Made by a program: the position numbers and the translations under genes. The notes below the pieces were generated by a model. The model did not search any database. It was not told where the DNA came from and was given only the letters and a program-made list of their open reading frames with translations. Source: Lachnospiraceae bacterium (GTDB taxonomy: Bacteria; Bacillota; Clostridia; Lachnospirales; Lachnospiraceae). Taken from it: 64,000 nucleotides of DNA. The stretch covers positions 93,642-157,641 of the forward strand of contig JAFSGE010000016.1 of the NCBI GenBank assembly GCA_017434885.1, read 5' to 3'. Of the stretch, positions 1-64,000 are shown one piece after another. Positions within the stretch are counted from its first letter, which is position 1. Each line of letters opens with the position of its first letter.

Positions 1-654
1 TACTGTACCGCCTGCAAGAATTGCTGCATTTTCCGGTTCTACTGCCCATATGGTAATCTGGGGATTTAACGCCTTTAACGTTTCACCGATGCCTGTAATG
101 GTTCCGCCTGTTCCGATACCGGAGCAGAAACCGTCAATAGGCCCTGCCACCTGCTCCAAAATTTCCAGTCCCGTATGATGACGGTGCACCATAGGATTTG
201 CCTGGTTTTCAAACTGCTGGGGTACATATACTCTTGGATTTTCTTCTTTCATGCGAACAGCTGTTTTTACACACTCATCAATACAATCACCGATATTCCC
301 CTTATCATGAATCAATATCACTTTGGCACCGTAATGCTCTACCAGAAGACGTCTTTCTTCACTAACGGAATCGGGCATGATAATCACTACTTCATATCCC
401 TTTACTGCACCAACCAGTGCCAGACCGATTCCCTGATTTCCGCTGGTAGGCTCCACAATAATAGAGTCCGGCTTCAAAATGCCCTGTTCCTCTGCTGCCA
501 GAATCATATTCAGCGCAGTTCTTGTTTTTACAGAACCGCCTACATTCAGACCTTCATACTTTACAAGTACTCTGGCACTGTCTTCATCCACCATTTTCTG
601 TAATTCAATCATCGGTGTATGACCGATTGCTTCTAACACATTCTTATAAATCAT
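1..654 (-). CDS. cysK: Cysteine synthase (O-acetylserine sulfhydrylase family), 3' end beyond the window
   Basis: PLP-dependent enzyme that would make L-cysteine from O-acetylserine and sulfide. The first 218 residues are visible, from an ATG at 654 preceded by an AGAAAGG ribosome binding site. Seen: the PLP lysine in GGSVKTR (Lys43), the substrate loop EPTSGNQGIG (residues 68-77; most relatives have TSGNTG, here Gln replaces Thr) and the phosphate-binding GTGGTITG near residue 181. The C-terminal third, about 90 residues, lies outside the window. It is the last visible gene of a closely spaced minus-strand series and sits 16 bp after the ferredoxin/flavodoxin gene. The fold family is clear; a cysteine synthase rather than a related beta-replacement enzyme is likely but not proven. 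Confidence 0.87.
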   Translation of the reverse strand, partial: MIYKNVLEAIGHTPMIELQKMVDEDSARVLVKYEGLNVGGSVKTRTALNMILAAEEQGILKPDSIIVEPTSGNQGIGLALVGAVKGYEVVIIMPDSVSEERRLLVEHYGAKVILIHDKGNIGDCIDECVKTAVRMKEENPRVYVPQQFENQANPMVHRHHTGLEILEQVAGPIDGFCSGIGTGGTITGIGETLKALNPQITIWAVEPENAAILAGGTV

Positions 655-670
655 GTCGTATACCTTTCTG

Positions 671-1483
671 TCATAAATACTTTTCTATTATACTTTGTTC
701 TACAACCCGCTTACCAAGCAATGTAATTGCCTGTTTGGGACACTGATTCACGCACCGGTAACACATTGTACATTTATCACCCGAGGTCGCTGTCTTGTTA
801 TTCATTATAATATTCTTCATCGGACATAATTGTTCGCATTTGCCGCAACCGATACACTTATCTGCATCTATTTTTAACTTGTCCGTATAATTTCTTGTTT
901 TATTTCTGAAATATAACCTCTGCCCGAACAATCCTGCCAAATGACTCATAAAGCTTAAACCTTCCTGCAAAGGTCTGCCATCTACAAATTGCTCTGCCGC
1001 CTGCTTTGTTTTCATCTTCGCGTCTCTGACAAGCTGTTTATTTACCTCCAATGGTCGTTTCAGTGCCTTTTCATCACCGATGCTGTCCGGCATTTTAACA
1101 TGTAAGCCACCGGAAATTACTGCGCCGTATTTCTGCAACAGTCGGGCAAGCATTCCTGCACCGTCTCCGCTGAACAATCCCATGGTTGCTATGACAAAAA
1201 CTTTTTTTCCGGCCCATATTTCCTGATGGGAAACCACAAAGTCAACAAGTATTTTGGGAATATTGCTGTATTGAACCGGATAACTGATTACCAGCTCTGA
1301 AGCCGCTTTTATTGCTTCAGCAGCCACTTCATTTTCTATGGAAAATGTCATTACAGACTCCCATTTCCCAAGCCGGGACTTATCTTCCCCTGCCAAAGCA
1401 ACAGCTTTTTCCTGACAACTTTTGAGAAACACTTCCAATATGTATTTTGAATTTCCTGTTCCGCTAAAATAAACTCCTACCAT
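671..1483 (-). CDS. EFR1-family ferredoxin: flavodoxin-like domain plus two [4Fe-4S] clusters
   Basis: Predicted cytosolic electron carrier of 270 residues. The N-terminus is flavodoxin-like with the FMN phosphate loop FSGTGNS at residues 6-12. The C-terminal 65 residues hold two 4Fe-4S motifs, CIGCGKCEQLCP and CTMCYRCVNQCP, the pattern of bacterial 2[4Fe-4S] ferredoxins. This fusion is common in Clostridia, where it is called EFR1; its physiological partner is not established. It begins 6 bp after the acetyltransferase gene and ends 16 bp before cysteine synthase, so co-transcription is likely. The ribosome binding site at ATG 1483 is weak, which fits translational coupling to the gene before it. 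Confidence 0.88.
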   Translation of the reverse strand: MVGVYFSGTGNSKYILEVFLKSCQEKAVALAGEDKSRLGKWESVMTFSIENEVAAEAIKAASELVISYPVQYSNIPKILVDFVVSHQEIWAGKKVFVIATMGLFSGDGAGMLARLLQKYGAVISGGLHVKMPDSIGDEKALKRPLEVNKQLVRDAKMKTKQAAEQFVDGRPLQEGLSFMSHLAGLFGQRLYFRNKTRNYTDKLKIDADKCIGCGKCEQLCPMKNIIMNNKTATSGDKCTMCYRCVNQCPKQAITLLGKRVVEQSIIEKYL

Positions 1484-1489
1484 ATCACT

Positions 1490-1936
1490 CTACTTATTGT
1501 AATTAATTATATTTTCTTTGTTTAGTGTAAAATCGTAATAGTTCAGGTCTTCTCTCTTTGTCCAGCCTATTTCCTTCCAAAACGCATTTCCGATATCATT
1601 CTTGGTAAAGGCAATCAGGGAAACCTTACTGATATGCTCTTTTTCCAGTTCCTTCATGCAATGCACAACCATGCTCTTTCCGATGCCCCGCATACGGTAA
1701 TCTTCATGCACACACACATGATACAGGCAACCTCTTCTGCCGTCATGCCCACAAAGAATACTGCCGACAATCTTACCGTCTTCCACAGCAACTACACTGG
1801 TCGTTGGGTTCCTTTTCAGGAAACGTTCCACTCCCTCTTTGGAATCATCAATGCTTCTGATTGCAAAGCCTTTGATGGTCATCCACAAATCATATACGCC
1901 TTGATAATCTTCTATCGTCATTGTTCTTACTGTCAT
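1490..1936 (-). CDS. GNAT-family N-acetyltransferase
   Basis: A single-domain GNAT acetyltransferase of 148 residues that would transfer acetyl from acetyl-CoA to an unidentified amine. The acetyl-CoA loop is readable as VHEDYRMRGIGKSMV (R/Q-x-x-G-x-G/A type), after strand SVVAVEDGKIVGSILCG. The C-terminal NAFWKEIGWTKR is the usual GNAT end motif with the FWKEIGW turn. ATG 1936 has an AGAGGT Shine-Dalgarno sequence about 8 bp upstream. It lies 11 bp after the YbaK-like gene. Substrate specificity cannot be told from sequence. Confidence 0.85.
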   Translation of the reverse strand: MTVRTMTIEDYQGVYDLWMTIKGFAIRSIDDSKEGVERFLKRNPTTSVVAVEDGKIVGSILCGHDGRRGCLYHVCVHEDYRMRGIGKSMVVHCMKELEKEHISKVSLIAFTKNDIGNAFWKEIGWTKREDLNYYDFTLNKENIINYNK

Positions 1937-1947
1937 AATGTACCTCT

Positions 1948-2511
1948 TTAATCCTCACCCACCAAATGCACAACTCTGTAGGAGTGGTTTACATAAGGTA
2001 GGAATTTTTCAATCACATCTTTTGTATTTAATTTCAGGCTTGCGGTATTTACACAAGGATGACAACCTAACACCTCTTCCTTCAGCACATCCTCGTCTAT
2101 CAAAAGATTTACCCTGTTTTCTTTATCGTTCATCAGCCCCATGACACTGACCGAGCCCGGTGTAATGTTCAGAAGTTCTTCCATATGTTCTGCCGATGCA
2201 AAGGAAAGTCTGGCACTTCCAATCTGCTTAGAAAGCTCCTTCGTTTTAAATTTCTTCTCTCCCGGCATCAAAAGCAGATAAAACACTGTTTTCTGGGAAT
2301 TGCACAGGAATAAATTTTTGCACATATGTATTCCCAGCAGTTCATCAATCCCGTGGCAGGCTTCAATGGTTGCTGCTTCCTCATGGTCCAGTCTCTTATA
2401 AGGAATGCCAAGTTCTTTAAGCAGTCTGTAAACTGCCATTTCCTTTTCTTCCCGACCTTCTGCTGAAGGGATGTCTTCATATAAAGTTGTGTCGTGTATC
2501 AGTTCATTCAT
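1948..2511 (-). CDS. YbaK/ProX-type aminoacyl-tRNA deacylase (prolyl-tRNA editing-like)
   Basis: A 187-residue stand-alone editing domain. Members of the YbaK/ProRS-associated family hydrolyse mischarged tRNA, typically Ala- or Cys-tRNA(Pro). Seen: the conserved catalytic-lysine context HMCKNLFLCN in the middle, the strand FYLLLMPGEKKFKTKELSKQIG, and the GSVSVMGLMND segment that closes the family's pocket. The size fits free-standing ProX/PrdX-like proteins. The start at ATG 2511 lies 14 bp after the preceding gene. In some clostridia a PrdX relative accompanies proline reductase genes; none are visible here, so a general tRNA-editing role is favoured. Confidence 0.82.
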   Translation of the reverse strand: MNELIHDTTLYEDIPSAEGREEKEMAVYRLLKELGIPYKRLDHEEAATIEACHGIDELLGIHMCKNLFLCNSQKTVFYLLLMPGEKKFKTKELSKQIGSARLSFASAEHMEELLNITPGSVSVMGLMNDKENRVNLLIDEDVLKEEVLGCHPCVNTASLKLNTKDVIEKFLPYVNHSYRVVHLVGED

Positions 2512-2525
2512 ATATTTTCTGTCCT

Positions 2526-2885
2526 TTACCAGATGTTAATTATCTGGGTAAATACCGGTTCTTTATCCTTTGATGCTTCAATTGTTAGCTTACAGGGAAT
2601 AAAGCTTTTGCCCTTATACTCCGGTGTACAGGAATATCCTGACACCTTTCCCTGTGTAAGCAAGTCTTCAACCATATCGTCATATCTGTCCTTTAATTTA
2701 ACAACTTCTTTCGGAGCAAATAAACGGTTTTCTACGGATTCCGGTCCATTAAATCTAAGAGGCATTAAGTACAGAGGTGCAAGTGCACCCTTCTTCGCAA
2801 GTTCCATTGCCTTTTCATTAGAATCAATTTCTTCAAAATTTACAACTACTTCTTCTTTTTTCTTTAAGAAATCAAACAAGCCCAT
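2526..2885 (-). CDS. Small conserved protein of unknown function
   Basis: I do not recognise a named family for this 119-residue protein. It starts MGLFDFLKKKEE, a short amphipathic, basic N-terminus often seen in small cytosolic Firmicute proteins. It continues as a soluble alpha/beta sequence with no membrane segment, no cysteine-rich motif and no obvious catalytic signature. A strong GAGGGAGAG ribosome binding site precedes ATG 2885. The gene sits 45 bp after the HD-domain gene and 14 bp before the YbaK-like gene, all on the minus strand, so it is probably expressed with them. Confidence 0.7.
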   Translation of the reverse strand: MGLFDFLKKKEEVVVNFEEIDSNEKAMELAKKGALAPLYLMPLRFNGPESVENRLFAPKEVVKLKDRYDDMVEDLLTQGKVSGYSCTPEYKGKSFIPCKLTIEASKDKEPVFTQIINIW

Positions 2886-2930
2886 TATAACACTCTCCCT
2901 CTGATTTTTATTCAGACATTCCTCTTGAGT

Positions 2931-3551
2931 TTACTTCCCCGGTTTCCACGGAGGTGGACAAAGTAATGTAGTTCTTCCGATATCCGGTAAAACATCATAA
3001 ATGGAACATCCCATTTTTGACTCAAAATATTCTTTTATGGCAAATGTAGCATTCCAGCGTTCCACAGAGTTTTCCCATACACCGTACCTTCTTGCCACAT
3101 CTACGAATCTCTTTTCCAAAATACAAAATCCGTAATCAACTGCCAGACTGTCGCATAACTGAATCAACAAATCATAGTCATCACACTTGCAATCTAAAAT
3201 ATACTTTTTGATTTCCTGTTCTTCCAAATTTTCCGGCTCATACTCAAACTCTTTTTCCATTAAAGGATACGAATGGGTCATGCATACTCTTGCTACCTCA
3301 TCCCAACCATTTTCTTGGCAAAACAGATATCCCTCATATACATGTTTCGGGATATTTACGATTCCTACTCTTCTTCCAATATCATGCAACAAACCTACAA
3401 TATAGGCTTTGTCAGGATTCATTCCGGGAACTTTTTCGGCAATATTTCTTGCAGCAATTCCGACATTCTCAGAATGCTTTGTCCATGGTCCCGCATTTAA
3501 CTCTCCGGCAATTTTCAATTCCTCTATGGTCTTTTCAATACTTGGTAACAT
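2931..3551 (-). CDS. HD-domain phosphohydrolase
   Basis: A protein of 206 residues with an HD metal-binding core: an N-terminal His (TKHSENVG), then LLHDIGR with the HD doublet, and a later conserved His (CMTHSYPL). HD-superfamily proteins hydrolyse phosphomonoesters or cyclic phosphates, often of nucleotides; the substrate is unknown. The reading frame stays open 31 codons further upstream, into the end of argC. ATG 3551 is chosen because it has a GAGAGG ribosome binding site about 7 bp away and a normal HD N-terminus follows. It lies 52 bp after argC. Confidence 0.82.
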   Translation of the reverse strand: MLPSIEKTIEELKIAGELNAGPWTKHSENVGIAARNIAEKVPGMNPDKAYIVGLLHDIGRRVGIVNIPKHVYEGYLFCQENGWDEVARVCMTHSYPLMEKEFEYEPENLEEQEIKKYILDCKCDDYDLLIQLCDSLAVDYGFCILEKRFVDVARRYGVWENSVERWNATFAIKEYFESKMGCSIYDVLPDIGRTTLLCPPPWKPGK

Positions 3552-3603
3552 ATATTCGCCCTCTCGCCAAAAAGCTAAACATTGTATGTACTCGCTTTTT
3601 TCT

Positions 3604-4557
3604 TTACAACTGCAATCCCTTATCTTCTGCGCATCCAAGCACAATATTCAAACACTGGATTGCGGCACCGGAAGCTCCCTTACCTAAATTGTCAAACTGG
3701 GAAGAAAGAACGATTCTCTCATCGTTACCGGTAACAAAAATCTTAAGTCCGTCCCAACCGGAGCAGGCATTTCCTGCCAGCATATTGCCTTCTCCTGCCT
3801 GGGCATCAAGAGGCATTACCTTTACAAACTTCTGTCCCGCATAAAAATCACTTAACATTTTATGTACTGTCTCTATGGTCTGCTGTCCCTGTAACATATG
3901 AGTGTATAACTGCACACTCATCACCATACCGCTGTAATAATCACAGATAATGGGAGAAAACAGCGGTTCTCTTGCAAGACCGGAGATTTTCTTCATTTCT
4001 TTTAAATGCTTGTGCTGCTGGGTAAGCGCATATTCTCTGGGAGCGTCAAAATCAGTAGGACGCTCATCCGCTTCATAAGCCGCAATCACCTTTTTTCCGG
4101 CTCCGCTGTAGCCTGAAAGTCCGAATGCACTGACCGGATAATCCGCAGGCATGATTCCTTCTGCCACCATGGGATATACTAAAGAAATAAAACCTGTTGC
4201 ATAGCAGCCGGGAACTGCAATTCTCTTACCGTTCTTAATCGCATTTCTATGTCCCTGTGACAATTCAGGGAAACCGTAAGCCCAGCCATCTTCCGTTCTG
4301 TGGGCTGTGGATGTATCAATAATAATCACATTCTCATTTTCCACCAAAGAAACGGATTCCTTCGCCGCCGCATCAGGCAGACACAGGAAAGTAATGTCAG
4401 ATTCGTTTATTAATCTCTTTCTTTCTTCGGGATCCTTTCTCAGTTCAGAAGAAATCTTTAAAAGTTCAATATCATCTCTTCCTTCAAATCTTTCATATAT
4501 TCTAAGTCCGGTTGTTCCTTCACTTCCGTCAATAAAAATCTTAGTCTTTGTACTCAT
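3604..4557 (-). CDS. argC: N-acetyl-gamma-glutamyl-phosphate reductase (short, type 2 ArgC)
   Basis: Third step of arginine biosynthesis: NADPH-dependent reduction of N-acetylglutamyl phosphate to the semialdehyde. It has 317 residues, the length of the shorter ArgC class. The N-terminal nucleotide-binding segment KIFIDGSEGTTGLRIYERF and the catalytic cysteine in VPGCYATGF (Cys118) are both visible. The frame is open 48 codons upstream. ATG 4557 is preferred because the conserved N-terminus begins here and a GGAG lies upstream. Transcription appears to start near 4737, giving a leader of about 180 nt. It is divergent from argG, with candidate ArgR boxes between, so arginine repression of both is likely. 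Confidence 0.93.
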   Translation of the reverse strand: MSTKTKIFIDGSEGTTGLRIYERFEGRDDIELLKISSELRKDPEERKRLINESDITFLCLPDAAAKESVSLVENENVIIIDTSTAHRTEDGWAYGFPELSQGHRNAIKNGKRIAVPGCYATGFISLVYPMVAEGIMPADYPVSAFGLSGYSGAGKKVIAAYEADERPTDFDAPREYALTQQHKHLKEMKKISGLAREPLFSPIICDYYSGMVMSVQLYTHMLQGQQTIETVHKMLSDFYAGQKFVKVMPLDAQAGEGNMLAGNACSGWDGLKIFVTGNDERIVLSSQFDNLGKGASGAAIQCLNIVLGCAEDKGLQL

Positions 4558-4735
4558 ACCTATACACTCCGTTCTCTTCATTATCTGCATACGCCTTCCG
4601 CATAGCAACACATCTTTCGTTATACAATCATACGTTTTTGCAGACCTATCCACATTAAACGCATACAAAATAACTATACTCTTTCTTTCCAAAAATCTCA
4701 ACTATTTTAAATAAGAATAGTCCGCCATCTTTATT

Positions 4736-4839
4736 TATGCATAACTATACACCTTTTATGCATAATATGCAAGTTATTTTTTATTTTTATGCACAAATAT
4801 GAAGTTTTATTTTTTAAATATGCAAAATAGGTATTGCAT
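4736..4839. promoter_or_regulatory. Cluster of candidate ArgR (ARG box) operators between argC and argG
   Basis: The 386-bp gap between argC and argG holds four AT-rich TATGCA-type elements in about 100 bp: TATGCATAACTATAC (4736-4750), the perfect palindrome TGCATAATATGCA (4759-4771), TTATGCACAAATATGAAG (4787-4804), and ATATGCAAAATAG (4818-4830) running into TTGCAT. Spacing and symmetry resemble ARG boxes bound by hexameric ArgR/AhrC in Firmicutes, whose half-site is close to TGCATA/TGAATA. The boxes overlap the argC promoter and lie just upstream of the argG promoter. ArgR binding is inferred, not shown. The rest of the gap is the two leaders. Confidence 0.6.
4744..4772 (-). promoter_or_regulatory. 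Sigma-A-type promoter for argC
   Basis: Read on the minus strand: TTGCAT (plus 4767-4772), a 17-bp spacer, TATAGT (plus 4744-4749). The spacer contains half of a candidate ARG box, so repressor binding would block RNA polymerase. Transcription should begin near 4737. Confidence 0.65.
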
Positions 4840-4862
4840 TTCTCTTCAATTTGTAGTATATT
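4834..4862 (+). promoter_or_regulatory. Sigma-A-type promoter for argG
   Basis: TTGCAT (4834-4839), a 17-bp spacer and TATATT (4857-4862). The expected start is near 4869, leaving a leader of about 75 nt. Candidate ARG boxes lie immediately upstream and touch the -35 hexamer. Confidence 0.65.
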
Positions 4863-4881
4863 ATGGCTTGTCGGAAGATTA

Positions 4882-4907
4882 ACCGCTTATAAATAAGAAA
4901 AAGCGGT
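4882..4907 (+). other. Short hairpin in the argG leader
   Basis: ACCGCTT (4882-4888) pairs with AAGCGGT (4901-4907), a 7-bp stem with a 12-nt A-rich loop, followed by CTTTAAAAT. The tail is too poor in T for a convincing terminator. It may be a weak attenuator or simply a leader stem. Confidence 0.35.
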
Positions 4908-4943
4908 CTTTAAAATAACACATTACATATGGAGGCTTTTATC

Positions 4944-6161
4944 ATGAAAGAAAAAGTAATTTTAGCGTATTCAGGCGGACTTGATACTACAGCTATCATT
5001 CCCTGGTTAAAAGAAAACTTCGATTATGAAGTTGTTTGTGTCTGCATCGACTGCGGACAGGAAGAAGAACTTGACGGTCTTGACGAAAGAGCAAAATTCT
5101 GCGGCGCTGAAAAATTATACATTTTGGATGTAACAGATGAGTTCTGCGATGAGTATGTTGTTCCCTGTGTACAGGCACATGCAGTTTATGAAAACAAATA
5201 TTTATTAGGCACTTCCATGGCAAGACCTTTGATTGCAAAGAAGCTGGTTGAAATCGCACGTAAAGAAGGCGCTGTTGCTATCTGCCACGGTGCTACCGGT
5301 AAGGGAAATGACCAGATTCGTTTTGAACTTGGTATCAAGGCACTTGCTCCCGACCTTAAGATTATTGCTGCATGGAGAAATGACAAGTGGACCATGGATT
5401 CCCGTGAATCCGAAATCGAATACTGCAAGGCTCATGGAATCGACCTTCCTTTCTCCGCAGATTCCAGCTACAGCCGTGACCGTAACTTATGGCACATCAG
5501 CCATGAAGGTCTGGAATTGGAAGACCCTGCAAACGAGCCCAACTATGACCATCTGTTAGTTCTCGGCGTAACACCCGAAAAAGCTCCCGAAGAAGGCGAA
5601 TATGTGACCATGACTTTTGAAAAGGGTGTTCCCACATCCGTAAACGGAAAGAAAATGAAAGTTTCCGATATTATCCGTGAACTGAACAAGTTAGGCGGCA
5701 AGCACGGTATCGGTATCGTTGACATCGTAGAAAACCGTGTTGTAGGTATGAAGTCCCGCGGCGTATATGAAACACCCGGCGGAACCATTCTTTACGAAGC
5801 TCATCAGCAGTTAGAGGAATTAATTCTTGACCGTGACACTTATGCAGCTAAGATGGATATGGGCAACAAGATGGCTCAGATTGTTTACGAAGGAAAATGG
5901 TTCTCCCCTCTTCGCGAAGCAGTTCAGGCATTCATCGAATCCACACAGCAGTATGTAACAGGTGAAGTAAAGTTCAAACTGTATAAAGGTAATATCATCA
6001 AAGCCGGTACAACTTCTCCTTACTCTCTGTACAACGAAAGCATTGCTTCCTTTACAACAGGTGATTTATATGACCACCACGATGCAGAAGGCTTCATCAA
6101 CCTCTTTGGTCTTTCTACCAAGGTACGTGCCATGAAGATGCAGGAGCGCGGCGAACTGTAA
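4944..6161 (+). CDS. argG: Argininosuccinate synthase
   Basis: ATP-dependent condensation of citrulline and aspartate in arginine biosynthesis. It has 405 residues, the standard family length. The N-type ATP pyrophosphatase loop AYSGGLDTT is at residues 8-16. Substrate motifs GTSMARPL, HGATGKGNDQIRFE, WRNDKW and SADSSYSRDRNLWHIS are intact. An upstream in-frame ATG exists at 4929, but GGAGG at 4931-4935 lies 8 bp before ATG 4944, which therefore decides the start. argH is not in the window. Control by the upstream ARG boxes is inferred. Confidence 0.97.
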   Translation: MKEKVILAYSGGLDTTAIIPWLKENFDYEVVCVCIDCGQEEELDGLDERAKFCGAEKLYILDVTDEFCDEYVVPCVQAHAVYENKYLLGTSMARPLIAKKLVEIARKEGAVAICHGATGKGNDQIRFELGIKALAPDLKIIAAWRNDKWTMDSRESEIEYCKAHGIDLPFSADSSYSRDRNLWHISHEGLELEDPANEPNYDHLLVLGVTPEKAPEEGEYVTMTFEKGVPTSVNGKKMKVSDIIRELNKLGGKHGIGIVDIVENRVVGMKSRGVYETPGGTILYEAHQQLEELILDRDTYAAKMDMGNKMAQIVYEGKWFSPLREAVQAFIESTQQYVTGEVKFKLYKGNIIKAGTTSPYSLYNESIASFTTGDLYDHHDAEGFINLFGLSTKVRAMKMQERGEL

Positions 6162-6182
6162 TTCAGCAAAGAAAGGGTTACA

Positions 6183-6476
6183 ATGAACGTAATTACTTTA
6201 TTAACTGCTTATTTTGTAACAGTAAACATTATCGGATTTGCCCTGATGGGTATCGATAAATATAAAGCGAAAAAAAGGGCCTTCCGGATTCCGGAAGCAA
6301 CCCTTTTTATCGTTGCACTTATTGGCGGAAGCATAGGTTCCATTTTGGGAATGTATGCTTTTCGTCATAAAACAAGGCACCGCTCGTTTGTATACGGGAT
6401 GCCTGCCATTTTAGTACTACAGGTAATTCTTGCGGTTGCTTTTCTGACCGCACCTTTTGAAATCATAATAATGTAA
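6183..6476 (+). CDS. DUF1294 small membrane protein
   Basis: A 97-residue integral membrane protein with three hydrophobic segments (about residues 3-22, 41-60 and 72-93). The conserved DUF1294 signature is present: MGIDKYKAKKRAFRIPE after the first helix, then GGSIGSILGMYAFRHKT, with basic loops in between. The function of the family is unknown. It starts 21 bp after argG with an AAAGGG ribosome binding site, and a hairpin terminator follows directly, so it is probably the last gene of the argG transcript. Confidence 0.85.
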   Translation: MNVITLLTAYFVTVNIIGFALMGIDKYKAKKRAFRIPEATLFIVALIGGSIGSILGMYAFRHKTRHRSFVYGMPAILVLQVILAVAFLTAPFEIIIM

Positions 6477-6480
6477 TGCT

Positions 6481-6507
6481 ATGCTGCAATCATGCAGCAT
6501 TTCTTTT
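6481..6507 (+). terminator. Candidate rho-independent terminator after the DUF1294 gene
   Basis: ATGCTGCA (6481-6488) and TGCAGCAT (6493-6500) form a perfect 8-bp stem with a 4-nt loop, followed by TTCTTTT. The stem is only moderately GC-rich, so some read-through into the LytTR gene is plausible. Confidence 0.6.
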
Positions 6508-6535
6508 CTCATGCATGATACACGGAGGATACACT

Positions 6536-7264
6536 ATGCATATTGCTGTATGTGACGATAACATTGCCGACAGAAAACAACTGGAACGCTTACTCAAAAG
6601 AGAATCCGACAAAAGAAAAAACGACTCCGGTCTGATTTATACGGATTCCTTCGGTGACAGCGAAGTATTAAGCCGCACACCAATGCAATATGACTTGTTT
6701 TTTGTAGATTTGACCGAAGATAATTCTGACGGTCTTGCTCTTGCGCTCTCCTTAATTCAAAATGGCGTAAAGGCGCCTATTGTGCTGTGTTCCTCCAAAA
6801 TTAATTATCTGGTGAAAATGCAGACGCTCTCCCCCTGTCCTGCCAATTTAATGCATCTGCATAAGCCTATCAAAACCGCAGAACTTTCCCAGACCATAGA
6901 CAAAGCCCTTGCGCTTTTGGAAGAAAAGATTCCTACTATCGAGCTTCGCTCCGAAACCGAAACCTACTATGTAACGGAAGATGATATTGTCTATGCAGTT
7001 TCTGTCAATAACTATGTGCATGTTCACTTACGGGATGAACGTGTTGTTATTATGCTCACAAACATGTACAATTTCTTTGACCAGATTTCCATGTACACTC
7101 ATATGGTATGGCTCAATGACCATTCCATGTTTAACATCGCCTATCTGCAGCATCAGTCTGCCTTTCGCATTATGCTGTCAAACGGTGTGGAACTGAAATC
7201 TTCTCCTTTTGCCTCCAAACGAATTAAAAGCGCCTTGCAAAAATATCTTGCAGAGACGCCTTAA
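6536..7264 (+). CDS. LytTR-family response regulator
   Basis: A 242-residue DNA-binding response regulator. The receiver domain covers about residues 1-125, with the acidic pair in AVCDDN, the probable phospho-acceptor Asp58 in LFFVDLTED, the Ser/Thr position in IVLCSSK and the lysine in LHKPIK. A LytTR DNA-binding domain follows (about 135-240): EDDIVYAVSVNNYVHVHL and the characteristic MYNFFDQIS segment. The ribosome binding site CGGAGGA selects ATG 6536 over an in-frame codon 60 bp upstream. No histidine kinase gene is adjacent, so this is an orphan regulator whose targets are unknown. Confidence 0.88.
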   Translation: MHIAVCDDNIADRKQLERLLKRESDKRKNDSGLIYTDSFGDSEVLSRTPMQYDLFFVDLTEDNSDGLALALSLIQNGVKAPIVLCSSKINYLVKMQTLSPCPANLMHLHKPIKTAELSQTIDKALALLEEKIPTIELRSETETYYVTEDDIVYAVSVNNYVHVHLRDERVVIMLTNMYNFFDQISMYTHMVWLNDHSMFNIAYLQHQSAFRIMLSNGVELKSSPFASKRIKSALQKYLAETP

Positions 7265-7288
7265 ATTCTTAATATCCATTATTTATTA

Positions 7289-8950
7289 TTATGATTGTAA
7301 TGTATTGGCAACACTGGAAAGCGTATTCAACATAGTCCAGTCAAATCGTTCTACAGACTCTATCACAATGATGTCTGCATTTTTGAATGCCTCTTTTGCT
7401 GTCGGTTCCTCTAAATATTTCCAATGCACATGAGTATAATTGCTAAAGTCCTTCGCCATGTAGCTGGTCATAAACAATCTGAAGGAGTCACCGATTACCA
7501 CCATGTTACACTGATTGGGCGAAGTGGAATTGGCTCTGTATATCCAGTCATTTCCCAAACTTCCGTCCACACTTCCCACAGTAATTTCAGGCTTATAATT
7601 AATTTTATATCCGATGTCACCGCGATAATCTTCCTGATTCAAATTACCCATTCCGATTAAATCGCCGCCTAAATGCTCCTGCTTAGTAACAGACAGACTA
7701 TGCAAATCTGTCGTGGGCATTCCCATCATGGAATAAAGTGACTGCACCCCGATAAACGCTCCTAACTCGGTCCAGTGAGTATCTGTCCTAAAGTACGGTT
7801 GCCATTCCGCCTTTGCTGCCTTTAGTTCCTCTATTGGATAAATCAGCTTGATATTGGAATTGGCATGGATGTAATCTATCAGACGCTCCCCTCTTCTATA
7901 CTCATTTACAACCGTATAGCTTGGCATCTTTTCTGAATAAACAATTTCCTTATTGGGTGCAACGATAAAATAAAGTTGTTTTCCCTGCGCATTACAAATA
8001 TCCTGCAACCTCACCATACCGTTTACATACTGGTTCATCTGTTCATTGGTCAGAATATTGGTTCCCAAATAATCATCCAGTGCCCCCTCTTGGGCAAAAA
8101 ACAACCATCCGTCCCGGCCTTCTATGGTGAAATCGTTAAACACTCTCGGCGGCATATACGCAGCGCCTGTGCTTGCTGCTTCCGTCTGAGCACTTTCGCC
8201 ATTCTCACTTTCTGCTTCCCCGGCTTCATCTTCTGTCTTTTCGCTGTCAGCATCTGCATCGTCGGCTGTTTCTCCATTGGCATCCGCATTCTCTCCGACA
8301 CCGGCATTTTCTTCATCCGCTGCCTTTTCATCCCTTTGCGAATCACCGTCTATTGCTTCTTCCGATGCATCTGTCTGCGTATTGTCACCGTCATCTGCTG
8401 CTTTCTTATCTCCGCTGTCTGTTGCTTTTGCGTCCGTTCCCGCAGAATCTGTATTTTCATTTTGCTTTCTGTCATCTGCGTTCATCTCTTTCCCCGCAGA
8501 ATCTGTTTTTCCTGCCGCATCTGCTTTTACATTTTCACTGATTGCATCTGCTGCCACATCTTTTGCCGAAGCAACCTGCGTCTCGTTACCGTAATCACTG
8601 TAAAATACCTTTACCAGATAGGGGCTGATGCTTTCATTGTAAGGCTTTTCCACGGCAGCTGTCAGTTTTCTGTTAGCAGAAATAATCACAGAACGGAACG
8701 GCAATCTGTCATTATAATACGCTTCCACCTCTGTTCCGTAAGCAGACGTAAACTGCTCAGGAAATGATGCCTTTTCACGGTTTTCTCCCAAATCATAATC
8801 GAGAGTTTTCATATTTTCCCCTGCCACCAGCGTTCCGACTCCCCATATTAAAGTAGGCAATACCAGAATAACCATAAATACTGCAATGGCCACCCTTGAA
8901 AAGACCTTTACTTTCTTTTGCTGTTTTTCTTCCAAATTTACCTCTGACAT
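7289..8950 (-). CDS. DHHW/AlgX-like SGNH protein, predicted cell-surface O-acetyltransferase partner
   Basis: 553 residues: a short cytosolic start, one membrane anchor (about 18-38), a predicted extracellular domain, a very acidic Ala/Asp/Glu/Asn-rich stretch of about 130 residues (roughly 138-270), then the SGNH-hydrolase-like domain. Readable motifs are GRDGWLFFAQEGALDDYLG, FIVAPNKEIVYSEKMPSY, FRTDTHWTELGAF near residue 388 (the DHHW-type Asp/His signature) and VVIGDSFRLFM (the nucleophile Ser of a GDS motif). AlgX/AlgJ relatives transfer acetyl groups delivered by an MBOAT protein onto extracellular polysaccharide, which matches the MBOAT gene 13 bp upstream. The glycan is unknown. The acidic insert is unusual and probably a flexible wall-spanning linker. 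Confidence 0.85.
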   Translation of the reverse strand: MSEVNLEEKQQKKVKVFSRVAIAVFMVILVLPTLIWGVGTLVAGENMKTLDYDLGENREKASFPEQFTSAYGTEVEAYYNDRLPFRSVIISANRKLTAAVEKPYNESISPYLVKVFYSDYGNETQVASAKDVAADAISENVKADAAGKTDSAGKEMNADDRKQNENTDSAGTDAKATDSGDKKAADDGDNTQTDASEEAIDGDSQRDEKAADEENAGVGENADANGETADDADADSEKTEDEAGEAESENGESAQTEAASTGAAYMPPRVFNDFTIEGRDGWLFFAQEGALDDYLGTNILTNEQMNQYVNGMVRLQDICNAQGKQLYFIVAPNKEIVYSEKMPSYTVVNEYRRGERLIDYIHANSNIKLIYPIEELKAAKAEWQPYFRTDTHWTELGAFIGVQSLYSMMGMPTTDLHSLSVTKQEHLGGDLIGMGNLNQEDYRGDIGYKINYKPEITVGSVDGSLGNDWIYRANSTSPNQCNMVVIGDSFRLFMTSYMAKDFSNYTHVHWKYLEEPTAKEAFKNADIIVIESVERFDWTMLNTLSSVANTLQS

Positions 8951-8963
8951 AGTCTTCCTTCTC

Positions 8964-10445
8964 CTAGAACTGGAAATAAATAAACGGATTGTAAGTACCG
9001 CTCACCATCATAAAAATACATAAGACAAGCGTTACTGCCTGAATACACAAATCGCATGCCATAACCGGCAAGCTGTATTTTACTTTTTCATATTTTTCTT
9101 TCAGTAATCTTTGAACGCCTCCGGCAAATAAGATACCGATTGCAAACACAACAATCACCTTCATGGACAGGAAGGAAATTACTGTGTAGTAAGAAGTGCT
9201 TCCCGCAAACATCTGTTGCAAATAGGTAACGGCCTGAAAAACAGTGTCTGCACGGAAAAATACCCATCCTACCATCACGGCAAGCATACAATAAATCCAG
9301 TTTATGATTTTTACAGGATTTTTTTCAAGCCATTTTCCCAAAAACAGTCTTTCCAAAATCTGCAACAGGGCATACATCATTCCCCAGACAAAGAATGTGA
9401 AATTTGCGCCGTGCCAGACACCCGTTAAGAAAAACACGATAAAAATATTCAGGTAAGTCCGCTTATTTCCGCGCCTGTTTCCGCCAAGCGGTATGTAAAC
9501 ATACTCCTTAAACCATGTAGAAAGCGAAATATGCCATCTGCGCCAGAATTCCTGCACGGAAAGAGAAGTATAGGGATAGTTAAAGTTTTCTTTAAACTCA
9601 AACCCAAGCATCCTTCCGATACCGATTGCCATATCCGAATAGCCTGAAAAGTCATAATAAATCTGCAAAGTATAGGCAAGGATTCCAAGCCATGCAACAC
9701 CGGCTCCCAGTGCCGATGTTTCCAAAGACCATATCTTATCTGCCACCTCCGCAAAGGTATTTGCAAGCAATACCTTTTTGGCAAGACCATAGCAAAAACG
9801 CTTCTGTCCGCTGACAAATGTTGCAACCGTTTCTTTTCTCGTCTTTAATTGTTCTGCGATATCGCTGTACTTTACTATTGGTCCCGCAACCAACTGTGGG
9901 AAGAAGGATACATACAGGGCAAATGCAAACAGGCTTTTTTGCACCTTCGTTTTTTCATAATAAACATCAATCACATAGGACATTGCCTGAAACGTAAAGA
10001 AAGATATTCCAATCGGTAATACAATATAGGGAAGTCCCAATTCACCCGTCCCCTGCATACTGAGCATATTTTGCAATAACTGCAATGCATTTCCCTCAAA
10101 GGACAAAATCGACTCTATCACCACAACTACCATGTTAAAGTACTTGAATACAAACAAAATTCCAAGATTCAGTGCAACAACCAGTGCCAATTTCCCTTTA
10201 CGATGTGTCTTCGCATCCCCGATGATACGTCCTCCCACGTAATTGAGTGCAATGGAGCTGAGCATAATGAACAAATAGTTTACATCACCCCATGCGTAAA
10301 AAATAAGGCTTGCCACCAACAGAAAAACATTTTTCGCTCTGATTCTTGTCTCTTCCTCTTTAAATCCGGCAACAGACAAAATAAAATTACCTATTATCAC
10401 AACAGGTAAAAAAATCCAAAGAAACAGCATTGAACTAAAAAGCAT
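8964..10445 (-). CDS. MBOAT-family O-acyltransferase (AlgI/DltB type)
   Basis: A 493-residue polytopic membrane protein. MBOAT enzymes of the AlgI class move acyl, usually acetyl, groups across the membrane for polysaccharide O-acetylation. Seen: the RRWHISLSTWFKEYVYIPLGG segment, the invariant histidine in GVWHGANFTFFVWG (near residue 343) and many hydrophobic helices. A good AGGAAGG ribosome binding site precedes ATG 10445. The first gene of a two-gene operon with the DHHW/AlgX-like protein, driven by a strong promoter at 10489-10517. A second MBOAT gene lies at 32768-34144. Confidence 0.93.
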   Translation of the reverse strand: MLFSSMLFLWIFLPVVIIGNFILSVAGFKEEETRIRAKNVFLLVASLIFYAWGDVNYLFIMLSSIALNYVGGRIIGDAKTHRKGKLALVVALNLGILFVFKYFNMVVVVIESILSFEGNALQLLQNMLSMQGTGELGLPYIVLPIGISFFTFQAMSYVIDVYYEKTKVQKSLFAFALYVSFFPQLVAGPIVKYSDIAEQLKTRKETVATFVSGQKRFCYGLAKKVLLANTFAEVADKIWSLETSALGAGVAWLGILAYTLQIYYDFSGYSDMAIGIGRMLGFEFKENFNYPYTSLSVQEFWRRWHISLSTWFKEYVYIPLGGNRRGNKRTYLNIFIVFFLTGVWHGANFTFFVWGMMYALLQILERLFLGKWLEKNPVKIINWIYCMLAVMVGWVFFRADTVFQAVTYLQQMFAGSTSYYTVISFLSMKVIVVFAIGILFAGGVQRLLKEKYEKVKYSLPVMACDLCIQAVTLVLCIFMMVSGTYNPFIYFQF

Positions 10446-10488
10446 AACAGGAACCTTCCTCTTATTATATTACTGGTCATACTGTTTC

Positions 10489-10517
10489 ATTATAAGTCAA
10501 TCATTTTTATGATGCAA
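10489..10517 (-). promoter_or_regulatory. Sigma-A-type promoter for the MBOAT/DHHW operon
   Basis: On the minus strand: TTGCAT (plus 10512-10517), a 17-bp spacer, and a consensus TATAAT (plus 10489-10494). Two TGATG repeats lie exactly 22 and 33 bp upstream of the first base of the -35 hexamer. Confidence 0.72.
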
Positions 10518-10534
10518 GATATAATGTTATAAAA

Positions 10535-10550
10535 CATCAAAAATGCATCA
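10535..10550 (-). repeat. Pair of phased TGATG direct repeats upstream of the MBOAT promoter
   Basis: On the minus strand TGATGCATTTT begins at 10550 and TGATGTTTTAT begins at 10539, one helical turn (11 bp) apart. The same TGATGCA core in 11-bp steps occurs at 29841-29906 ahead of the other O-acetylation operon. A shared activator site is an inference. Confidence 0.45.
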
Positions 10551-10605
10551 AAAAACTGCACACAGCCTATTTCTGCATGCAGCTTTCCTATTCTCTATAT
10601 GTTCT

Positions 10606-11442
10606 CTATATGGTAACGATGACTCCACCGTCATTGGCATACATACTGCTCACGCCTCTGGTGTCCATAATCACAACTTTTTTACATTTGATTTTGGAAA
10701 GAATCAGCTCCTTTACACTTTCCGCCCTCTTCAGACAGTTACAGTGTGTAATCATCAGTGTCTTTTCCTCCGGCGTTACCACTTCCTTCACAACATAATC
10801 CACCATTTTGGAAAGAGCCTTTTTGGTTCCGATTGCCTGTCCGAGCTGAATAATCTCCCCGGTATCGGCACCCATCACCGGTTTAATATTTAAGGTAGTA
10901 GCAACAAACGCTTTTACTCCTGTCAGTCTTCCGTTTTTGCGAAGTGTTTCCAGATTATCAAGCACAAAGTACGTATTCATTCCGTCCCTAAATTTCGTCA
11001 GTCGTCGACAAATTTCTTCAAAATCAAGACCTTCCTCCGACAATTTTGCCGCAAGCATGGCCAGCTGTGTTTCACCGCAACTGGCAGACTGTGAATCACA
11101 TACGAAAATATTTTTATGACCGTAAGTCTCTAAATACAACTTCCTGCCGATTTCGGCACTGTTATAACTTCCGCTTAATTTTGCCGAAAGGGTGAATACA
11201 AACACATTCTCGGCATCCGTTTTGTATGCCTCCATAAATTTTTCCGGTGAAGGACAAAAGGATTTGGGACATTTTTCCGATGCCGCCACTTTGCGCAGAA
11301 AGGAACTCTGATCAAAATCTGCATCATCCATAATCACCTCTTCTCCCACTTCCAGTCCCAAAGGTACATTTTCAAATCTTACATCCCCGTAACATTCCTT
11401 GGGAAATTCACAACAGCTGTCTGCTACTATTTTATAACTCAT
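10606..11442 (-). CDS. DegV family fatty-acid-binding protein
   Basis: A 278-residue two-domain DegV protein. The family binds a fatty acid and, as FakB, presents it to the kinase FakA for incorporation into phospholipid. Seen: the N-terminal DSCCEFP, the ligand-binding segment with CPSPEKFMEAY followed by VFTLSAKLSGSYNSAEI, and the C-terminal domain TLRKNGRLTGVKAFVATTLNIKPVM. A GGAGG lies close upstream of ATG 11442. No FakA-like gene is adjacent, so the precise lipid partner is unknown. It ends 160 bp before the MBOAT start, and the MBOAT promoter lies in that gap. Confidence 0.9.
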   Translation of the reverse strand: MSYKIVADSCCEFPKECYGDVRFENVPLGLEVGEEVIMDDADFDQSSFLRKVAASEKCPKSFCPSPEKFMEAYKTDAENVFVFTLSAKLSGSYNSAEIGRKLYLETYGHKNIFVCDSQSASCGETQLAMLAAKLSEEGLDFEEICRRLTKFRDGMNTYFVLDNLETLRKNGRLTGVKAFVATTLNIKPVMGADTGEIIQLGQAIGTKKALSKMVDYVVKEVVTPEEKTLMITHCNCLKRAESVKELILSKIKCKKVVIMDTRGVSSMYANDGGVIVTI

Positions 11443-11532
11443 AAAGCCTCCGGATTCTAATAATCATTTGACATAGTTTTAATTACTACTTACTATAGCA
11501 CAGTATGCATTACTCTGTAAAGCGATTTCATC

Positions 11533-11561
11533 TTGCACAGGTGATTTAATTATTATAGAAT
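11533..11561 (+). promoter_or_regulatory. Sigma-A-type promoter for the malic enzyme gene
   Basis: TTGCAC (11533-11538), a 17-bp spacer and TAGAAT (11556-11561), ending 53 bp before the start codon. No operator-like symmetry was noticed. Confidence 0.6.
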
Positions 11562-11614
11562 AATAGTGTTGTATTTTTATCACTATTTTATGAATTTATA
11601 AGGAGATGTTTCTT

Positions 11615-12769
11615 ATGACAACCAATGAAAAAGCATTATTGCTTCACAAACAGTGGAACGGAAAATTGGAAACCGTTTCCAAAGCTCCCGTTAAGTCAAG
11701 AGAGGATTTATCCCTTGCCTATACTCCCGGTGTTGCCGAACCCTGTAAAGTAATTGCAGATGATAAAGAGGCTGCTTACACCTATACCATGAAGTCCAAC
11801 ACCGTTGCGGTTGTATCCGACGGAAGTGCTGTCCTTGGCCTTGGCAATATCGGTCCTTACGCCGCCATGCCCGTAATGGAAGGAAAAGCTGTATTATTCA
11901 AAGAATTCGGCGGTGTAAACGCTGTTCCCATCTGCTTAGACACACAGGATACCGAAGAAATCATCAAGGCAGTCACTTATCTTGCTCCCGGATTTGGCGG
12001 CATCAATCTGGAAGATATCAGCGCGCCCAGATGCTTTGAGATAGAAGAACGTTTAAAGGAAATTCTTGATATCCCCGTTTTTCATGATGACCAACACGGA
12101 ACTGCCATTGTAGTTCTTGCGGGAATTATCAACGCATTGAAAGTTGTAGGAAAGAAGAAAGAAGATTGTAATGTTGTGGTAAACGGCGCCGGAAGTGCCG
12201 GTGTTGCCATTACCAAGCTTCTGCTTACATATGGTTTCCCCAACATCATTATGTGTGACAAAGTGGGTATTATATCCAAACAAACAGAAGGTCTTAACTG
12301 GATGCAGCAGAAAATGGCAGAAGTAACCAATTTAAGCGGCAAAACCGGTACTCTTGCAGATGCTCTGAAAGGAGCTGATATTTTTGTAGGGGTTTCTGCT
12401 CCCAATATCGTAACTCCTGAAATGGTTTCTTCCATGAATCGGGATGCAATCTTATTTGCCATGGCAAATCCCGTTCCCGAAATTATGCCGGATATTGCCA
12501 AAGAAGCCGGTGCAAGAGTTGTTGGCACCGGAAGAAGCGATTTTCCCAACCAGGTAAACAACGTGATTGCTTTCCCCGGTATCTTTAAAGGTGCACTGGA
12601 AGGCCGTGCTCCCCAGATTACCGAAGAAATGAAACTGGCGGCCGCCAATGCCATTGCTTCCCTTGTTCCCGATGAGGATTTAAGTGATACCAATATTTTA
12701 CCGGAAGCTTTCAATCCCAAGGTTGCCCAGGTAGTTGCAGACGCAGTAAAAGCACATATTGTACGCTAA
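11615..12769 (+). CDS. NAD(P)-dependent malic enzyme
   Basis: Oxidative decarboxylation of malate to pyruvate. 384 residues, the usual length of the short bacterial malic enzymes. Seen: AYTPGVAEPC with the catalytic tyrosine (Tyr36), MKSNTVAVVSDGSAVLGLG, metal-binding GGINLEDI, FHDDQHGTA, and the dinucleotide loop NGAGSAGVAI. The AAGGAG ribosome binding site fits ATG 11615; an in-frame start 9 bp upstream would be too close. The cofactor preference cannot be told reliably. It is followed after 11 bp by the radical SAM gene, so the two probably share a transcript. Confidence 0.94.
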   Translation: MTTNEKALLLHKQWNGKLETVSKAPVKSREDLSLAYTPGVAEPCKVIADDKEAAYTYTMKSNTVAVVSDGSAVLGLGNIGPYAAMPVMEGKAVLFKEFGGVNAVPICLDTQDTEEIIKAVTYLAPGFGGINLEDISAPRCFEIEERLKEILDIPVFHDDQHGTAIVVLAGIINALKVVGKKKEDCNVVVNGAGSAGVAITKLLLTYGFPNIIMCDKVGIISKQTEGLNWMQQKMAEVTNLSGKTGTLADALKGADIFVGVSAPNIVTPEMVSSMNRDAILFAMANPVPEIMPDIAKEAGARVVGTGRSDFPNQVNNVIAFPGIFKGALEGRAPQITEEMKLAAANAIASLVPDEDLSDTNILPEAFNPKVAQVVADAVKAHIVR

Positions 12770-12780
12770 ACTTCACGCCT

Positions 12781-13800
12781 ATGAATAACCGGAAAATAAC
12801 ACCTCTTTTTGAGGAACCCTCCGTTTATTGGCACGGTAAGCCATACTACTCTTTAGATGCATATTGCAAAAACACCTTTGGAGAAAAAATATACAAAATA
12901 TCTTTAGACGCAGGTTTTACCTGCCCCAACCGTGACGGAACACTTGACAATCGGGGATGTATTTTTTGCAGTAAAGGCGGAAGTGGCGACTTTGCTGAGC
13001 CGCTCACCTCTCCCGAAGCCATCAGGCAGGCGCTTTCCGATGGGAAAATGCGACTTGCCGGGAAACAGACCGGTTCCAAATTTATTGCCTACTTTCAGGC
13101 ATACACCAATACTTACGGTCCCGTCAGCTATTTGGAAGCACTTTATACGTCAGCACTTTCCGATGAATCGGTAGTAGGAATTTCTATTGCTACCAGACCG
13201 GATTGCATCCCTGATGATGTGCTGCATTTATTAGAAAACTTAAGGGGGATTTTCCCTCACAAATTCATATGGATTGAGTTGGGATTACAAACAATCCATG
13301 ATAAAAGCGCCGGATTTATCAGACGTGGTTATCCTCTCTCCTGCTTTGAAGATACTTTTTTTAAGCTTCATGCACTGGATATCCCGGTGATTGTCCATTT
13401 AATATTGGGACTTCCCGGTGAAAGCCGCTGTGATATGCTCCGCTCCATATCTTATCTGAACAGCCTGCCCGTTTGGGGTGTAAAGCTGCAGCTTCTGCAC
13501 ATATTAAAAGACACAGACCTTGCAACGCTTTATCAGAAGGCACCGAAAAAAATATGCACTTTTCCCAATATGGAAGATTATCTTGCTGTTTTAATTGACT
13601 GTATTGAACGGCTGCGTCCTGACATGGTTTTGCACCGCATAACCGGGGATGCGCCTAAATCTCTTTTGCTTGCGCCGCTTTGGAGCAGTGACAAAAAAGG
13701 AGTACTTAACACACTTCACAAAGAAATGAAAGCCCGCCGCTCCTATCAGGGCAAATGCTTTTATGAAAATCAACAGGAGGATTTATGTCAGAACCCTTAA
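12781..13800 (+). CDS. TIGR01212/YtqA-type radical SAM protein
   Basis: A 339-residue radical SAM enzyme. The three cluster cysteines lie in CPNRDGTLDNRGCIFC, the wide first spacing typical of the YtqA/Elp3-like group. SAM-binding elements include GISIATRPDCI and the helix ELGLQTIHDKSAGFIRRGY. Its reaction is not established. It starts 11 bp after malic enzyme without a clear ribosome binding site, which suggests coupled translation, and its last 16 bp overlap the DUF4364 gene. Confidence 0.88.
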   Translation: MNNRKITPLFEEPSVYWHGKPYYSLDAYCKNTFGEKIYKISLDAGFTCPNRDGTLDNRGCIFCSKGGSGDFAEPLTSPEAIRQALSDGKMRLAGKQTGSKFIAYFQAYTNTYGPVSYLEALYTSALSDESVVGISIATRPDCIPDDVLHLLENLRGIFPHKFIWIELGLQTIHDKSAGFIRRGYPLSCFEDTFFKLHALDIPVIVHLILGLPGESRCDMLRSISYLNSLPVWGVKLQLLHILKDTDLATLYQKAPKKICTFPNMEDYLAVLIDCIERLRPDMVLHRITGDAPKSLLLAPLWSSDKKGVLNTLHKEMKARRSYQGKCFYENQQEDLCQNP

Positions 13801-14297
13801 CACTTTATAAATTAATTGTATTATATATGTTAAGCCGTGTGGATTTTCCTTTAACGAAAGCCCAAATCGGAGATTTCATATTGGAACGCGAATATACCAA
13901 TTTCCTGAATCTTCAACAGGCTATCGGAGAATTGATTGACGCTAATTTAATTACCGCACAGTCCATCCGAAACAGGACACACCTTCTTTTAACCAAAGAC
14001 GGCAAACAGACGCTTACCTATTTCGGTAATCAAATCAGTTCCTCAATCAAAGACGAAATCGACGAATATTTTAAAACAAATGAAATTACTCTTCGCAACG
14101 AAGTTTCCGTTCTTGCGGATTACTACAAATCCACATCCGGTGAATACGATGCGCACTTAGTTGTCAAAGAAAAAGGCGTCAATCTGATTGATATTACCAT
14201 TTCAGTTCCCGGAGAAGAAACTGCCGCTGCTATTTGTGACAACTGGCAAAAAAAGAATCAGGATATCTATCAGTATATTGTCGGACAGTTATTTTAA
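13785..14297 (+). CDS. DUF4364 protein, probable winged-helix regulator
   Basis: A 170-residue soluble protein. The first 85 residues read as a winged helix: LYKLIVLYMLSRVDFPLTKAQIGDFIL, a second helix, then LLTKDGKQTLTYFG as the wing and following helix. The remainder is a mixed domain of unknown role. DUF4364 is widespread in Lachnospiraceae without an assigned function. The ribosome binding site AGGAGG lies inside the 3' end of the radical SAM gene, and the two overlap by 16 bp, which suggests coupling. Confidence 0.82.
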   Translation: MSEPLTLYKLIVLYMLSRVDFPLTKAQIGDFILEREYTNFLNLQQAIGELIDANLITAQSIRNRTHLLLTKDGKQTLTYFGNQISSSIKDEIDEYFKTNEITLRNEVSVLADYYKSTSGEYDAHLVVKEKGVNLIDITISVPGEETAAAICDNWQKKNQDIYQYIVGQLF

Positions 14298-14313
14298 CAT
14301 TCCGCAAATTCAA

Positions 14314-14363
14314 AAGGGTACTGTGTCAGTCAGAAAATGACTCACACAATACCCTTATTTTTG
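14314..14363. terminator. Long hairpin terminator between convergent genes
   Basis: AAGGGTA (14314-14320) pairs with TACCCTT (14350-14356), extended inside by TGTGTCAGTCA against TGACTCACACA with one mismatch, then TTTTTGTTTG on the plus strand. It ends the malic enzyme transcript and may also act for the opposite gene. Confidence 0.85.
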
Positions 14364-14383
14364 TTTGTTTTAATCTTACTGCT

Positions 14384-16375
14384 TTAGTAAATTTCACTCC
14401 AACTGCTGATACCGATAATGCTCTTGGCAAACTCAGTATATTGTGCATGCTGAGGCGTATCGATATATTTAAATACTGTATAAATCTGTTTATGACCGCC
14501 GCCGTAATGGTTTAATCCAAAAGCAAGTCCTTGGGCAACTTCTTCCGGTGCATCTGTCTGTCTGTTCAAGAGGAAACTGTCAATATGCGGGTTAGCCTCT
14601 ACTTTGTAGTATGCATAGGCAAATGCCGCCGCCTGCAGTGCCTCACCGGATGTTGAAGTATATCCCTGTTCGCTTAAAATAATACTTCTAACTTCTCCGT
14701 GCTGATTTCTGAACTGCTCCTGTTCCATGTAATTGGTCAGCACCTCAATATTATCCATGGTAATAAAGGACGTACTCAAATTATGCTTTACATAGTTGGT
14801 TGGCTTCCAAATACGTGCCTCTGTAAGCGGTACATTATAAGGATGCTGTGACAATCCCCAGTCAATATTTCCGCCGGCTTTGATGTTTCTGTTAAACTCA
14901 TCCAATACATCCTTACCATCATAATTAGTATTGTTCTTGATGTTTCTGTCCCACTGTTGGTCGATAGGCATATATATTTTGGCGCTGCTGCTGACACTCT
15001 TAATTGCGGTATAGAATACACGGAAGGACTGTGCATATGCATTTACATAGGTCTGCAAATCAGTATGTGCTATATAGTTCCATTCTTTTCTCGCATTAAT
15101 TTCATTGGCAATGACCCAACTGGAAATTCTGCCGTTCCTGTCATTAGAGTACCGTTCTGCAAGGAACGTTCCGATTGCCGCAATATAGTCCACACCTGAC
15201 TGCTCTGCACCGTTAAACATATAATAAGGTGCCGTACTTCCGCTTCTTGCATTCGGGTGCGTCAGCTGTGCATAAGCCCCTGTACAATCATTCAAAATAA
15301 TGGCTGTAGTACTGATACCCTTTGATGTAAGTGTACTGAATACATGGTCGTACTCCGCAATTATCTGACCGTTAAAGCTGTAAGTTTTACCGTTATAAGT
15401 ATAATAAACGGTAGGATGCGCCGCACTGGTACTGGGTCCTAAAATTCTTGACACCGGAATATTATACGCAGCCTGCTTTACCCCCAAATCATCCAACTCG
15501 CCGCCGCGAAGTCTGCTGGGGTCTACAAGCACACCTTTTTTGGATGCCGGTGTGGTAAATACACCGCCGTACTTTGCAATCGCTTCCGGATTGGTAATGT
15601 ACATCGGCTGACTGACCTGCACAAATGCATCATCTTTCTTTACGGCAAGCACAAACTTTTTATACAGTCTGCTGTTAGCACTGTTATAATTTAAAGCTGC
15701 CGTCATGGTCACTTCCGTATTTTTGTACACTTTATCAATGTACTCATCTTCCTCAGAAATCCCTGTATCGTAAGTATCAATCGCAAAAAGATAATAGTAT
15801 TTGTCATCACTGACAGGAATTCCTGCTCCCGACGCCTTTACCTCCACACGACTTCCCCCTTCAATGGTACAGGAGGATATCTTGGCAAAGGTTGCGGTAT
15901 TTTCTGCTGTCAGTTCAAAGCTTTCCGGTCTCTCCTTATAAGCTTTATCCACCGCATCACCTGCTGTAATGATATGTTCAAGTACGTGATTGCCGACCGC
16001 AATCTCTTCCTCTTCCGGCTCTGTCACCGGCTTTGTCTCTTCAATAGGTACCTGAATCTCTTCCGGTGCAGGTTCTTCTTTCCTGCCTTTGCCAAGTAAG
16101 AAAACAATTCCCGCTGCCACTGCTGCCACCAAAAGTATGGCAAGGACAATCACGATTATCAGCCTCTTTTTATTTATAGGATTTTTATTCTGCTTTTCGT
16201 GCTGCTTCTCATTTTGCCGCAGTTCTTTTCTATAATTTCTTTTCCTTTTACGAAGTTCTCTCTTATTTTCTGTTTTCTTTTTGCGATTCTCTTTCTTATC
16301 CTGAATCCCTTTCCTGTTTCGAATTTCTCTCTTTTTGCCGGTAGTTTCTTTTGTTATGCCGGTATCGTTACTCAT
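14384..16375 (-). CDS. Membrane-anchored glycosidase-like protein (DUF5722-type)
   Basis: A 663-residue protein that would face outward. A very basic cytosolic N-terminus (about 1-72, repeated KRE/RKK) is followed by a membrane segment (about 73-95), an acidic Pro/Glu linker, a beta-rich domain, and a C-terminal part (about 320-663) that reads like a glycoside-hydrolase TIM barrel: FSTLTSKGISTTAIILND, SSWVIANEINARKEWNY, KIYMPIDQQWD, IILSEQGYTS. Acidic residues in ANEIN and LSEQGY occupy the places of an acid/base and a nucleophile, but no catalysis is proven. I associate it with DUF5722 from memory. Its start overlaps rarA by 8 bp. Confidence 0.72.
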   Translation of the reverse strand: MSNDTGITKETTGKKREIRNRKGIQDKKENRKKKTENKRELRKRKRNYRKELRQNEKQHEKQNKNPINKKRLIIVIVLAILLVAAVAAGIVFLLGKGRKEEPAPEEIQVPIEETKPVTEPEEEEIAVGNHVLEHIITAGDAVDKAYKERPESFELTAENTATFAKISSCTIEGGSRVEVKASGAGIPVSDDKYYYLFAIDTYDTGISEEDEYIDKVYKNTEVTMTAALNYNSANSRLYKKFVLAVKKDDAFVQVSQPMYITNPEAIAKYGGVFTTPASKKGVLVDPSRLRGGELDDLGVKQAAYNIPVSRILGPSTSAAHPTVYYTYNGKTYSFNGQIIAEYDHVFSTLTSKGISTTAIILNDCTGAYAQLTHPNARSGSTAPYYMFNGAEQSGVDYIAAIGTFLAERYSNDRNGRISSWVIANEINARKEWNYIAHTDLQTYVNAYAQSFRVFYTAIKSVSSSAKIYMPIDQQWDRNIKNNTNYDGKDVLDEFNRNIKAGGNIDWGLSQHPYNVPLTEARIWKPTNYVKHNLSTSFITMDNIEVLTNYMEQEQFRNQHGEVRSIILSEQGYTSTSGEALQAAAFAYAYYKVEANPHIDSFLLNRQTDAPEEVAQGLAFGLNHYGGGHKQIYTVFKYIDTPQHAQYTEFAKSIIGISSWSEIY

Positions 16376-17711
16376 CTGTCTTATTTCCTTTTGCTTCTTT
16401 TTTTATTTTCTGCATGTGTTCTTTTACTTTTGCTTCATATCCGTTTCCTGACGGATGATAAAATTCCCTGCCGCTTAGTTCGTAGGGCAAATATTGCTGC
16501 TCCACATAGTGATTGGGATAATCATGAGGATATACATATCCCGTTCCGTGTCCTAACTTTGCCGCCCCTTTATAATGGGCATCCTGCAAATGGGTGGGAA
16601 TCGGTAAATTTCCTGTCTGTTCCACAACGCTCATAGCCTCTCCTATTGCCTTAACGCAGGCATTGCTTTTAGGCGCACATGCCACATACATAGCTGCCTG
16701 TGCCAAAATAATCTGGGCCTCCGGCATTCCTACTCTCTCCACGGCAAGAGAAGCATTTACTGCCACCACAAGTGCCTGTGGGTCGGCAATACCCACATCT
16801 TCGGCTGCGTGAATCATAATACGTCTGGCAATAAAGGTCACACTCTCCCCTGCATAAAGCATTCTTGCCAAATAATACACTGCCGCATCCGGGTCAGACC
16901 CTCTCATACTCTTAATAAATGCAGAAATTGTATCATAATGATTGTCACCTGTTTTGTCATAGCGGATAACTCTCTTCTGGATACACTCCTGTGCCACATC
17001 CATAGTAATATGAATTTTGCCGTCCTCTGAACGGTTGGTCGTCATAATACCAAGTTCAATGGCATTTAACGCATGCCTGGCGTCTCCGCCGGATAACTCT
17101 GCCAAAAATTCCATGGCATCATCCTCTATCACGGCATCATAGGCACCCATGCCTTTTTCCTTATCATAAACAGCCCGCTTTATCAGCGTCTTAATATCTT
17201 CTTTTTCAATAGGCTTTAACTCAAAAATAATCGAGCGGGAAATCAACGCACCATTCACCTCAAAATAAGGATTTTCTGTGGTTGCACCGATTAAAATTAC
17301 CGTACCGTCCTCTACAAACGGAAGCAGATAATCCTGTTGTCCCTTATTAAAGCGATGAATTTCGTCAATAAAAAGAATGGTCTTTTTGCCATACATCCCT
17401 TGCGTATTCTTTGCCGCGTTCACCACTTCTTCCATATCCTTTTTGCCGGCTACGGTAGCATTAATCTGAGTAAATTCCGCACTGGTGGTATTGGCAATGA
17501 CCTTAGCAAGAGTCGTCTTGCCGGTGCCGGGAGGTCCGTAAAAAATAATGGAGCTTAACTTATCCGCTTTAATGGCACGATAAAGCAACTTGTCCTTCCC
17601 GATAATATGCTGTTGACCGACTACTTCCTCAAGCGTTGTGGGACGAAGCCTTGCTGCAAGAGGAGATTCTTTTTCCATATTTGCAGAACGCATGTATTCG
17701 AACAAGTCCAT
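16368..17711 (-). CDS. rarA: Replication-associated recombination protein A (RarA/MgsA)
   Basis: A 447-residue AAA+ ATPase acting at stalled replication forks. Walker A GPPGTGKTT at residues 59-67, Walker B with DEIHRFNKGQQD, sensor GATTENPYFEVN, then the RarA C-terminal tetramerisation region with the conserved SDP-type GSDPDAAVYYLARM and HDYPNHYVEQQYLP. Full family length. Upstream of the DUF5722-type gene, overlapping it by 8 bp (ATGAGTAA junction). Identity is clear. Confidence 0.95.
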   Translation of the reverse strand: MDLFEYMRSANMEKESPLAARLRPTTLEEVVGQQHIIGKDKLLYRAIKADKLSSIIFYGPPGTGKTTLAKVIANTTSAEFTQINATVAGKKDMEEVVNAAKNTQGMYGKKTILFIDEIHRFNKGQQDYLLPFVEDGTVILIGATTENPYFEVNGALISRSIIFELKPIEKEDIKTLIKRAVYDKEKGMGAYDAVIEDDAMEFLAELSGGDARHALNAIELGIMTTNRSEDGKIHITMDVAQECIQKRVIRYDKTGDNHYDTISAFIKSMRGSDPDAAVYYLARMLYAGESVTFIARRIMIHAAEDVGIADPQALVVAVNASLAVERVGMPEAQIILAQAAMYVACAPKSNACVKAIGEAMSVVEQTGNLPIPTHLQDAHYKGAAKLGHGTGYVYPHDYPNHYVEQQYLPYELSGREFYHPSGNGYEAKVKEHMQKIKKEAKGNKTDE

Positions 17712-17872
17712 TTTTCTTCCTCATCTATCTTTTTATCAGTTGACTGTATCCTTCTTTTTGCAGGCAAAATACCTCTTTGTCCGCACAAATTCTATTATAC
17801 AGTATGAATGAAATACCGCCAAGGAATTTTTTAATTGTACTGCAAAAATTATGCTTTCTATCCTAAAAGCCG

Positions 17873-17901
17873 TTAACAATTTTTCCCTTCTATGATATGA
17901 T
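17873..17901 (+). promoter_or_regulatory. Sigma-A-type promoter for the GGDEF fusion gene
   Basis: TTAACA (17873-17878), a 17-bp spacer and TATGAT (17896-17901), 35 bp before the start codon at 17937. Confidence 0.65.
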
Positions 17902-17936
17902 AATTATGTAAGATTTTTATGGAGGTAGTTATACAT

Positions 17937-19814
17937 ATGTTCAAAAAAATCGGTGTCGTTATCTGTGAATCGTCCAGTTCTTATCAAACGAAGCTTTTAC
18001 AGGGCATCAACCATAGGGCTCATCAGCTTGGTTATGATGTACTTGTTTTTACCACATTTGTCAAACTGTGTTTTCATGAAAATTATGAATATGGTGAAAA
18101 AAATATTTTCAATCTGATTCAGTTCGATAAACTGGACGGGCTGATTGTTGCCGGGGACACTCTGCAGGTCCGCAATTTGAAGGAAACGCTTTTCCCCAGA
18201 CTTCAAACTGAATGTAAATGTCCTATTGTCTTTGTTGACTATGACAACGACATGGGCTATGACAATATTACCACCGACGATACCATTGCTTTTGAAGAAA
18301 TTGTTGATCATCTTATTGAAAAACACCAATGCCGCAATATTCTTTTTTACAGTGGTCCTTACTCTGTATCCAGCACACGGGTAAGATATACCGGCTATCA
18401 AAATGCCTTAAAGAAACATAATATCGCGTTAGATTCTGACTTTGTCAGCTTTGATGGCAACTTTTGGATTGAAAGCGGCGAAGCCGTTGCCAGAGAAATT
18501 ATAGAAGGCAGACGCAAAAGACCTGACGCCATTGCTTTTTGCGGAGATTACATGGCAATTGCCGCTCAAAAAACCTTTCAGGAGGCCGGTTGGCGTATTC
18601 CTGAAGATATCATTATTATCGGCTTTGATGCCCAGGATGACAGCTTAAGATGTGTCCCACCCATTACTTCTTATACCCCTGCTGTTGATATTGCAGGAGA
18701 AAATGCCGTCATTGCTTTGGATGCGAAAATCAAGGGAATTACTTCCCCGGAATGGGTTCCCTCAAAGGGACACTTCGAAATCGGCGGCAGCTGCGGTTGT
18801 CAGGAGGATTTTAACTACACCAAGCGTATTTATTACCACAATGAAACCAGCTTTGATTACCAGAAATTCCTCCACAGCAGCATGATGGAGGACATGGCAG
18901 AAGCAGAAAGTTTTCCTTCTCTGCTCTGCAAAATAGATTTCTTCCTGTATCTGCTTACCGGCTGGCAGGAGTTCCATTTATGCCTTTGTGACAAATGGTT
19001 GAATTACGATATTTTTTACGGGGAAGATTCTTACCTGACAGACGGATATAGTGAGAAGATGGTTCAATATATCAAATCACGGGCCGGCAATAACAGAATC
19101 GTTCAGGAGTCTTTTGATACTTCTCTCATGTTACCTGCTTTATACGAAGACAAACAGGAGCCGTTTACCTATTACTTCACTCCTCTTCACATGAACCGCA
19201 AATGCTTTGGTTACGCAGTGCTCTCCTATGGAAGCAGCAACAAAGTATTTGATATCAACTATGTGAATTGGACCAAGCACATTTGCAATGCACTGGAATA
19301 TTTCCGTATACGTTCCAAGATTGCCAGAGTTGCAGACTTTGATGTACTTACCGGCGCTTACACCCGCTCCGGTATCCAGCGCAATATTGACTTATTATTA
19401 AGTAAAATCGCATATGACAACCACAAATTCATGGTGCTTTCTGCTGACTTAAACGGTCTTAAATATATTAATGATACCTTCGGGCATTCCGCAGGCGATC
19501 AGGCCATCAGCGAATTTGCAGAAATACTGCTTTCGATTACCGACTGTTCCGAACTCTGCGGACGTATCGGCGGAGACGAATTTATTATACTGGGCTGTGA
19601 TGATTATCCGGATTCCAAGATAGAGGACATTTGTCGGCAAATTAATGAGAAGATAGACTTAGTTAATGCTTCCGGCAGATTAAATTTTACACTTTCTTCC
19701 AGTTTGGGTGGGATAATAGCTCCTATTTCCAAGGCTTCGGATATTGATGCACTTTATCAGGAAGCAGATGTACAAATGTACCGCATGAAGCGGAAATTTC
19801 ATCAGGAAGCATAA
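17937..19814 (+). CDS. Periplasmic-binding-protein-like (LacI-type) sensor fused to a GGDEF diguanylate cyclase
   Basis: 625 residues. Residues 1-280 match the ligand-binding core of LacI/GalR regulators (IGVVICESSSSYQTKLLQGI, DGLIVAGDT, RRKPDAIAFCGDYMAIAA-like pattern, GFDAQDDS), but there is no helix-turn-helix, signal peptide or membrane segment. A middle region of about 170 residues follows, then GGDEF from about 455. The active-site GGDEF near residue 544 (RIGGDEFIIL) is intact; the RxxD inhibitory site is absent. It should make c-di-GMP in the cytosol in response to a small ligand, probably a sugar (inference). GGAGG at 17921 fixes ATG 17937. Confidence 0.88.
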   Translation: MFKKIGVVICESSSSYQTKLLQGINHRAHQLGYDVLVFTTFVKLCFHENYEYGEKNIFNLIQFDKLDGLIVAGDTLQVRNLKETLFPRLQTECKCPIVFVDYDNDMGYDNITTDDTIAFEEIVDHLIEKHQCRNILFYSGPYSVSSTRVRYTGYQNALKKHNIALDSDFVSFDGNFWIESGEAVAREIIEGRRKRPDAIAFCGDYMAIAAQKTFQEAGWRIPEDIIIIGFDAQDDSLRCVPPITSYTPAVDIAGENAVIALDAKIKGITSPEWVPSKGHFEIGGSCGCQEDFNYTKRIYYHNETSFDYQKFLHSSMMEDMAEAESFPSLLCKIDFFLYLLTGWQEFHLCLCDKWLNYDIFYGEDSYLTDGYSEKMVQYIKSRAGNNRIVQESFDTSLMLPALYEDKQEPFTYYFTPLHMNRKCFGYAVLSYGSSNKVFDINYVNWTKHICNALEYFRIRSKIARVADFDVLTGAYTRSGIQRNIDLLLSKIAYDNHKFMVLSADLNGLKYINDTFGHSAGDQAISEFAEILLSITDCSELCGRIGGDEFIILGCDDYPDSKIEDICRQINEKIDLVNASGRLNFTLSSSLGGIIAPISKASDIDALYQEADVQMYRMKRKFHQEA

Positions 19815-19849
19815 ATATGCTTGTTCTGTAAATTATCCTATTAAAAAAG

Positions 19850-19902
19850 AGCTGATACTTCTTCAGATTTATAATCTGTTGAAACATCAGCTCCTTTATT
19901 AT
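19850..19902. terminator. Bidirectional terminator between the GGDEF gene and fucO
   Basis: GAGCTGAT (19850-19857) pairs with ATCAGCTC (19887-19894), with an inner CAGATT/AATCTG stem. It is flanked by an A-run on the left and CTTTATTATTT on the right, so it can serve both converging genes. Confidence 0.75.
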
Positions 19903-19913
19903 TTACTTAATCA

Positions 19914-21059
19914 TTATAACAGGGATTCATACAACTTAGTAATATCCTCTACGCTGGTTTCCTTGGGATTGCCGGGACGACATGCATCGTCATAAGCCGA
20001 CTGTGCTAAGAAAGGAACATCCTCTTTCTTTACAATATCCTTTAAATCAGCAGGAATACCTACATCCTGTGACAATTGCTTTACAGCATCAATGGCTGCT
20101 TTGCGGTATTCTTCCTGTGACATGGAATCTACCCCTGCAACACCCATTGCTCTTGCAATTTCACGATACTTTTCACCGGTTGCTTCTGCGTTATATTCCA
20201 TAACAGTAGGAAGAATAATCGCATTGGCAATTCCGTGAGGAGTATCATATAATGCACCCAAAGGATGCGCCATGGAGTGAACAATACCAAGTCCTACGTT
20301 GGAAAATCCCATACCTGCCACGTACTGTCCAAGTGCCATACCTTCACGTCCTTCCGGTGTATTGTCAACCGCACCTCTTAAAGAACGTGCAATGATTTCA
20401 ATTGCTTTTAAATGGAACATATCGGATAATTCCCATGCGCCTGCGGTAATATAACCTTCAATTGCATGTGTAAGGGCATCCATACCGGTTGCTGCGGTAA
20501 GTCCTTTGGGCATGGTAGACATCATATCAGGGTCAACCACAGCCACTACCGGAATATCATGAGGGTCTACACATACCATCTTACGATTCTTCTCTACATC
20601 GGTAATTACATAGTTAATGGTTACTTCTGCTGCAGTACCTGCTGTTGTGGGAACTGCGATAATAGGAACACATTTATTCTTGGTATCCGCTACACCCTCT
20701 AAACTTCTGACATCAGCAAATTCAGGGTTATTAATGATAATACCTACTGCCTTAGCTGTATCCATGGAAGAACCGCCGCCGATTGCAATAATATAATCTG
20801 CACCGGATGCCTTGTACGCTTCTACCCCTGTCTGAACATTTTCAATGGTCGGATTGGGCTTAATGTTGGAATATACCTCATATGCAAGTCCGGCATTGTC
20901 AAGAACGTCAAGCACTTTCTTGGTTACACCAAATTTGATTAAGTCGGGATCGGAACACACAAATGCCTTTTTAAATGCTCTGCCTTTTGCTTCATCAGCA
21001 ATGGCTGCAATGGCACCTGCTCCGTGGTAAGAAGTTTCATTCAGTACAAATCTGTTCAT
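19914..21059 (-). CDS. fucO: Lactaldehyde reductase / 1,2-propanediol oxidoreductase (iron-containing ADH)
   Basis: A 381-residue group III iron-dependent alcohol dehydrogenase. The sequence tracks E. coli FucO closely from memory: NADH-binding GGGSSMDTAKA, IPTTAGTAAEVTINYVITD, DPHDIPVVAVVDPDMM, DALTHAIEGYITAGAWELSD and VHSMAHPLGALYDTPHG, which carry the Asp and three His iron ligands. It would reduce L-lactaldehyde from fucose or rhamnose breakdown to propanediol. ATG 21059 is preferred over TTG 21065 because AGGAG is 8 bp upstream. It lies 49 bp after the PocR-type chemoreceptor gene. No fucose or rhamnose catabolic genes or microcompartment shell genes are visible. Confidence 0.9.
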   Translation of the reverse strand: MNRFVLNETSYHGAGAIAAIADEAKGRAFKKAFVCSDPDLIKFGVTKKVLDVLDNAGLAYEVYSNIKPNPTIENVQTGVEAYKASGADYIIAIGGGSSMDTAKAVGIIINNPEFADVRSLEGVADTKNKCVPIIAVPTTAGTAAEVTINYVITDVEKNRKMVCVDPHDIPVVAVVDPDMMSTMPKGLTAATGMDALTHAIEGYITAGAWELSDMFHLKAIEIIARSLRGAVDNTPEGREGMALGQYVAGMGFSNVGLGIVHSMAHPLGALYDTPHGIANAIILPTVMEYNAEATGEKYREIARAMGVAGVDSMSQEEYRKAAIDAVKQLSQDVGIPADLKDIVKKEDVPFLAQSAYDDACRPGNPKETSVEDITKLYESLL

Positions 21060-21108
21060 GGGCAATCTCTCCTTTTATATAGTTTGTATTGTTTATATGT
21101 AACTTTAT

Positions 21109-21885
21109 TTATTTTTTCTGATTCATTTTTTCAACGGATGCCTTAATCTGCTTTGCCGCATCGCTGATTTCTCTGTGAATCCCCGCAGAAACATTTGCCA
21201 ATTCACCCATCTGCTTTGCAACTACCGCAAATCCTGCACCTGCCACACCTGCTCTTGCAGATTCAATGGAAGCATTCAATGCCAAAATATTCTGTTTGGA
21301 TGCAATACTCTCCAGCTCCTTAGTCTTTTGGTTAATGACATCAACTGTCTTGGTTGCTGACTCTAACTCATCATCAAAGATATTTAATCTCCGGTTGCTG
21401 CAATATTTCAAATATTCAAGGTTTACCACCTGATTAATCACGTCGCCAAGCATGCCTGCCGCCGCACGTATTGACTTTTCGGAACGAACCGGTACCTTCT
21501 TTAGTGCAGCAATATAATCGTCGGGGTTAATGGAAAGTTCCTTTGCAATTTCCCGGAATTTATTCTCATCCGGCTCTGTCGGAAGTACCTGTCCCCCAAT
21601 AATGGCGCCTACTTTTTCACCATCAACAATAATATCAGCCGCGAAATCCATAAGACCTGCATGACAAAAATAAGTACCTTTACATTCCGTATCACATTTC
21701 ACACAACGTCTTGCACCCTCAATACTGTTCCTGGTGTATTTCATACAAAAGTCTGTAAAATTACTTCCTTCTGTAATGTAATTTCCCTCTGCATCGGTTG
21801 CGATGGCAGCAAGTCCCGTTGCGTCGGAAAACTGATCCTGAATTTTCTGTAGCATTTTTAAATCCATGAAATCACTGATTTTCAT
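21109..21885 (-). CDS. Soluble PocR-domain methyl-accepting chemotaxis-like protein
   Basis: 258 residues with no membrane segment. Residues 1-160 form a PocR-type ligand-binding domain with clustered cysteines at 47, 61, 64, 68 and 74 (CVKCDTECKGTYFC). Residues 180-258 carry a short chemoreceptor signalling hairpin: SKQNILALNASIESARAG and GFAVVAKQMGELA match the CheW/CheA-binding tip. ATG 21885 is preceded by AAGGGG; an in-frame codon 21 bp upstream is less likely. Being upstream of and close to fucO, it could sense a C3 diol, aldehyde or related fermentation metabolite (inference). Confidence 0.86.
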   Translation of the reverse strand: MKISDFMDLKMLQKIQDQFSDATGLAAIATDAEGNYITEGSNFTDFCMKYTRNSIEGARRCVKCDTECKGTYFCHAGLMDFAADIIVDGEKVGAIIGGQVLPTEPDENKFREIAKELSINPDDYIAALKKVPVRSEKSIRAAAGMLGDVINQVVNLEYLKYCSNRRLNIFDDELESATKTVDVINQKTKELESIASKQNILALNASIESARAGVAGAGFAVVAKQMGELANVSAGIHREISDAAKQIKASVEKMNQKK

Positions 21886-22087
21886 TCCTGTACCCCTTTT
21901 GGTCATGACCTTTTCAGGCTTGGCCTACCTTTCTTTTACTTTTATTGCCTTGCTTTTATTTTCTTACATCTTGGTTATTATGTCAAGTTTTTCATTCTGA
22001 CATTCATTGTTTTTATGCATTGTGCACAATTTTTTATCTTGTTTTTTCACACCTGTTTTCGCATCCGTCGGAAGCCATCTTATTCTT

Positions 22088-22765
22088 CTAATCAAATAAA
22101 ATTTCTTCCACCGTCACAAACTCATATCCTTTCGCCTGCAAGTCATCAATAATCCGAAATGCCGCCGTCACAGTGGTCGGATAATAATCATGCATAAGAA
22201 TAATATCATTTTCTTTTGCCTTTGATACCACTTTCCGGGTAATGCAATCCACATCATCACTGCACCAATCAAGCGGATCCAGCGTCCAAAGTACGGGAAA
22301 CATATTCAGTTCCGCCTCCAATGCCTTGTCCCAACTTCCGTAAGGCGGCCGCACATATAAGATTTCTTCCCCCGTTATCTCTTTCAGAACCTGATTGGTT
22401 TTTACAAGTTCTTCCTTAAATGCCTCTCTGTTTTTGCTGCCAAGCTGCATATGACTGTAGGTATGATTTCCAATGATATGCCCTTCCTCGCTCATGCGCT
22501 TTATCACTTCCGGATGCAGTAGGGCATGCTCACCTGTCACAAAAAATGTGACCTTTACGCCCCGTTCGGAAAGTCCGTCAAGAAGCTGCTCTGTATAATG
22601 GGGATGAGGACCGTCATCAAAGGTCAGTGCAATTTTTTTCCCGCTCTGAATCGTCACTCCCATTGCCTCACGGGATTCCTGCTGCCTGCAACCTATACTG
22701 TATACAACTGCCAGCACCAAAAGTACTATCAGGCAGGCCAGAATTCTTTTCCGTAAACTGTTCAT
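22088..22765 (-). CDS. Polysaccharide deacetylase (NodB homology domain)
   Basis: 225 residues with an N-terminal signal/anchor (about 8-26). The NodB core is complete: LTFDDGPHPHYT (Asp50-Asp51), HTYSHMQLG with metal-binding His101 and His105, RPPYGSWD, and the late LMHDYYPTT. Such enzymes remove N-acetyl groups from peptidoglycan GlcNAc or MurNAc, or from other chitin-like glycans; which one applies is unknown. SIGCRQQ near residue 26 resembles a lipobox only weakly. The ribosome binding site is poor. It lies on the same strand as the GDSL hydrolase but is separated from it by a terminator hairpin. Confidence 0.9.
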   Translation of the reverse strand: MNSLRKRILACLIVLLVLAVVYSIGCRQQESREAMGVTIQSGKKIALTFDDGPHPHYTEQLLDGLSERGVKVTFFVTGEHALLHPEVIKRMSEEGHIIGNHTYSHMQLGSKNREAFKEELVKTNQVLKEITGEEILYVRPPYGSWDKALEAELNMFPVLWTLDPLDWCSDDVDCITRKVVSKAKENDIILMHDYYPTTVTAAFRIIDDLQAKGYEFVTVEEILFD

Positions 22766-22804
22766 CTCTTAACCGCTTGCTGTTACTTATTTCTATGTAT
22801 ATGC

Positions 22805-22834
22805 AAAAAAGAAGCCCTTATGCGGCTTCTTTTC
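22805..22834 (-). terminator. Rho-independent terminator after the GDSL hydrolase
   Basis: AAGAAGCC (22809-22816) and GGCTTCTT (22824-22831) form an 8-bp stem. On the minus strand it is followed by TTTTTTGC. Confidence 0.82.
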
Positions 22835-22868
22835 AAATTACACAATGTATCTCTCATTCAATCTCTTC

Positions 22869-24002
22869 TCATCCCAGCAACTCTCCCGGTATGGCAGCTG
22901 CCATTGCCCGGTATCCGGCAGCACTGGGGTGTAAATGGTCTCCGCTGTCGTATTCCGGCAAAAATGCACTTGGATTGTCCGGGTCACAGACCGCCTTGTC
23001 AAAATCTACACAGCCGTCAATCAAATCTGTGGTACGAATCCAGTTGTTAAATGTATTTCGCATCTCTTCCCTGAAAAGTGCATAGGTACGCCATCCTTCA
23101 ATGGGCAAGAGTGTTCCGACATACACTTTGTATCCGTAGGAACGGGCTTCTTTAATGTAATACTTCATCCCTTCAATCATCTCTTCCACCGTAGGAAGGT
23201 CACTCATGGGGCGGAACGGATTCACATCGGTTCCTACCGGATGAATAATATCGTTGATTCCCTGCTGAATCAAAACAGCATCTGCCCCGTCAGTTGGTAC
23301 TTCGTGGGAAAAGCGTTTTTTGCCCTTAAGACCATAGGATTCATAAGTAATACAACTATATTCACGAAGGATTCTGGAACCGCTGGTAGCACGGCGGATA
23401 ATTGCTCTATTTGCATATCCTTCTTCCTTGCATCTGAGAGTTAAGTAATCCGGCCAGTCCTGGGCGGTAATAGAGTCTCCGTAGCAGACCAGTGTCTTAT
23501 TCTCTGTATCGGTATAAACAGACACATTACTCAAAAAATAAAAATAATGCGTACTCCTTGAAATATCTATCGGAAATTCACGACATTCTGTCGCATCCCC
23601 AATGGCATAGCTTCCTTGTGATAAAGGTCCGCAGGTAAATACGGTAGAGCGCATCTGCGTGTAGTCCTTTAAGTAAAAGCTGACATCCATCGCTTCCTGC
23701 GCATTTATTCTGCATGTAAGACTGTCCGATACTGCATTTTCTCCCGCAGGAATCGTGACAGCTTCCTGTTCGTTAAAGGTCACCGGATAAAAAATCCCTT
23801 CTATGCAAACCGTTGTCTTTGCAATCGTAACCGGCTCCGTTCCGCAGTAGTTATCAAAAGTCAATTTCAGCGCAGATCCGCTAAAATGGGAATAAATGGG
23901 ATAACGAAGTGTAATATTTTTGCTATAGCTCTCCGGTCTGTTTTCCGCAACAGATACGGCATTTCCCCAGACAGATGCCCAGTGCGCATTTTCCTTGTTC
24001 AT
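22869..24002 (-). CDS. SGNH/GDSL hydrolase with N-terminal beta-sandwich domain
   Basis: 377 residues, no clear signal peptide. The first 165 residues look beta-rich, and the C-terminal 210 form an SGNH domain: CYGDSITAQDWP (nucleophile Ser), GSRILR with the glycine block, QQGINDI (block III Asn) and GDHLHPSAAGY (Asp and His). Arrangement and length resemble cytosolic carbohydrate esterases that deacetylate plant oligosaccharides, but no substrate is established. ATG 24002 is chosen over ATG 24011 and 24041 because AAGGG lies 9 bp upstream. It follows DUF4250 by 35 bp. Confidence 0.85.
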   Translation of the reverse strand: MNKENAHWASVWGNAVSVAENRPESYSKNITLRYPIYSHFSGSALKLTFDNYCGTEPVTIAKTTVCIEGIFYPVTFNEQEAVTIPAGENAVSDSLTCRINAQEAMDVSFYLKDYTQMRSTVFTCGPLSQGSYAIGDATECREFPIDISRSTHYFYFLSNVSVYTDTENKTLVCYGDSITAQDWPDYLTLRCKEEGYANRAIIRRATSGSRILREYSCITYESYGLKGKKRFSHEVPTDGADAVLIQQGINDIIHPVGTDVNPFRPMSDLPTVEEMIEGMKYYIKEARSYGYKVYVGTLLPIEGWRTYALFREEMRNTFNNWIRTTDLIDGCVDFDKAVCDPDNPSAFLPEYDSGDHLHPSAAGYRAMAAAIPGELLG

Positions 24003-24037
24003 ATATTTCATCCCTTCTGTCAGTTTTATCCTTATCT

Positions 24038-24211
24038 TCAAACAAACTGATTTCTGCCTTTGTCGTAAGAATAACCGATTTGCTGTAATTTCTGTTCTAT
24101 CTCGGATTTATCAACATCCAAGTCATCACACAAATTATCTAAATCAACATAAAAGTCACGTAACTTCAAATTTAAAAAACTGAGTAACATTACGGGGTCT
24201 TTGGGTATCAT
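24038..24211 (-). CDS. DUF4250 small protein
   Basis: A 57-residue gene found by reading the gap between the GDSL hydrolase and the carboxypeptidase. It starts MIPKDPVMLLSFLNLKLRDF, continues with a run of acidic residues (LDNLCDDLDVDKSE) and ends GRNQFV. The PKDPVMLLS start and the helix-turn-helix-like layout match DUF4250 as I remember it. AGGAGG sits 8 bp before ATG 24211. It is 12 bp after the carboxypeptidase gene, so it is probably co-transcribed. Function unknown. Confidence 0.83.
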   Translation of the reverse strand: MIPKDPVMLLSFLNLKLRDFYVDLDNLCDDLDVDKSEIEQKLQQIGYSYDKGRNQFV

Positions 24212-24223
24212 ATTCTATTCCTC

Positions 24224-25465
24224 CTAACTCATAAACTGACTGTAAAGCGCCACATGGTCATAAATACAACGCCAACTGCTGTGAGCATCCGCCGTGACGC
24301 AGATATATTCCTTTCCGTCATCATCGATTCCGTAGCTTGCGGCGCAGTTTCCGGATTGTACTACATATCCTGTCTTGGCACAATACACTTCGCCGCCCGT
24401 CTCTTTGTCCTCAATTCTGCGCAAAAACCAGTTAGAAACCGTAATTCCTTCCGGATGTTGCTCCGTAAAAGATGTTGTGTAAGTTCTCGCGTGCATCACT
24501 TCGCGGCAAAGCTCATTGGCAACCGCCGCTTCCATAATCATCGCCATATCGTAACAGGTACTGTAATGGTTTTCATCATAAATCCCCACACAATTGGTAA
24601 AATGCGTGGTACCTGAAAGCCCCAGTTCTTCTATTTTTTCATTCATAATCTCTACAAACGCTTCCTGACTGCCTGCCACGTAAGTCGCAAGCCCCACCGC
24701 AGCATCTCCGCCGGAGGGAAGCACCGTACCGTACAACAAATCCCGTACCGTCACTGTCTCCCCATCTAAAAATCCGACATTACTGCAATCATGAATGTAG
24801 CTGTAGTCGGTAATATCAAGAGTCATCGTAAATGTATCATCCAAATCTTCTGCTTCAAGCTGCTCTGCCGCAACAAGTACGGTCAGAATTTTGGTCATAG
24901 ATGCCGGATTGATTCTGTATTTTCCGTTACGCTCCGCCAATATAGCAGCACTGTCCAAGTCAATAAAAATACCGTAAGTACTGGTAACTTCTCCATTTAT
25001 AGACATCGTATCGGCATTTTCCTCCGCAGAATATATCACCGGCAAATCATGCAAAAAGGAAACTGCATCTGCGGCAGTAGCTACTATTTCCGCTGTCTGA
25101 TGGCTTGTTCCTCCTACCTTATCGATGAATGTCCCAAATCCTTCGCTCTTTTGCCCGTTATCCGAAATCATGGTTTCTTCCTTCGGTAAAATTGCTACGG
25201 AATTATCCACTTCTTCCTGTCTTGCTTCCTGAGTTTGACTTGTCTTCTGAGCTTGATTCTTCTGCCCTGCCTCTTTATCATTCGACGGCCTGCTGATTAT
25301 GTTTATTCCTATCAAAAGCAATAGAATAGCAACTAAGGCAAAAGGAATTGCTGCTTTCAGTATCCTTCGTTGTCTTTGTTGCTTTGCTTTCATACGTTTC
25401 ATTTCTTCAATTCGAGCTCTACGTCTTTTTTCTGATGCTGCCACACTTTCTAATTCTTCCGTCAC
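24224..25465 (-). CDS. D-alanyl-D-alanine carboxypeptidase (peptidase S11, membrane-anchored)
   Basis: 413 residues: a basic cytosolic start, one N-terminal membrane segment (about 37-57), a Gln/Glu-rich linker, and a DD-carboxypeptidase domain from about 150. Catalytic motifs are SMTK (Ser189, Lys192), SGGD at 251-254, where most S11 enzymes have SxN (SGND), and CAKTGYV with KTG. It would trim the terminal D-Ala from peptidoglycan stem peptides. The start is GTG 25465 with GGAG 7 bp upstream. The Gly in place of Asn in motif 2 is unusual but seems tolerated in clostridial relatives. Confidence 0.88.
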   Translation of the reverse strand: MTEELESVAASEKRRRARIEEMKRMKAKQQRQRRILKAAIPFALVAILLLLIGINIISRPSNDKEAGQKNQAQKTSQTQEARQEEVDNSVAILPKEETMISDNGQKSEGFGTFIDKVGGTSHQTAEIVATAADAVSFLHDLPVIYSAEENADTMSINGEVTSTYGIFIDLDSAAILAERNGKYRINPASMTKILTVLVAAEQLEAEDLDDTFTMTLDITDYSYIHDCSNVGFLDGETVTVRDLLYGTVLPSGGDAAVGLATYVAGSQEAFVEIMNEKIEELGLSGTTHFTNCVGIYDENHYSTCYDMAMIMEAAVANELCREVMHARTYTTSFTEQHPEGITVSNWFLRRIEDKETGGEVYCAKTGYVVQSGNCAASYGIDDDGKEYICVTADAHSSWRCIYDHVALYSQFMS

Positions 25466-25599
25466 TGTTATTCTCCTTTACTTTTCTTTCCCCATGATGT
25501 CCTTATCATTTGTGGCAAAAAATATACAGTGATAGTATACCCTAAAAGAGTACTCCTTTCAAATAAAACATGATATTTCTTGTTACAATTGTCAAATTA

Positions 25600-25639
25600 A
25601 AAAGCTAAAGATACAATTTGCAACAATCATATCTTTAGC
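25600..25639 (-). terminator. Rho-independent terminator after clpB
   Basis: GCTAAAGATA (25604-25613) and TATCTTTAGC (25630-25639) form a perfect 10-bp stem, followed on the minus strand by TTTTTAATTTG. It lies 60 bp beyond the clpB stop codon. Confidence 0.82.
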
Positions 25640-25698
25640 CTGTTTTATTAATTTGACCTATTTTTTCTTATTATTCAAATTATTTAAAGCGCTTATAG

Positions 25699-28281
25699 TC
25701 ATTTCACTTCCGCCACAAGCTCTCCGTTCCTTACCTCAATACGAATGGTATCTCCCTGCGTTACCTTATCCGCCAAAATCAGTTTTGCAGAAAGTGTTTC
25801 CACATATTTCTGGATATAACGCTTTAAGGGTCTTGCACCGTATACCGGGTCATAGGCGTTTTCAACAATAAACGCTTCGGCTTCTTCTGAAAGAACCACA
25901 GTCAGTTCTCTGTCCTGCAATCGCTTATTCAGGTCACTGATAATCAGTTTAATAATGCCTCCGATATTTTCCTTGGTGAGCGGTTTAAAAAGAATGGTTT
26001 CATCCAGTCTGTTCAAAAATTCCGGTCGGAAATGCGCACGCAGTTCCTCCATTACCATTTTTTCGGCAGATTCTTCAATGTGACCATCTAAGTCAATCCC
26101 TTCCAGAAGATAAGATGCTCCGATATTAGAGGTCATAATCAGAATGGTATTCTTAAAGTCTACCGTGCGTCCCTGAGAATCTGTAATACGTCCGTCATCA
26201 AGCACCTGCAAAAGTACATTAAACACATCAGGATGGGCTTTTTCAATCTCATCAAACAGCACTACAGAATACGGTTTTCTTCTGACTGCTTCGGTCAGTT
26301 GCCCGCCTTCCTCATATCCCACATATCCGGGAGGCGCTCCGATTAACCGTGATACGGAATATTTCTCCATATATTCACTCATGTCAATACGCACCATATT
26401 ACTCTCATCATCAAACAACGTCGCCGCCAGAGACTTGGCAAGCTCTGTCTTACCTACACCGGTAGGACCTAAGAACAGGAAGGAACCAATAGGCTTAGAG
26501 GGATCCTTAATTCCTGCTTTTGAACGGATAATTGCTTCCGTCACTTTCGTTACACCTTCATCCTGTCCAACTACACGTTTATGCAATTCCTCATCTAGAT
26601 GCAATGTCTTGTTACGTTCACTCTCTGTCAGCTTGGCAACAGGAATACCGGTCCATCTGGAAATAATTCTTGCAATTTCTTCTTCAGATACGCTCTCATG
26701 TACTAAGGTCAATTCCTTTTTATTTACCTGTTCTTCTTCAATTTCAAGTTGCTTCTGGAGAGCCGGAAGCTTTCCATAGCGTAGTTCTCCCAGTTTTTCA
26801 TAGTCCCCTTCGCGATCCGCAATCTGAATCTGATTATTTACTTCCTCAATCTCTTCACGTAGCTTGGACAGTTTCTCAACCGATGCTTTTTCATTTTCCC
26901 ACTGGGCCATGCGGTTATTCAGTTCATCCCGCATTTCTGCCAGTTCCTTGCGAAGAACCTCCAGCCTCTCTTGACTCAATCGGTCATCTTCTTTTTTCAA
27001 AGCTGATTCCTCAATTTCCATCTGTATTACCTTGCGCCGCATTTCGTCCAGTTCCGTAGGCATGGAATCCAGTTCGGTTTTTATCAGTGCACAAGCCTCA
27101 TCCACCAGGTCAATCGCCTTATCCGGCAAGAAACGGTCGGAGATATATCTGTGGGAAAGTGTTGCAGCACTGACCAAAGCGTTATCCATAATTTTTACAC
27201 CATGGTATACCTCATAGCGGTCTTTCAGTCCACGCAGAATAGATATGGTATCTTCAACCGTTGGTTCTTCCACCATAACCGGCTGAAATCTTCTCTCAAG
27301 AGCTGCATCCTTTTCAATATATTGTCTGTATTCATCCAGGGTAGTTGCACCGATACAGTGAAGTTCACCCCTTGCAAGCATAGGCTTTAACATATTTCCG
27401 GCATCTAAAGCACCATCTGTCTTACCGGCGCCTACAATGGTGTGAAGTTCATCAATGAACAGAATAATCTGTCCGTCACTGTTCTTCACATCCTCAAGCA
27501 CCGCTTTCAGACGTTCCTCAAACTCACCACGGTACTTGGCTCCTGCTACCAATGCACCCATATCCAATGCAAAAATCTTCTTATCCTTAAGACCAAGGGG
27601 CACATCGCCCTTTACAATTCTCTGCGCCAGTCCTTCTACTACTGCTGTTTTACCCACACCGGGCTCACCGATAAGTACCGGATTATTCTTGGTCTTTCTG
27701 GACAAAATCCGAATCACGTTGCGGATTTCCCCATCTCTTCCGATTACCGGATCAAGCTTCTGCTCCCTGGCACGCTCCACCAAATCCTGTCCGTACTTGG
27801 CAAGGGTATCGTAGGTTGCTTCCGGATTGTCGCTTGTCACCCGCTGATTGCCTCTCACAGATGCAAGTGCCTGCAAAAAGCGCTCTCTGGTGATACCAAA
27901 CTCTTTGAATAATTCTTTGACCATCTTACTTGGATGCTGAATCATGGCAAGAAACAAATGCTCCACTGACACATATTCGTCTCCAAATACTTTCAGTTCG
28001 TCCTCTGCGGAAATCAAGACCTTGTTCAAATACTGTCCGACATAAGGCTGTCCTCCCTGTACCTTTGGTCTTTTGGCAATCAGCCCCTCTACCTGATTAC
28101 TGAAATAAGTAAGCTGAATCTCCATTTTTTCAATTAGCTTGGGAATCAGGCTGTCCTCCATGATCAGCAGACTGTATAAAAGATGCTCCTGCTCAATCTC
28201 CTGATTGCCGTATTCGTAAGCAAGCTTCTGACAGCCTTCTACTGCCTGTAACGATTTCTGTGTAAATTTATTGATGTTCAT
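25699..28281 (-). CDS. clpB: ATP-dependent chaperone ClpB
   Basis: An 860-residue Hsp100 disaggregase that works with DnaK to rescue aggregated protein. The N-terminal Clp repeat domain, two Walker A sites ([10 protein letters not shown] and [10 protein letters not shown]), the coiled-coil middle domain (about 400-530, [18 protein letters not shown] region) and [14 protein letters not shown] are all intact. ATG 28281 fits GGAG upstream; the in-frame GTG 28287 is too close to it. Upstream is a near-perfect CIRCE element over the promoter, indicating HrcA repression, rather than CtsR. Confidence 0.97.
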
Positions 28282-28363
28282 AAGCACTCCTCTCTGCCGT
28301 TTCCTTATTATAAGTATACCCGGCTCATCCTGTGACTATGTTGTGTCTCTTTGTTCTAGGCTA

Positions 28364-28392
28364 AATATAACACTAATTGTTAGCACTGTAAA
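28364..28392 (-). promoter_or_regulatory. Promoter for clpB
   Basis: On the minus strand TTTACA (plus 28387-28392), a 17-bp spacer and TATATT (plus 28364-28369). The -35 lies inside the CIRCE palindrome. Confidence 0.7.
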
Positions 28393-28406
28393 GAGGTGAG
28401 TGCTAA
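28380..28406. promoter_or_regulatory. CIRCE operator (HrcA binding site)
   Basis: TTAGCACTG (28380-28388), a 9-bp spacer, GAGTGCTAA (28398-28406). This matches the consensus TTAGCACTC-N9-GAGTGCTAA at 17 of 18 positions. It overlaps the clpB -35 element, so HrcA should repress clpB under non-stress conditions. Confidence 0.9.
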
Positions 28407-28422
28407 TTCTTTTTCTAAAAAA

Positions 28423-28453
28423 CCGCAAGGCCAGTAAAATCAAGGCTTTGCGG
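28423..28453 (-). terminator. Rho-independent terminator after the MFS gene
   Basis: CCGCAAGGCC (28423-28432) pairs with GGCTTTGCGG (28444-28453), one G-T pair. On the minus strand TTTTTTAGAAAAAG follows. It insulates clpB from the MFS gene. Confidence 0.82.
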
Positions 28454-28478
28454 ATTCTAAAATTTTTATAAACTCATT

Positions 28479-29699
28479 TTATTCTATAATGCAACTATCT
28501 TTTTCAGACTTCCTTAAGGTTTTCACACTCTGTATTCCTACCAACAGTAATGCCGGAAAAATCACCGCTGCAAGCACGCCCAGCTTCAAATTATCTTCTA
28601 ATGCTCCCGACACGAATCCCACAAAAGTCGGTCCGGAAGAACAGCCCATATCTCCGGCAAGTGCCAAAAATGCAAACATGGCTGTACCGCCTCGTGGAAG
28701 AGATGCCGATGCCTTGCTGAATGTCCCCGGCCACATAATTCCTACCGACAAGCCGCAAACTGCACATCCAACCAGTCCCAAGGCAGGAACCGGACATAAT
28801 GAAATCAACAGATAAGAGACAATGCAAAGAAGACTACTGCATATCATAAATTTATCCAAATTGATTTTATCACCAAACTTTCCGTAATAGGCACGGGAAG
28901 AGCCCATTAAAATAGCAAATGCCATAGGACCAACCAAATCTCCCACCGTCTTGCTGATGCCAAAGCCTTTTTCTGCAAGAGCCGAAGCCCACTGGCTGAC
29001 TGCCTGCTCGCTGGCTCCCGCACAAAGCATCATCAGCATTAGTACCCAGAATATCTTATTTGTCGCCAGTTCCTTAACTGTAAGTCCTTTATCTCCATCC
29101 TCCAAAAGCTGTGCCATGGGCACCCTTGAAAAAGAAACTGCATTCAAAAGCGGTACTACCGCCCACACTGCCGCAAGAATTTTCCAATTGGAAATCCCGA
29201 ATACAAAAAAGAATGCCGTGGAAAGAAGTACCACTCCCACATGTCCCCAACAATAAAATGAATGCAAAAGACTCATGGCCTTTTCCTTATTATCCGTAGG
29301 GCATGCCTCTACCACGGGGCTTACCAGTACTTCAAGTAAACCTCCTCCTACAGCATAAATCAGCACGGATAACAGCAATCCCACAAATGCGTCCTTGAAT
29401 AAATCCGGCAGAACGGTCAGGGAAAGTAATCCTGCTGCCGCAAACACATGAGCCATTATCATGGATGCCCGGTATCCGATTTTGTCCACAAAACCGATGG
29501 CAAGTATGTCCACCAGAAGCTGTGCCCCAAAATTAAATGTCACAAGCAAAGTGATTTTCTCAAGAGAAATTCCGTAACTGCTTTGAAACGTCAGAAACAA
29601 AAGGGGAATAAAATTATTGATAATTGCCTGCACCACATACCCTACAAAGCAGGAAATAATCGTCTTATTATATTCATTCTTATTTGCAACCGCATCCAT
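28479..29699 (-). CDS. Major facilitator superfamily transporter
   Basis: A 406-residue polytopic membrane protein with about 12 hydrophobic helices. Between helices 2 and 3 the MFS motif A is reduced to GFVDKIGYRASM; GKFGDKINLDKFM repeats it in the second half. The organisation resembles the FucP/nucleoside-sugar branch of MFS, but the substrate is not recognisable. It starts at ATG 29699 with TGAGGT upstream and is a single-gene unit ended by a terminator. Confidence 0.87.
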   Translation of the reverse strand: MDAVANKNEYNKTIISCFVGYVVQAIINNFIPLLFLTFQSSYGISLEKITLLVTFNFGAQLLVDILAIGFVDKIGYRASMIMAHVFAAAGLLSLTVLPDLFKDAFVGLLLSVLIYAVGGGLLEVLVSPVVEACPTDNKEKAMSLLHSFYCWGHVGVVLLSTAFFFVFGISNWKILAAVWAVVPLLNAVSFSRVPMAQLLEDGDKGLTVKELATNKIFWVLMLMMLCAGASEQAVSQWASALAEKGFGISKTVGDLVGPMAFAILMGSSRAYYGKFGDKINLDKFMICSSLLCIVSYLLISLCPVPALGLVGCAVCGLSVGIMWPGTFSKASASLPRGGTAMFAFLALAGDMGCSSGPTFVGFVSGALEDNLKLGVLAAVIFPALLLVGIQSVKTLRKSEKDSCIIE

Positions 29700-29840
29700 A
29701 TTATGTAAACCTCAATTCAACTTATTCTTACGCAAAAAAATGTGACATCGTGCTTTCCGGATTTTACAAAATGATGTCCGCTTCGCGCAACGAGTAGTAT
29801 AGCATGTTTCTTTTCACAAAGCTATCCATAGCCTGAAAAA

Positions 29841-29906
29841 TGATGCAACTTTGATGCAAAAATTATGGAAATCTGATGCAAATTCTATGCAAATTTGATG
29901 CTTTAG
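29841..29906 (+). repeat. Six phased 11-bp TGATGCA-type repeats upstream of the exosortase operon
   Basis: Exactly 11-bp steps: TGATGCAACTT (29841), TGATGCAAAAA (29852), TTATGGAAATC (29863, degenerate), TGATGCAAATT (29874), CTATGCAAATT (29885), TGATGCTTTAG (29896). The last copy forms the -35 hexamer. Equal spacing of one helical turn is the layout bound by OmpR/PhoB-type response regulators, but the regulator here is unknown. Confidence 0.65.
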
Positions 29907-29923
29907 CCTTTTATGCTTATCTT
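29895..29923 (+). promoter_or_regulatory. Promoter for the VIT/VWA-exosortase operon
   Basis: TTGATG (29895-29900), a 17-bp spacer and TATCTT (29918-29923). The -10 is poor (4 of 6), as expected for an activated promoter fed by the upstream repeats. Confidence 0.5.
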
Positions 29924-29959
29924 ACAAACATTACAAAAGCAACAAAGAGGTGTATCAAA

Positions 29960-31990
29960 ATGAAAACAAAACGAATTTTTCTCTGCATTCTTTCCGCTAT
30001 CCTTCTGTTTACCGCACAGACTCCCGTAGTTTTTGCAAAAGCACAGAATGACGCCGAAGAAGACAAAACCTGCGCTCCTTATTTTTATATTGAAAATGCA
30101 GACCCTGAGACTGACAGCTTTCCTTTAAAGGAAACTGATGTTGTGACCAACATTAACGGTTCCATCGCTGATACCTATGTCACTCAGGTCTATGCAAATG
30201 AGGGAAGTAAGGCAATCAATGCCCGTTACATCTTCCCCACCTCCACAAAAGCCTCTGTGCACGGCATGACCATGACTGTAGGAAATCAAAAGGTAACCGC
30301 AAAAATCCAAGAAAAAGAAGAAGCAAAAAAAACTTATGAAAGTGCAAAAAGCGAAGGCAAAAGTGCTTCCCTGCTAGAACAAAAAACCCCCAATGTCTTT
30401 ACCATGGATGTTGCCAATATTATGCCCGGTGAAACCGTCAGCATTGAGCTTCACTACACTGAATTAATCAGTCCCACGGAAGGAACTTATCAGTTTGTAT
30501 TCCCTACCGTAGTAGGTCCCCGCTATGTAAAGAATGAAGAAGCAAGAAATTTTTCCGAAGACAATGACTGGCTGGCAAGTCCCTATCTGGAAGAAGGCAC
30601 AGACCCTGTTGGAAAATACAATATTCAGGTTAATCTTTCCACAGGTGTTCCCATCACTGGGCTTTCCAGTAAATCCCACAAAATTAACATTGACTGGGAC
30701 GACAACAGTATCGCTCACATTTCCCTGCAAGATGCTTCCGATTATGCAGGAAACCGTGACTTTATTCTGGATTATAAGTTAACGGGACATACCATTTCCT
30801 CCGGTCTTACCATGCAGACAGGAGAATCGGAAAACTTTTTTATGCTTACCGTGCAGCCTCCTGAGCACTATAAACCGAAAGAAATTGTTCCCAGAGAATA
30901 TATTTTTGTACTGGATGTTTCCGGCTCCATGGACGGCTACCCTTTAGATACCGCAAAAAAAATGATTACCACCTTAGTATCGGATTTGAACAAAAACGAC
31001 AGCTTTAACCTGATTTTATTTTGCAACGGTAATACCATTCTTTCTCCCAAGTCGCTGCCTGCCACCGAAAAGAATATTTCCAAAGCCATGAAGCTGATTA
31101 ACCAACAGCACGGCTATGGAGGCACAGAACTTGACAATGCCATTCAGGCGGCCCTTGACATGCCCGCTGATGACAATGTTGCAAGAAGTATCGTTATCCT
31201 CACAGACGGCTATATTTCCGGCGAAACGGAAACCTTCGACCTGATTTGCCAGAATCTGGACGAAGCCTCCTTTTTTCCCTTCGGCATCGGAAGCAGCGTG
31301 AACCGTTATCTGATTGAAGGAATTGCAAGCGCCGGTCAGGGTGAAGCCTTTATTGTAACTGATGAAGCAGATGCATCCGAAACTGCACAGCGATTCCGCA
31401 CTTATATGGAAGCCCCTCTCCTTACCGATATCGAAATCACCTATGACGGGCTGGATGTTTACCATGTAGAGCCGGTAACCCCTTCCACCCTTTACGCCCA
31501 AAAACCCATTATCCTGTTCGGAAAGTGGCGGGGCGAGGCAAAAGGAAACGTTCATATCACCGGAAAGACCGGTAAAAAGGATTTTGTACTGGATATTCCG
31601 GTTTCTGAAGAATGCATTGATAAAGCAAATACTGCTTTACCCTATTTGTGGGCACGTAAGCGCATAGAACGATTAACAGACTTTAGCACCTACAAAGACA
31701 ATCCTTCCATCCGTGAGGAAGTAACCAGACTTGGTCTTACCTACAGTATGGCAACGTCCTACACCTCCTTCGTTGCCGTACTGGAAACCATCGTCAATCC
31801 TGATGCCAATGCCACGGATGTAGACCAACCAAACGCACTGCCCCTGCATGTATCCAATCTGGCAATCGGCAGCGGCTATACCGCAGGAAGTGAACCCGGA
31901 ACCCTTCTGATGATATTGGGCGGCATCGCTGTCGCACTGAAAGGCACTTGGAAACAAAAGAAAAAAAGATGTACTGCATTACCCTACTAA
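29960..31990 (+). CDS. Secreted VIT + von Willebrand A protein with PEP-CTERM-like C-terminus
   Basis: 676 residues. A signal peptide (about 1-26, ending VVFA) precedes a VIT domain (about 40-165) with ARYIFPTSTKASVHGMTM and AKIQEKEEAKKTYE. A VWA domain follows, with the MIDAS motif DVSGSMDG near residue 319 and a conserved TDG. The last 33 residues begin SEPGTLLMILGG, continue with a hydrophobic helix and end in KQKKKR: the tripartite layout of PEP-CTERM exosortase substrates. The next gene encodes an exosortase, 14 bp downstream, so this is its probable substrate. ATG 29960 is preferred, with AGAGGTG upstream; the frame is open 28 codons earlier. Confidence 0.9.
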   Translation: MKTKRIFLCILSAILLFTAQTPVVFAKAQNDAEEDKTCAPYFYIENADPETDSFPLKETDVVTNINGSIADTYVTQVYANEGSKAINARYIFPTSTKASVHGMTMTVGNQKVTAKIQEKEEAKKTYESAKSEGKSASLLEQKTPNVFTMDVANIMPGETVSIELHYTELISPTEGTYQFVFPTVVGPRYVKNEEARNFSEDNDWLASPYLEEGTDPVGKYNIQVNLSTGVPITGLSSKSHKINIDWDDNSIAHISLQDASDYAGNRDFILDYKLTGHTISSGLTMQTGESENFFMLTVQPPEHYKPKEIVPREYIFVLDVSGSMDGYPLDTAKKMITTLVSDLNKNDSFNLILFCNGNTILSPKSLPATEKNISKAMKLINQQHGYGGTELDNAIQAALDMPADDNVARSIVILTDGYISGETETFDLICQNLDEASFFPFGIGSSVNRYLIEGIASAGQGEAFIVTDEADASETAQRFRTYMEAPLLTDIEITYDGLDVYHVEPVTPSTLYAQKPIILFGKWRGEAKGNVHITGKTGKKDFVLDIPVSEECIDKANTALPYLWARKRIERLTDFSTYKDNPSIREEVTRLGLTYSMATSYTSFVAVLETIVNPDANATDVDQPNALPLHVSNLAIGSGYTAGSEPGTLLMILGGIAVALKGTWKQKKKRCTALPY

Positions 31991-32004
31991 AAGGAATATT
32001 AACC

Positions 32005-32712
32005 ATGACCACTACCTTTTTACATTATGATAAAAAAGAATTTCTGAAACAAAACCGCATTTATTATCTGACCGGCATTGCCATTTTTCTTACAATGAAG
32101 CTCCTTTTCAGAAACGCCGATGCAAATGCCCTCAGATGGATGCTTGCACCAACATCCCGACTGGTCAGTTTCTTAAGCGGGGTTCCCTTTCTGTGGGAAT
32201 CCCATTTAGGATACGTCAGCCATGACCTGCGTTTTGTTATTGCAGCCTCCTGCAGTGGCATTAATTTTATGCTGATCACCCTTATGATGTTAATATTTTC
32301 ATTTTCCAACCGCTTTAAAAGTTTCCGTTTTGTCGGAATCAGTATTGCAATTTCCTATGTTTATACGGTTTCTGTCAACAGTCTGCGGATTTTGATTGCA
32401 ATTTATCTTCCGGTTTTTTTTGACCGTTATGGTCTATGGACAAACCGAATAACACCGGATAAACTTCATACAATTATCGGTATTGTTGTATTTTTTTCCG
32501 CATTATTGTTACTCTATTCTCTTGTGGACAAACAATCCGGCCGTTTTACCCTGAGTCCGGAACACCGGCCACATTTCGGAAACTTTCCGGCTTATCATAC
32601 CCTTTGGGTACCGCTTTTCTGGTATTTGGCAGTGGTACTCGGCATTCCTTTTCTTAACAAAATCAGTAACATTTTTTTAAGAAATTTCCTCAATCTGTTT
32701 CTTGTGGATTAG
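32005..32712 (+). CDS. xrtK: Exosortase (XrtK-like), transpeptidase-type membrane enzyme
   Basis: 235 residues with about 6-7 hydrophobic helices. The exosortase catalytic triad is visible: Cys83 in AASCSGINFML, Arg128 in VNSLRILIAI and His155 in DKLHTIIG. Exosortases cleave a C-terminal signal such as PEP-CTERM and are thought to transfer the protein to a surface carrier. They occur mostly in Gram-negative bacteria (as archaeosortases in archaea), which makes it notable here. The subtype XrtK is from memory and less certain than the family. ATG 32005 follows AAAGGA; it starts 14 bp after the substrate gene. Confidence 0.87.
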   Translation: MTTTFLHYDKKEFLKQNRIYYLTGIAIFLTMKLLFRNADANALRWMLAPTSRLVSFLSGVPFLWESHLGYVSHDLRFVIAASCSGINFMLITLMMLIFSFSNRFKSFRFVGISIAISYVYTVSVNSLRILIAIYLPVFFDRYGLWTNRITPDKLHTIIGIVVFFSALLLLYSLVDKQSGRFTLSPEHRPHFGNFPAYHTLWVPLFWYLAVVLGIPFLNKISNIFLRNFLNLFLVD

Positions 32713-32767
32713 ATAGGGCAGTGATAGAATAAAATAGAAAAGACAAAAGAAAAGACAGGAATCAAAA

Positions 32768-34144
32768 ATGGTCAATTTTGCAGGTTTGGAATTTATCTTT
32801 CGGTTTTTACCGGTTTTCTTAGTAATATATTATATTTTTTCCGAAAAATACAGGGATACCATATTGCTGCTGGGCAGCCTGCTTTTTTATGCAGCAGGTG
32901 AACCCAGGTTTTTTCTGCTGTTTATCGCTCTTACAGGCATCAATTACCTGATGGGCCGAAAAGGAAATCAGGATATCCAATCCTTTGCCATGCACAAATG
33001 GCAAAAGCGCCGACGCAAAAAATGGATGATTACGGCAGTTACACTGGATATTCTGGTGCTGATAGCATTTAAGTGCTTAAGTACTTTTGTTGACAGTACT
33101 CTTTTGCCTATGGGGCTTAGCTTTTATCTGTTCAAAATGATTTCCTGGCAAGTGGATATGTATCGCAGTGTTATTGCAGAAGATGTCAGCTTCCGCTCCG
33201 TAGCCCTATACTTTTCCCTGTTTCCCCAAGTGGTTTCCGGTCCTATCATGCGCTATGACGACGGAGACTTTGCCTTAGGACGCACTTACAGTCCCGAGCG
33301 GTTTGAAAAAGGCCTTTTTTTCTTTATTTCCGGTCTTGGCATGAAAGTGCTCCTTGCAGACCGACTGGCTATTTTGTGGAATGATTTACAGATGATAGGC
33401 TTTCAAAGTATCTCTACGCCCCTTGCATGGCTTGGCGCATACAGCTATTCTTTGCAGTTATACTTTGATTTCTGGGGATACTCTCTAATGGCATCCGGTA
33501 TTATGATGATGTTGGGTTTTGACTTTATCGAAAATTTTAACCACCCTTACGCGTCAAAAAGCATCGGAGAATTTTACAGAAGATGGCATATCACTCTGGG
33601 TAGTTTTTTCAGGGATTATGTTTATATTCCCATGGGTGGCAGCAGGTGTTCCGGCGGAAAGCTGGCACTGAATCTGGCGTTTGTCTGGATTCTGACCGGA
33701 ATCTGGCACGGAAACGGCCTTAACTTTATCATTTGGGGCGCCATTTTGGGATTGCTTATTATTTCCGAGAAACTCATCTACGGCAAATTACTGGCAAAAG
33801 TACCGCTAATCGGTCATCTTTATGTTCTTTTGCTGGTTCCGTTAACCTGGGTGGTATTTGCCATTACGGATTTGGGTCAGCTTGCCGTCTATTTCGGCAG
33901 ACTGTTTCCGTTTATCGGCGGCTTCGGGCTTGCCGTTAATGAAATGGATATTGTGAAATACTCACAAATGTACGGACCTCTCATCATTTTGGGAATGATA
34001 TTGTGCATTCCCAAGGTCTGCGGCAAAATTTCGAAGCATCGAAATCATCCGCTTGTCCTTTTAGGTCTTACAGTTGTCTTTTGGTGGTCAATTTATTATT
34101 TATCAAACAATGCGGGAAATCCGTTTATGTACTTTGCATTTTAG
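32768..34144 (+). CDS. MBOAT-family O-acyltransferase (second copy)
   Basis: 458 residues, polytopic. MBOAT motifs: EFYRRWHITLGSFFRDYVYIPMGG and the invariant histidine in GIWHGNGLNFIIWG (near residue 313). The role is as for the copy at 8964-10445: export of acyl groups for glycan O-acetylation. The two copies differ clearly in sequence, so each probably serves its own partner and glycan. It starts 55 bp after the exosortase, with AGACAGGAATC upstream of ATG 32768, and is 8 bp before the SGNH gene. Confidence 0.92.
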   Translation: MVNFAGLEFIFRFLPVFLVIYYIFSEKYRDTILLLGSLLFYAAGEPRFFLLFIALTGINYLMGRKGNQDIQSFAMHKWQKRRRKKWMITAVTLDILVLIAFKCLSTFVDSTLLPMGLSFYLFKMISWQVDMYRSVIAEDVSFRSVALYFSLFPQVVSGPIMRYDDGDFALGRTYSPERFEKGLFFFISGLGMKVLLADRLAILWNDLQMIGFQSISTPLAWLGAYSYSLQLYFDFWGYSLMASGIMMMLGFDFIENFNHPYASKSIGEFYRRWHITLGSFFRDYVYIPMGGSRCSGGKLALNLAFVWILTGIWHGNGLNFIIWGAILGLLIISEKLIYGKLLAKVPLIGHLYVLLLVPLTWVVFAITDLGQLAVYFGRLFPFIGGFGLAVNEMDIVKYSQMYGPLIILGMILCIPKVCGKISKHRNHPLVLLGLTVVFWWSIYYLSNNAGNPFMYFAF

Positions 34145-34152
34145 GAGCAGAA

Positions 34153-35265
34153 ATGAAACTGATAAAGAAATGTTTTTTATTTTTCAAAAAATGTCCTTTG
34201 TTTTTTGTGTTAATTATTACCGGTATTCTTTTTACCTCGGTTTCCCTATGGGGTATGGGAACGATTTACCGCGAACAGGAATATAACCCATGGAAAGCAC
34301 CTGTTTTGTCGGTAGCCTTTACCGGACTGAAAGAAGAAATTTATCCCTGGCAGCTGTGGAGCGCGCCTTCCGATTCTGCAGAAAATAAAATACCGGAGGA
34401 ATCAGCCGGCACGGAAACTCTTCCCGAAACAGACGGTCCGAAGTGGGGCGAGGATCAGGGCATCCTACCTCCATCCTATCAATCACCCACACCGGTTATC
34501 ACGCCTACTCCTGTGGCAACTGCCACTCCGGCAGCGGCTGCTCCGACTGCTACTGTTACTCCTGCACCGTCCCCTACTCCGTATGTGCGTCCAACGCCCT
34601 TAAGAGCCAGCACACAAAGCGAATACGCCAATCACATTTCGGCAGATATTTACGGAGATATCGGGGTATTGCATGCAGCATCCTATGACTTTATTGAAGT
34701 GGATGAAAGTTATTTCGATGACGCCCTGTTTATCGGCGATTCCCGAACGGTAGGTCTTCACGATTACACGGATTTATCAGAACACGGCACGTTCCTGTGC
34801 GAAACAGCTCTGACCATTCATAAAGTGTTAAAGCATGACTTCAAAGGACACGGAACCGTGGAAGAAATACTCGCCGCAAATGATTACGGCAAAATTTATC
34901 TTATGGTGGGCATCAACGAACTGGGAACAGGAACCACCGAAGACTTCCTGAAAAAATACACGGAAGTGGTAGATACCTTGCATGAGCTGGAACCGGATGC
35001 CAAAATCTTTATCCAGGCTAACATGCGTGTAACAGACAAACTCCATGCAAAAGATGCCATTTTTAATAACAATAATATCAATGCCAGAAACAATGCCATC
35101 GCCACACTGGCAGACAATGTAAACATCTTTTACATTGATGTCAATGAAGTCATCTGTAACGAGCAGGGAAATCTTTCAGAGGAATATACCTACGACCAGA
35201 TTCATCTGCTTGGCGTTTACAATGATTTATGGAAACAGTTTTTAATGACTCGCGGTGTAACATGA
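34153..35265 (+). CDS. Membrane-anchored SGNH-hydrolase-like protein with Pro/Thr linker
   Basis: 370 residues: a basic start, one membrane segment (about 14-36), a Pro/Thr/Ala-rich linker (about 112-155, repeated TPTP/TATP), then an SGNH domain. Readable motifs are LFIGDSRTVGLHDY (Ser near residue 196), MVGINELGTGT (block III) and YDQIHLLGVYNDLW (Asp and His). By analogy to AlgX/PatB partners, it would transfer acetyl groups delivered by the MBOAT protein 8 bp upstream onto a surface glycan. The linker is typical of wall-spanning proteins. AGGAGC precedes ATG 34153. Confidence 0.87.
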   Translation: MKLIKKCFLFFKKCPLFFVLIITGILFTSVSLWGMGTIYREQEYNPWKAPVLSVAFTGLKEEIYPWQLWSAPSDSAENKIPEESAGTETLPETDGPKWGEDQGILPPSYQSPTPVITPTPVATATPAAAAPTATVTPAPSPTPYVRPTPLRASTQSEYANHISADIYGDIGVLHAASYDFIEVDESYFDDALFIGDSRTVGLHDYTDLSEHGTFLCETALTIHKVLKHDFKGHGTVEEILAANDYGKIYLMVGINELGTGTTEDFLKKYTEVVDTLHELEPDAKIFIQANMRVTDKLHAKDAIFNNNNINARNNAIATLADNVNIFYIDVNEVICNEQGNLSEEYTYDQIHLLGVYNDLWKQFLMTRGVT

Positions 35266-35269
35266 ATAA

Positions 35270-35324
35270 AAACCTCCGTATGAGAGAAACTAATGAAAAA
35301 TTCATCTCATCCGGAGGTTTTTTT
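35270..35324 (+). terminator. Strong terminator overlapping the spoVAD ribosome binding site
   Basis: AACCTCCG (35271-35278) pairs with CGGAGGTT (35312-35319), continued after one mismatch by ATGAGA/TCTCAT (35280-35285/35305-35310), and followed by seven T (35318-35324). The GGAGG of spoVAD (35313-35317) is the 3' arm of the stem, so transcripts from upstream would terminate or carry a hidden ribosome binding site. Confidence 0.85.
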
Positions 35325-36365
35325 ATGGAAAAAGAACATGGTGCCATTTTTGAGCAAGGTAAACAAAGTATTAAAATCCCCATTCCGATTTATATCCGCG
35401 CCAGTGCATCAGTAGCAGGTACCAAGGAAGGGGAAGGTCCCTTTGGCGACTTGTTTGATGTGGTAGGTATTGACGATAAATTCGGATGTGATACCTGGGA
35501 AGAAGCAGAAAGTACATTGCAAAAAGAAGCTTTGCAAATGGCAATCGGAAAAGCAGGTCTGAAAAACGAAGATATCCGTTTTCTTTTTGCCGGTGATCTC
35601 CTTGGTCAATCTATTGCCAGCAGTTTCGGCCTCGGCGGCTTTCACATCCCTCTTATGGGAATGTACGGAGCCTGCTCCACCTGTGGATTGTCCTTATCTG
35701 CGGCAACTATTGTGATTGCCGGTGGCATGGCGAGGTATACCGCCTGTGTTACTTCCAGTCACTTTGCCAGTGCCGAAAAAGAATTTCGTTTTCCCTTAGC
35801 CTATGGTAACCAAAGACCACTTTCCTCCACCTGGACAGTGACCGGCAGCGGTGCTTTTGTAGTCAGCAGTGAAAAAAGTGACTGCGACCGTGCTATGATT
35901 ACCGGACTGACAATCGGCAAGATTATGGATTTCGGTCTGAAAGATTCCATGAACATGGGTGCCTGTATGGCTCCCGCTGCTGCCGATACCATTTACACAC
36001 ATATGATGGATTTTGGTACAACGCCTGAGGACTACGACAAGATTATTACCGGTGACCTTGGCTATGTTGGACAAAAAGCCTTATTTGACATGATGCGGGA
36101 AAAAAATCTGGATATTTCAAAGGTGCATATGGACTGCGGCATCGAAATCTATGACAGCAGTCAGGATGCCCATGCAGGCGGCTCCGGCTGCGGTTGCAGT
36201 GCTGTAACACTTTCTGCTTACATTCTGAAACAACTGGAGGAAGGTATCTGGAAACGGGTCTTATTTGTTCCCACAGGTGCACTTCTGAGCAAAACCAGCT
36301 TCAACGAAGGACAAAGTATCCCCGGAATTGCTCATGGGGTAGAGCTTATAAGCTGCAAGCAGTAA
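35325..36365 (+). CDS. spoVAD: Stage V sporulation protein AD
   Basis: 346 residues with a thiolase-like fold; part of the SpoVA complex that moves Ca-dipicolinate into the developing spore and out at germination. The sequence matches SpoVAD in IPIYIRASASVAGTKEGEGPFGDLFD, GLGGFHIPLMGMYGACSTCGLSLS, ASSHFASAEKEFRFPL-like TSSHFASAEKEFRFPLAYGNQRP, and HAGGSGCGCSAVT. ATG 35325 is preceded by GGAGG; the frame is open further upstream but overlaps the terminator. Followed by spoVAC after 62 bp. I see no clear sigma-G promoter directly upstream. Confidence 0.95.
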   Translation: MEKEHGAIFEQGKQSIKIPIPIYIRASASVAGTKEGEGPFGDLFDVVGIDDKFGCDTWEEAESTLQKEALQMAIGKAGLKNEDIRFLFAGDLLGQSIASSFGLGGFHIPLMGMYGACSTCGLSLSAATIVIAGGMARYTACVTSSHFASAEKEFRFPLAYGNQRPLSSTWTVTGSGAFVVSSEKSDCDRAMITGLTIGKIMDFGLKDSMNMGACMAPAAADTIYTHMMDFGTTPEDYDKIITGDLGYVGQKALFDMMREKNLDISKVHMDCGIEIYDSSQDAHAGGSGCGCSAVTLSAYILKQLEEGIWKRVLFVPTGALLSKTSFNEGQSIPGIAHGVELISCKQ

Positions 36366-36427
36366 CTATATCGTTCAGTTAAAATAATTGAAAAAGGCAA
36401 TTTCTGCCGGAAAGCGACGGTAACTAC

Positions 36428-36910
36428 ATGACTTCAAATAATAACTCCCAATCTTCTCTTGAAAAAGATTATGCCAAATATATAAAATCCATTACTCCCA
36501 CTCATAACCTGTTTATACAGATGGTTCGAGCCTTCCTTGTCGGCGGAAGTATCTGCATTATCGGTCAATTTCTTTTAAACTTTGCATCAAATACCCTTGG
36601 AATGGACAAGGAAACCGCGGGCAGCTTCTGCTCCCTGATTCTTGTCTTTCTCAGCGTTCTTTTTACCGGTTTCGGCCTATATGCTCCCATTGTCAAATTC
36701 GGCGGTGCCGGTGCACTGGTTCCCATCACCGGATTTGCCAACTCCGTAGCCTCTCCTGCCATTGAATACAAAAAAGAAGGACAGGTTTTTGGCGTAGGTT
36801 GCAAAATCTTTACCATTGCCGGTCCAGTCCTTCTCTATGGAATCTTCAGTTCCTTTGTTCTCGGTGTTGTTTACTATTTATTCATCTTATATACAGGGTC
36901 AGCAGGATAG
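36428..36910 (+). CDS. spoVAC: Stage V sporulation protein AC
   Basis: 160 residues with about four hydrophobic helices, homologous to SpoVAC: NLFIQMVRAFLVGGSICIIGQFLLNF, LFTGFGLYAPIVKFGGAGALVPITGFANSV and PAIEYKKEGQVFGVGCKIF. In B. subtilis SpoVAC forms a mechanosensitive channel for dipicolinate. Most Clostridia have spoVAC before spoVAD; here the order is D then C, and no spoVAE-type gene follows. The ribosome binding site is weak. Its last 37 bp overlap the end of the opposite DUF6062 gene. Confidence 0.93.
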   Translation: MTSNNNSQSSLEKDYAKYIKSITPTHNLFIQMVRAFLVGGSICIIGQFLLNFASNTLGMDKETAGSFCSLILVFLSVLFTGFGLYAPIVKFGGAGALVPITGFANSVASPAIEYKKEGQVFGVGCKIFTIAGPVLLYGIFSSFVLGVVYYLFILYTGSAG

Positions 36911-37635
36911 CCGCCTTTCAGTTTCTGCATACCGCGCTGTATGGCATCCTTGGAATTTTTCCAGTCTGCATCCTTATTGCGGTAATCAAACTTTTCCACC
37001 AGCCAGGATACGTCTTCCTGCAGTCTTTCCATGTTCTTTTCCATCAGCTCAAACATGGCAGGATAAAACTCTTTCTTTTCCTTGTCATTCATTCTGCTCT
37101 CGGAGGCCTCACACAGGTCTCCGAAGTGATGCAGACAAAAGCCCTTGCTGTTTTTAATTTTCTCCCTGAACTCTGCATCCTTTTTGTACATAAAAAAGAA
37201 GGTATCCATATATCTCTCATAGGTATCCTCAAAGCGCTTACAGATATAACAGGACTTTTCCTTCTCCTCAACCCAAATGCCAATTGGGTTCTGTCTGGTA
37301 CTGTTCTTTTTGAATTTTCCCATGAGAGTTGACTTGTTCGGTGTAAATGCTTTAAACTGGCTTTTCATCTCATAATTCATCTGCATATAATGAGTCTTCA
37401 AAATCCATGCATTTCCCAGTGTATTTCCGTAATCAAACATTTTCTTGAAGTGATTTCTGCAGAATCCTGCTTTATCCGTTGCCTCACGCACATCGCTCTC
37501 CATATAGGAGGAACCGCTTCCCAATGCAAAGTCAAGCAAATCCTGCTCTACCTCACGCTCTATAAAGCAAAAAGGACACTCATCATTTGCATTGACTGCA
37601 TCATTCAACGGAATAGTATATAATGTTTCTTTCAT
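36874..37635 (-). CDS. DUF6062 family protein
   Basis: 253 residues, soluble. It starts MKETLYTIPLNDAV and carries cysteine pairs that could bind metal: CPFC near residue 21, then GFCRNHFKKMFDYG, CYICKRFEDTYERYMD and GFCLHHFGDL. The repeated C-x-x-C / C-x-x-H pattern suggests two zinc-binding halves. I associate it with DUF6062 from memory; function unknown. It lies 21 bp after the TetR regulator gene, so they may share a transcript. The last 37 bp overlap the 3' end of spoVAC, tail to tail. Confidence 0.78.
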   Translation of the reverse strand: MKETLYTIPLNDAVNANDECPFCFIEREVEQDLLDFALGSGSSYMESDVREATDKAGFCRNHFKKMFDYGNTLGNAWILKTHYMQMNYEMKSQFKAFTPNKSTLMGKFKKNSTRQNPIGIWVEEKEKSCYICKRFEDTYERYMDTFFFMYKKDAEFREKIKNSKGFCLHHFGDLCEASESRMNDKEKKEFYPAMFELMEKNMERLQEDVSWLVEKFDYRNKDADWKNSKDAIQRGMQKLKGGYPADPVYKMNK

Positions 37636-37656
37636 ATCAGTTTTCCTTTCTGTCTT

Positions 37657-38265
37657 TTATTCTTCTGCATAAGACATCTTCTTAAGCAATCCAAGATATC
37701 CTTTTACCTCTTCCCCGAACAACTCCGGCTGAAATGCTCCTGCATAAAACTGTTCTTCTAAAAGTCCGTTCAAGGTATACTGCATCATTTTGGTCAGCTT
37801 ATCAATGTCAATCCCCTGCTTAAACCGGGTAATATCTGCCCGTCGCATAATCTGTCCAAGCTGATGGGACAGCACTCCTCTCTTTTCCTCTGTTGCCACA
37901 AGTGCCTCACTGACATCTTCTTTTTTACTTTCGTTCAAAAACAGCAGCATGTACGGATAGTTGTGCATCACCTGCAGCTGTGCCTGCCAAATCTGCCATA
38001 CCAGTTCAAAATAGTCTGTTTCCCCCTTACTGACTGTTGTAGACAATTCCAGCATCATGTAACGCACACTGTAGTCATAGACAAAGGAATACAAACCGAT
38101 TTTGCTGATAAAGTAATGAAACAGCAACCCCTTACTGATGCTTGCCTCCCGCACAATATCATCTGTGCTGGCATGCTCATAGCCCTTCATGGCAAACAAT
38201 TTCAGTGCCGCATTTATCATCCGGTCCTGCTTTTCTTTTTTTAAGTCAAAAAACTTATCGTTCAT
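37657..38265 (-). CDS. TetR/AcrR-family transcriptional regulator
   Basis: 202 residues. A standard TetR helix-turn-helix occupies about residues 11-58: QDRMINAALKLFAMKGYEHASTDDIVREASISKGLLFHYF. The C-terminal part is an all-helical ligand/dimer domain with no recognisable ligand. ATG 38265 lies after GGGGTG; the frame is open 20 codons earlier without a good ribosome binding site. Divergent from the acidic membrane protein gene at 38507, with a possible operator between. The next gene on the same strand is DUF6062. Confidence 0.88.
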   Translation of the reverse strand: MNDKFFDLKKEKQDRMINAALKLFAMKGYEHASTDDIVREASISKGLLFHYFISKIGLYSFVYDYSVRYMMLELSTTVSKGETDYFELVWQIWQAQLQVMHNYPYMLLFLNESKKEDVSEALVATEEKRGVLSHQLGQIMRRADITRFKQGIDIDKLTKMMQYTLNGLLEEQFYAGAFQPELFGEEVKGYLGLLKKMSYAEE

Positions 38266-38293
38266 ATTTTCACCCCATACCTGTTTTTTGCTA

Positions 38294-38323
38294 TTGACTT
38301 TTATAGTCGAATTTAAATATAAC
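38294..38323 (+). promoter_or_regulatory. Candidate promoter and operator between the TetR gene and the acidic protein gene
   Basis: TTGACT (38294-38299), an 18-bp spacer and TATAAC (38318-38323) point toward the plus strand. Over the -35 lies a short inverted repeat, TTGACT then AGTCGAA (38305-38311), the kind of site a TetR dimer could use. Repression by the neighbouring TetR is speculative. Confidence 0.4.
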
Positions 38324-38506
38324 ACAGATTTTTTTTTACTTCAATTGTCTTTACATTATTTTCCGTATTTTATTTGCTTTTCACAAATTTCTTTTATAAA
38401 ATTTTATTGAAATTTTATTTATATTCTCTTTTCTTTTTCACAAAATAGTATTAAGATAGAATGTGACAGACAATCTATAAATACATTCCCGAAAGGAGCA
38501 TTTCAT

Positions 38507-39082
38507 ATGTCAAAGAAAGTTGGAAAATTATTACTCCTCACCGCTGTAGTCGGCGCTGCCGCTTATGGCACATACGCTTACCTTCAGAAGAAAGAGCAGC
38601 CCGCTAACGAACCTATAGATGATGATGCCGATGATGATTTTGATGATTTCAGCGAAGATTTAGACGAAGACCTGACTACCTCCAAGGAACGCTCCTATGT
38701 TCCTTTAAACCTTAATTTTGAAAAAGCAGAAGCAATCGCAACCGAAGCATTTCAGAAAGCCAAAGAAGTGATTTCCGATTCTGTACAGCAGGTAAAGGAA
38801 ACTGTGAAATCCGTTGCCGATTCTCAGGGGTACCATACAAGCTTCACCGATCTTACCGCTGCGGCAAAGGGCGCTGCTGATGACGTGGTTGCCGATGTAG
38901 AAGCAGTTACCGAAGATCTTGCAGAAAGTGTTGCAGATACCGCAGAAGAAATAAAAGACGGTGCAGCAGAAGTCGTTGAAAATGTAGAAGCTGCGGCAGA
39001 AGGTGTAGCAGAAGCTACTGCTTCTCTTGCCGATGAAGCAAATGAAACCGTTGAGGAATTTTTTGATGACGAAGAGGTTTAA
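38507..39082 (+). CDS. Acidic, Ala/Glu-rich helical membrane-anchored protein
   Basis: 191 residues with no named family that I recognise. A short N-terminal membrane helix (about 6-26) resembles YtxH-type proteins. It is followed by a very acidic segment (DDDADDDFDDFSEDLDED), a middle basic/acidic helix, and about 100 residues of near-heptad repeats (ADDVVADVEAV, TEDLAESVADT, AEEIKDGAAEV, VENVEAAAEGV) with the 11-residue periodicity seen in LEA-like or apolipoprotein-like amphipathic helices. A membrane- or cell-envelope-associated structural or stress role is plausible. Terminated by a hairpin at 39111. Confidence 0.8.
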   Translation: MSKKVGKLLLLTAVVGAAAYGTYAYLQKKEQPANEPIDDDADDDFDDFSEDLDEDLTTSKERSYVPLNLNFEKAEAIATEAFQKAKEVISDSVQQVKETVKSVADSQGYHTSFTDLTAAAKGAADDVVADVEAVTEDLAESVADTAEEIKDGAAEVVENVEAAAEGVAEATASLADEANETVEEFFDDEEV

Positions 39083-39110
39083 AGTCTCAACTAAATAGAA
39101 AGACATTATT

Positions 39111-39147
39111 AAGGGAGATACCGGATACCGATATCTCCCTTTTATTC
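39111..39147 (+). terminator. Rho-independent terminator after the acidic protein gene
   Basis: AAGGGAGATA (39111-39120) pairs perfectly with TATCTCCCTT (39132-39141), then TTATTC. The T-tract is short. Confidence 0.75.
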
Positions 39148-39195
39148 ATCCTGTCCTGTTCTCTGTACACTGCTCACAGTATCTATGCCACCTTT

Positions 39196-40668
39196 TTATA
39201 AATACTCCTTCCACGCCTCCTTAAGAAGTGTAATTCCCCTGTTGATATCATCTTTTTGCAAAGCACCATACCCCAGAATTACAGTAGACTGATACTGCTT
39301 ATTCAGCGCTCCCTGTTCGGAAGATGCCTCCGCAATGCCGTAAGCCTTAATTCCGACATCTTTCGCCGCCCGAATTAATTCTTTGGCAGTCACATTCTTT
39401 TTAGAAGTCAGTAAAATATGTAATCCTGCATTTTCCCCCGAAAAAAGAAATGCATGTTCAAACTCTTTCATTTCCTCCAACAGGTAATCATGCTTTTCCT
39501 TATATATTTTTCGCATTTTATTCAAATACCGCTCAAAATACCCGTCAGCAATAAACTCATTCAAAATACGCTGATCAATTCGTGAAACGGTAGAAGCATG
39601 AAATGCAAAAAGCTCCTTGTACTGCTTAAGCAGCGCCTGCGGCAGCACCATATAAGCCACTCTGATTGCCGGTGCAATGGACTTAGAAAAAGTCCCCATG
39701 TAAATCACCTTTCCGTTTCTGTCCGATGCCTGCAATGCCGGTATAGGCTTCCCTTTGTAGCGGAACTCACTGTCATAGTCATCCTCTATCAAATAGCGGT
39801 CTGCATTCTGCTCCGCCCATCGCAAAAGCTCCAGACGCCTTCCGATTGGCATGACTACTCCGGTCGGATATTGATGCGAAGGCATTACATACGCAATATC
39901 TGCACCTGATGCAAAAAGTGCATCTTCTCTCATCCCGTTTTCATCCATGGGAAGTAATTCTATCCCATAATGAAAAGAACAAAACATTCGATAAGCTCGC
40001 AAATAAGTAGGATTTTCCATGGCAACAGTCCTTTGTCTGCCAAGGATTTTCTCTAGCAGCATCAGCAGATAATCATGTCCCGCGCCTACGATAATCTGCT
40101 CCGGCTCACAGTTTACCCCTCTTGCCGAATGCAAATACCTGCCTATGGTACGCCTAAGCTCATAATCCCCCTGAGCATCTCCCAATGCAAACATTTCACT
40201 GTTGGCATCCACCAGTATATCCTTCGTAATCTTTTTCCATGTGGCAAAAGGAAAATCTTTCATACTGATAGCATAGGGAGAAAAATCATAAATAATTTTT
40301 TGCTGTTTTTCGCTCTCCTTCCCCTTCTGTGCCATCACCGAGTCGCCCAGCCCTCTATCCGGTATTCTATCTGCACGTCTTCCCGCAGTATTTCCTGCCT
40401 CTGTCAAATCAAGCACATTATCGATGCTACAAACAAAATATCCCCTATAGGGTCTTGATTCAATATAGCCCTCTGCCAAAAGCTGACTGTATGCCGCATC
40501 CACTGTACTTCGTGCAACCTGTAGATGTTCTGCCAAAGAACGCGTTGAGGGAAGCCTCTCATTTCTTTGAAGCTTCCCTGTCCTGATTTCCTGTTTAATA
40601 TACTCATAAATTTGCCGATACAGGCAACTGCCTGCATCGGCCTTTAATTCAATTGCCAATTCAATCAT
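39196..40668 (-). CDS. MocR/PdxR-type regulator (GntR HTH + class I aminotransferase domain)
   Basis: 490 residues. Residues 1-75 are a GntR winged helix (LYRQIYEYIKQEIRTGKLQRNERLPSTRSLAEHLQVARSTVD). The rest is an aminotransferase-fold domain with VGAGHDYLLMLLEKIL, ENPTYLRAYRMF, EDDYDSEFRYKG and the PLP lysine in GTFSKSIAPAIR. MocR proteins control genes of vitamin B6 or amino-acid metabolism in response to PLP or a metabolite; no PLP synthesis genes are adjacent, so the target is unknown. Only 2 bp after the DUF2225 gene. Confidence 0.92.
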   Translation of the reverse strand: MIELAIELKADAGSCLYRQIYEYIKQEIRTGKLQRNERLPSTRSLAEHLQVARSTVDAAYSQLLAEGYIESRPYRGYFVCSIDNVLDLTEAGNTAGRRADRIPDRGLGDSVMAQKGKESEKQQKIIYDFSPYAISMKDFPFATWKKITKDILVDANSEMFALGDAQGDYELRRTIGRYLHSARGVNCEPEQIIVGAGHDYLLMLLEKILGRQRTVAMENPTYLRAYRMFCSFHYGIELLPMDENGMREDALFASGADIAYVMPSHQYPTGVVMPIGRRLELLRWAEQNADRYLIEDDYDSEFRYKGKPIPALQASDRNGKVIYMGTFSKSIAPAIRVAYMVLPQALLKQYKELFAFHASTVSRIDQRILNEFIADGYFERYLNKMRKIYKEKHDYLLEEMKEFEHAFLFSGENAGLHILLTSKKNVTAKELIRAAKDVGIKAYGIAEASSEQGALNKQYQSTVILGYGALQKDDINRGITLLKEAWKEYL

Positions 40669-40670
40669 AA

Positions 40671-41525
40671 TTAATGTGCATTTTTCTCTTTAATCTTTGC
40701 AACCAAAATTTCTTTTACTTCTCTCGCCTTGTCTTTCATTCTGCTGTTGGCAGTAGGTGAAACGATAATCTGACTGACTAACTTGGAAGCCACATCCAAC
40801 TTATCGTACTCCGTAGCAAGCACTGCTATCAGATAGTCCACTGTAAGTTCATCCATTCCGCACATAGGGAAGTTTTCGGATTGGATTGCTGACATAAAAC
40901 CTTCCAATGCATTCTTTAAATATTCATCGGACTGTGCTTTTGCTTCCTTCTGCTTCTGTGCATAATCAGGCAGACTGCTGTCCATATTTTCCGCCATACT
41001 GCGAAGCAACCATCCCGCCTTTAAGCAAATATAAGCTTTTTCGCTTGTTTTACCCATTTTGACAATGGTATTGGCAAGACAAAGCTGATATCTTTCAAGC
41101 GCTTCTTCGTAGGTATAGGTATCTTTTTCTTCTATGTGCCCTTTATAAGATGCACAGATTTTTTCTTTTACCAGCTTTATCTGTGTGGGTGCAAGTCCCT
41201 GGAAAAATCTGGTAAGCACAGCATATCCGCAGTGAGGACATACCAAAACATCATATTTTAAAGGTTCAATTCCTTCATAAACCGGACGTAAATCCATATC
41301 TGTTTTTACGAGTTTTACTTTTCCGCTCTTTAAGGTTTTTCCTTTAAACTGCTTGTAACATACAGGACACTCATAAGTCTTGTCAAACAACACTTCTTCT
41401 TCCTTAATTTCAGGCTTTGCAGGTTCTTTGTTTTCCTCTTTTTTTTCTTCGGGCTGTTCATACAAATTCATGCCCTGCAGATTTCCCAAACCTAATTTTT
41501 CCAATCCTGATAATAATCCGGCCAT
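40671..41525 (-). CDS. DUF2225 family protein
   Basis: 284 residues. An N-terminal treble of cysteines, YECPVCYKQFKGKTLKSGKV and VLVCPHCGYAVLTRFF, is the DUF2225 hallmark and likely binds zinc. The C-terminal 170 residues look like TPR-type helices (ERYQLCLANTIVKMG, EKAYICLKAGWLLRSMAE, YLKNALEGFMSAI). Function unknown; widespread in Firmicutes. AAGGAGG precedes ATG 41525. It lies 29 bp after glnS. Confidence 0.88.
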   Translation of the reverse strand: MAGLLSGLEKLGLGNLQGMNLYEQPEEKKEENKEPAKPEIKEEEVLFDKTYECPVCYKQFKGKTLKSGKVKLVKTDMDLRPVYEGIEPLKYDVLVCPHCGYAVLTRFFQGLAPTQIKLVKEKICASYKGHIEEKDTYTYEEALERYQLCLANTIVKMGKTSEKAYICLKAGWLLRSMAENMDSSLPDYAQKQKEAKAQSDEYLKNALEGFMSAIQSENFPMCGMDELTVDYLIAVLATEYDKLDVASKLVSQIIVSPTANSRMKDKAREVKEILVAKIKEKNAH

Positions 41526-41554
41526 CTTTTTTCCTCCTTATGCCCTGTTTTGGT

Positions 41555-43276
41555 TTATGCTTTCGGTAATGTATAAGAACTCTTTAAGGAAACGATTCTG
41601 TTAAATACCGGTGCTCCATCCTTGGAATCCTTTGCATCTACACAGAAATATCCCTGTCTTACAAACTGGAAGCTCTCATAAGGCTTAGCATCCTTAAGGG
41701 CAGGCTCCATGTAGCATTCTTTTAATACGGTAAGTGAATTGGGGTTCAGATTCAGACTGCCGTCATCATTATAAACGCCCTTTTCTTCATCAATAATATT
41801 CTCATACAATCTGACCTCTGCCTTCACTGCTTCTTTGGCAGGTACCCAGTGAATGGTTCCTTTTACCTTACGTCCGGTAAAGCCGGTTCCGCATTTGGTT
41901 TCGGGATCATAAGTACAGTGTACTACCGTCACATTGCCGTTTTCATCTTTTTCACATCCTGTACAGGTCACAAAGTATGCATTCATCAGACGAACTTCAT
42001 TTCCGGGGAATAAACGGAAATATTTCTTGGGAGGTTCTTCCATAAAGTCTTCCCTGTCAATATATAGTTCTCTTCCGAAAGGTACCTGACGGCTACCCAT
42101 TGCCTCATTCTCTAAATTATTGGCAACGTCAAGCATTTCTGTCTGATCTTCCGGATAATTGTCAATTACCAGCTTAACAGGGTCAAGAACTGCCATCATT
42201 CTGGGACGCTTTAACTTAAGAGCTTCACGGATACAGTACTCAAGCATAGCATAGTCCACGGAAGAATTGCTCTTGGAAACTCCGCAAAGCTCTACAAACA
42301 TCTTGATAGATTCCGGTGTAAAACCTCTTCTTCTAAGGGCTGCGATGGAAACCAGTCTGGGATCATCCCATCCGTCCACAATACCGTCTTCTACCAGTTT
42401 CTTGATATAACGCTTACCTGTTACCACATTGGTCAGATACATCTTTGCAAATTCAATCTGTTTGGGAGGATTTTCGTATTCCAGTTCTCTTACCACCCAG
42501 TCATAAAGCGGTCTGTGGTCCTCAAACTCCAATGTACAAATGGAATGAGTGATTCCTTCAATGGCATCCTCAATAGGATGTGCATAATCATACATAGGAT
42601 AAATGCACCACTTATCTCCTGTATTGTGATGTGTCATGCGGGCCACACGATAAATAATCGGGTCTCTCATATTAATATTCGGTGAAGCCATATCAATCTT
42701 TGCACGAAGAGTCTTTTCTCCGTCTGCGAACTCACCATTCTTCATCTTTTCGAATAATTCCAAGTTTTCTTCAATGCTTCTTTCCCTGTTGGGATCATTT
42801 TTACCGGGTTCTGTCAGCGTACCTCTGTACTCTCTCATCTCTTCCGCCGTCAAATCGGAGACATACGCTTTGCCTTTCTTGATTAGCTTGATTGCCCCTT
42901 CATACATCTCATCAAAATAGTTGGAAGCAAAAAATAATCTGTCTTCCCAGTCCGCTCCGAGCCACTTGATATCTGCAAGAATAGACTCCACAAATTCTGT
43001 TTTTTCCTTAGTCGGGTTTGTATCATCAAAACGCATGTTAAACTTGCCGCCATACTGCTGCGCCAAGCCATAATTCAAAAGGATACTTTTTGCATGTCCG
43101 ATATGAAGATAACCGTTGGGTTCGGGCGGAAATCTGGTACGAACGGTTTCGCAGTGTCCTTCTGCCAAGTCCTTATCAATAATCTGCTCAATAAAGTTTC
43201 TGGAAACAACTTCCTTTTCTTCTGCTGTCTCTGAAACTTCCATGTTTTCATTTACATTCATTTCTTTTTCACTCAT
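41555..43276 (-). CDS. glnS: Glutamine--tRNA ligase
   Basis: 573 residues. Class I synthetase with the HIGH signature in [18 protein letters not shown] (about 46-63), the GlnRS-type [33 protein letters not shown] and the second signature in [10 protein letters not shown]. The C-terminal beta-barrel domains that read the anticodon are present. Charges tRNA(Gln) with glutamine directly. Most Firmicutes lack GlnRS and use GatCAB; both are present in this window. The ribosome binding site at ATG 43276 is weak. It begins the glnS-DUF2225-MocR series. Confidence 0.96.
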
Positions 43277-43462
43277 ACTGTCAGTTGCCGCATATCCCTG
43301 AAAGATTATCGGCTCTACCTCCTCATACTTCCGTCATTTTACGCACAAAGAGTCCGCATGCGAACTCTTATTTATCATATCACAGTTTAGCACATTATTC
43401 CAACTGTTTTTGAGCATTGACATTATTTTGATATTATTTTGCAAAACATTTTACTTTTCATT

Positions 43463-44980
43463 TCACAGTTCTTCATATGCTTTGAAAAATGTTTCCCGCT
43501 TTACCACATAAATATCATGCCGCTCATCACATCTTACCACCAGAAAATCGCCCTTGTTTCCAAGCCGGTAACGCTCTCTGTCCTGTATCGTAAATACTTT
43601 TACCATATCATCCAGTTCTCTTGCATAAACACAAACATCCTTTGTGGAAACACAAACCTTTGCAAAGGATGATAATGCTACAGAATTTCCGTCAATTCTG
43701 TTTTTAACCGTGGGCTCATAGTCTGCAAGAAGTGCATACTGCTGCATCTCATATGATTCTTCGGTGTATTGATAACTGTCGGAAAATTCTTTTCCGTCAA
43801 TCACATATACTTCTCCTTTGATACCGATGACAAACACCATATCATTCTCTATCCGCAAATCCACATCCCCCTCCAAAGTACGGAGTGTCGCCGGTGTTCC
43901 TACGGGCATAATCTCTTTTGCAAACACATACCCGCGGGGTAATTTACGTTTTACATATTTCTTCATGTCGGAAATATCAATTTCATAGCTTACTGCATCA
44001 ATAATCTGACATCGTTCAAAGTACTCATTCATCTTTTGACTGAAGTAGCCCTCCGAATGTAACGTAGGATAATTATTCTCATAACGGTCTTTTCGTATAA
44101 AGCCGCCTGCCTTTTCTACATGACCGCCGCCGGAGCCCATATCCGCCGCCAGAAATCCTGCCAGTTCATCTGCCCTGCATTCCTTCACACAGCTTCGCAC
44201 GGAATATTTATATCCTTCCTTCTGTTCATGATAAACAACACAGGTATCCACCTCATGCACCTGCAACAAAAAATCACTGATTAATCCAAGTAAATTCGGA
44301 TCACAGGGCGCAGACTTGATAATTGCATAACGATAATCATCGTTGTAAATATGCTTAATAAGTGCAATTCCCGCAATTTCCAGTTCCCGAAGGGAAATAT
44401 TAGAATTACGGAGCCGCCTGATTAAACTCTGATTACACAAAAGCGCGTCACGCATATCCATATCAAGAGGATTATGGATTTCCGCAAACTGATTGGTATC
44501 CGAATACAATCCGTAATACAGTGCAGTTCCCAAATCTTCTTTTCCTGCAAATGAAAATTTTTCTTCTTTCATTAACTGCCAGATTAGTGTAGAGCAGCTT
44601 CCCAGATTAGGACGGATTTCAGTTAACATAACATCAGAAATTTCCTGCTGATGGTGGTCAATAATCGCCACCTCATCTGCTGACATCTTTGTCACATTCC
44701 CGGCTCCATACTGACAATCCACTGTAATTAACAAGCCATTTACATGCTTTTGCACATCTTCTAAATAAATGACAGGGATGTTTAATTCTTTGACCATCAT
44801 AGTCAAGTTCGATTTCTGTATTCTGCTGCTTCCTGTATAAACAATTCTTACCTCTTTTCCCATTTCCCGGAAATAAGTATATAAAGCAAATCCGGATGCC
44901 AATGCGTCAGCATCCGGATTGTCATGACATTGTATGGTTATCGGATTAAACTGCTCCAGTTCCTTTAATCTCATTGACAT
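43463..44980 (-). CDS. DHH-family phosphoesterase (NrnA-like N-terminus)
   Basis: 505 residues. The first 330 contain the DHH/DHHA1 module: CHDNPDADALASG, LITVDCQYGAGN, IIDHHQQEIS, LYYGLYSDTNQF and GSGGGHVEKAGG, as in nanoRNase/pAp-phosphatase NrnA. The last 170 residues form a separate domain that I do not recognise. Such enzymes degrade nano-RNAs, pAp or cyclic-dinucleotide products such as pGpG. Its start overlaps the upstream GGDEF-EAL gene by 35 bp; ATG 44980 has GAGG 5 bp upstream and is preferred to GTG 44983 and ATG 44974. The overlap implies joint expression. Confidence 0.86.
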   Translation of the reverse strand: MSMRLKELEQFNPITIQCHDNPDADALASGFALYTYFREMGKEVRIVYTGSSRIQKSNLTMMVKELNIPVIYLEDVQKHVNGLLITVDCQYGAGNVTKMSADEVAIIDHHQQEISDVMLTEIRPNLGSCSTLIWQLMKEEKFSFAGKEDLGTALYYGLYSDTNQFAEIHNPLDMDMRDALLCNQSLIRRLRNSNISLRELEIAGIALIKHIYNDDYRYAIIKSAPCDPNLLGLISDFLLQVHEVDTCVVYHEQKEGYKYSVRSCVKECRADELAGFLAADMGSGGGHVEKAGGFIRKDRYENNYPTLHSEGYFSQKMNEYFERCQIIDAVSYEIDISDMKKYVKRKLPRGYVFAKEIMPVGTPATLRTLEGDVDLRIENDMVFVIGIKGEVYVIDGKEFSDSYQYTEESYEMQQYALLADYEPTVKNRIDGNSVALSSFAKVCVSTKDVCVYARELDDMVKVFTIQDRERYRLGNKGDFLVVRCDERHDIYVVKRETFFKAYEEL

Positions 44981-47678
44981 CACAACCTCTTTTTTCTTTT
45001 AACATCGGTGCGTATTTCTTTTCAAATTCCTTGCTGGGCATCGGCTTGTCAAAATAATACCCCTGCACAAGATTTACACTCATTTCTGAAAGAATCTGAT
45101 ATTGGTTTTTGGTTTCAACACCTTCCACGCAGAGATTTACACCAATCGCTTCTGCCAAATCAGCAACCATCTTGATAAATGATTTTGCATAATCATCTTT
45201 TTCCAAATCCCTGATAAAGCTTTGGTCTACTTTGATAACGTCAAAGGGAATTTCTCTGATATGGTTCAGGGAAGAATATCCTGTTCCAAAGTCATCCAAT
45301 GCAATCCTTACCCCTAACTCTTTAATTCTTCCGAGAATTTCTTTCATTCTTTCCATATCATTGATAGCAAGACTCTCTGTTACTTCCAAAGTCAGGTTAT
45401 GCGGATTAATTCCCACCTCTTTAATGATGCTCTCAACAATTTCCACAATATCCGTCTGCAAAAGCTGAATGACAGATAAGTTTACGTTTACCCTGTAATT
45501 CGGATAACCGTTTTCGTTCCACTTTTTACAATAAATACAAGCTTCTTTCAATACATGATTGCCAATGGGATTAATGAGTCCCAAATACTCTGCTAAAGGA
45601 ATAAATTCTCCCGGAGACATAAATCCCAATTCTTCACTGTTCCAACGAATTAATGCCTCAGCACCGGTGCAAGGCTTTCCAGGTATCTGAATATCAATAA
45701 TGGGTTGGAAATATACTTCAAACTCTTTATATCCGTTGGTAGTGGCATCACGCATATTCTTTTCTATGTCAAGACGCCTTCCTGATTTGGATTCAATGCT
45801 GTCAGAGTACTTCGCCACACGGTTTTTGCCGTGCTTTTTTGCTTCATACATAGCAATATCTGCTTTTTTAATCAGGTCATGAACCACATTTCCGCTATTA
45901 GGAAACTCAACAATTCCCATACTCATCGTACAGTAATAATCTGCATCCTTCAAATACCATGGTTTCATAAATATGTCTTTAATAGACTCTATAATGCGCT
46001 CAAACTTCTCATATTCTTTCGGCGGAATAATAATAACAAATTCATCACCGCCCATGCGGTAACAGGTATTAACAATCCCTTCCACTCTCTGAAGGCTGTG
46101 GGAGATTGATTTTAAAAGTACATCACCGTACTGATGTCCCAAACCGTCATTAATATGCTTAAAGTCATCCAAATCCAAATAAAGCAATGCACCGCGTGAA
46201 TTTGATTTTTGTGCTTCATCCACATATTTTGCCAAATCACGCTCACAACACATACGGTTGTATAAGCCTGTTAAAAAGTCAGTATATGCCTGCTGCTCTA
46301 TCTTCTTCTGGTAAAGCCTCTTTTCCGTCACATCATATAATGCACACAGAAGCACCGGATTTCCGTCTACCCATTTGATTCTGGTATAATAAAGCTCATA
46401 CCAGCGTTCCCGTTCTTCCAAAACCACTTCACCGGCTCCGCTCTCAGAACGGATTTCCTTTTGAATCAGCCTGGAAATACTGCCATCCGCTAACTCTTTT
46501 TCAAAAGTATGTCTCATGTTTCTGTTAAGGAAAAGCGGGTTTCCTGTGGATAAATCCTGCACATAAGCAGCACAACCTATATTATCCAAAATGGTTTCCA
46601 AGGTTGCATACGAACTTGCAATCGAATTTTTCTGTATTCTTCTGGTAAGGATATTCTGCAAAATTTTCACGGCATCATTCAGGAAAGTGATTTCCTCAAT
46701 CTGCCACTCACGCTTTCTTTGCACTTCACAGAATGTGGCATACATATTGATAGTCCCACCGATTACCACCGGAAGCACAACAATCGCATTAATTCCGATT
46801 TCATTCAACTCTTCCCTCTCGTTTTCTCTCAAAAATGTATTGGAAGAAATCACAAGAGTCTTTTCGGTACGGATAAAAAAAGGAACCTTCTGGTCTACTG
46901 TCTTATCAACAGTTCTCACTACACCCTGACGTTGCCAGGACGCCAGAACATCCATTGCTTCCCCGTCTTTTTTGATTCGGCAAATGGCTGAAGATGCTAT
47001 TCCAAGAAAACTACCGGCAATTTCCAGTACATTTCCCATAATTGCCTCTACCGCCTCATCACTTTCCAACAGTTGCACTATATCAGACATCGCTGCCGTT
47101 CTGCGCAGCGTTGTTTTCATTTCCTCTTCTGAATAACGGCTTCTTCTGCTCTCCGCCTGAGCATCAAATGCAGATGCCTTATAACCAATAATTTCATAAG
47201 TAATATCACGCATGGTATCCACGATTTTGTAGAAATCATTTTCCTCTACCATACTTGTAATACCTTCCAGCATCGGCTTCTCTGATAATTGTTCTTCCGA
47301 TAAATCGGAAAGGACAGCAAAAATAAGCCAACTTAAGATTGGCTTACCTGCAGATTTTACGGACACTACTGCCATACGTAAATTGGCATAGGCAGTTTCT
47401 TCAATTGCCTGATCTTCCAACGAACTTCCCGATACTCTCAGCAGCATATCATGCAGCTGCTCTTTATCAATTGCTTTTCTAATTATTTCAATTTCATCCG
47501 AATTCCCTTCCAATTCGGTGAGTGCATTCCCCATGCCGTCAACACAACATGCAAAAACGTTTTTAAGCTCGCAAAGACAATGCTGCCATTTAACGATTTT
47601 TTTCCGTTCTACCAAATCATATGCTTCCGAAAGCGTCTCTGACTGTATACCCTTCTCTTTTTCCCCGGCTGTTAACAT
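44946..47678 (-). CDS. GGDEF-EAL c-di-GMP enzyme with GAF and PAS sensing domains
   Basis: 910 residues, no membrane segment. After about 185 N-terminal residues come a GAF-like domain (about 190-345), a PAS-like domain (about 355-460, LDNIGCAAYVQDLSTGNPLFLNR), GGDEF (about 470-630) and EAL (about 640-890). The GGDEF site is intact (RMGGDEFVIIIP near 541) without an RxxD inhibitory site; EAL is intact (GAEALIRW near 672) with the later DDFGTGYSS and DQSFIRD. It may make or degrade c-di-GMP. AAAGGAG precedes ATG 47678. The DHH phosphoesterase gene overlaps its 3' end. Confidence 0.93.
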   Translation of the reverse strand: MLTAGEKEKGIQSETLSEAYDLVERKKIVKWQHCLCELKNVFACCVDGMGNALTELEGNSDEIEIIRKAIDKEQLHDMLLRVSGSSLEDQAIEETAYANLRMAVVSVKSAGKPILSWLIFAVLSDLSEEQLSEKPMLEGITSMVEENDFYKIVDTMRDITYEIIGYKASAFDAQAESRRSRYSEEEMKTTLRRTAAMSDIVQLLESDEAVEAIMGNVLEIAGSFLGIASSAICRIKKDGEAMDVLASWQRQGVVRTVDKTVDQKVPFFIRTEKTLVISSNTFLRENEREELNEIGINAIVVLPVVIGGTINMYATFCEVQRKREWQIEEITFLNDAVKILQNILTRRIQKNSIASSYATLETILDNIGCAAYVQDLSTGNPLFLNRNMRHTFEKELADGSISRLIQKEIRSESGAGEVVLEERERWYELYYTRIKWVDGNPVLLCALYDVTEKRLYQKKIEQQAYTDFLTGLYNRMCCERDLAKYVDEAQKSNSRGALLYLDLDDFKHINDGLGHQYGDVLLKSISHSLQRVEGIVNTCYRMGGDEFVIIIPPKEYEKFERIIESIKDIFMKPWYLKDADYYCTMSMGIVEFPNSGNVVHDLIKKADIAMYEAKKHGKNRVAKYSDSIESKSGRRLDIEKNMRDATTNGYKEFEVYFQPIIDIQIPGKPCTGAEALIRWNSEELGFMSPGEFIPLAEYLGLINPIGNHVLKEACIYCKKWNENGYPNYRVNVNLSVIQLLQTDIVEIVESIIKEVGINPHNLTLEVTESLAINDMERMKEILGRIKELGVRIALDDFGTGYSSLNHIREIPFDVIKVDQSFIRDLEKDDYAKSFIKMVADLAEAIGVNLCVEGVETKNQYQILSEMSVNLVQGYYFDKPMPSKEFEKKYAPMLKEKRGCDVNEIKGTGAV

Positions 47679-47713
47679 CAGTGTCTCCTTTTACTTACCC
47701 CTAATTGTAACTT

Positions 47714-47755
47714 GGAAGTTCCAAGGCATATGCCTCAGAACTTCCTTTATTTTTT
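47714..47755 (+). terminator. Hairpin with T-tract between guaB and the GGDEF-EAL gene
   Basis: GGAAGTTC (47714-47721) pairs with GAACTTCC (47738-47745), with an inner GGCATATGCC. The T-run lies on the plus strand, where no gene ends, so as a terminator for guaB (minus strand) it is weak. It may be a processing or partial terminator element. Confidence 0.4.
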
Positions 47756-47769
47756 ACTTATGCATTATT

Positions 47770-49245
<1,476 letters not shown>

Positions 49246-49268
49246 TTATGTTTAAATTTAATTGTTAC

Positions 49269-49763
49269 CTAGTCACGAAATACCTTGCGGGGTGCAATGG
49301 TCTGAATTGCCTTCACCATTTCCTGATTCGGCTCAAAAATCACTTTCTGCTGACCGTCATAAAAGAAAACGTATCTAAGATCAGGCTTTTTCTCTTCTCC
49401 GCAGCTGTAATCCACTACTTTATCTTTTCTGTTCTTATAATTATCCAAATGATAGGATTTTATCGGTGCCATAATTTCCAATTTACCCATATCATAGGTT
49501 GCCACGCGCTTTCTCTTACTTTTTGCCATAACCTTGTCCACGGTAAGTTCCTTGTCCACATACAGGTATTCATACTCCAAATCTGCATTCATATAAATAA
49601 AATAAGCCGCAATTCCGATTACTATTCCAATAATCAAAGCCGGCAAAACAACAAATCCCACAAGGACAAAACATATGGTCAACATAATGGTTAAAATTTT
49701 TAATAGGGACATATATGCAGGTGTCTTTCTTTTTACTAATACTTCTACGTATGTTTCGTTCAT
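49269..49763 (-). CDS. DUF6106 membrane protein
   Basis: 164 residues. It starts MNETYVEVLVKRKTPAYM; two adjacent hydrophobic helices follow (about 17-40 and 43-60), then a soluble domain with LEYEYLYVDKELTVDKVMAKSKRKRVATYDMGKLEIMAP and YVFFYDGQQKVIFEPNQEMV. Arrangement and sequence match DUF6106 as I remember it. Function unknown. It lies upstream of guaB on the same strand, a neighbourship that I recall as common in Lachnospiraceae but could not check. Confidence 0.8.
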   Translation of the reverse strand: MNETYVEVLVKRKTPAYMSLLKILTIMLTICFVLVGFVVLPALIIGIVIGIAAYFIYMNADLEYEYLYVDKELTVDKVMAKSKRKRVATYDMGKLEIMAPIKSYHLDNYKNRKDKVVDYSCGEEKKPDLRYVFFYDGQQKVIFEPNQEMVKAIQTIAPRKVFRD

Positions 49764-50030
49764 TTCGCTATCCTTCCTTTTCTGTCAGATATTTCTTCCC
49801 CTACCTCAAAAAGTGTATAATAATTAATGATAGTATATTTTAGGGAAAGTTTCAAGCAAAAACAAATTTTATAAAATATTCACTCATTTTTTAGAGTTAG
49901 TTCTTTTTGTCTCATTGACAGCGCATTTTTAAATCGCTATGATTAATATTGTGAGTATTGTAATATACTCGGACAATTTTATCAAGTCTATTTTTTTGAA
50001 ATTTTTTTAAAATAAAGGAAAACATTTCAT

Positions 50031-50885
50031 ATGAAAAATAAAGAAGTAAAAAACAAAGAATATCGTGGTGTTGTAGACGAAATCCGCGAGCAGCAGAAAA
50101 AAATGAAGGACATGACATTTAAGGAAAAGCTTTCCTATTTTTGGTACTACTATAAAGTGCATGTACTTGTTACCATAGTTGTTGTAGCTTTTCTCGGCAA
50201 CTGGATTTATGAGGTAGCAACTGCCAAAGACTTTAACTTTTACGGCATTATGTTAAACTCCTCTTATTTGGACAGTGAACCTTTGGAAGCTTCTTTTGCA
50301 GAATATGCACAGCTTGATACGGAAAACTACGAGTGTTATATTGATACCCTCTCCACACTTTCCTACAGTCAGCAATCCGAATACGATTTTTCTACTTTTA
50401 ACAAGCTGGTTGCTTTGGTACAGACCAAAGATCTTGACATCATGGTTTTGGACGGACAGGTTTGCTACAATTTCTCTACTAACGGCATGGTTGCCGATCT
50501 TCGCACAATTTTAACGGAAGAAGATCTGGCTGCCTATGAGGGTAATATTTATTACATTGATTATGCAAAGGTAAGAGAAGCGGAAGAAGCAGACGATACC
50601 GATACGGAAATTCTTGCAGAATATGAAAAACGAAACAGTGCAACACCGGAAGAAGCCGCCGCAGAGGCAGAGAGTCACAGATATCCGGAAACAATGGCAG
50701 AGCCGGTTCCTGTTGGCATCTTCATCGCAGACTCTCCTTTCGTTCAGAAAACCGGATGCTACAGCAAGCTTGTTCCGATTTTCACTTTTTCATCTACCGG
50801 ACAAAGAGCCGAAACAGGCAAGCAATATCTGGAATTCATCTGGAATGATGAAATTCCTTTTGAAAATATGATTACTTATTATTAA
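50031..50885 (+). CDS. Membrane-anchored protein of unknown function
   Basis: 284 residues; I recognise no family. A charged cytosolic start (about 1-40, KEVKNKEYRGVVDEIREQ) is followed by one hydrophobic helix (about 46-64, HVLVTIVVVAFLGNWIYEV) and a predicted extracellular domain of about 215 residues without obvious catalytic motifs. A Glu/Ala-rich stretch near residues 182-222 is probably a linker. AAGGA lies 10 bp before ATG 50031. A single-gene unit ending in a strong terminator. Confidence 0.8.
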   Translation: MKNKEVKNKEYRGVVDEIREQQKKMKDMTFKEKLSYFWYYYKVHVLVTIVVVAFLGNWIYEVATAKDFNFYGIMLNSSYLDSEPLEASFAEYAQLDTENYECYIDTLSTLSYSQQSEYDFSTFNKLVALVQTKDLDIMVLDGQVCYNFSTNGMVADLRTILTEEDLAAYEGNIYYIDYAKVREAEEADDTDTEILAEYEKRNSATPEEAAAEAESHRYPETMAEPVPVGIFIADSPFVQKTGCYSKLVPIFTFSSTGQRAETGKQYLEFIWNDEIPFENMITYY

Positions 50886-50893
50886 ATATTGAA

Positions 50894-50931
50894 AACGGCA
50901 GCTCCGATTTACGAAGCTGCCGTTATTTTTT
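50894..50931. terminator. Strong terminator after the unknown membrane protein, shared with lysC
   Basis: AACGGCAGCT (50894-50903) pairs perfectly with AGCTGCCGTT (50915-50924), then ATTTTTTATC. On the minus strand it ends the aspartate kinase transcript less strongly. Confidence 0.88.
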
Positions 50932-50961
50932 ATCACTCAGTATTTTAATTTCTTACTTTCT

Positions 50962-52281
50962 TTAAAGCTGCACCATTACAAAAATATCATAGATTGCTTT
51001 GATAGCTGCTTCAAAATCTTCATTTGCCACACCGATAATGATATTAAGCTCACTGGAACCCTGGTCAATCATCTTTACATTGACATTGGCATGTGCAAGC
51101 GCTGAGAAAATACGTCCTGCCGTACCTCTTGCAGACTTCATGCCGCGTCCCACAACCGCAATCAACGCAAGGTCTGCTTCAATATCAATGGCATCGGGGT
51201 CTGCCAGTCTGTGAATGGCGGATACCACCTTCTGCTCCTTGTGCATAAATTCATCCTGATGCACAAATACCGTCATGGTATCAATACCGGAAGGAACATG
51301 TTCAAAAGAAATTTCGTAATCTTCAAATGCCTGTAATACTTTCCTGCCAAAACCGATTTCGGTATTCATCTGTTCCTTTTCAATATTAACGGAACAGAAA
51401 CCTTTCTTTCCGGCAATACCGGTAATTACATACTTGGATTTCTGACAGGTACTTTCTACAATCCATGTACCGTTATCCTGAGGTTTATTGGTATTACGGA
51501 TATTAATCGGAATGCCTTCTCTTCTAACCGGGAAAATAGCATCTTCATGAAGTACACTAAAGCCCATGTAAGAAAGCTCACGAAGTTCTCTGTAGGTTAC
51601 TGTATCAATAGGTTCCGGATTATCAATAATTCTGGGGTCTGCCACCAGAATACCCGAAACATCGGTCCAATTTTCATACACATCTGCCTTAATGGCTCTT
51701 GCCACAATAGAACCGGTAATATCAGAACCGCCTCTTGAGAAAGTTTTTACCACACCATTCTCGTATGCACCGTAAAAACCGGGAACTACCGCATTTTTCT
51801 TATCAGCAAGATACTGACTTAATATTTCATTGGTTACTTCGGAATCAAACTCTCCGTTTTCCTTGAAGCGGATTACTTTTGCAGAGTCTACAAACTCATA
51901 TCCCAGATAATCTGCCATAATAATACCGTTTAAATATTCACCTCTGGAAGCCGCATAGTTTTCACCGGCTTTGTCCTTAAAGTTCTTTTCGATGGTTTTG
52001 AACTCATCCTTTAAAGAAAGGGAAAGCCCCAGTCCGTCAATAATTTCCTGATAACGCGCTTCGATTGCTGCCAGTTCTTTCTTAAAATCCTTTCCTGCTT
52101 CTGCAAGGCGATAGCAGCCGTACAGCATATCTGTCACCTTAGTGTCATCAGAAAATCTTTTTCCGGGCGCGGACGGTACTACAAAACGTCTTTCCTTGTC
52201 TGCACGAATGATGTCCGCCACCTTTTTAAACTGCTCTGCGCTTGCAAGGGAGCTTCCGCCAAACTTCACTACCTTTTTCAT
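50962..52281 (-). CDS. Aspartate kinase
   Basis: 439 residues, first enzyme of the Lys/Thr/Met pathway. Seen: the N-terminal KFGGSSLA (residues 4-11), AASRGEYLNG, VPGFYGAYENG and SRGGSDITGSIVA. Two C-terminal ACT domains follow (from about 290), including MKSARGTAGRIFSALAHANVNVKMIDQGSSELNI, which give feedback control by an amino acid. The length is that of single-function, class-III-like kinases. AGGAG precedes ATG 52281. It ends the threonine series: ACT protein, hom, homoserine-kinase-like gene, aspartate kinase. Confidence 0.94.
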   Translation of the reverse strand: MKKVVKFGGSSLASAEQFKKVADIIRADKERRFVVPSAPGKRFSDDTKVTDMLYGCYRLAEAGKDFKKELAAIEARYQEIIDGLGLSLSLKDEFKTIEKNFKDKAGENYAASRGEYLNGIIMADYLGYEFVDSAKVIRFKENGEFDSEVTNEILSQYLADKKNAVVPGFYGAYENGVVKTFSRGGSDITGSIVARAIKADVYENWTDVSGILVADPRIIDNPEPIDTVTYRELRELSYMGFSVLHEDAIFPVRREGIPINIRNTNKPQDNGTWIVESTCQKSKYVITGIAGKKGFCSVNIEKEQMNTEIGFGRKVLQAFEDYEISFEHVPSGIDTMTVFVHQDEFMHKEQKVVSAIHRLADPDAIDIEADLALIAVVGRGMKSARGTAGRIFSALAHANVNVKMIDQGSSELNIIIGVANEDFEAAIKAIYDIFVMVQL

Positions 52282-52345
52282 AACTAAAATCTCCTCATTA
52301 TTTGTGTTACTGCTTTATTCTGTTCGGCCTATTCTGCCGATGCAT

Positions 52346-53560
52346 TTATTCTTTCTTTTCAAAAAGCCTGTCAATCAGGGTATATCCCTGCTCTACCAGA
52401 ATACCTGTTGCTTTTGCTTCCTTTTCATTGTAATTATATGACTCTGTTTTTAAATCTGTACTGTCATATAATAAATAAGGAACGCTATCCGGTGTATGGG
52501 TCCTGATGCGGATAGGTGTAGGATGATCAGGCATCACAAGCAGTCTGTATTCGATATTAGCCTCATCAAGAGCTTTTGTCAAGGGAGCAATCACTCTCTG
52601 ATCCAGATACTCAATGGCCTTTACCTTCTTTTCCACGCTACCCTGATGTCCCATCTCGTCAGGTGCTTCTACATGAATATAGACAAAATCATATTCTCCG
52701 TTCAGCGCATTTAACGCTGCCTGTACTTTTCCCTCATAATTAGTATGTAATCCACCGTTGGCGCCTTCCACCTTTGCAACGCCCATACCTGCACCGACTG
52801 CAATTCCTTTCAGTAAATCAACTGCGGAAACCATCATACCCTTAAGTCCGTTCTTCTCCTCAAAAGAAGAAAGTGCCGGTTTGGTACCTGCTCCCCAGAA
52901 CCAACAGCAGTTGGCAGGATTCAGTCCCTGTTTTTTGCGTTCTATATTTAAAGGATGATCCTTTAAAATTTCATAACTCTTTTTCATCATATAAAGCAGA
53001 TGTTCATCCGTTGGCAGGTGTTGTCCGATTACCTGTCCGAGTACATCATGTGGCTGGGAGAGTTTGATTACTTCCCCATTGTCCCAAATGAGGCAGTGTC
53101 TGTAACTGGTTCCTACATAGAATTGATAAGTTTCATCCTGCAATTCCGCTTTTACCGCTTCTAAAAGAACCGCGCAGTCTTCCGTACTGATTTCTCCGGA
53201 GCTATGGTCAATAATGGTCTGTTCTTCAAAAGGAACATCTTCTTCTGAAATCGTTACGATGTTACAGCGAAGGGCAATATCAGTATCTTTCATAGGTACT
53301 CCGATACTCAGTGCTTCCAAAGGCGAACGACCCGAATAATATTTTTTCGGATTATATCCGAGCACGGAGAGATTTGCGGTATCAGAGCCCGGACTCATTC
53401 CTTCAGGAATGGTATGTACCATTCCTACTTCGGAAAGCTTGCTCAATTTATCTAAGGTAGGAGTATCGGCATAATCAAGAGGTGTTTTTCCGCCCAATGC
53501 TTCAATGGGTTCATCAGCCATTCCGTCTCCCAATACTACGATATATTTCTTATTACTCAT
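52346..53560 (-). CDS. Cofactor-independent phosphoglycerate mutase-like protein, proposed homoserine kinase
   Basis: 404 residues of the alkaline-phosphatase superfamily: VVLGDGMADEPI, GSDTANLSVLGYNP with the nucleophile Ser, HVEAPDEMGHQGSVEKK and MPDHPTP, all metal or catalytic motifs of archaeal-type phosphoglycerate mutase (ApgM). A family of these (TIGR02535) has been proposed as homoserine kinase where ThrB is missing. Its position between hom and aspartate kinase supports that role here; classical thrB is not visible. ATG 53560 is used (AGGAAG 8 bp upstream); the in-frame TTG 53578 is less likely. Confidence 0.87.
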   Translation of the reverse strand: MSNKKYIVVLGDGMADEPIEALGGKTPLDYADTPTLDKLSKLSEVGMVHTIPEGMSPGSDTANLSVLGYNPKKYYSGRSPLEALSIGVPMKDTDIALRCNIVTISEEDVPFEEQTIIDHSSGEISTEDCAVLLEAVKAELQDETYQFYVGTSYRHCLIWDNGEVIKLSQPHDVLGQVIGQHLPTDEHLLYMMKKSYEILKDHPLNIERKKQGLNPANCCWFWGAGTKPALSSFEEKNGLKGMMVSAVDLLKGIAVGAGMGVAKVEGANGGLHTNYEGKVQAALNALNGEYDFVYIHVEAPDEMGHQGSVEKKVKAIEYLDQRVIAPLTKALDEANIEYRLLVMPDHPTPIRIRTHTPDSVPYLLYDSTDLKTESYNYNEKEAKATGILVEQGYTLIDRLFEKKE

Positions 53561-53598
53561 GTTGTCACTTCCTTTCAAACAGAGGGTAGCACATCATT

Positions 53599-54801
53599 TT
53601 ATTCTTCTATTCTGATGCGGCTGATAATTCCGACTTTTTCAGCCTTTTCATTAAATTCCTTTTCTGTCATGGCATCGGTTACAAACGCAAATTCTCCGGC
53701 AACGTCTGCTTCAACTACTGCCATGCTTCCAAATACTGCAATTGCTTCTTTTTCTTTCTCTGCTGCTACTCTGACAAAAAACTTTCTGCTTGCTTCATCA
53801 ATACCGGTAAGTTTTACGGTTTCATCATCCCAGAAGCACATAATCACCTTACCGATATGTCTTGCACAGTCTACTACGTCAGATACTACTGCACTTGCTG
53901 TAGGCAACTTTCCTGCACCTCTTCCGTAATACATGGAATCTCCAAGCATATTGCCGTGTACAAATACCGCATTAAACACATCATTTACCATGGCTAAAGG
54001 ATGATCCTTTCCAATCATAAACGGAGATACCATGGCATAGAACTTACCGTCCACTTCCTTGCTCTGTGCAAGGAGCTTTACTGTCTTGTTCATCTCTTTT
54101 GCATACACAAAATCAGTTGCCGTAATCTTGGTAATTCCTTCTGTATAAATATCTTCATAGTTTACATTTTTACCTGTCATCAGGGAAGAGAGAATCGCAA
54201 TTTTGCGGCAGGCATCATAGCCTTCCACGTCAGCTTCTGGATTTCTTTCCGCATAGCCTTTTTCCTGTGCTTCCTTTAATACGGTTTCAAAATCAGCACC
54301 TTCTCTTTCCATTTTGGATAAAATGTAATTGGTAGTACCGTTTAAGATACCGGTAATCGCATCAATCTTCTCTGCTGTAAGAGAGTAGTTGAGAGGACGG
54401 ATAATCGGAATACCACCGCCTACACTGGCTTCAAACAGGTAATTGCACTGATTTGCATGAGCAATACGGATTAATTCCGGTCCGTGTGCTGCTACCAGTT
54501 CCTTGTTAGAAGTACATACACTCTTACCGGAAAGAAGTGCTCTCTTGGTAAAATCATATGCAGGATTGATTCCTCCCATAGTTTCGCAAATAATCTTGAT
54601 TTCAGGATCTCTCAAAATCATTTCAACATCATGTACCACTTTATTTTCATAAGGGTCTCCGGGGAACTCTCTAAGGTCGAGAATATATTTTACGTTCAGT
54701 TCCTCGCCGGATTTCTTGTTAATTTCCTTTTTGTTCTTTTCGATTACCTCTACAACACCGCTTCCTACTGTGCCGTATCCTAAAACTGCTACCTGAATCA
54801 T
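53599..54801 (-). CDS. hom: Homoserine dehydrogenase
   Basis: 400 residues. NAD(P)-binding GYGTVGSGV (residues 8-16), the catalytic GTTNYILSKM with Lys in the following segment, EADVEGYDACRKIAIL and a C-terminal ACT domain (about 325-400) for threonine feedback. Reduces aspartate semialdehyde to homoserine. AGGAGGAG precedes ATG 54801. It lies 21 bp after the ACT-domain gene and 38 bp before the homoserine-kinase-like gene. Confidence 0.96.
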   Translation of the reverse strand: MIQVAVLGYGTVGSGVVEVIEKNKKEINKKSGEELNVKYILDLREFPGDPYENKVVHDVEMILRDPEIKIICETMGGINPAYDFTKRALLSGKSVCTSNKELVAAHGPELIRIAHANQCNYLFEASVGGGIPIIRPLNYSLTAEKIDAITGILNGTTNYILSKMEREGADFETVLKEAQEKGYAERNPEADVEGYDACRKIAILSSLMTGKNVNYEDIYTEGITKITATDFVYAKEMNKTVKLLAQSKEVDGKFYAMVSPFMIGKDHPLAMVNDVFNAVFVHGNMLGDSMYYGRGAGKLPTASAVVSDVVDCARHIGKVIMCFWDDETVKLTGIDEASRKFFVRVAAEKEKEAIAVFGSMAVVEADVAGEFAFVTDAMTEKEFNEKAEKVGIISRIRIEE

Positions 54802-54822
54802 ATCTCTCCTCCTGGTTTTTTC

Positions 54823-55260
54823 TTATTCTTTGGCTAATATTTTTACTTTACGGACACCGTGATGTCCTGCTAACGCCTCTAACATTTCGGAAACATCTCC
54901 CGTGGTGGGAAGTACCTGCACACTTAAGCTTAAAGATGCCACCCCGCTAATCGGAATACTCTGATGAATTGTCAGAATGTTTGCTCCGAACTCTGCAATA
55001 ATTTTAAGCACGTCTGATAAAAGTCCCGGTTCGTCTTCCATCTGAAATGTCAACGTAATTGTTGTTCCCTGAGAATGTTCATGGAATTCAAAAATATCCT
55101 CTTTGTACTTATAAAAAGAACTTCTGCTGATTCCGACTTTATCAGCCGCCTCGTTAATGGTATGTACTTTTCCCGAATCCAGAAGTTTCTTGGCTTCCAC
55201 TACTTTTAACAGAACCTCGGGAACTGCCTGCTCCGTCACTACATAATATCGTTTTCCCAT
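54823..55260 (-). CDS. UPF0735 ACT-domain protein
   Basis: 145 residues. Residues 1-55 include a possible helix-turn-helix (INEAADKVGISRSSFYKYKEDIFEF). Residues 65-145 are an ACT domain (TITLTFQMEDEPGLLSDVLKIIAEFGANILTIHQSIP), which usually binds an amino acid. Proteins of this type (ThrR/PheB-like) head threonine gene clusters in many Clostridia and may regulate them. It is the first gene of the threonine series. The ribosome binding site (GGGG, about 6 bp before ATG 55260) is directly preceded by a structured RNA element at 55280-55354. Confidence 0.9.
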   Translation of the reverse strand: MGKRYYVVTEQAVPEVLLKVVEAKKLLDSGKVHTINEAADKVGISRSSFYKYKEDIFEFHEHSQGTTITLTFQMEDEPGLLSDVLKIIAEFGANILTIHQSIPISGVASLSLSVQVLPTTGDVSEMLEALAGHHGVRKVKILAKE

Positions 55261-55279
55261 AAGCTACCCCATAACAGTA

Positions 55280-55354
55280 AATATCCCCCGTGCACGGACA
55301 AATGTTTTTGCATGTCTTTCTTCGAAACACACTTGTTCGTCACCGAGGGATATT
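55280..55354 (-). ncRNA. Predicted four-way-junction RNA leader of the threonine operon
   Basis: Read on the minus strand, a 75-nt element folds without any unpaired base at its junction: P1 AATATCCC (55354-55347) with GGGATATT (55287-55280); P2 TCG-GTGA-CGA (55346-55337), a GNRA-type tetraloop; P3 ACAAGTGT (55336-55329) with ACATTTGT (55305-55298), 8 pairs including one G-U; P4 CCG-TGCA-CGG (55297-55288). The element starts a few nucleotides after the predicted transcription start and ends 19 nt before the start codon. It matches no riboswitch family I know. Riboswitch-type control is an inference. Confidence 0.6.
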
Positions 55355-55365
55355 CTAACACATTC

Positions 55366-55394
55366 ATTTGAGGATAGCAATACCTAAATATCAA
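55366..55394 (-). promoter_or_regulatory. Promoter for the threonine operon
   Basis: On the minus strand TTGATA (plus 55389-55394), a 17-bp spacer, TCAAAT (plus 55366-55371, 4 of 6). It begins only 5 bp after the gatB stop codon. The predicted start is near 55358, just before the structured leader. Confidence 0.55.
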
Positions 55395-55398
55395 ATTT

Positions 55399-56829
55399 TT
55401 ACAACAATTCCTTCAAAAGCTGATTTACCATACCTGGGTCAGCTTTCCCCTTCATGGCTTTCATGGTCTGACCAACCAAAAAGCCGATTGCTTTTTCTTT
55501 GCCGTTTCGATAGTCCTCAACTGACTGCGGATTATTTGCAATCACTTCTTCCACTGTCTTTCTGAGTGCACCTTCATCACTTACGGTCTTAAGTCCTTTT
55601 TCCTCCACATAATTTTCCGGGTCGATGTCATTTTTAAACATTTCCTCGAACACTTCCTTTGCCACGGTACTGTTTATCGCCTTTGCATCGGTCAGCTTAA
55701 TAAGTCCTGCAAGATGCTTCGGTGAAAAGCGGATATCCTCCGGGTCCATATTGTTTTCTTTCAGAAGTCTTAATGTTTCTACCATCAGCCAGTTGGAAAC
55801 TTTCTTGGGCTGCGCCCCTAATGCCACTGTCTCCTCAAAGATATCAGCCATGTGCTTACTTCCCGTAATAATGTCAATATCATATTCCGGAATGTCAAAT
55901 TCTTCTTTGTAACGGGCAATTTTATCTTCTCTGAATTCCGGTTGCTTTGCCTTTATATCAGCAAGGAATTCCTCTGTCACTACAATAGGAACAAGGTCAG
56001 GGTCAGGGAAATAACGGTAATCCTGCGCATCCTCTTTGCTTCTCATGGCATAGGACTTGCCGGCATTGTCATCCCATCTTCTGGTTTCCTGTACCACTTT
56101 TTCGCCTGCCTCAAGCAAATCTATCTGACGGGCTTTTTCTCCTGCAATGGCTCTGGTAATGGCACTAAAAGAATTCAAGTTCTTCATCTCGGTACGGGTA
56201 CCATATTCCAAAGAGCCGACTTCTCTTACGGAAAGATTGACGTCTGCACGCATGGAACCTTCCTGCATCTTACAGTCGGATGCTCCCAAATACTGTATCA
56301 GCATGCGAAGCTTTTCCAGATACGCAATTACTTCCTCCGCACTACGCATATCAGGCTCTGATACAATTTCAATCAACGGCACACCGGAGCGGTTATAGTC
56401 CACAAGGGAATAATCACTTCCCTCATCATGAATCATTTTTCCCGCATCTTCTTCCATATGAATTTCATGAATGCCGACAAACTTCTTACCGCTTTCTGTT
56501 TCGATTTCTACCTTACCGTCACGGCAAATAGGCAGATACAATTGGGAAATCTGATAGTTCTGCGGATTATCAGGATAGAAATAATTTTTTCTGTCAAATT
56601 TACAATACCGGGTAATCTTACAATCGGTAGCAAGTCCTACCGCTACCGCATAAGCAAGCACCTGTTTATTTAACACGGGAAGAGACCCCGGCATACCGGT
56701 ACAAACGGGACAGGTATGTGTATTGGGTGCACCACCAAACTCGGTAGAACAGCCACAGAAAATTTTAGTCTTGGTGGCAAGCTCCACATGCACTTCCAAA
56801 CCAATGACAGTTTCATACTGCTTTCCCAT
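55399..56829 (-). CDS. gatB: Asp-tRNA(Asn)/Glu-tRNA(Gln) amidotransferase subunit B
   Basis: 476 residues. The kinase/tRNA-binding subunit of GatCAB: IGLEVHVELATKTKIFC, TCPVCTGMPGSLPVLN, KNYFYPDNPQNYQISQ, the YqeY-like C-terminal tail and full length are present. AAGGAGGAG lies before ATG 56829, 1 bp after the gatA stop; an earlier in-frame start is less likely. No terminator is visible before the threonine operon promoter, so read-through into it is possible. Confidence 0.97.
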   Translation of the reverse strand: MGKQYETVIGLEVHVELATKTKIFCGCSTEFGGAPNTHTCPVCTGMPGSLPVLNKQVLAYAVAVGLATDCKITRYCKFDRKNYFYPDNPQNYQISQLYLPICRDGKVEIETESGKKFVGIHEIHMEEDAGKMIHDEGSDYSLVDYNRSGVPLIEIVSEPDMRSAEEVIAYLEKLRMLIQYLGASDCKMQEGSMRADVNLSVREVGSLEYGTRTEMKNLNSFSAITRAIAGEKARQIDLLEAGEKVVQETRRWDDNAGKSYAMRSKEDAQDYRYFPDPDLVPIVVTEEFLADIKAKQPEFREDKIARYKEEFDIPEYDIDIITGSKHMADIFEETVALGAQPKKVSNWLMVETLRLLKENNMDPEDIRFSPKHLAGLIKLTDAKAINSTVAKEVFEEMFKNDIDPENYVEEKGLKTVSDEGALRKTVEEVIANNPQSVEDYRNGKEKAIGFLVGQTMKAMKGKADPGMVNQLLKELL

Positions 56830-56830
56830 C

Positions 56831-58291
56831 CTAGTTCTCCTCCTTTCTGCCAAATGCACCCCTTGCTTTTTCATAAGTATAAGCCGCACGAATGATATTC
56901 TTTTCTTTAAAGCAGTCTCCGATTAACTGTAATCCGATGGGTAATCCTTTGGAATCAATGCCACAAGGAACACTCATTCCCGGAAGACCTGCCAGATTAA
57001 CGGAAATTGTATAAATATCACCGAGATACATCTTAATCGGGTCGGATAAACTCTCTCCCAGCTTCGGTGCTGTGGTGGGGGCTACCGGTCCCAAAATCAC
57101 ATCATACTTTGCAAAAGCCTCATCAAAAGCATTCTTAATCAATGCTTTTACACGAAGTGCTTTCAGATAATAAGCATCATAATAACCGGAACTAAGCACA
57201 AAGCTTCCAAGCATAATTCTTCTCTTTACCTCTGCACCAAATCCCTCGGAACGGGACTTCTTATACATATTATGGAGTCCCTTATAGCTTTCTGTCCGAT
57301 ATCCGTACTTAATACCGTCGAAACGCTCCAGGTTGGAACTGGCTTCTGCCGCCGCAATGGTATAGTAAGCAGGAATTGCATAGTCTGCCAGACTCAAATC
57401 AAATTCTTCCAGGGTAGCGCCTTTTTCACGAAGCACTTCTGCCGCCTTGAGAACAGCTTCTTTTACTTCGCTGTCAAGCCCTTCTCCGAAGTAGTCTCTG
57501 GGAATACCGATTTTCATTCCTTTCACATCATCCACAAGAGCAGATGTAAAATCAGTATCTTCCCTTTGAACGGAAGTGGAATCCTTTTGGTCATGAGAAG
57601 TAATTACTTCCATAATAGTGGCACAGTCTGTCACATCCTTACATAAAGGTCCGATCTGGTCAAGGGATGATGCATATGCAATCAGGCCATATCGGGACAC
57701 ACTGCCGTAAGTCGGTTTCATTCCCACAACACCGCAAAATGATGCAGGCTGTCTGATAGAACCGCCGGTGTCGGAACCAAGGGCATAATAGCATTCTTCT
57801 GCCGCCACAGCCGCCGCGCTGCCTCCCGAAGATCCTCCCGGCACATGTTCCTGATTCCACGGGTTTTTCGTCACACCAAAAGCGGAGGTTTCCGTTGTAG
57901 AACCCATGGCAAACTCATCCATATTGGTTTTTCCGATAATCACTGCCCCCGCCCTCTGCAGGTTTATTACTGCCTGAGAAGAATAAGTGGGGACGAAATT
58001 GCCAAGCATTTTTGAGGAACAAGTGGTCAAAAGACCTTCCGTACACATATTGTCTTTAATAGCAACCGGTACACCTGCAAGTGGTCCTGTAAGCTCTCCC
58101 GAGTCAATTTTTCCCTGTATTTCCTGTGCCTGCTTTAATGCGCCGTCTTTATCCACTGTCACATAACAGTTATAGGTACTTTCTGTTTTTTCAATCTGCT
58201 TAAGTACCGCTTTGGTTGCATCCATTACAGTTACTTCTTTATTTTTAATTGCCGCAGCAAGTGATACGGCAGTCATATTTAAAATATTCAT
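56831..58291 (-). CDS. gatA: Asp-tRNA(Asn)/Glu-tRNA(Gln) amidotransferase subunit A
   Basis: 486 residues of the amidase-signature family. The Ser-cisSer-Lys triad lies in VAIKDNMCTEG (Lys) and the GGSSGGSAAAVAA signature; DTGGSIRQPASFCGVVGMKPTYGSVSRYG follows. It releases ammonia from glutamine for tRNA amidation by GatB. AGGAGG precedes ATG 58291; the frame is open 7 codons upstream. 13 bp after gatC. Confidence 0.97.
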   Translation of the reverse strand: MNILNMTAVSLAAAIKNKEVTVMDATKAVLKQIEKTESTYNCYVTVDKDGALKQAQEIQGKIDSGELTGPLAGVPVAIKDNMCTEGLLTTCSSKMLGNFVPTYSSQAVINLQRAGAVIIGKTNMDEFAMGSTTETSAFGVTKNPWNQEHVPGGSSGGSAAAVAAEECYYALGSDTGGSIRQPASFCGVVGMKPTYGSVSRYGLIAYASSLDQIGPLCKDVTDCATIMEVITSHDQKDSTSVQREDTDFTSALVDDVKGMKIGIPRDYFGEGLDSEVKEAVLKAAEVLREKGATLEEFDLSLADYAIPAYYTIAAAEASSNLERFDGIKYGYRTESYKGLHNMYKKSRSEGFGAEVKRRIMLGSFVLSSGYYDAYYLKALRVKALIKNAFDEAFAKYDVILGPVAPTTAPKLGESLSDPIKMYLGDIYTISVNLAGLPGMSVPCGIDSKGLPIGLQLIGDCFKEKNIIRAAYTYEKARGAFGRKEEN

Positions 58292-58304
58292 CTCTGCCGT
58301 CCTC

Positions 58305-58598
58305 CTAATCAAATGTCTTAGGCACTACAAACATGCCGTCCTTTTGTCTTGGTGCATTCTTTAAAATTGCTTCCCTGCAATCCGTGCCGGTTACCACATC
58401 TTCACGAAATACATTTTGAACAGGAAAAATATGTGACATCGGCTCTACTCCTGCAGTATCCAGTTCTCCCAATTTATCAATATAATCAAGCATACGTCCC
58501 ATATCTCTTTTTGCTGCTTCCTTTTCCTCGTCGGAAAGTTCCAGCTTAGCTAAAATGCCCACATATTCGATGGTCTCATCGGAAATAATATTTGCCAT
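58305..58598 (-). CDS. gatC: Asp-tRNA(Asn)/Glu-tRNA(Gln) amidotransferase subunit C
   Basis: 97 residues, the small belt subunit that wraps GatA and GatB. It reads [20 protein letters not shown], then [24 protein letters not shown] and ends with [12 protein letters not shown], all GatC features. First gene of gatCAB. GatCAB probably makes Asn-tRNA(Asn), since a GlnRS gene is also present. Confidence 0.95.
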
Positions 58599-58666
58599 AA
58601 TAAACCTCTTTTCTTTTATATTACTATTAATAATCTACTGCGGTTTTGCTTTTCTGTCCACTGTGT

Positions 58667-58681
58667 TTGTAACTTTTACAA
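58667..58681. promoter_or_regulatory. Palindrome upstream of the C_GCAxxG_C_C gene
   Basis: TTGTAACTTTTACAA is a perfect 6-3-6 inverted repeat, 57 bp before ATG 58738, in the position of a -35/-10 region. It resembles a regulator operator; half-sites TTGT/ACAA recall Rex-type boxes, but the spacing does not fit the Rex consensus. Confidence 0.35.
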
Positions 58682-58737
58682 CTTTATGATACAGTATACT
58701 CAGAATAAAAAAATAAAACACAAAGGAGAATCCACTT

Positions 58738-59142
58738 ATGAACAAAAAAGAACTGGCTATCGCCAAACATGACATAAAATTTAACTGTGCACAGGCAGTT
58801 GCCTGTTCCTTCGCCGAAGAAGTAGGTGTTCCCGAAGAAGTTCTTTTCAAAGCAGCCGAAGGCTTTGGCCTTGGTATGGGCGGTATGGAAGGTATCTGCG
58901 GTGCGCTCTCCGGCGCCGTTATGCTTGCAGGCTTCAAAAACAGTGACGGCAACCTTGAAAGCCCTGCTACCAAAGCAGAAACCTACAAGCTTTCCAAGGA
59001 AATGGTCAGAAGCTTTGAAGAAAAAACCGGCGGCACCATCTGCAAGCAATTAAAAGGAATCGAAACCGGAACTGTTCTTTGCTCTTGTCCCGATTGCATC
59101 TGCAAGGGTGTGGAGGTTGTTGAGGAAGTCCTCGGATTCTAA
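58738..59142 (+). CDS. C_GCAxxG_C_C family protein
   Basis: 134 residues, soluble. It carries the family pattern of spaced cysteines: NCAQAV (Cys17), GICGALSGA (Cys54), a C-terminal Cys102 region and CSCPDCICKG near the end. These proteins are thought to be redox-active or metal-binding, often next to oxidoreductases, but their function is unknown. AAAGGAG lies 8 bp before ATG 58738. Single-gene unit with its own terminator. Confidence 0.87.
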   Translation: MNKKELAIAKHDIKFNCAQAVACSFAEEVGVPEEVLFKAAEGFGLGMGGMEGICGALSGAVMLAGFKNSDGNLESPATKAETYKLSKEMVRSFEEKTGGTICKQLKGIETGTVLCSCPDCICKGVEVVEEVLGF

Positions 59143-59160
59143 AATATATTCAACAAAAAC

Positions 59161-59213
59161 GGCTGTTGCTCTAAGTGTTTTTCCTTAAAGCAACAGCCTG
59201 TTTTATTTTCTCA
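59161..59213. terminator. Bidirectional terminator
   Basis: GGCTGTTGCT (59161-59170) pairs perfectly with AGCAACAGCC (59189-59198). TGTTTTATTTTC follows on the plus strand and GTTTTTGTTG on the minus strand, so it ends both converging genes. Confidence 0.87.
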
Positions 59214-59220
59214 TCAGCTT

Positions 59221-60621
59221 CTATTTTTTCATCTCTGAAAAATATTTCTTTGTTTCTTTTGCAACCACACCGCTTAATGCAACAAGTGCAATTAAGTTTG
59301 GAATTGCCATCAGTCCGTTAAAGATATCTGCAATGGTCCATACTGCTGATACGGTGAGGAAAGGTCCGATAAATACAGCCAGAATATATACCCAACGATA
59401 AACTTTTACTGTTTTCTGATTTCCGTTTGTCAAATACTCCAGACACTTTTCACCATAATAATCCCATCCCAGAATCGTTGTAAATGCAAAGAACACCAAA
59501 CATAACATCAAAATAAAGGAAGATACTCCTGCCGGTAACGGTAATCCCTGTTGAAACGCATAGTTTGTGACTCCTGCTCCTTCCAGTCCGGTTTCCCATG
59601 CGCCTGTAATTACAATACATAAACCTGTCATGGTACAGATGATTAATGTATCAATCACGGTACCTGTCATGGAAATAAGTCCCTGCTTTACAGCAGAATC
59701 ACTCTTTGCTGCTGCAGCTGCAATAGGCGCACTACCAAGACCGGCTTCATTAGAGAAAATACCTCTTGCGATACCTTTTTGCATCGCTACCATCATGGCC
59801 CCAAGAGCTCCGCCCGCTGCCGCTCTCATACCGAATGCACTCTGTACGATTTCCACAAACGCACCGGGGATCTTACCTGCATTGCAAATCAGAATCAAAA
59901 CTGCCGCAATCACATAAAGCACTGCCATAAAAGGTACTACAATCTCTGCTACCTTGGAAATTCTCTTAATACCGCCGATAACTACCAGTGCCACACCTGC
60001 CGTAACCACAATTCCCGCAATAATTACTGCCCATGAGTAATCTCTTCCGAACAAACTAATAGTGTGTGTTACCTGAGGGTCAAAGAAATTCTTTGCAGCA
60101 TCTGTGATTCCGTTAATCTGAGTAATGGTTCCGATGCCTAACAAGCCTGCTCCGGCTCCCAATATTGCAAACAGCTTTGCCAGCCATTTCCACTTATCTC
60201 CCATTCCCTTCTCTATGTAATAGAAGGGACCGCCAAGTACATGACCATCTGCTGCCACTTGACGATACTTCACTGCAAGGAGACATTCTGCATACTTCGT
60301 AGCTGTTCCGAGAAGTGCCGCTATCCACATCCAGAATAATGCGCCGGGACCTCCGGCACAAATTGCGGTAGCTACACCTACGATATTGCCGGTACCGATA
60401 GTCGCCGACAGCGCTGTACAAAGCGCGCCAAAACTGGACACCTCGCCATGTTCACCTGAATTGTCATTTTCAAAGATGTACTTAAAAGCTTTTCCCAGTT
60501 TGGTAATCTGTACCCCCTTCAAACGAGTGGTCAACAGTATTCCCACCGCCAAAATCAATACAATCAAAGGAATTCCCCATACCAGATCATCAATTTTTAC
60601 TAATACTTCTGTTGCCGTCAA
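59221..60621 (-). CDS. Alanine/glycine:cation symporter (AGCS), second gene
   Basis: 466 residues, about 10 membrane helices, of the AGCS (AlsT/DagA) family that imports alanine or glycine with Na+ or H+. Seen: GEVSSFGALCTALSATIGTGNIVGVATAI, GGPFYYIEKGMG, and FSNEAGLGSAPIAAAAAKSD. The start is TTG 60621: AAAGGAGG lies 8 bp upstream and the homologous neighbour aligns there. An upstream in-frame TTG at 60672 would overlap the previous gene and has no ribosome binding site. It follows the first symporter by 28 bp; both are under the glycine riboswitch. Confidence 0.92.
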   Translation of the reverse strand: MTATEVLVKIDDLVWGIPLIVLILAVGILLTTRLKGVQITKLGKAFKYIFENDNSGEHGEVSSFGALCTALSATIGTGNIVGVATAICAGGPGALFWMWIAALLGTATKYAECLLAVKYRQVAADGHVLGGPFYYIEKGMGDKWKWLAKLFAILGAGAGLLGIGTITQINGITDAAKNFFDPQVTHTISLFGRDYSWAVIIAGIVVTAGVALVVIGGIKRISKVAEIVVPFMAVLYVIAAVLILICNAGKIPGAFVEIVQSAFGMRAAAGGALGAMMVAMQKGIARGIFSNEAGLGSAPIAAAAAKSDSAVKQGLISMTGTVIDTLIICTMTGLCIVITGAWETGLEGAGVTNYAFQQGLPLPAGVSSFILMLCLVFFAFTTILGWDYYGEKCLEYLTNGNQKTVKVYRWVYILAVFIGPFLTVSAVWTIADIFNGLMAIPNLIALVALSGVVAKETKKYFSEMKK

Positions 60622-60649
60622 TATTTGTTCCTCCTTTACTAAATCAACT

Positions 60650-62062
60650 TTACTTATCCTTTTTCTTTTCAAAGAAATCTTTTGTTTCCTTCACAACCAC
60701 ACCGCTTAATGCAAATAACGCAATCATATTGGGTAATGCCATAAGTCCGTTAAAAATATCTGCAATGGTCCAAACAGCTGCAACTGTCATATATGGTCCG
60801 ATAAATACTGCTAAAATATATAACCAGCGATATACCTTAACCACTTTCTTTTTACCGCCTGTTAAGTACTCCAGACATCTTTCCGAATAATAATCCCATC
60901 CCAAAATAGTCGTAAATGCAAAGAATACCAGACAAAGCATCAACAAGAAAGAAGATACCGTCGCAGGAAGGGGTAAACCGTTGTTAAATGCATAAGTAGT
61001 AATCTGCACACCTTCCAGACCTTCTACCTGCCATGTTCCTGTAAGCACAATTGCCAGACCGGTCATGGTGCAAACAATAATTGTGTCAATGAAAGTACCT
61101 GTCATGGATACCAGTCCCTGACGGACAGGTTCTTTTGTCTGTGCAGCAGCTGCTGCAATGGGAGCACTACCCAGACCGGCTTCATTGGAAAAGATACCTC
61201 TTGCAATACCTTTCTGCATTGCAACAATCATGGAACCTACAATACCGCCTGTTACTGCCTGAGGATTAAACGCTCCTTTTACAATTGTCACGACCGCAGT
61301 CGGCACCTCTGTGATATTGAACAGAATAATTGCCAGTCCCAATACAATATAGATAATTGCCATAAAGGGCACAATTACTTCAGATACCTTTGCAATACGC
61401 TTCACACCACCGATTAACACCATTGCCACGCAAACAGTCAAAATAAGTGAAGCAATTACAACCGTCCATGAGTAAGTTCCGATTCCCGGCAATGTAACTG
61501 CCCATGCTTGCTGTGGGTCAAAAAAGTTCACAATTGCAGAGGCAATACCATTTACCTGAGAAAAAGTACCGATACCCATTAAGCCTACGCAAACACCAAA
61601 AAAGGCAAAAATCTTTGCAAGCCATTTCCACTTTTCTCCCATACCTTTCTCTATGTAATAAAAAGGACCGCCAAGTGCATGGTTATCTTTATCAATCACA
61701 CGATATTTTACTGCCAGAAGTCCTTCTGAATATTTGGTTGCCATTCCCAAGAATGCCGCAACCTCCATCCAGAACAATGCTCCCGGTCCGCCTGCCGCAA
61801 TAGCAGTCGCAACACCTACAATATTACCGGTACCGATAGTTGCCGATAATGCTGTACAAAGTGCACCGAAACTGGAAACCTCGCCCTCGCCGTCTTCTTC
61901 ATTTTTCACCATAAATTTCAAGGCTAACGGCAGTTTGCGAATCTGTAAAATTCCAAGCCTTGCTGTAAGCAGTAATCCTCCTGCCAAAATCAGTACCATT
62001 AGGGGAACCCCCCATACAAAATCGTCAATGGCGACCAACACATTATTAATCGTTTCAAACAT
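60650..62062 (-). CDS. Alanine/glycine:cation symporter (AGCS), first gene
   Basis: 470 residues, a close paralogue of the next gene (same motifs GEVSSFGALCTALSATIGTGNIVGV, GGPFYYIEKGMG, FSNEAGLGSAPIAAAAAQTK). AGGAGGAG precedes ATG 62062. It is the first gene after the glycine riboswitch, which indicates glycine as the likely substrate of at least one of the pair. Two tandem copies suggest different affinities or a Gly/Ala split; sequence alone does not tell which. Confidence 0.93.
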   Translation of the reverse strand: MFETINNVLVAIDDFVWGVPLMVLILAGGLLLTARLGILQIRKLPLALKFMVKNEEDGEGEVSSFGALCTALSATIGTGNIVGVATAIAAGGPGALFWMEVAAFLGMATKYSEGLLAVKYRVIDKDNHALGGPFYYIEKGMGEKWKWLAKIFAFFGVCVGLMGIGTFSQVNGIASAIVNFFDPQQAWAVTLPGIGTYSWTVVIASLILTVCVAMVLIGGVKRIAKVSEVIVPFMAIIYIVLGLAIILFNITEVPTAVVTIVKGAFNPQAVTGGIVGSMIVAMQKGIARGIFSNEAGLGSAPIAAAAAQTKEPVRQGLVSMTGTFIDTIIVCTMTGLAIVLTGTWQVEGLEGVQITTYAFNNGLPLPATVSSFLLMLCLVFFAFTTILGWDYYSERCLEYLTGGKKKVVKVYRWLYILAVFIGPYMTVAAVWTIADIFNGLMALPNMIALFALSGVVVKETKDFFEKKKDK

Positions 62063-62110
62063 CGCTCTTTCTCCTCCTGCCTTATTTGGCATTTATTGTT
62101 TTTGAAACAA

Positions 62111-62138
62111 AAATAAGAGCTGATTTTCATCAGCCCTC
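62111..62138 (-). terminator. Terminator stem of the glycine riboswitch expression platform
   Basis: On the minus strand GGGCTGAT-GAAA-ATCAGCTC (62136-62117) followed by TTATTTTTG. It lies about 50 bp before the symporter start and is the likely switch between termination and read-through. Confidence 0.72.
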
Positions 62139-62160
62139 CAAAGAGTAGAACACGCATATA

Positions 62161-62277
62161 AATGCTCTGTCCTTTTGCCTGAGAGATTAACAGGGATACA
62201 AGCATTTCTTTTGCTTCATGAGCTTGCATTCCTGCCGTACACCTTCGGCGCCCTTCTTACTAAGAGACTCTCCAGAG
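62161..62277 (-). ncRNA. Glycine riboswitch (single aptamer)
   Basis: Read on the minus strand from 62277: CTCTGGAGAGTCTCT, then GGGCGCCGAAGG (core at 62251-62242), and CTCTCAGGCAAAAGGACAG (62185-62166 region), which are the conserved blocks of the gcvT-type glycine aptamer. I find no second aptamer in the next 120 bp upstream, so this is a singleton and not the common tandem form. It controls the two AGCS symporters. Whether glycine turns expression on or off cannot be decided by eye; transporter-linked cases are often off switches. Confidence 0.92.
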
Positions 62278-62438
62278 TTTGTGCTTTATAATATGTATGC
62301 ACAAAGATTCATGAAATTTACTATATCATATTCAGCATTTATACGCAATCTATTTATTCTTTTTTCGACAATTTTCTTTAACAAAATTTTAACGCCAGAT
62401 GATTCGGCATCCGATTCATGCGCTCTACTATCAGCTCC

Positions 62439-63593
62439 TTATCCAAAAATCCTAACCGTCAGACCTCCCGGAAATCCTTCCAGTGTTGCCGTCAAATCTG
62501 CATCTTGTAAAAAAGCAAGCTCCTTACTGTCTGTAGTAATTTCAGGTTTGTAATGCTCTCCTTTTTTCTGATTTACAATATGTATAAAGCATCTTTGACC
62601 GGTTTGGTCTGTTCCTACCAGCGTATATTCTGCCCGCAGTATCACAGGTTCATCCCCATACTGCTTCTGGATATCTACACCTTCCGGAATAATGCATCCC
62701 TTAAAATCATCCTGATGACAATACCCTGTAAAATAAACTGCTGCCTCCTTGTATCCTTCTCTTTCCTCACGTACTTCATATCCGGTTACAACGACTTGTA
62801 TAGTCAATATTTCTTTCTTATGATTCAAAAAATGTTCTGCCGCAACCATGGCGCTTTCATCCTGTTGTTCGTTAAATCCATGACCGGCATCCTCAATCGA
62901 AATTAATTTACACTGTCCTTCCTCATAACACTGTTTAGCTTTTTCACCATACACATAAGGTACAACATCATCCTTTTTGCCATGAATGAGAAGTACTCTT
63001 CCCTTATACTTTGCAATCTCTAAAAACGGGTCCATGTTTACAACATTTTCATGAAACATTCTTGAAATCTTCATTCCGCCCGGACATAAAATTTCATCCG
63101 GCACAGACTGCACATCATAGCTTGCACCGCCAAGTACTCCCAGCCTTGCATGGTCCGGAATACATAATGCCGGGAAAAACATAATCAAATTGCTGATCTC
63201 CTCTTTGCACTTGGCTGCAACAAGACCTGATACAAATCCACCCTGACTGCATCCCCATAATGAAATATTTTCTTCATCAATATAAGTAAGCCCCTGCACC
63301 GTATGAAGTACTGTCATTAAATCTTCGCATTCCGACTCAATCGTCATGGCAAGAGAACTGCCGTCGCTCTGTCCCGTTCCCGGAATACTTCCGCCGCAAA
63401 AATCAAGGCAGTAGGTCGCATAACCTTTTTCCGCAAAATGTCTTCCGTACTTTTCCATTCCTATGGAATCACCACCGAAGCCATGACTTAAAATAATTGC
63501 CGGAAGCTTTTCTTCTTTACGCTCACTGCCGATAAATTCCTTCACATATATTTTCAAACCGTCTCTGCAACAAAAAAATTCTCTTTCCTGCAT
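62439..63593 (-). CDS. Alpha/beta hydrolase (dienelactone/peptidase S9-like) with C-terminal extension
   Basis: 384 residues. Residues 1-245 form an alpha/beta hydrolase: ILSHGFGGDS (oxyanion region), the nucleophile elbow LWGCSQGGFVSG (G-x-S-x-G), LLIHGKKDDVVPY (acidic residue) and DAGHGFNEQ (His). About 135 further residues after the catalytic domain look like a beta-rich module (GHCHQDDFKGCIIPEG-like sequence) without a name I know. No signal peptide is seen. AGAGGGA precedes ATG 63593. 13 bp after the next hydrolase gene. Confidence 0.85.
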   Translation of the reverse strand: MQEREFFCCRDGLKIYVKEFIGSERKEEKLPAIILSHGFGGDSIGMEKYGRHFAEKGYATYCLDFCGGSIPGTGQSDGSSLAMTIESECEDLMTVLHTVQGLTYIDEENISLWGCSQGGFVSGLVAAKCKEEISNLIMFFPALCIPDHARLGVLGGASYDVQSVPDEILCPGGMKISRMFHENVVNMDPFLEIAKYKGRVLLIHGKKDDVVPYVYGEKAKQCYEEGQCKLISIEDAGHGFNEQQDESAMVAAEHFLNHKKEILTIQVVVTGYEVREEREGYKEAAVYFTGYCHQDDFKGCIIPEGVDIQKQYGDEPVILRAEYTLVGTDQTGQRCFIHIVNQKKGEHYKPEITTDSKELAFLQDADLTATLEGFPGGLTVRIFG

Positions 63594-63606
63594 ATCTTCC
63601 CTCTTT

Positions 63607-64000
63607 TTATTCTTCTCTTAAAAATGTAATCACTCTCTCGTTAAAATCCTTCGCTTCTTCATAAAGTCCGTGACCGTACTGTTCATACATAAACAGCTCA
63701 CTTCCCGCAATCTCCTTTGCTATCATCTCGGAGGCTTCTCCCGTCACAATTTTATCCCGTTTTCCACCGATAACAAGCGTAGGACACTTGATTTTAGAAA
63801 GTTCAGCATGGGAATCATGAGATGTACAAGCCTTTGCCATAATCAGAAAGCGCTCTGCCTCTTTCGGCGTACTCATTTTACTGACAATCGGGAAAAACCA
63901 CCTGCTTTTCTGCAAATACTCTTCCGTATAGGATTTTTCTGCTGTATCTATAAAAATCCCTGCATAATCACCTGACATGGCAAGTTCTATCCAGCTTCCA
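63607..64000 (-). CDS. Alpha/beta hydrolase, C-terminal part (5' end beyond the window)
   Basis: About 130 C-terminal residues. The frame reads in from the window edge through GSWIELAMSGDYAG, past an internal Met, so the true start lies beyond 64000. Visible: CPTLVIGGKRDKIVTGEA, which carries the acidic residue and phosphate-free GGKRD turn, and YEQYGHGLYEEA with the catalytic histidine. The nucleophile elbow is not in the window. Probably in one operon with the hydrolase 13 bp downstream. Confidence 0.82.
   Translation of the reverse strand, partial: GSWIELAMSGDYAGIFIDTAEKSYTEEYLQKSRWFFPIVSKMSTPKEAERFLIMAKACTSHDSHAELSKIKCPTLVIGGKRDKIVTGEASEMIAKEIAGSELFMYEQYGHGLYEEAKDFNERVITFLREE

Follow-up and report, generated by a model that had tools for sequence, protein, structure and literature searches.

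The window, a 64,000-nucleotide stretch of a Lachnospiraceae bacterium genome (GenBank assembly GCA_017434885.1, contig JAFSGE010000016.1), encodes an exosortase K (XrtK) directly downstream of a VIT/VWA protein, and these genes form a two-gene unit that occurs from Lachnospiraceae to Acidobacteriota (Table 1). From this unit we infer a reaction, an acceptor, and a surface location for the VIT/VWA protein, hereafter the cargo: XrtK is predicted to cut its SEP-type tail and to transfer the newly formed C-terminus onto a small acceptor, for which a membrane lipid is the likeliest candidate. We assign this single-cargo sorting system a probability of about 0.55. An exosortase with many substrates and a large glycan locus is a difficult subject for work on the chemistry; here, a single enzyme with a single protein makes the attachment target testable, and the unit is present in named Lachnospiraceae strains such as Acetatifactor muris DSM 23669 and Eisenbergiella tayi DSM 26961.

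Table 1. Genes and sequence elements at the xrtK locus (positions within the window)
Feature	Position	Strand	Remarks
Six 11-bp tandem units ahead of the VIT/VWA gene	29841..29901	+	Read from sequence
VIT/VWA protein (cargo)	29960-31990	+	676 aa; best NCBIfam match TIGR03788, 444.6 bits
Cargo sorting tail	31874..31987	+	GYTAGSEP, hydrophobic helix, basic end; SEP codons 31889-31897
Exosortase K (XrtK)	32005-32712	+	235 aa; TIGR04287 match
XrtK triad codons	Cys83 32251-32253; Arg128 32386-32388; His155 32467-32469	+	
xrtK 3' end	32666..32712	+	Inversion breakpoint; aligns with MBOAT-gene leader of nearest relative
MBOAT acyltransferase	32768-34144	+	458 aa; judged a neighbour outside the sorting unit
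SGNH/GDSL protein	34153-35265	+	370 aa; judged a neighbour outside the sorting unit
Inverted repeat and T run 3' of the SGNH gene	35268..35322		Likely terminator; inverted-repeat search

Exosortase K and its predicted single cargo

An earlier note on this DNA described four genes in tight series, and all four are present on the + strand between 29960 and 35265. XrtK scores 117.9 bits against TIGR04287 (exosortase K; NCBI curated cut-off 55), and the Cys83/Arg128/His155 triad that the note assigned to it is correctly placed, being invariant in 42/42 aligned rows, window included, as is the Cys/Arg/His triad in 84/84 rows of the tree alignment. The AlphaFold2 model of the enzyme has a mean pLDDT of 86.9. 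As NCBI records already carry the name "exosortase K [Lachnospiraceae bacterium]", the presence of an exosortase in this family has precedent. The genome to which the window belongs yields a single exosortase-family match and two sortase matches, the latter both on contigs other than that of XrtK, so an acceptor different from that of the sortases is plausible; the EpsH exosortase model TIGR02602 has no match in this genome at E up to 0.001.

The cargo contains a VIT domain (PF08487; residues 56–166), a VWA domain (residues 315–474), and, judged by eye, an N-terminal signal peptide; its 444.6-bit alignment to TIGR03788 spans profile positions 2–615 and falls below the cut-off of 551.65. Its C-terminus reads GYTAGSEPGT, followed by a helix and KKKR. 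The tail previously described as SEPGT, helix, and basic end is thus real, but the "GT" is not its conserved part: among 84 tails chosen for the presence of SEP or AEP, Gly directly follows the motif in just 45, while Tyr stands four positions ahead of it in 77 and the position directly preceding it holds Gly in 59 and Tyr in 24. The tails of the seven Acidobacteriota partners carry SEP (4), PEP (2), or DEP (1). The PEP-CTERM model TIGR02595, which is short and whose membership in the searched library is unconfirmed, does not appear among the cargo's matches up to an E of 1.

We scanned public loci with a conserved peptide as seed and retained the best 80 of 85, a selection that favours close relatives. 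In these best 80, a VIT/VWA gene lies directly upstream of XrtK on the same strand in 79, and its reading frame is full-length in 76; L043, L082, and L037 have only a partial cargo gene. In L062, one of the 76, the two proteins are fused in one ORF, and in L033 XrtK has no VIT/VWA gene within the 1.5 kb of upstream sequence that the locus comprises. Among 299 genomes of the family, XrtK exceeds its cut-off in three and a full-length VIT/VWA protein is found in exactly the same three; the best remaining hit of the VIT/VWA model (E 2e-22) covers the VWA region only. In Acidobacteriota (247 genomes searched) all seven genomes with XrtK over the cut-off have the pair. Each of 16 genomes has a single significant match to the tail profile, a result whose informative part is the lack of a second match, since the profile was built with many of these genomes' own tails; it also covers residues ahead of the motif, and unrelated proteins bearing the motif alone might escape it. 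Because of the upstream pairing, the exact co-occurrence in 299 genomes, and the one tail match per genome, we regard enzyme and cargo as a dedicated pair, and the earlier proposal of an exosortase with one substrate in a Gram-positive lineage is borne out.

Enzyme and cargo also vary together. Over 74 pairs, distances between XrtKs and between cargo bodies correlate with r 0.85. The residue that precedes SEP, which divides 24 from 55 rows, requires two changes on the XrtK tree (a count made without a shuffle control). Shared descent may underlie the correlation of tail with enzyme: their partial correlation given the cargo body is 0.19 (0/999 permutations as high), below the 0.35 of tail with body given the enzyme.

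The earlier note had set its reading against exosortase homologues without an adjacent, tailed VIT/VWA protein, and the eight order-level genomes with an XrtK-like match are divided: three have a VIT/VWA cargo and five do not, four of these having an MSEP-CTERM-like cargo and one neither. That only three of eight carry the VIT/VWA cargo counts against our explanation. More distant XrtKs are seen paired with MSEP-CTERM proteins in L094, L096, and L097.

The MBOAT and SGNH genes

The earlier note placed the MBOAT and SGNH genes, a putative O-acetylation pair, in the same unit. We consider it highly improbable that the four genes form an operon whose MBOAT and SGNH products would O-acetylate the glycan or lipid serving as acceptor, even though the two genes follow xrtK in a tight + strand series, in L005 too they are no more than 4 kb from XrtK, and no terminator-like site is listed between xrtK and MBOAT by a consensus scan with a loop limit of 8, which does not list the inverted repeat at 35268..35322 either. 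L005, where the genes are convergent, is the only one of the other loci (best 80 of 85; 66 of the 80 with at least 4 kb of downstream sequence) in which both are near XrtK, and L049 has MBOAT alone. SGNH relatives occur in 110/299 family genomes, of which just three have XrtK over the cut-off; in two XrtK-bearing genomes (G107 and G274) the best SGNH match is on a different contig, and a genome of the same genus (G264) has MBOAT-SGNH with no XrtK match. Of these four, the earlier reading stands for VIT/VWA and XrtK.

Comparison with the nearest relative accounts for their position: MBOAT and SGNH sit in a locally inverted block, one breakpoint of which lies inside xrtK. They are probably neighbours only, outside the sorting unit, and probably not needed for sorting.

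The same inversion raises the question of whether the enzyme of this strain is damaged, stripped of its C-terminal helix, and its pairing with the cargo in decay. The window XrtK lacks the C-terminal stretch of its kin, which counts against our explanation: 21 residues follow Pro215, versus at least 39 in the other aligned VIT-type enzymes except L072, and the new end derives from the MBOAT leader. However, in four MSEP-type XrtKs only 0–4 residues follow the equivalent position, so the stretch is not required family-wide; a protein of 235 aa that is 99% identical to the window XrtK represents 18 member sequences; and the window enzyme retains the triad along with all columns that are invariant in 42/42 rows. 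We therefore find damage very unlikely.

Relation to known sorting systems

NCBI pairs exosortase K (TIGR04287) with an MSEP-CTERM protein (TIGR04286). The unit described here resembles that system in its enzyme, which exceeds the cut-off of the same model, in the dedicated adjoining gene, in a tail consisting of x-E-P, helix, and basic end, and, weakly, in the VIT domain of the cargo, but here a TIGR03788-like VIT/VWA protein of 676 aa takes the place of the MSEP-CTERM protein of 803–947 aa. A TIGR04286 search of the window's own genome was empty, as were the controls of that search.

In Proteobacteria, a homologous VIT/VWA cargo (TIGR03788; about 30% identical) is the target of a class GN sortase, and in the three annotated plasmid regions examined the cargo gene is likewise followed directly by its own sorting enzyme. 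There the tail is LPQTG or LPQTA (two translated) and the enzyme a sortase, whereas the window cargo has an x-E-P tail and an adjoining exosortase, with neither an LPXTG-like tail nor an adjacent class GN sortase. One cargo family is thus served by different enzymes in different phyla, here a sortase and there an exosortase. Swapping of sorting tails on VIT/VWA proteins was noted earlier, with GlyGly-CTERM (rhombosortase) and PEP-CTERM (exosortase, in Verrucomicrobium spinosum) as examples (PMC3237569); the portion of that paper drawn on here contains one exosortase example and no mention of an adjoining dedicated XrtK gene, Lachnospiraceae, or Acidobacteriota.

The tripartite tail and the Cys/Arg/His membrane enzyme are shared with the PEP-CTERM/EpsH system, which, in the part of its description cited here, has a median of eight cargos versus one in our unit (PMC1569441). 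Our unit differs further in its Gram-positive hosts. Across the best 80 of 85 loci, the 40 most frequent neighbour families, judged by eye from first residues, showed no recurrent exopolysaccharide or glycan gene.

Proposed sorting reaction and its possible regulation

In the two-gene reading, the predicted signal peptide would export the cargo, which the C-terminal helix and basic end would hold. Cys83, aided by Arg128 and His155, would then attack near the x-E-P motif to give a thioester, as in the archaeosortase model. Transfer to an acceptor with an amine would free the cargo from the enzyme and leave it anchored outside the membrane. In the model for archaeosortase ArtA, a lipid is joined via ethanolamine (PMC7157517). 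We favour a lipid acceptor because of this model and because inspection by eye of the commonest neighbours in the best 80 of 85 loci showed no recurrent glycan gene.

Two other outcomes use the same tail and enzyme. XrtK might attach its cargo to a glycan of the cell surface or wall, as originally proposed for exosortases, the first described system of which accompanies exopolysaccharide genes (PMC1569441). We think this doubtful, since no glycan or exopolysaccharide gene was seen to recur in the commonest neighbours of the best 80 of 85 loci. Furthermore, Acidobacteriota and Lachnospiraceae differ in envelope type yet share the pair. Alternatively, XrtK might only cut the tail and release the protein with no re-anchoring; tail and triad are explicable by cleavage alone, but cleavage is coupled to transfer in sortases and in the archaeosortase model (PMC1569441, PMC7157517), and a signal peptide with no C-terminal tail would be a simpler route to the same outcome, which makes release unlikely. 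A point against lipid anchoring by XrtK, too, is that the classical PEP-CTERM system is linked to exopolysaccharide and an outer membrane (PMC1569441), a setting at odds with a monoderm cell.

More tentatively, XrtK may be a portable module of monoderms and diderms that lipid-anchors one VIT/VWA protein independently of an exopolysaccharide pathway and has displaced the class GN sortase; in Lachnospiraceae an envelope regulator recognising tandem 11-bp repeats could control it together with a few other exported proteins.

An array of such repeats precedes many Lachnospiraceae copies of the pair. In the window, its units carry TGATGC at 29841, 29852, 29874, and 29896 and are degenerate at 29863 and 29885. 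Judging from its sequence, the array is likely a regulator-binding one: at least two in-phase 11-bp units occur in 51/79 VIT upstream regions versus 17/1020 upstream regions of other genes, and the window array scores two by this rule.

Pairing of XrtK with a VIT/VWA cargo

The four genes that the earlier note had placed in one unit (VIT/VWA, exosortase, MBOAT, and SGNH) are all present in the window and carry the Pfam domains VIT, VWA, MBOAT, and GDSL. The exosortase is an exosortase K (XrtK; NCBIfam TIGR04287, 117.9 bits versus a cut-off of 55), and a protein search returned 42 homologues, four of which, from Lachnospiraceae, Clostridium or Suilimivivens, already bear that name. Its proposed Cys83/Arg128/His155 triad is invariant across all 42 rows of an alignment of the window enzyme with 41 homologues, the near-identical P0005 being excluded. 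The nearest NCBIfam model for the VIT/VWA protein, TIGR03788 (marine proteobacterial sortase target), gives 444.6 bits, short of its 551.65 cut-off; the MBOAT protein is DltB-like, likewise under cut-off. We set the VIT/VWA gene start at ATG 29960, a choice that by eye suits both a ribosome-binding site and a signal peptide; a longer frame, from 29876, would start within a repeat array. The window's own genome contains one exosortase-family gene and two sortases.

A scan of genome contigs seeded by one conserved peptide yielded 85 confirmed loci, of which the best 80 were retained. Record titles assign 60 of these to Lachnospiraceae, two to Clostridiaceae, one to Syntrophaceae (L077), and one to Chloracidobacteriaceae (L079); the other 16 lack a family name and include two Acidobacteria (L083, L084) and a MAG labelled Gastranaerophilales (L029), whose XrtK groups among Lachnospiraceae enzymes and which may be a mis-binned contig. 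The 80 enzymes are all distinct in sequence, near copies such as L047/L048 included, and L015 is a contig of G274, a genome of the window's family.

A VIT/VWA gene lies directly upstream of XrtK in 79 of the 80 loci (77 by a fixed rule; by eye L077, whose chosen XrtK start was too early, and L062), and its frame exceeds 500 aa in 76. The cargo gene is found only in parts in L037, L043, and L082, and none was seen beside XrtK in L033 within the 1.5 kb of upstream sequence covered. The gap between the two genes, computed with the first in-frame start, has a median of 7 bases and is at most 60 in 69 of 77 loci. L062 encodes cargo and exosortase in a single frame, which could reflect a genuine gene fusion or an error in the MAG sequence, and in L043 the cargo is reduced to its C-terminal end, with tail, ahead of an intact-looking XrtK. 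A neighbour count was entered with 85 loci and made on 80, the gene caller having dropped XrtK in five; among the 40 commonest families, XrtK occurs in 79 loci and the cargo in 77, while the next commonest occurs in 13 at scattered positions, and the remaining neighbours that keep their position are apparently housekeeping genes, each shared by a small set of 4 to 10 loci.

The same pairing is seen in whole genomes. Three of 299 genomes of the window's family (G000, G107, and G274) have XrtK over cut-off, and the same three have full-length VIT/VWA proteins (E <1e-100), the next match (E 2.4e-22) covering the VWA part only. A fourth XrtK match, in G079, was judged spurious. L084 belongs to genome G580, in whose phylum seven of 247 genomes, G580 among them, have XrtK over cut-off, each with a VIT/VWA gene beside it; the cargo motif is SEP in four, PEP in two, and DEP in one. 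Of 7996 proteins scored with a profile built from seven cargo sequences, 7821 matched, and SEP stands close to the C-terminal end in 116 of 120 listed matches, the others having NEP, TEP, TEP, and an SEP further in.

Set against the refuting case named in the earlier note, homologous exosortases without an adjacent tail-bearing VIT/VWA protein, eight of 295 genomes of the window's order have an XrtK-like match: three with a VIT/VWA cargo (G000, G533, G504), four with an MSEP-CTERM-like neighbour (G345, G490, G323, G336; in G490 assigned by eye, its gene running into the contig end), and one, G467, with neither. The XrtK-like frame of G467 (L093) is under threshold, has no cargo gene nearby, and is possibly a decaying copy. 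The tail profile gives exactly one match at E <0.001 in each of 16 genomes (5/5 and 11/11), all other matches there having E 0.2 or worse; since many of the searched genomes supplied tails to the 53-tail profile, the information lies in the absence of a second match.

The proposed XrtK reaction is modelled on archaeosortase ArtA, for which PMC7157517 offers a speculative scheme: the active-site cysteine keeps hold of the cleaved protein until it passes to an ethanolamine lipid.

Coordinates of features in the window and in other loci
Feature	Sequence	Coordinates	Remark
Repeat array ahead of cargo gene	window	29841-29901	six 11-base units, four exact TGATGC
DNA collinear with L005	window	28520-31909; 36458-40672
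Block reversed relative to L005	window	32666-36355	L005 14514-10815
Poor match in reversed block	window	~34142-34561
Alignment with MBOAT leader of L005	window	32666-32800	left breakpoint, in xrtK 3' end
TTGTGG, 17 bases, TAGAAT	window	32702-32730	upstream of MBOAT gene
Cargo and exosortase in one frame	L062	7928-10684	918 aa
Cargo C-terminal end	L043	9546-9998
XrtK-like frame	L093	8829-9581
VIT/VWA-SusC/RagA fusion	L138	3998-8692	Pontibacter sp. G13 plasmid
Repeat pair	L208 (G000 contig 25)	near 244876
Repeat pair	L207 (G264 contig 32)	near 63990

MBOAT and SGNH neighbours

Of the proposed four-gene unit, the upstream VIT/VWA gene recurs with XrtK and the MBOAT/SGNH genes do not: among 80 loci, 66 of them with at least 4 kb covered downstream of XrtK, L005 is the only one with both genes close to XrtK, there on the opposite strand, and L049 has just the MBOAT gene nearby. 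At E <1e-10, relatives of the SGNH protein are present in 110 of the 299 family genomes.

DNA alignment places the MBOAT-SGNH-spoVAD block in inverted orientation relative to L005, the nearest relative, between collinear flanks. G264, a genome of the same genus, gave no match to XrtK and carries MBOAT and SGNH oriented as in L005, next to a spoVAC-like gene. The simplest reading of these arrangements is that the window, rather than L005 or G264, carries the inverted block. The final xrtK codons align with the MBOAT leader of L005 and so derive from it, which is why the enzyme stops 21 residues past Pro215; other VIT-type rows have at least 39 such residues, except L072, and four MSEP-type enzymes have 0-4. 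A reverse search of the right breakpoint found no clear remnant of the former xrtK end. A TTGTGG/TAGAAT pair, read by eye inside the L005-aligned part, is a possible promoter of MBOAT/SGNH's own; it is not among the sites found by a promoter scan of the window.

Repeats ahead of the cargo gene

Arrays of 11-bp units in head-to-tail order are characteristic of PhoB/OmpR-type regulators. Under a fixed rule, the VIT gene is preceded by two or more in-phase units in 51 of 79 loci and by four or more in 22, with up to nine in one; one or no unit is found in 28, including the three Acidobacteriota, and the window array scores two. Upstream of other genes in the same loci, at least two units occur in 17 of 1020 cases, the sole one with four being a VIT fragment (L082). 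Tandem TGATGC-core repeats ahead of the VIT/VWA gene are also seen in L075, L063, L058, L005, and others.

Ten whole genomes contain 33 exact repeat pairs versus 5 for a reversed control pattern. Among 14 places examined by eye, several precede genes with exported-looking products, and others lie inside genes, one of them glycogen synthase-like. G264, which lacks XrtK, also has 11-bp arrays.

Relation to other sorting systems

Sorting tails in the VIT/VWA family are described in PMC3237569 as varied: LPXTG served by a dedicated sortase, GlyGly-CTERM, and, in Verrucomicrobium, PEP-CTERM. The principle of tail swapping is therefore known, and the XrtK pair, in the phyla represented by Lachnospiraceae and Acidobacteriota, is a variant of it. 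Rhizobium and Novosphingobium plasmids encode a VIT/VWA protein ~30% identical to that of the window with a class GN sortase directly after it (3/3 regions examined), and the two such proteins that were translated have a C-terminal tail with LPQTG or LPQTA. According to PMC1569441, the classical PEP-CTERM system is restricted to outer-membrane bacteria with exopolysaccharide genes and missing from Firmicutes; the Lachnospiraceae copies of the XrtK pair differ from it with respect to the outer membrane, and the pair differs with respect to exopolysaccharide genes too, as far as its neighbours show.

Three of the four MSEP-CTERM-like neighbours of XrtK were scanned, and all match TIGR04286 at E <1e-200, with weak VIT matches. 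XrtK accompanies MSEP-CTERM proteins in L094, L096, and L097, from genomes of the window's order. In L138, a VIT/VWA protein 43.6% identical to that of the window forms a fusion with a SusC/RagA TonB-linked outer membrane protein; no sorting tail was seen between the two parts, and the fusion is perhaps an alternative means of surface attachment for the VIT/VWA module.
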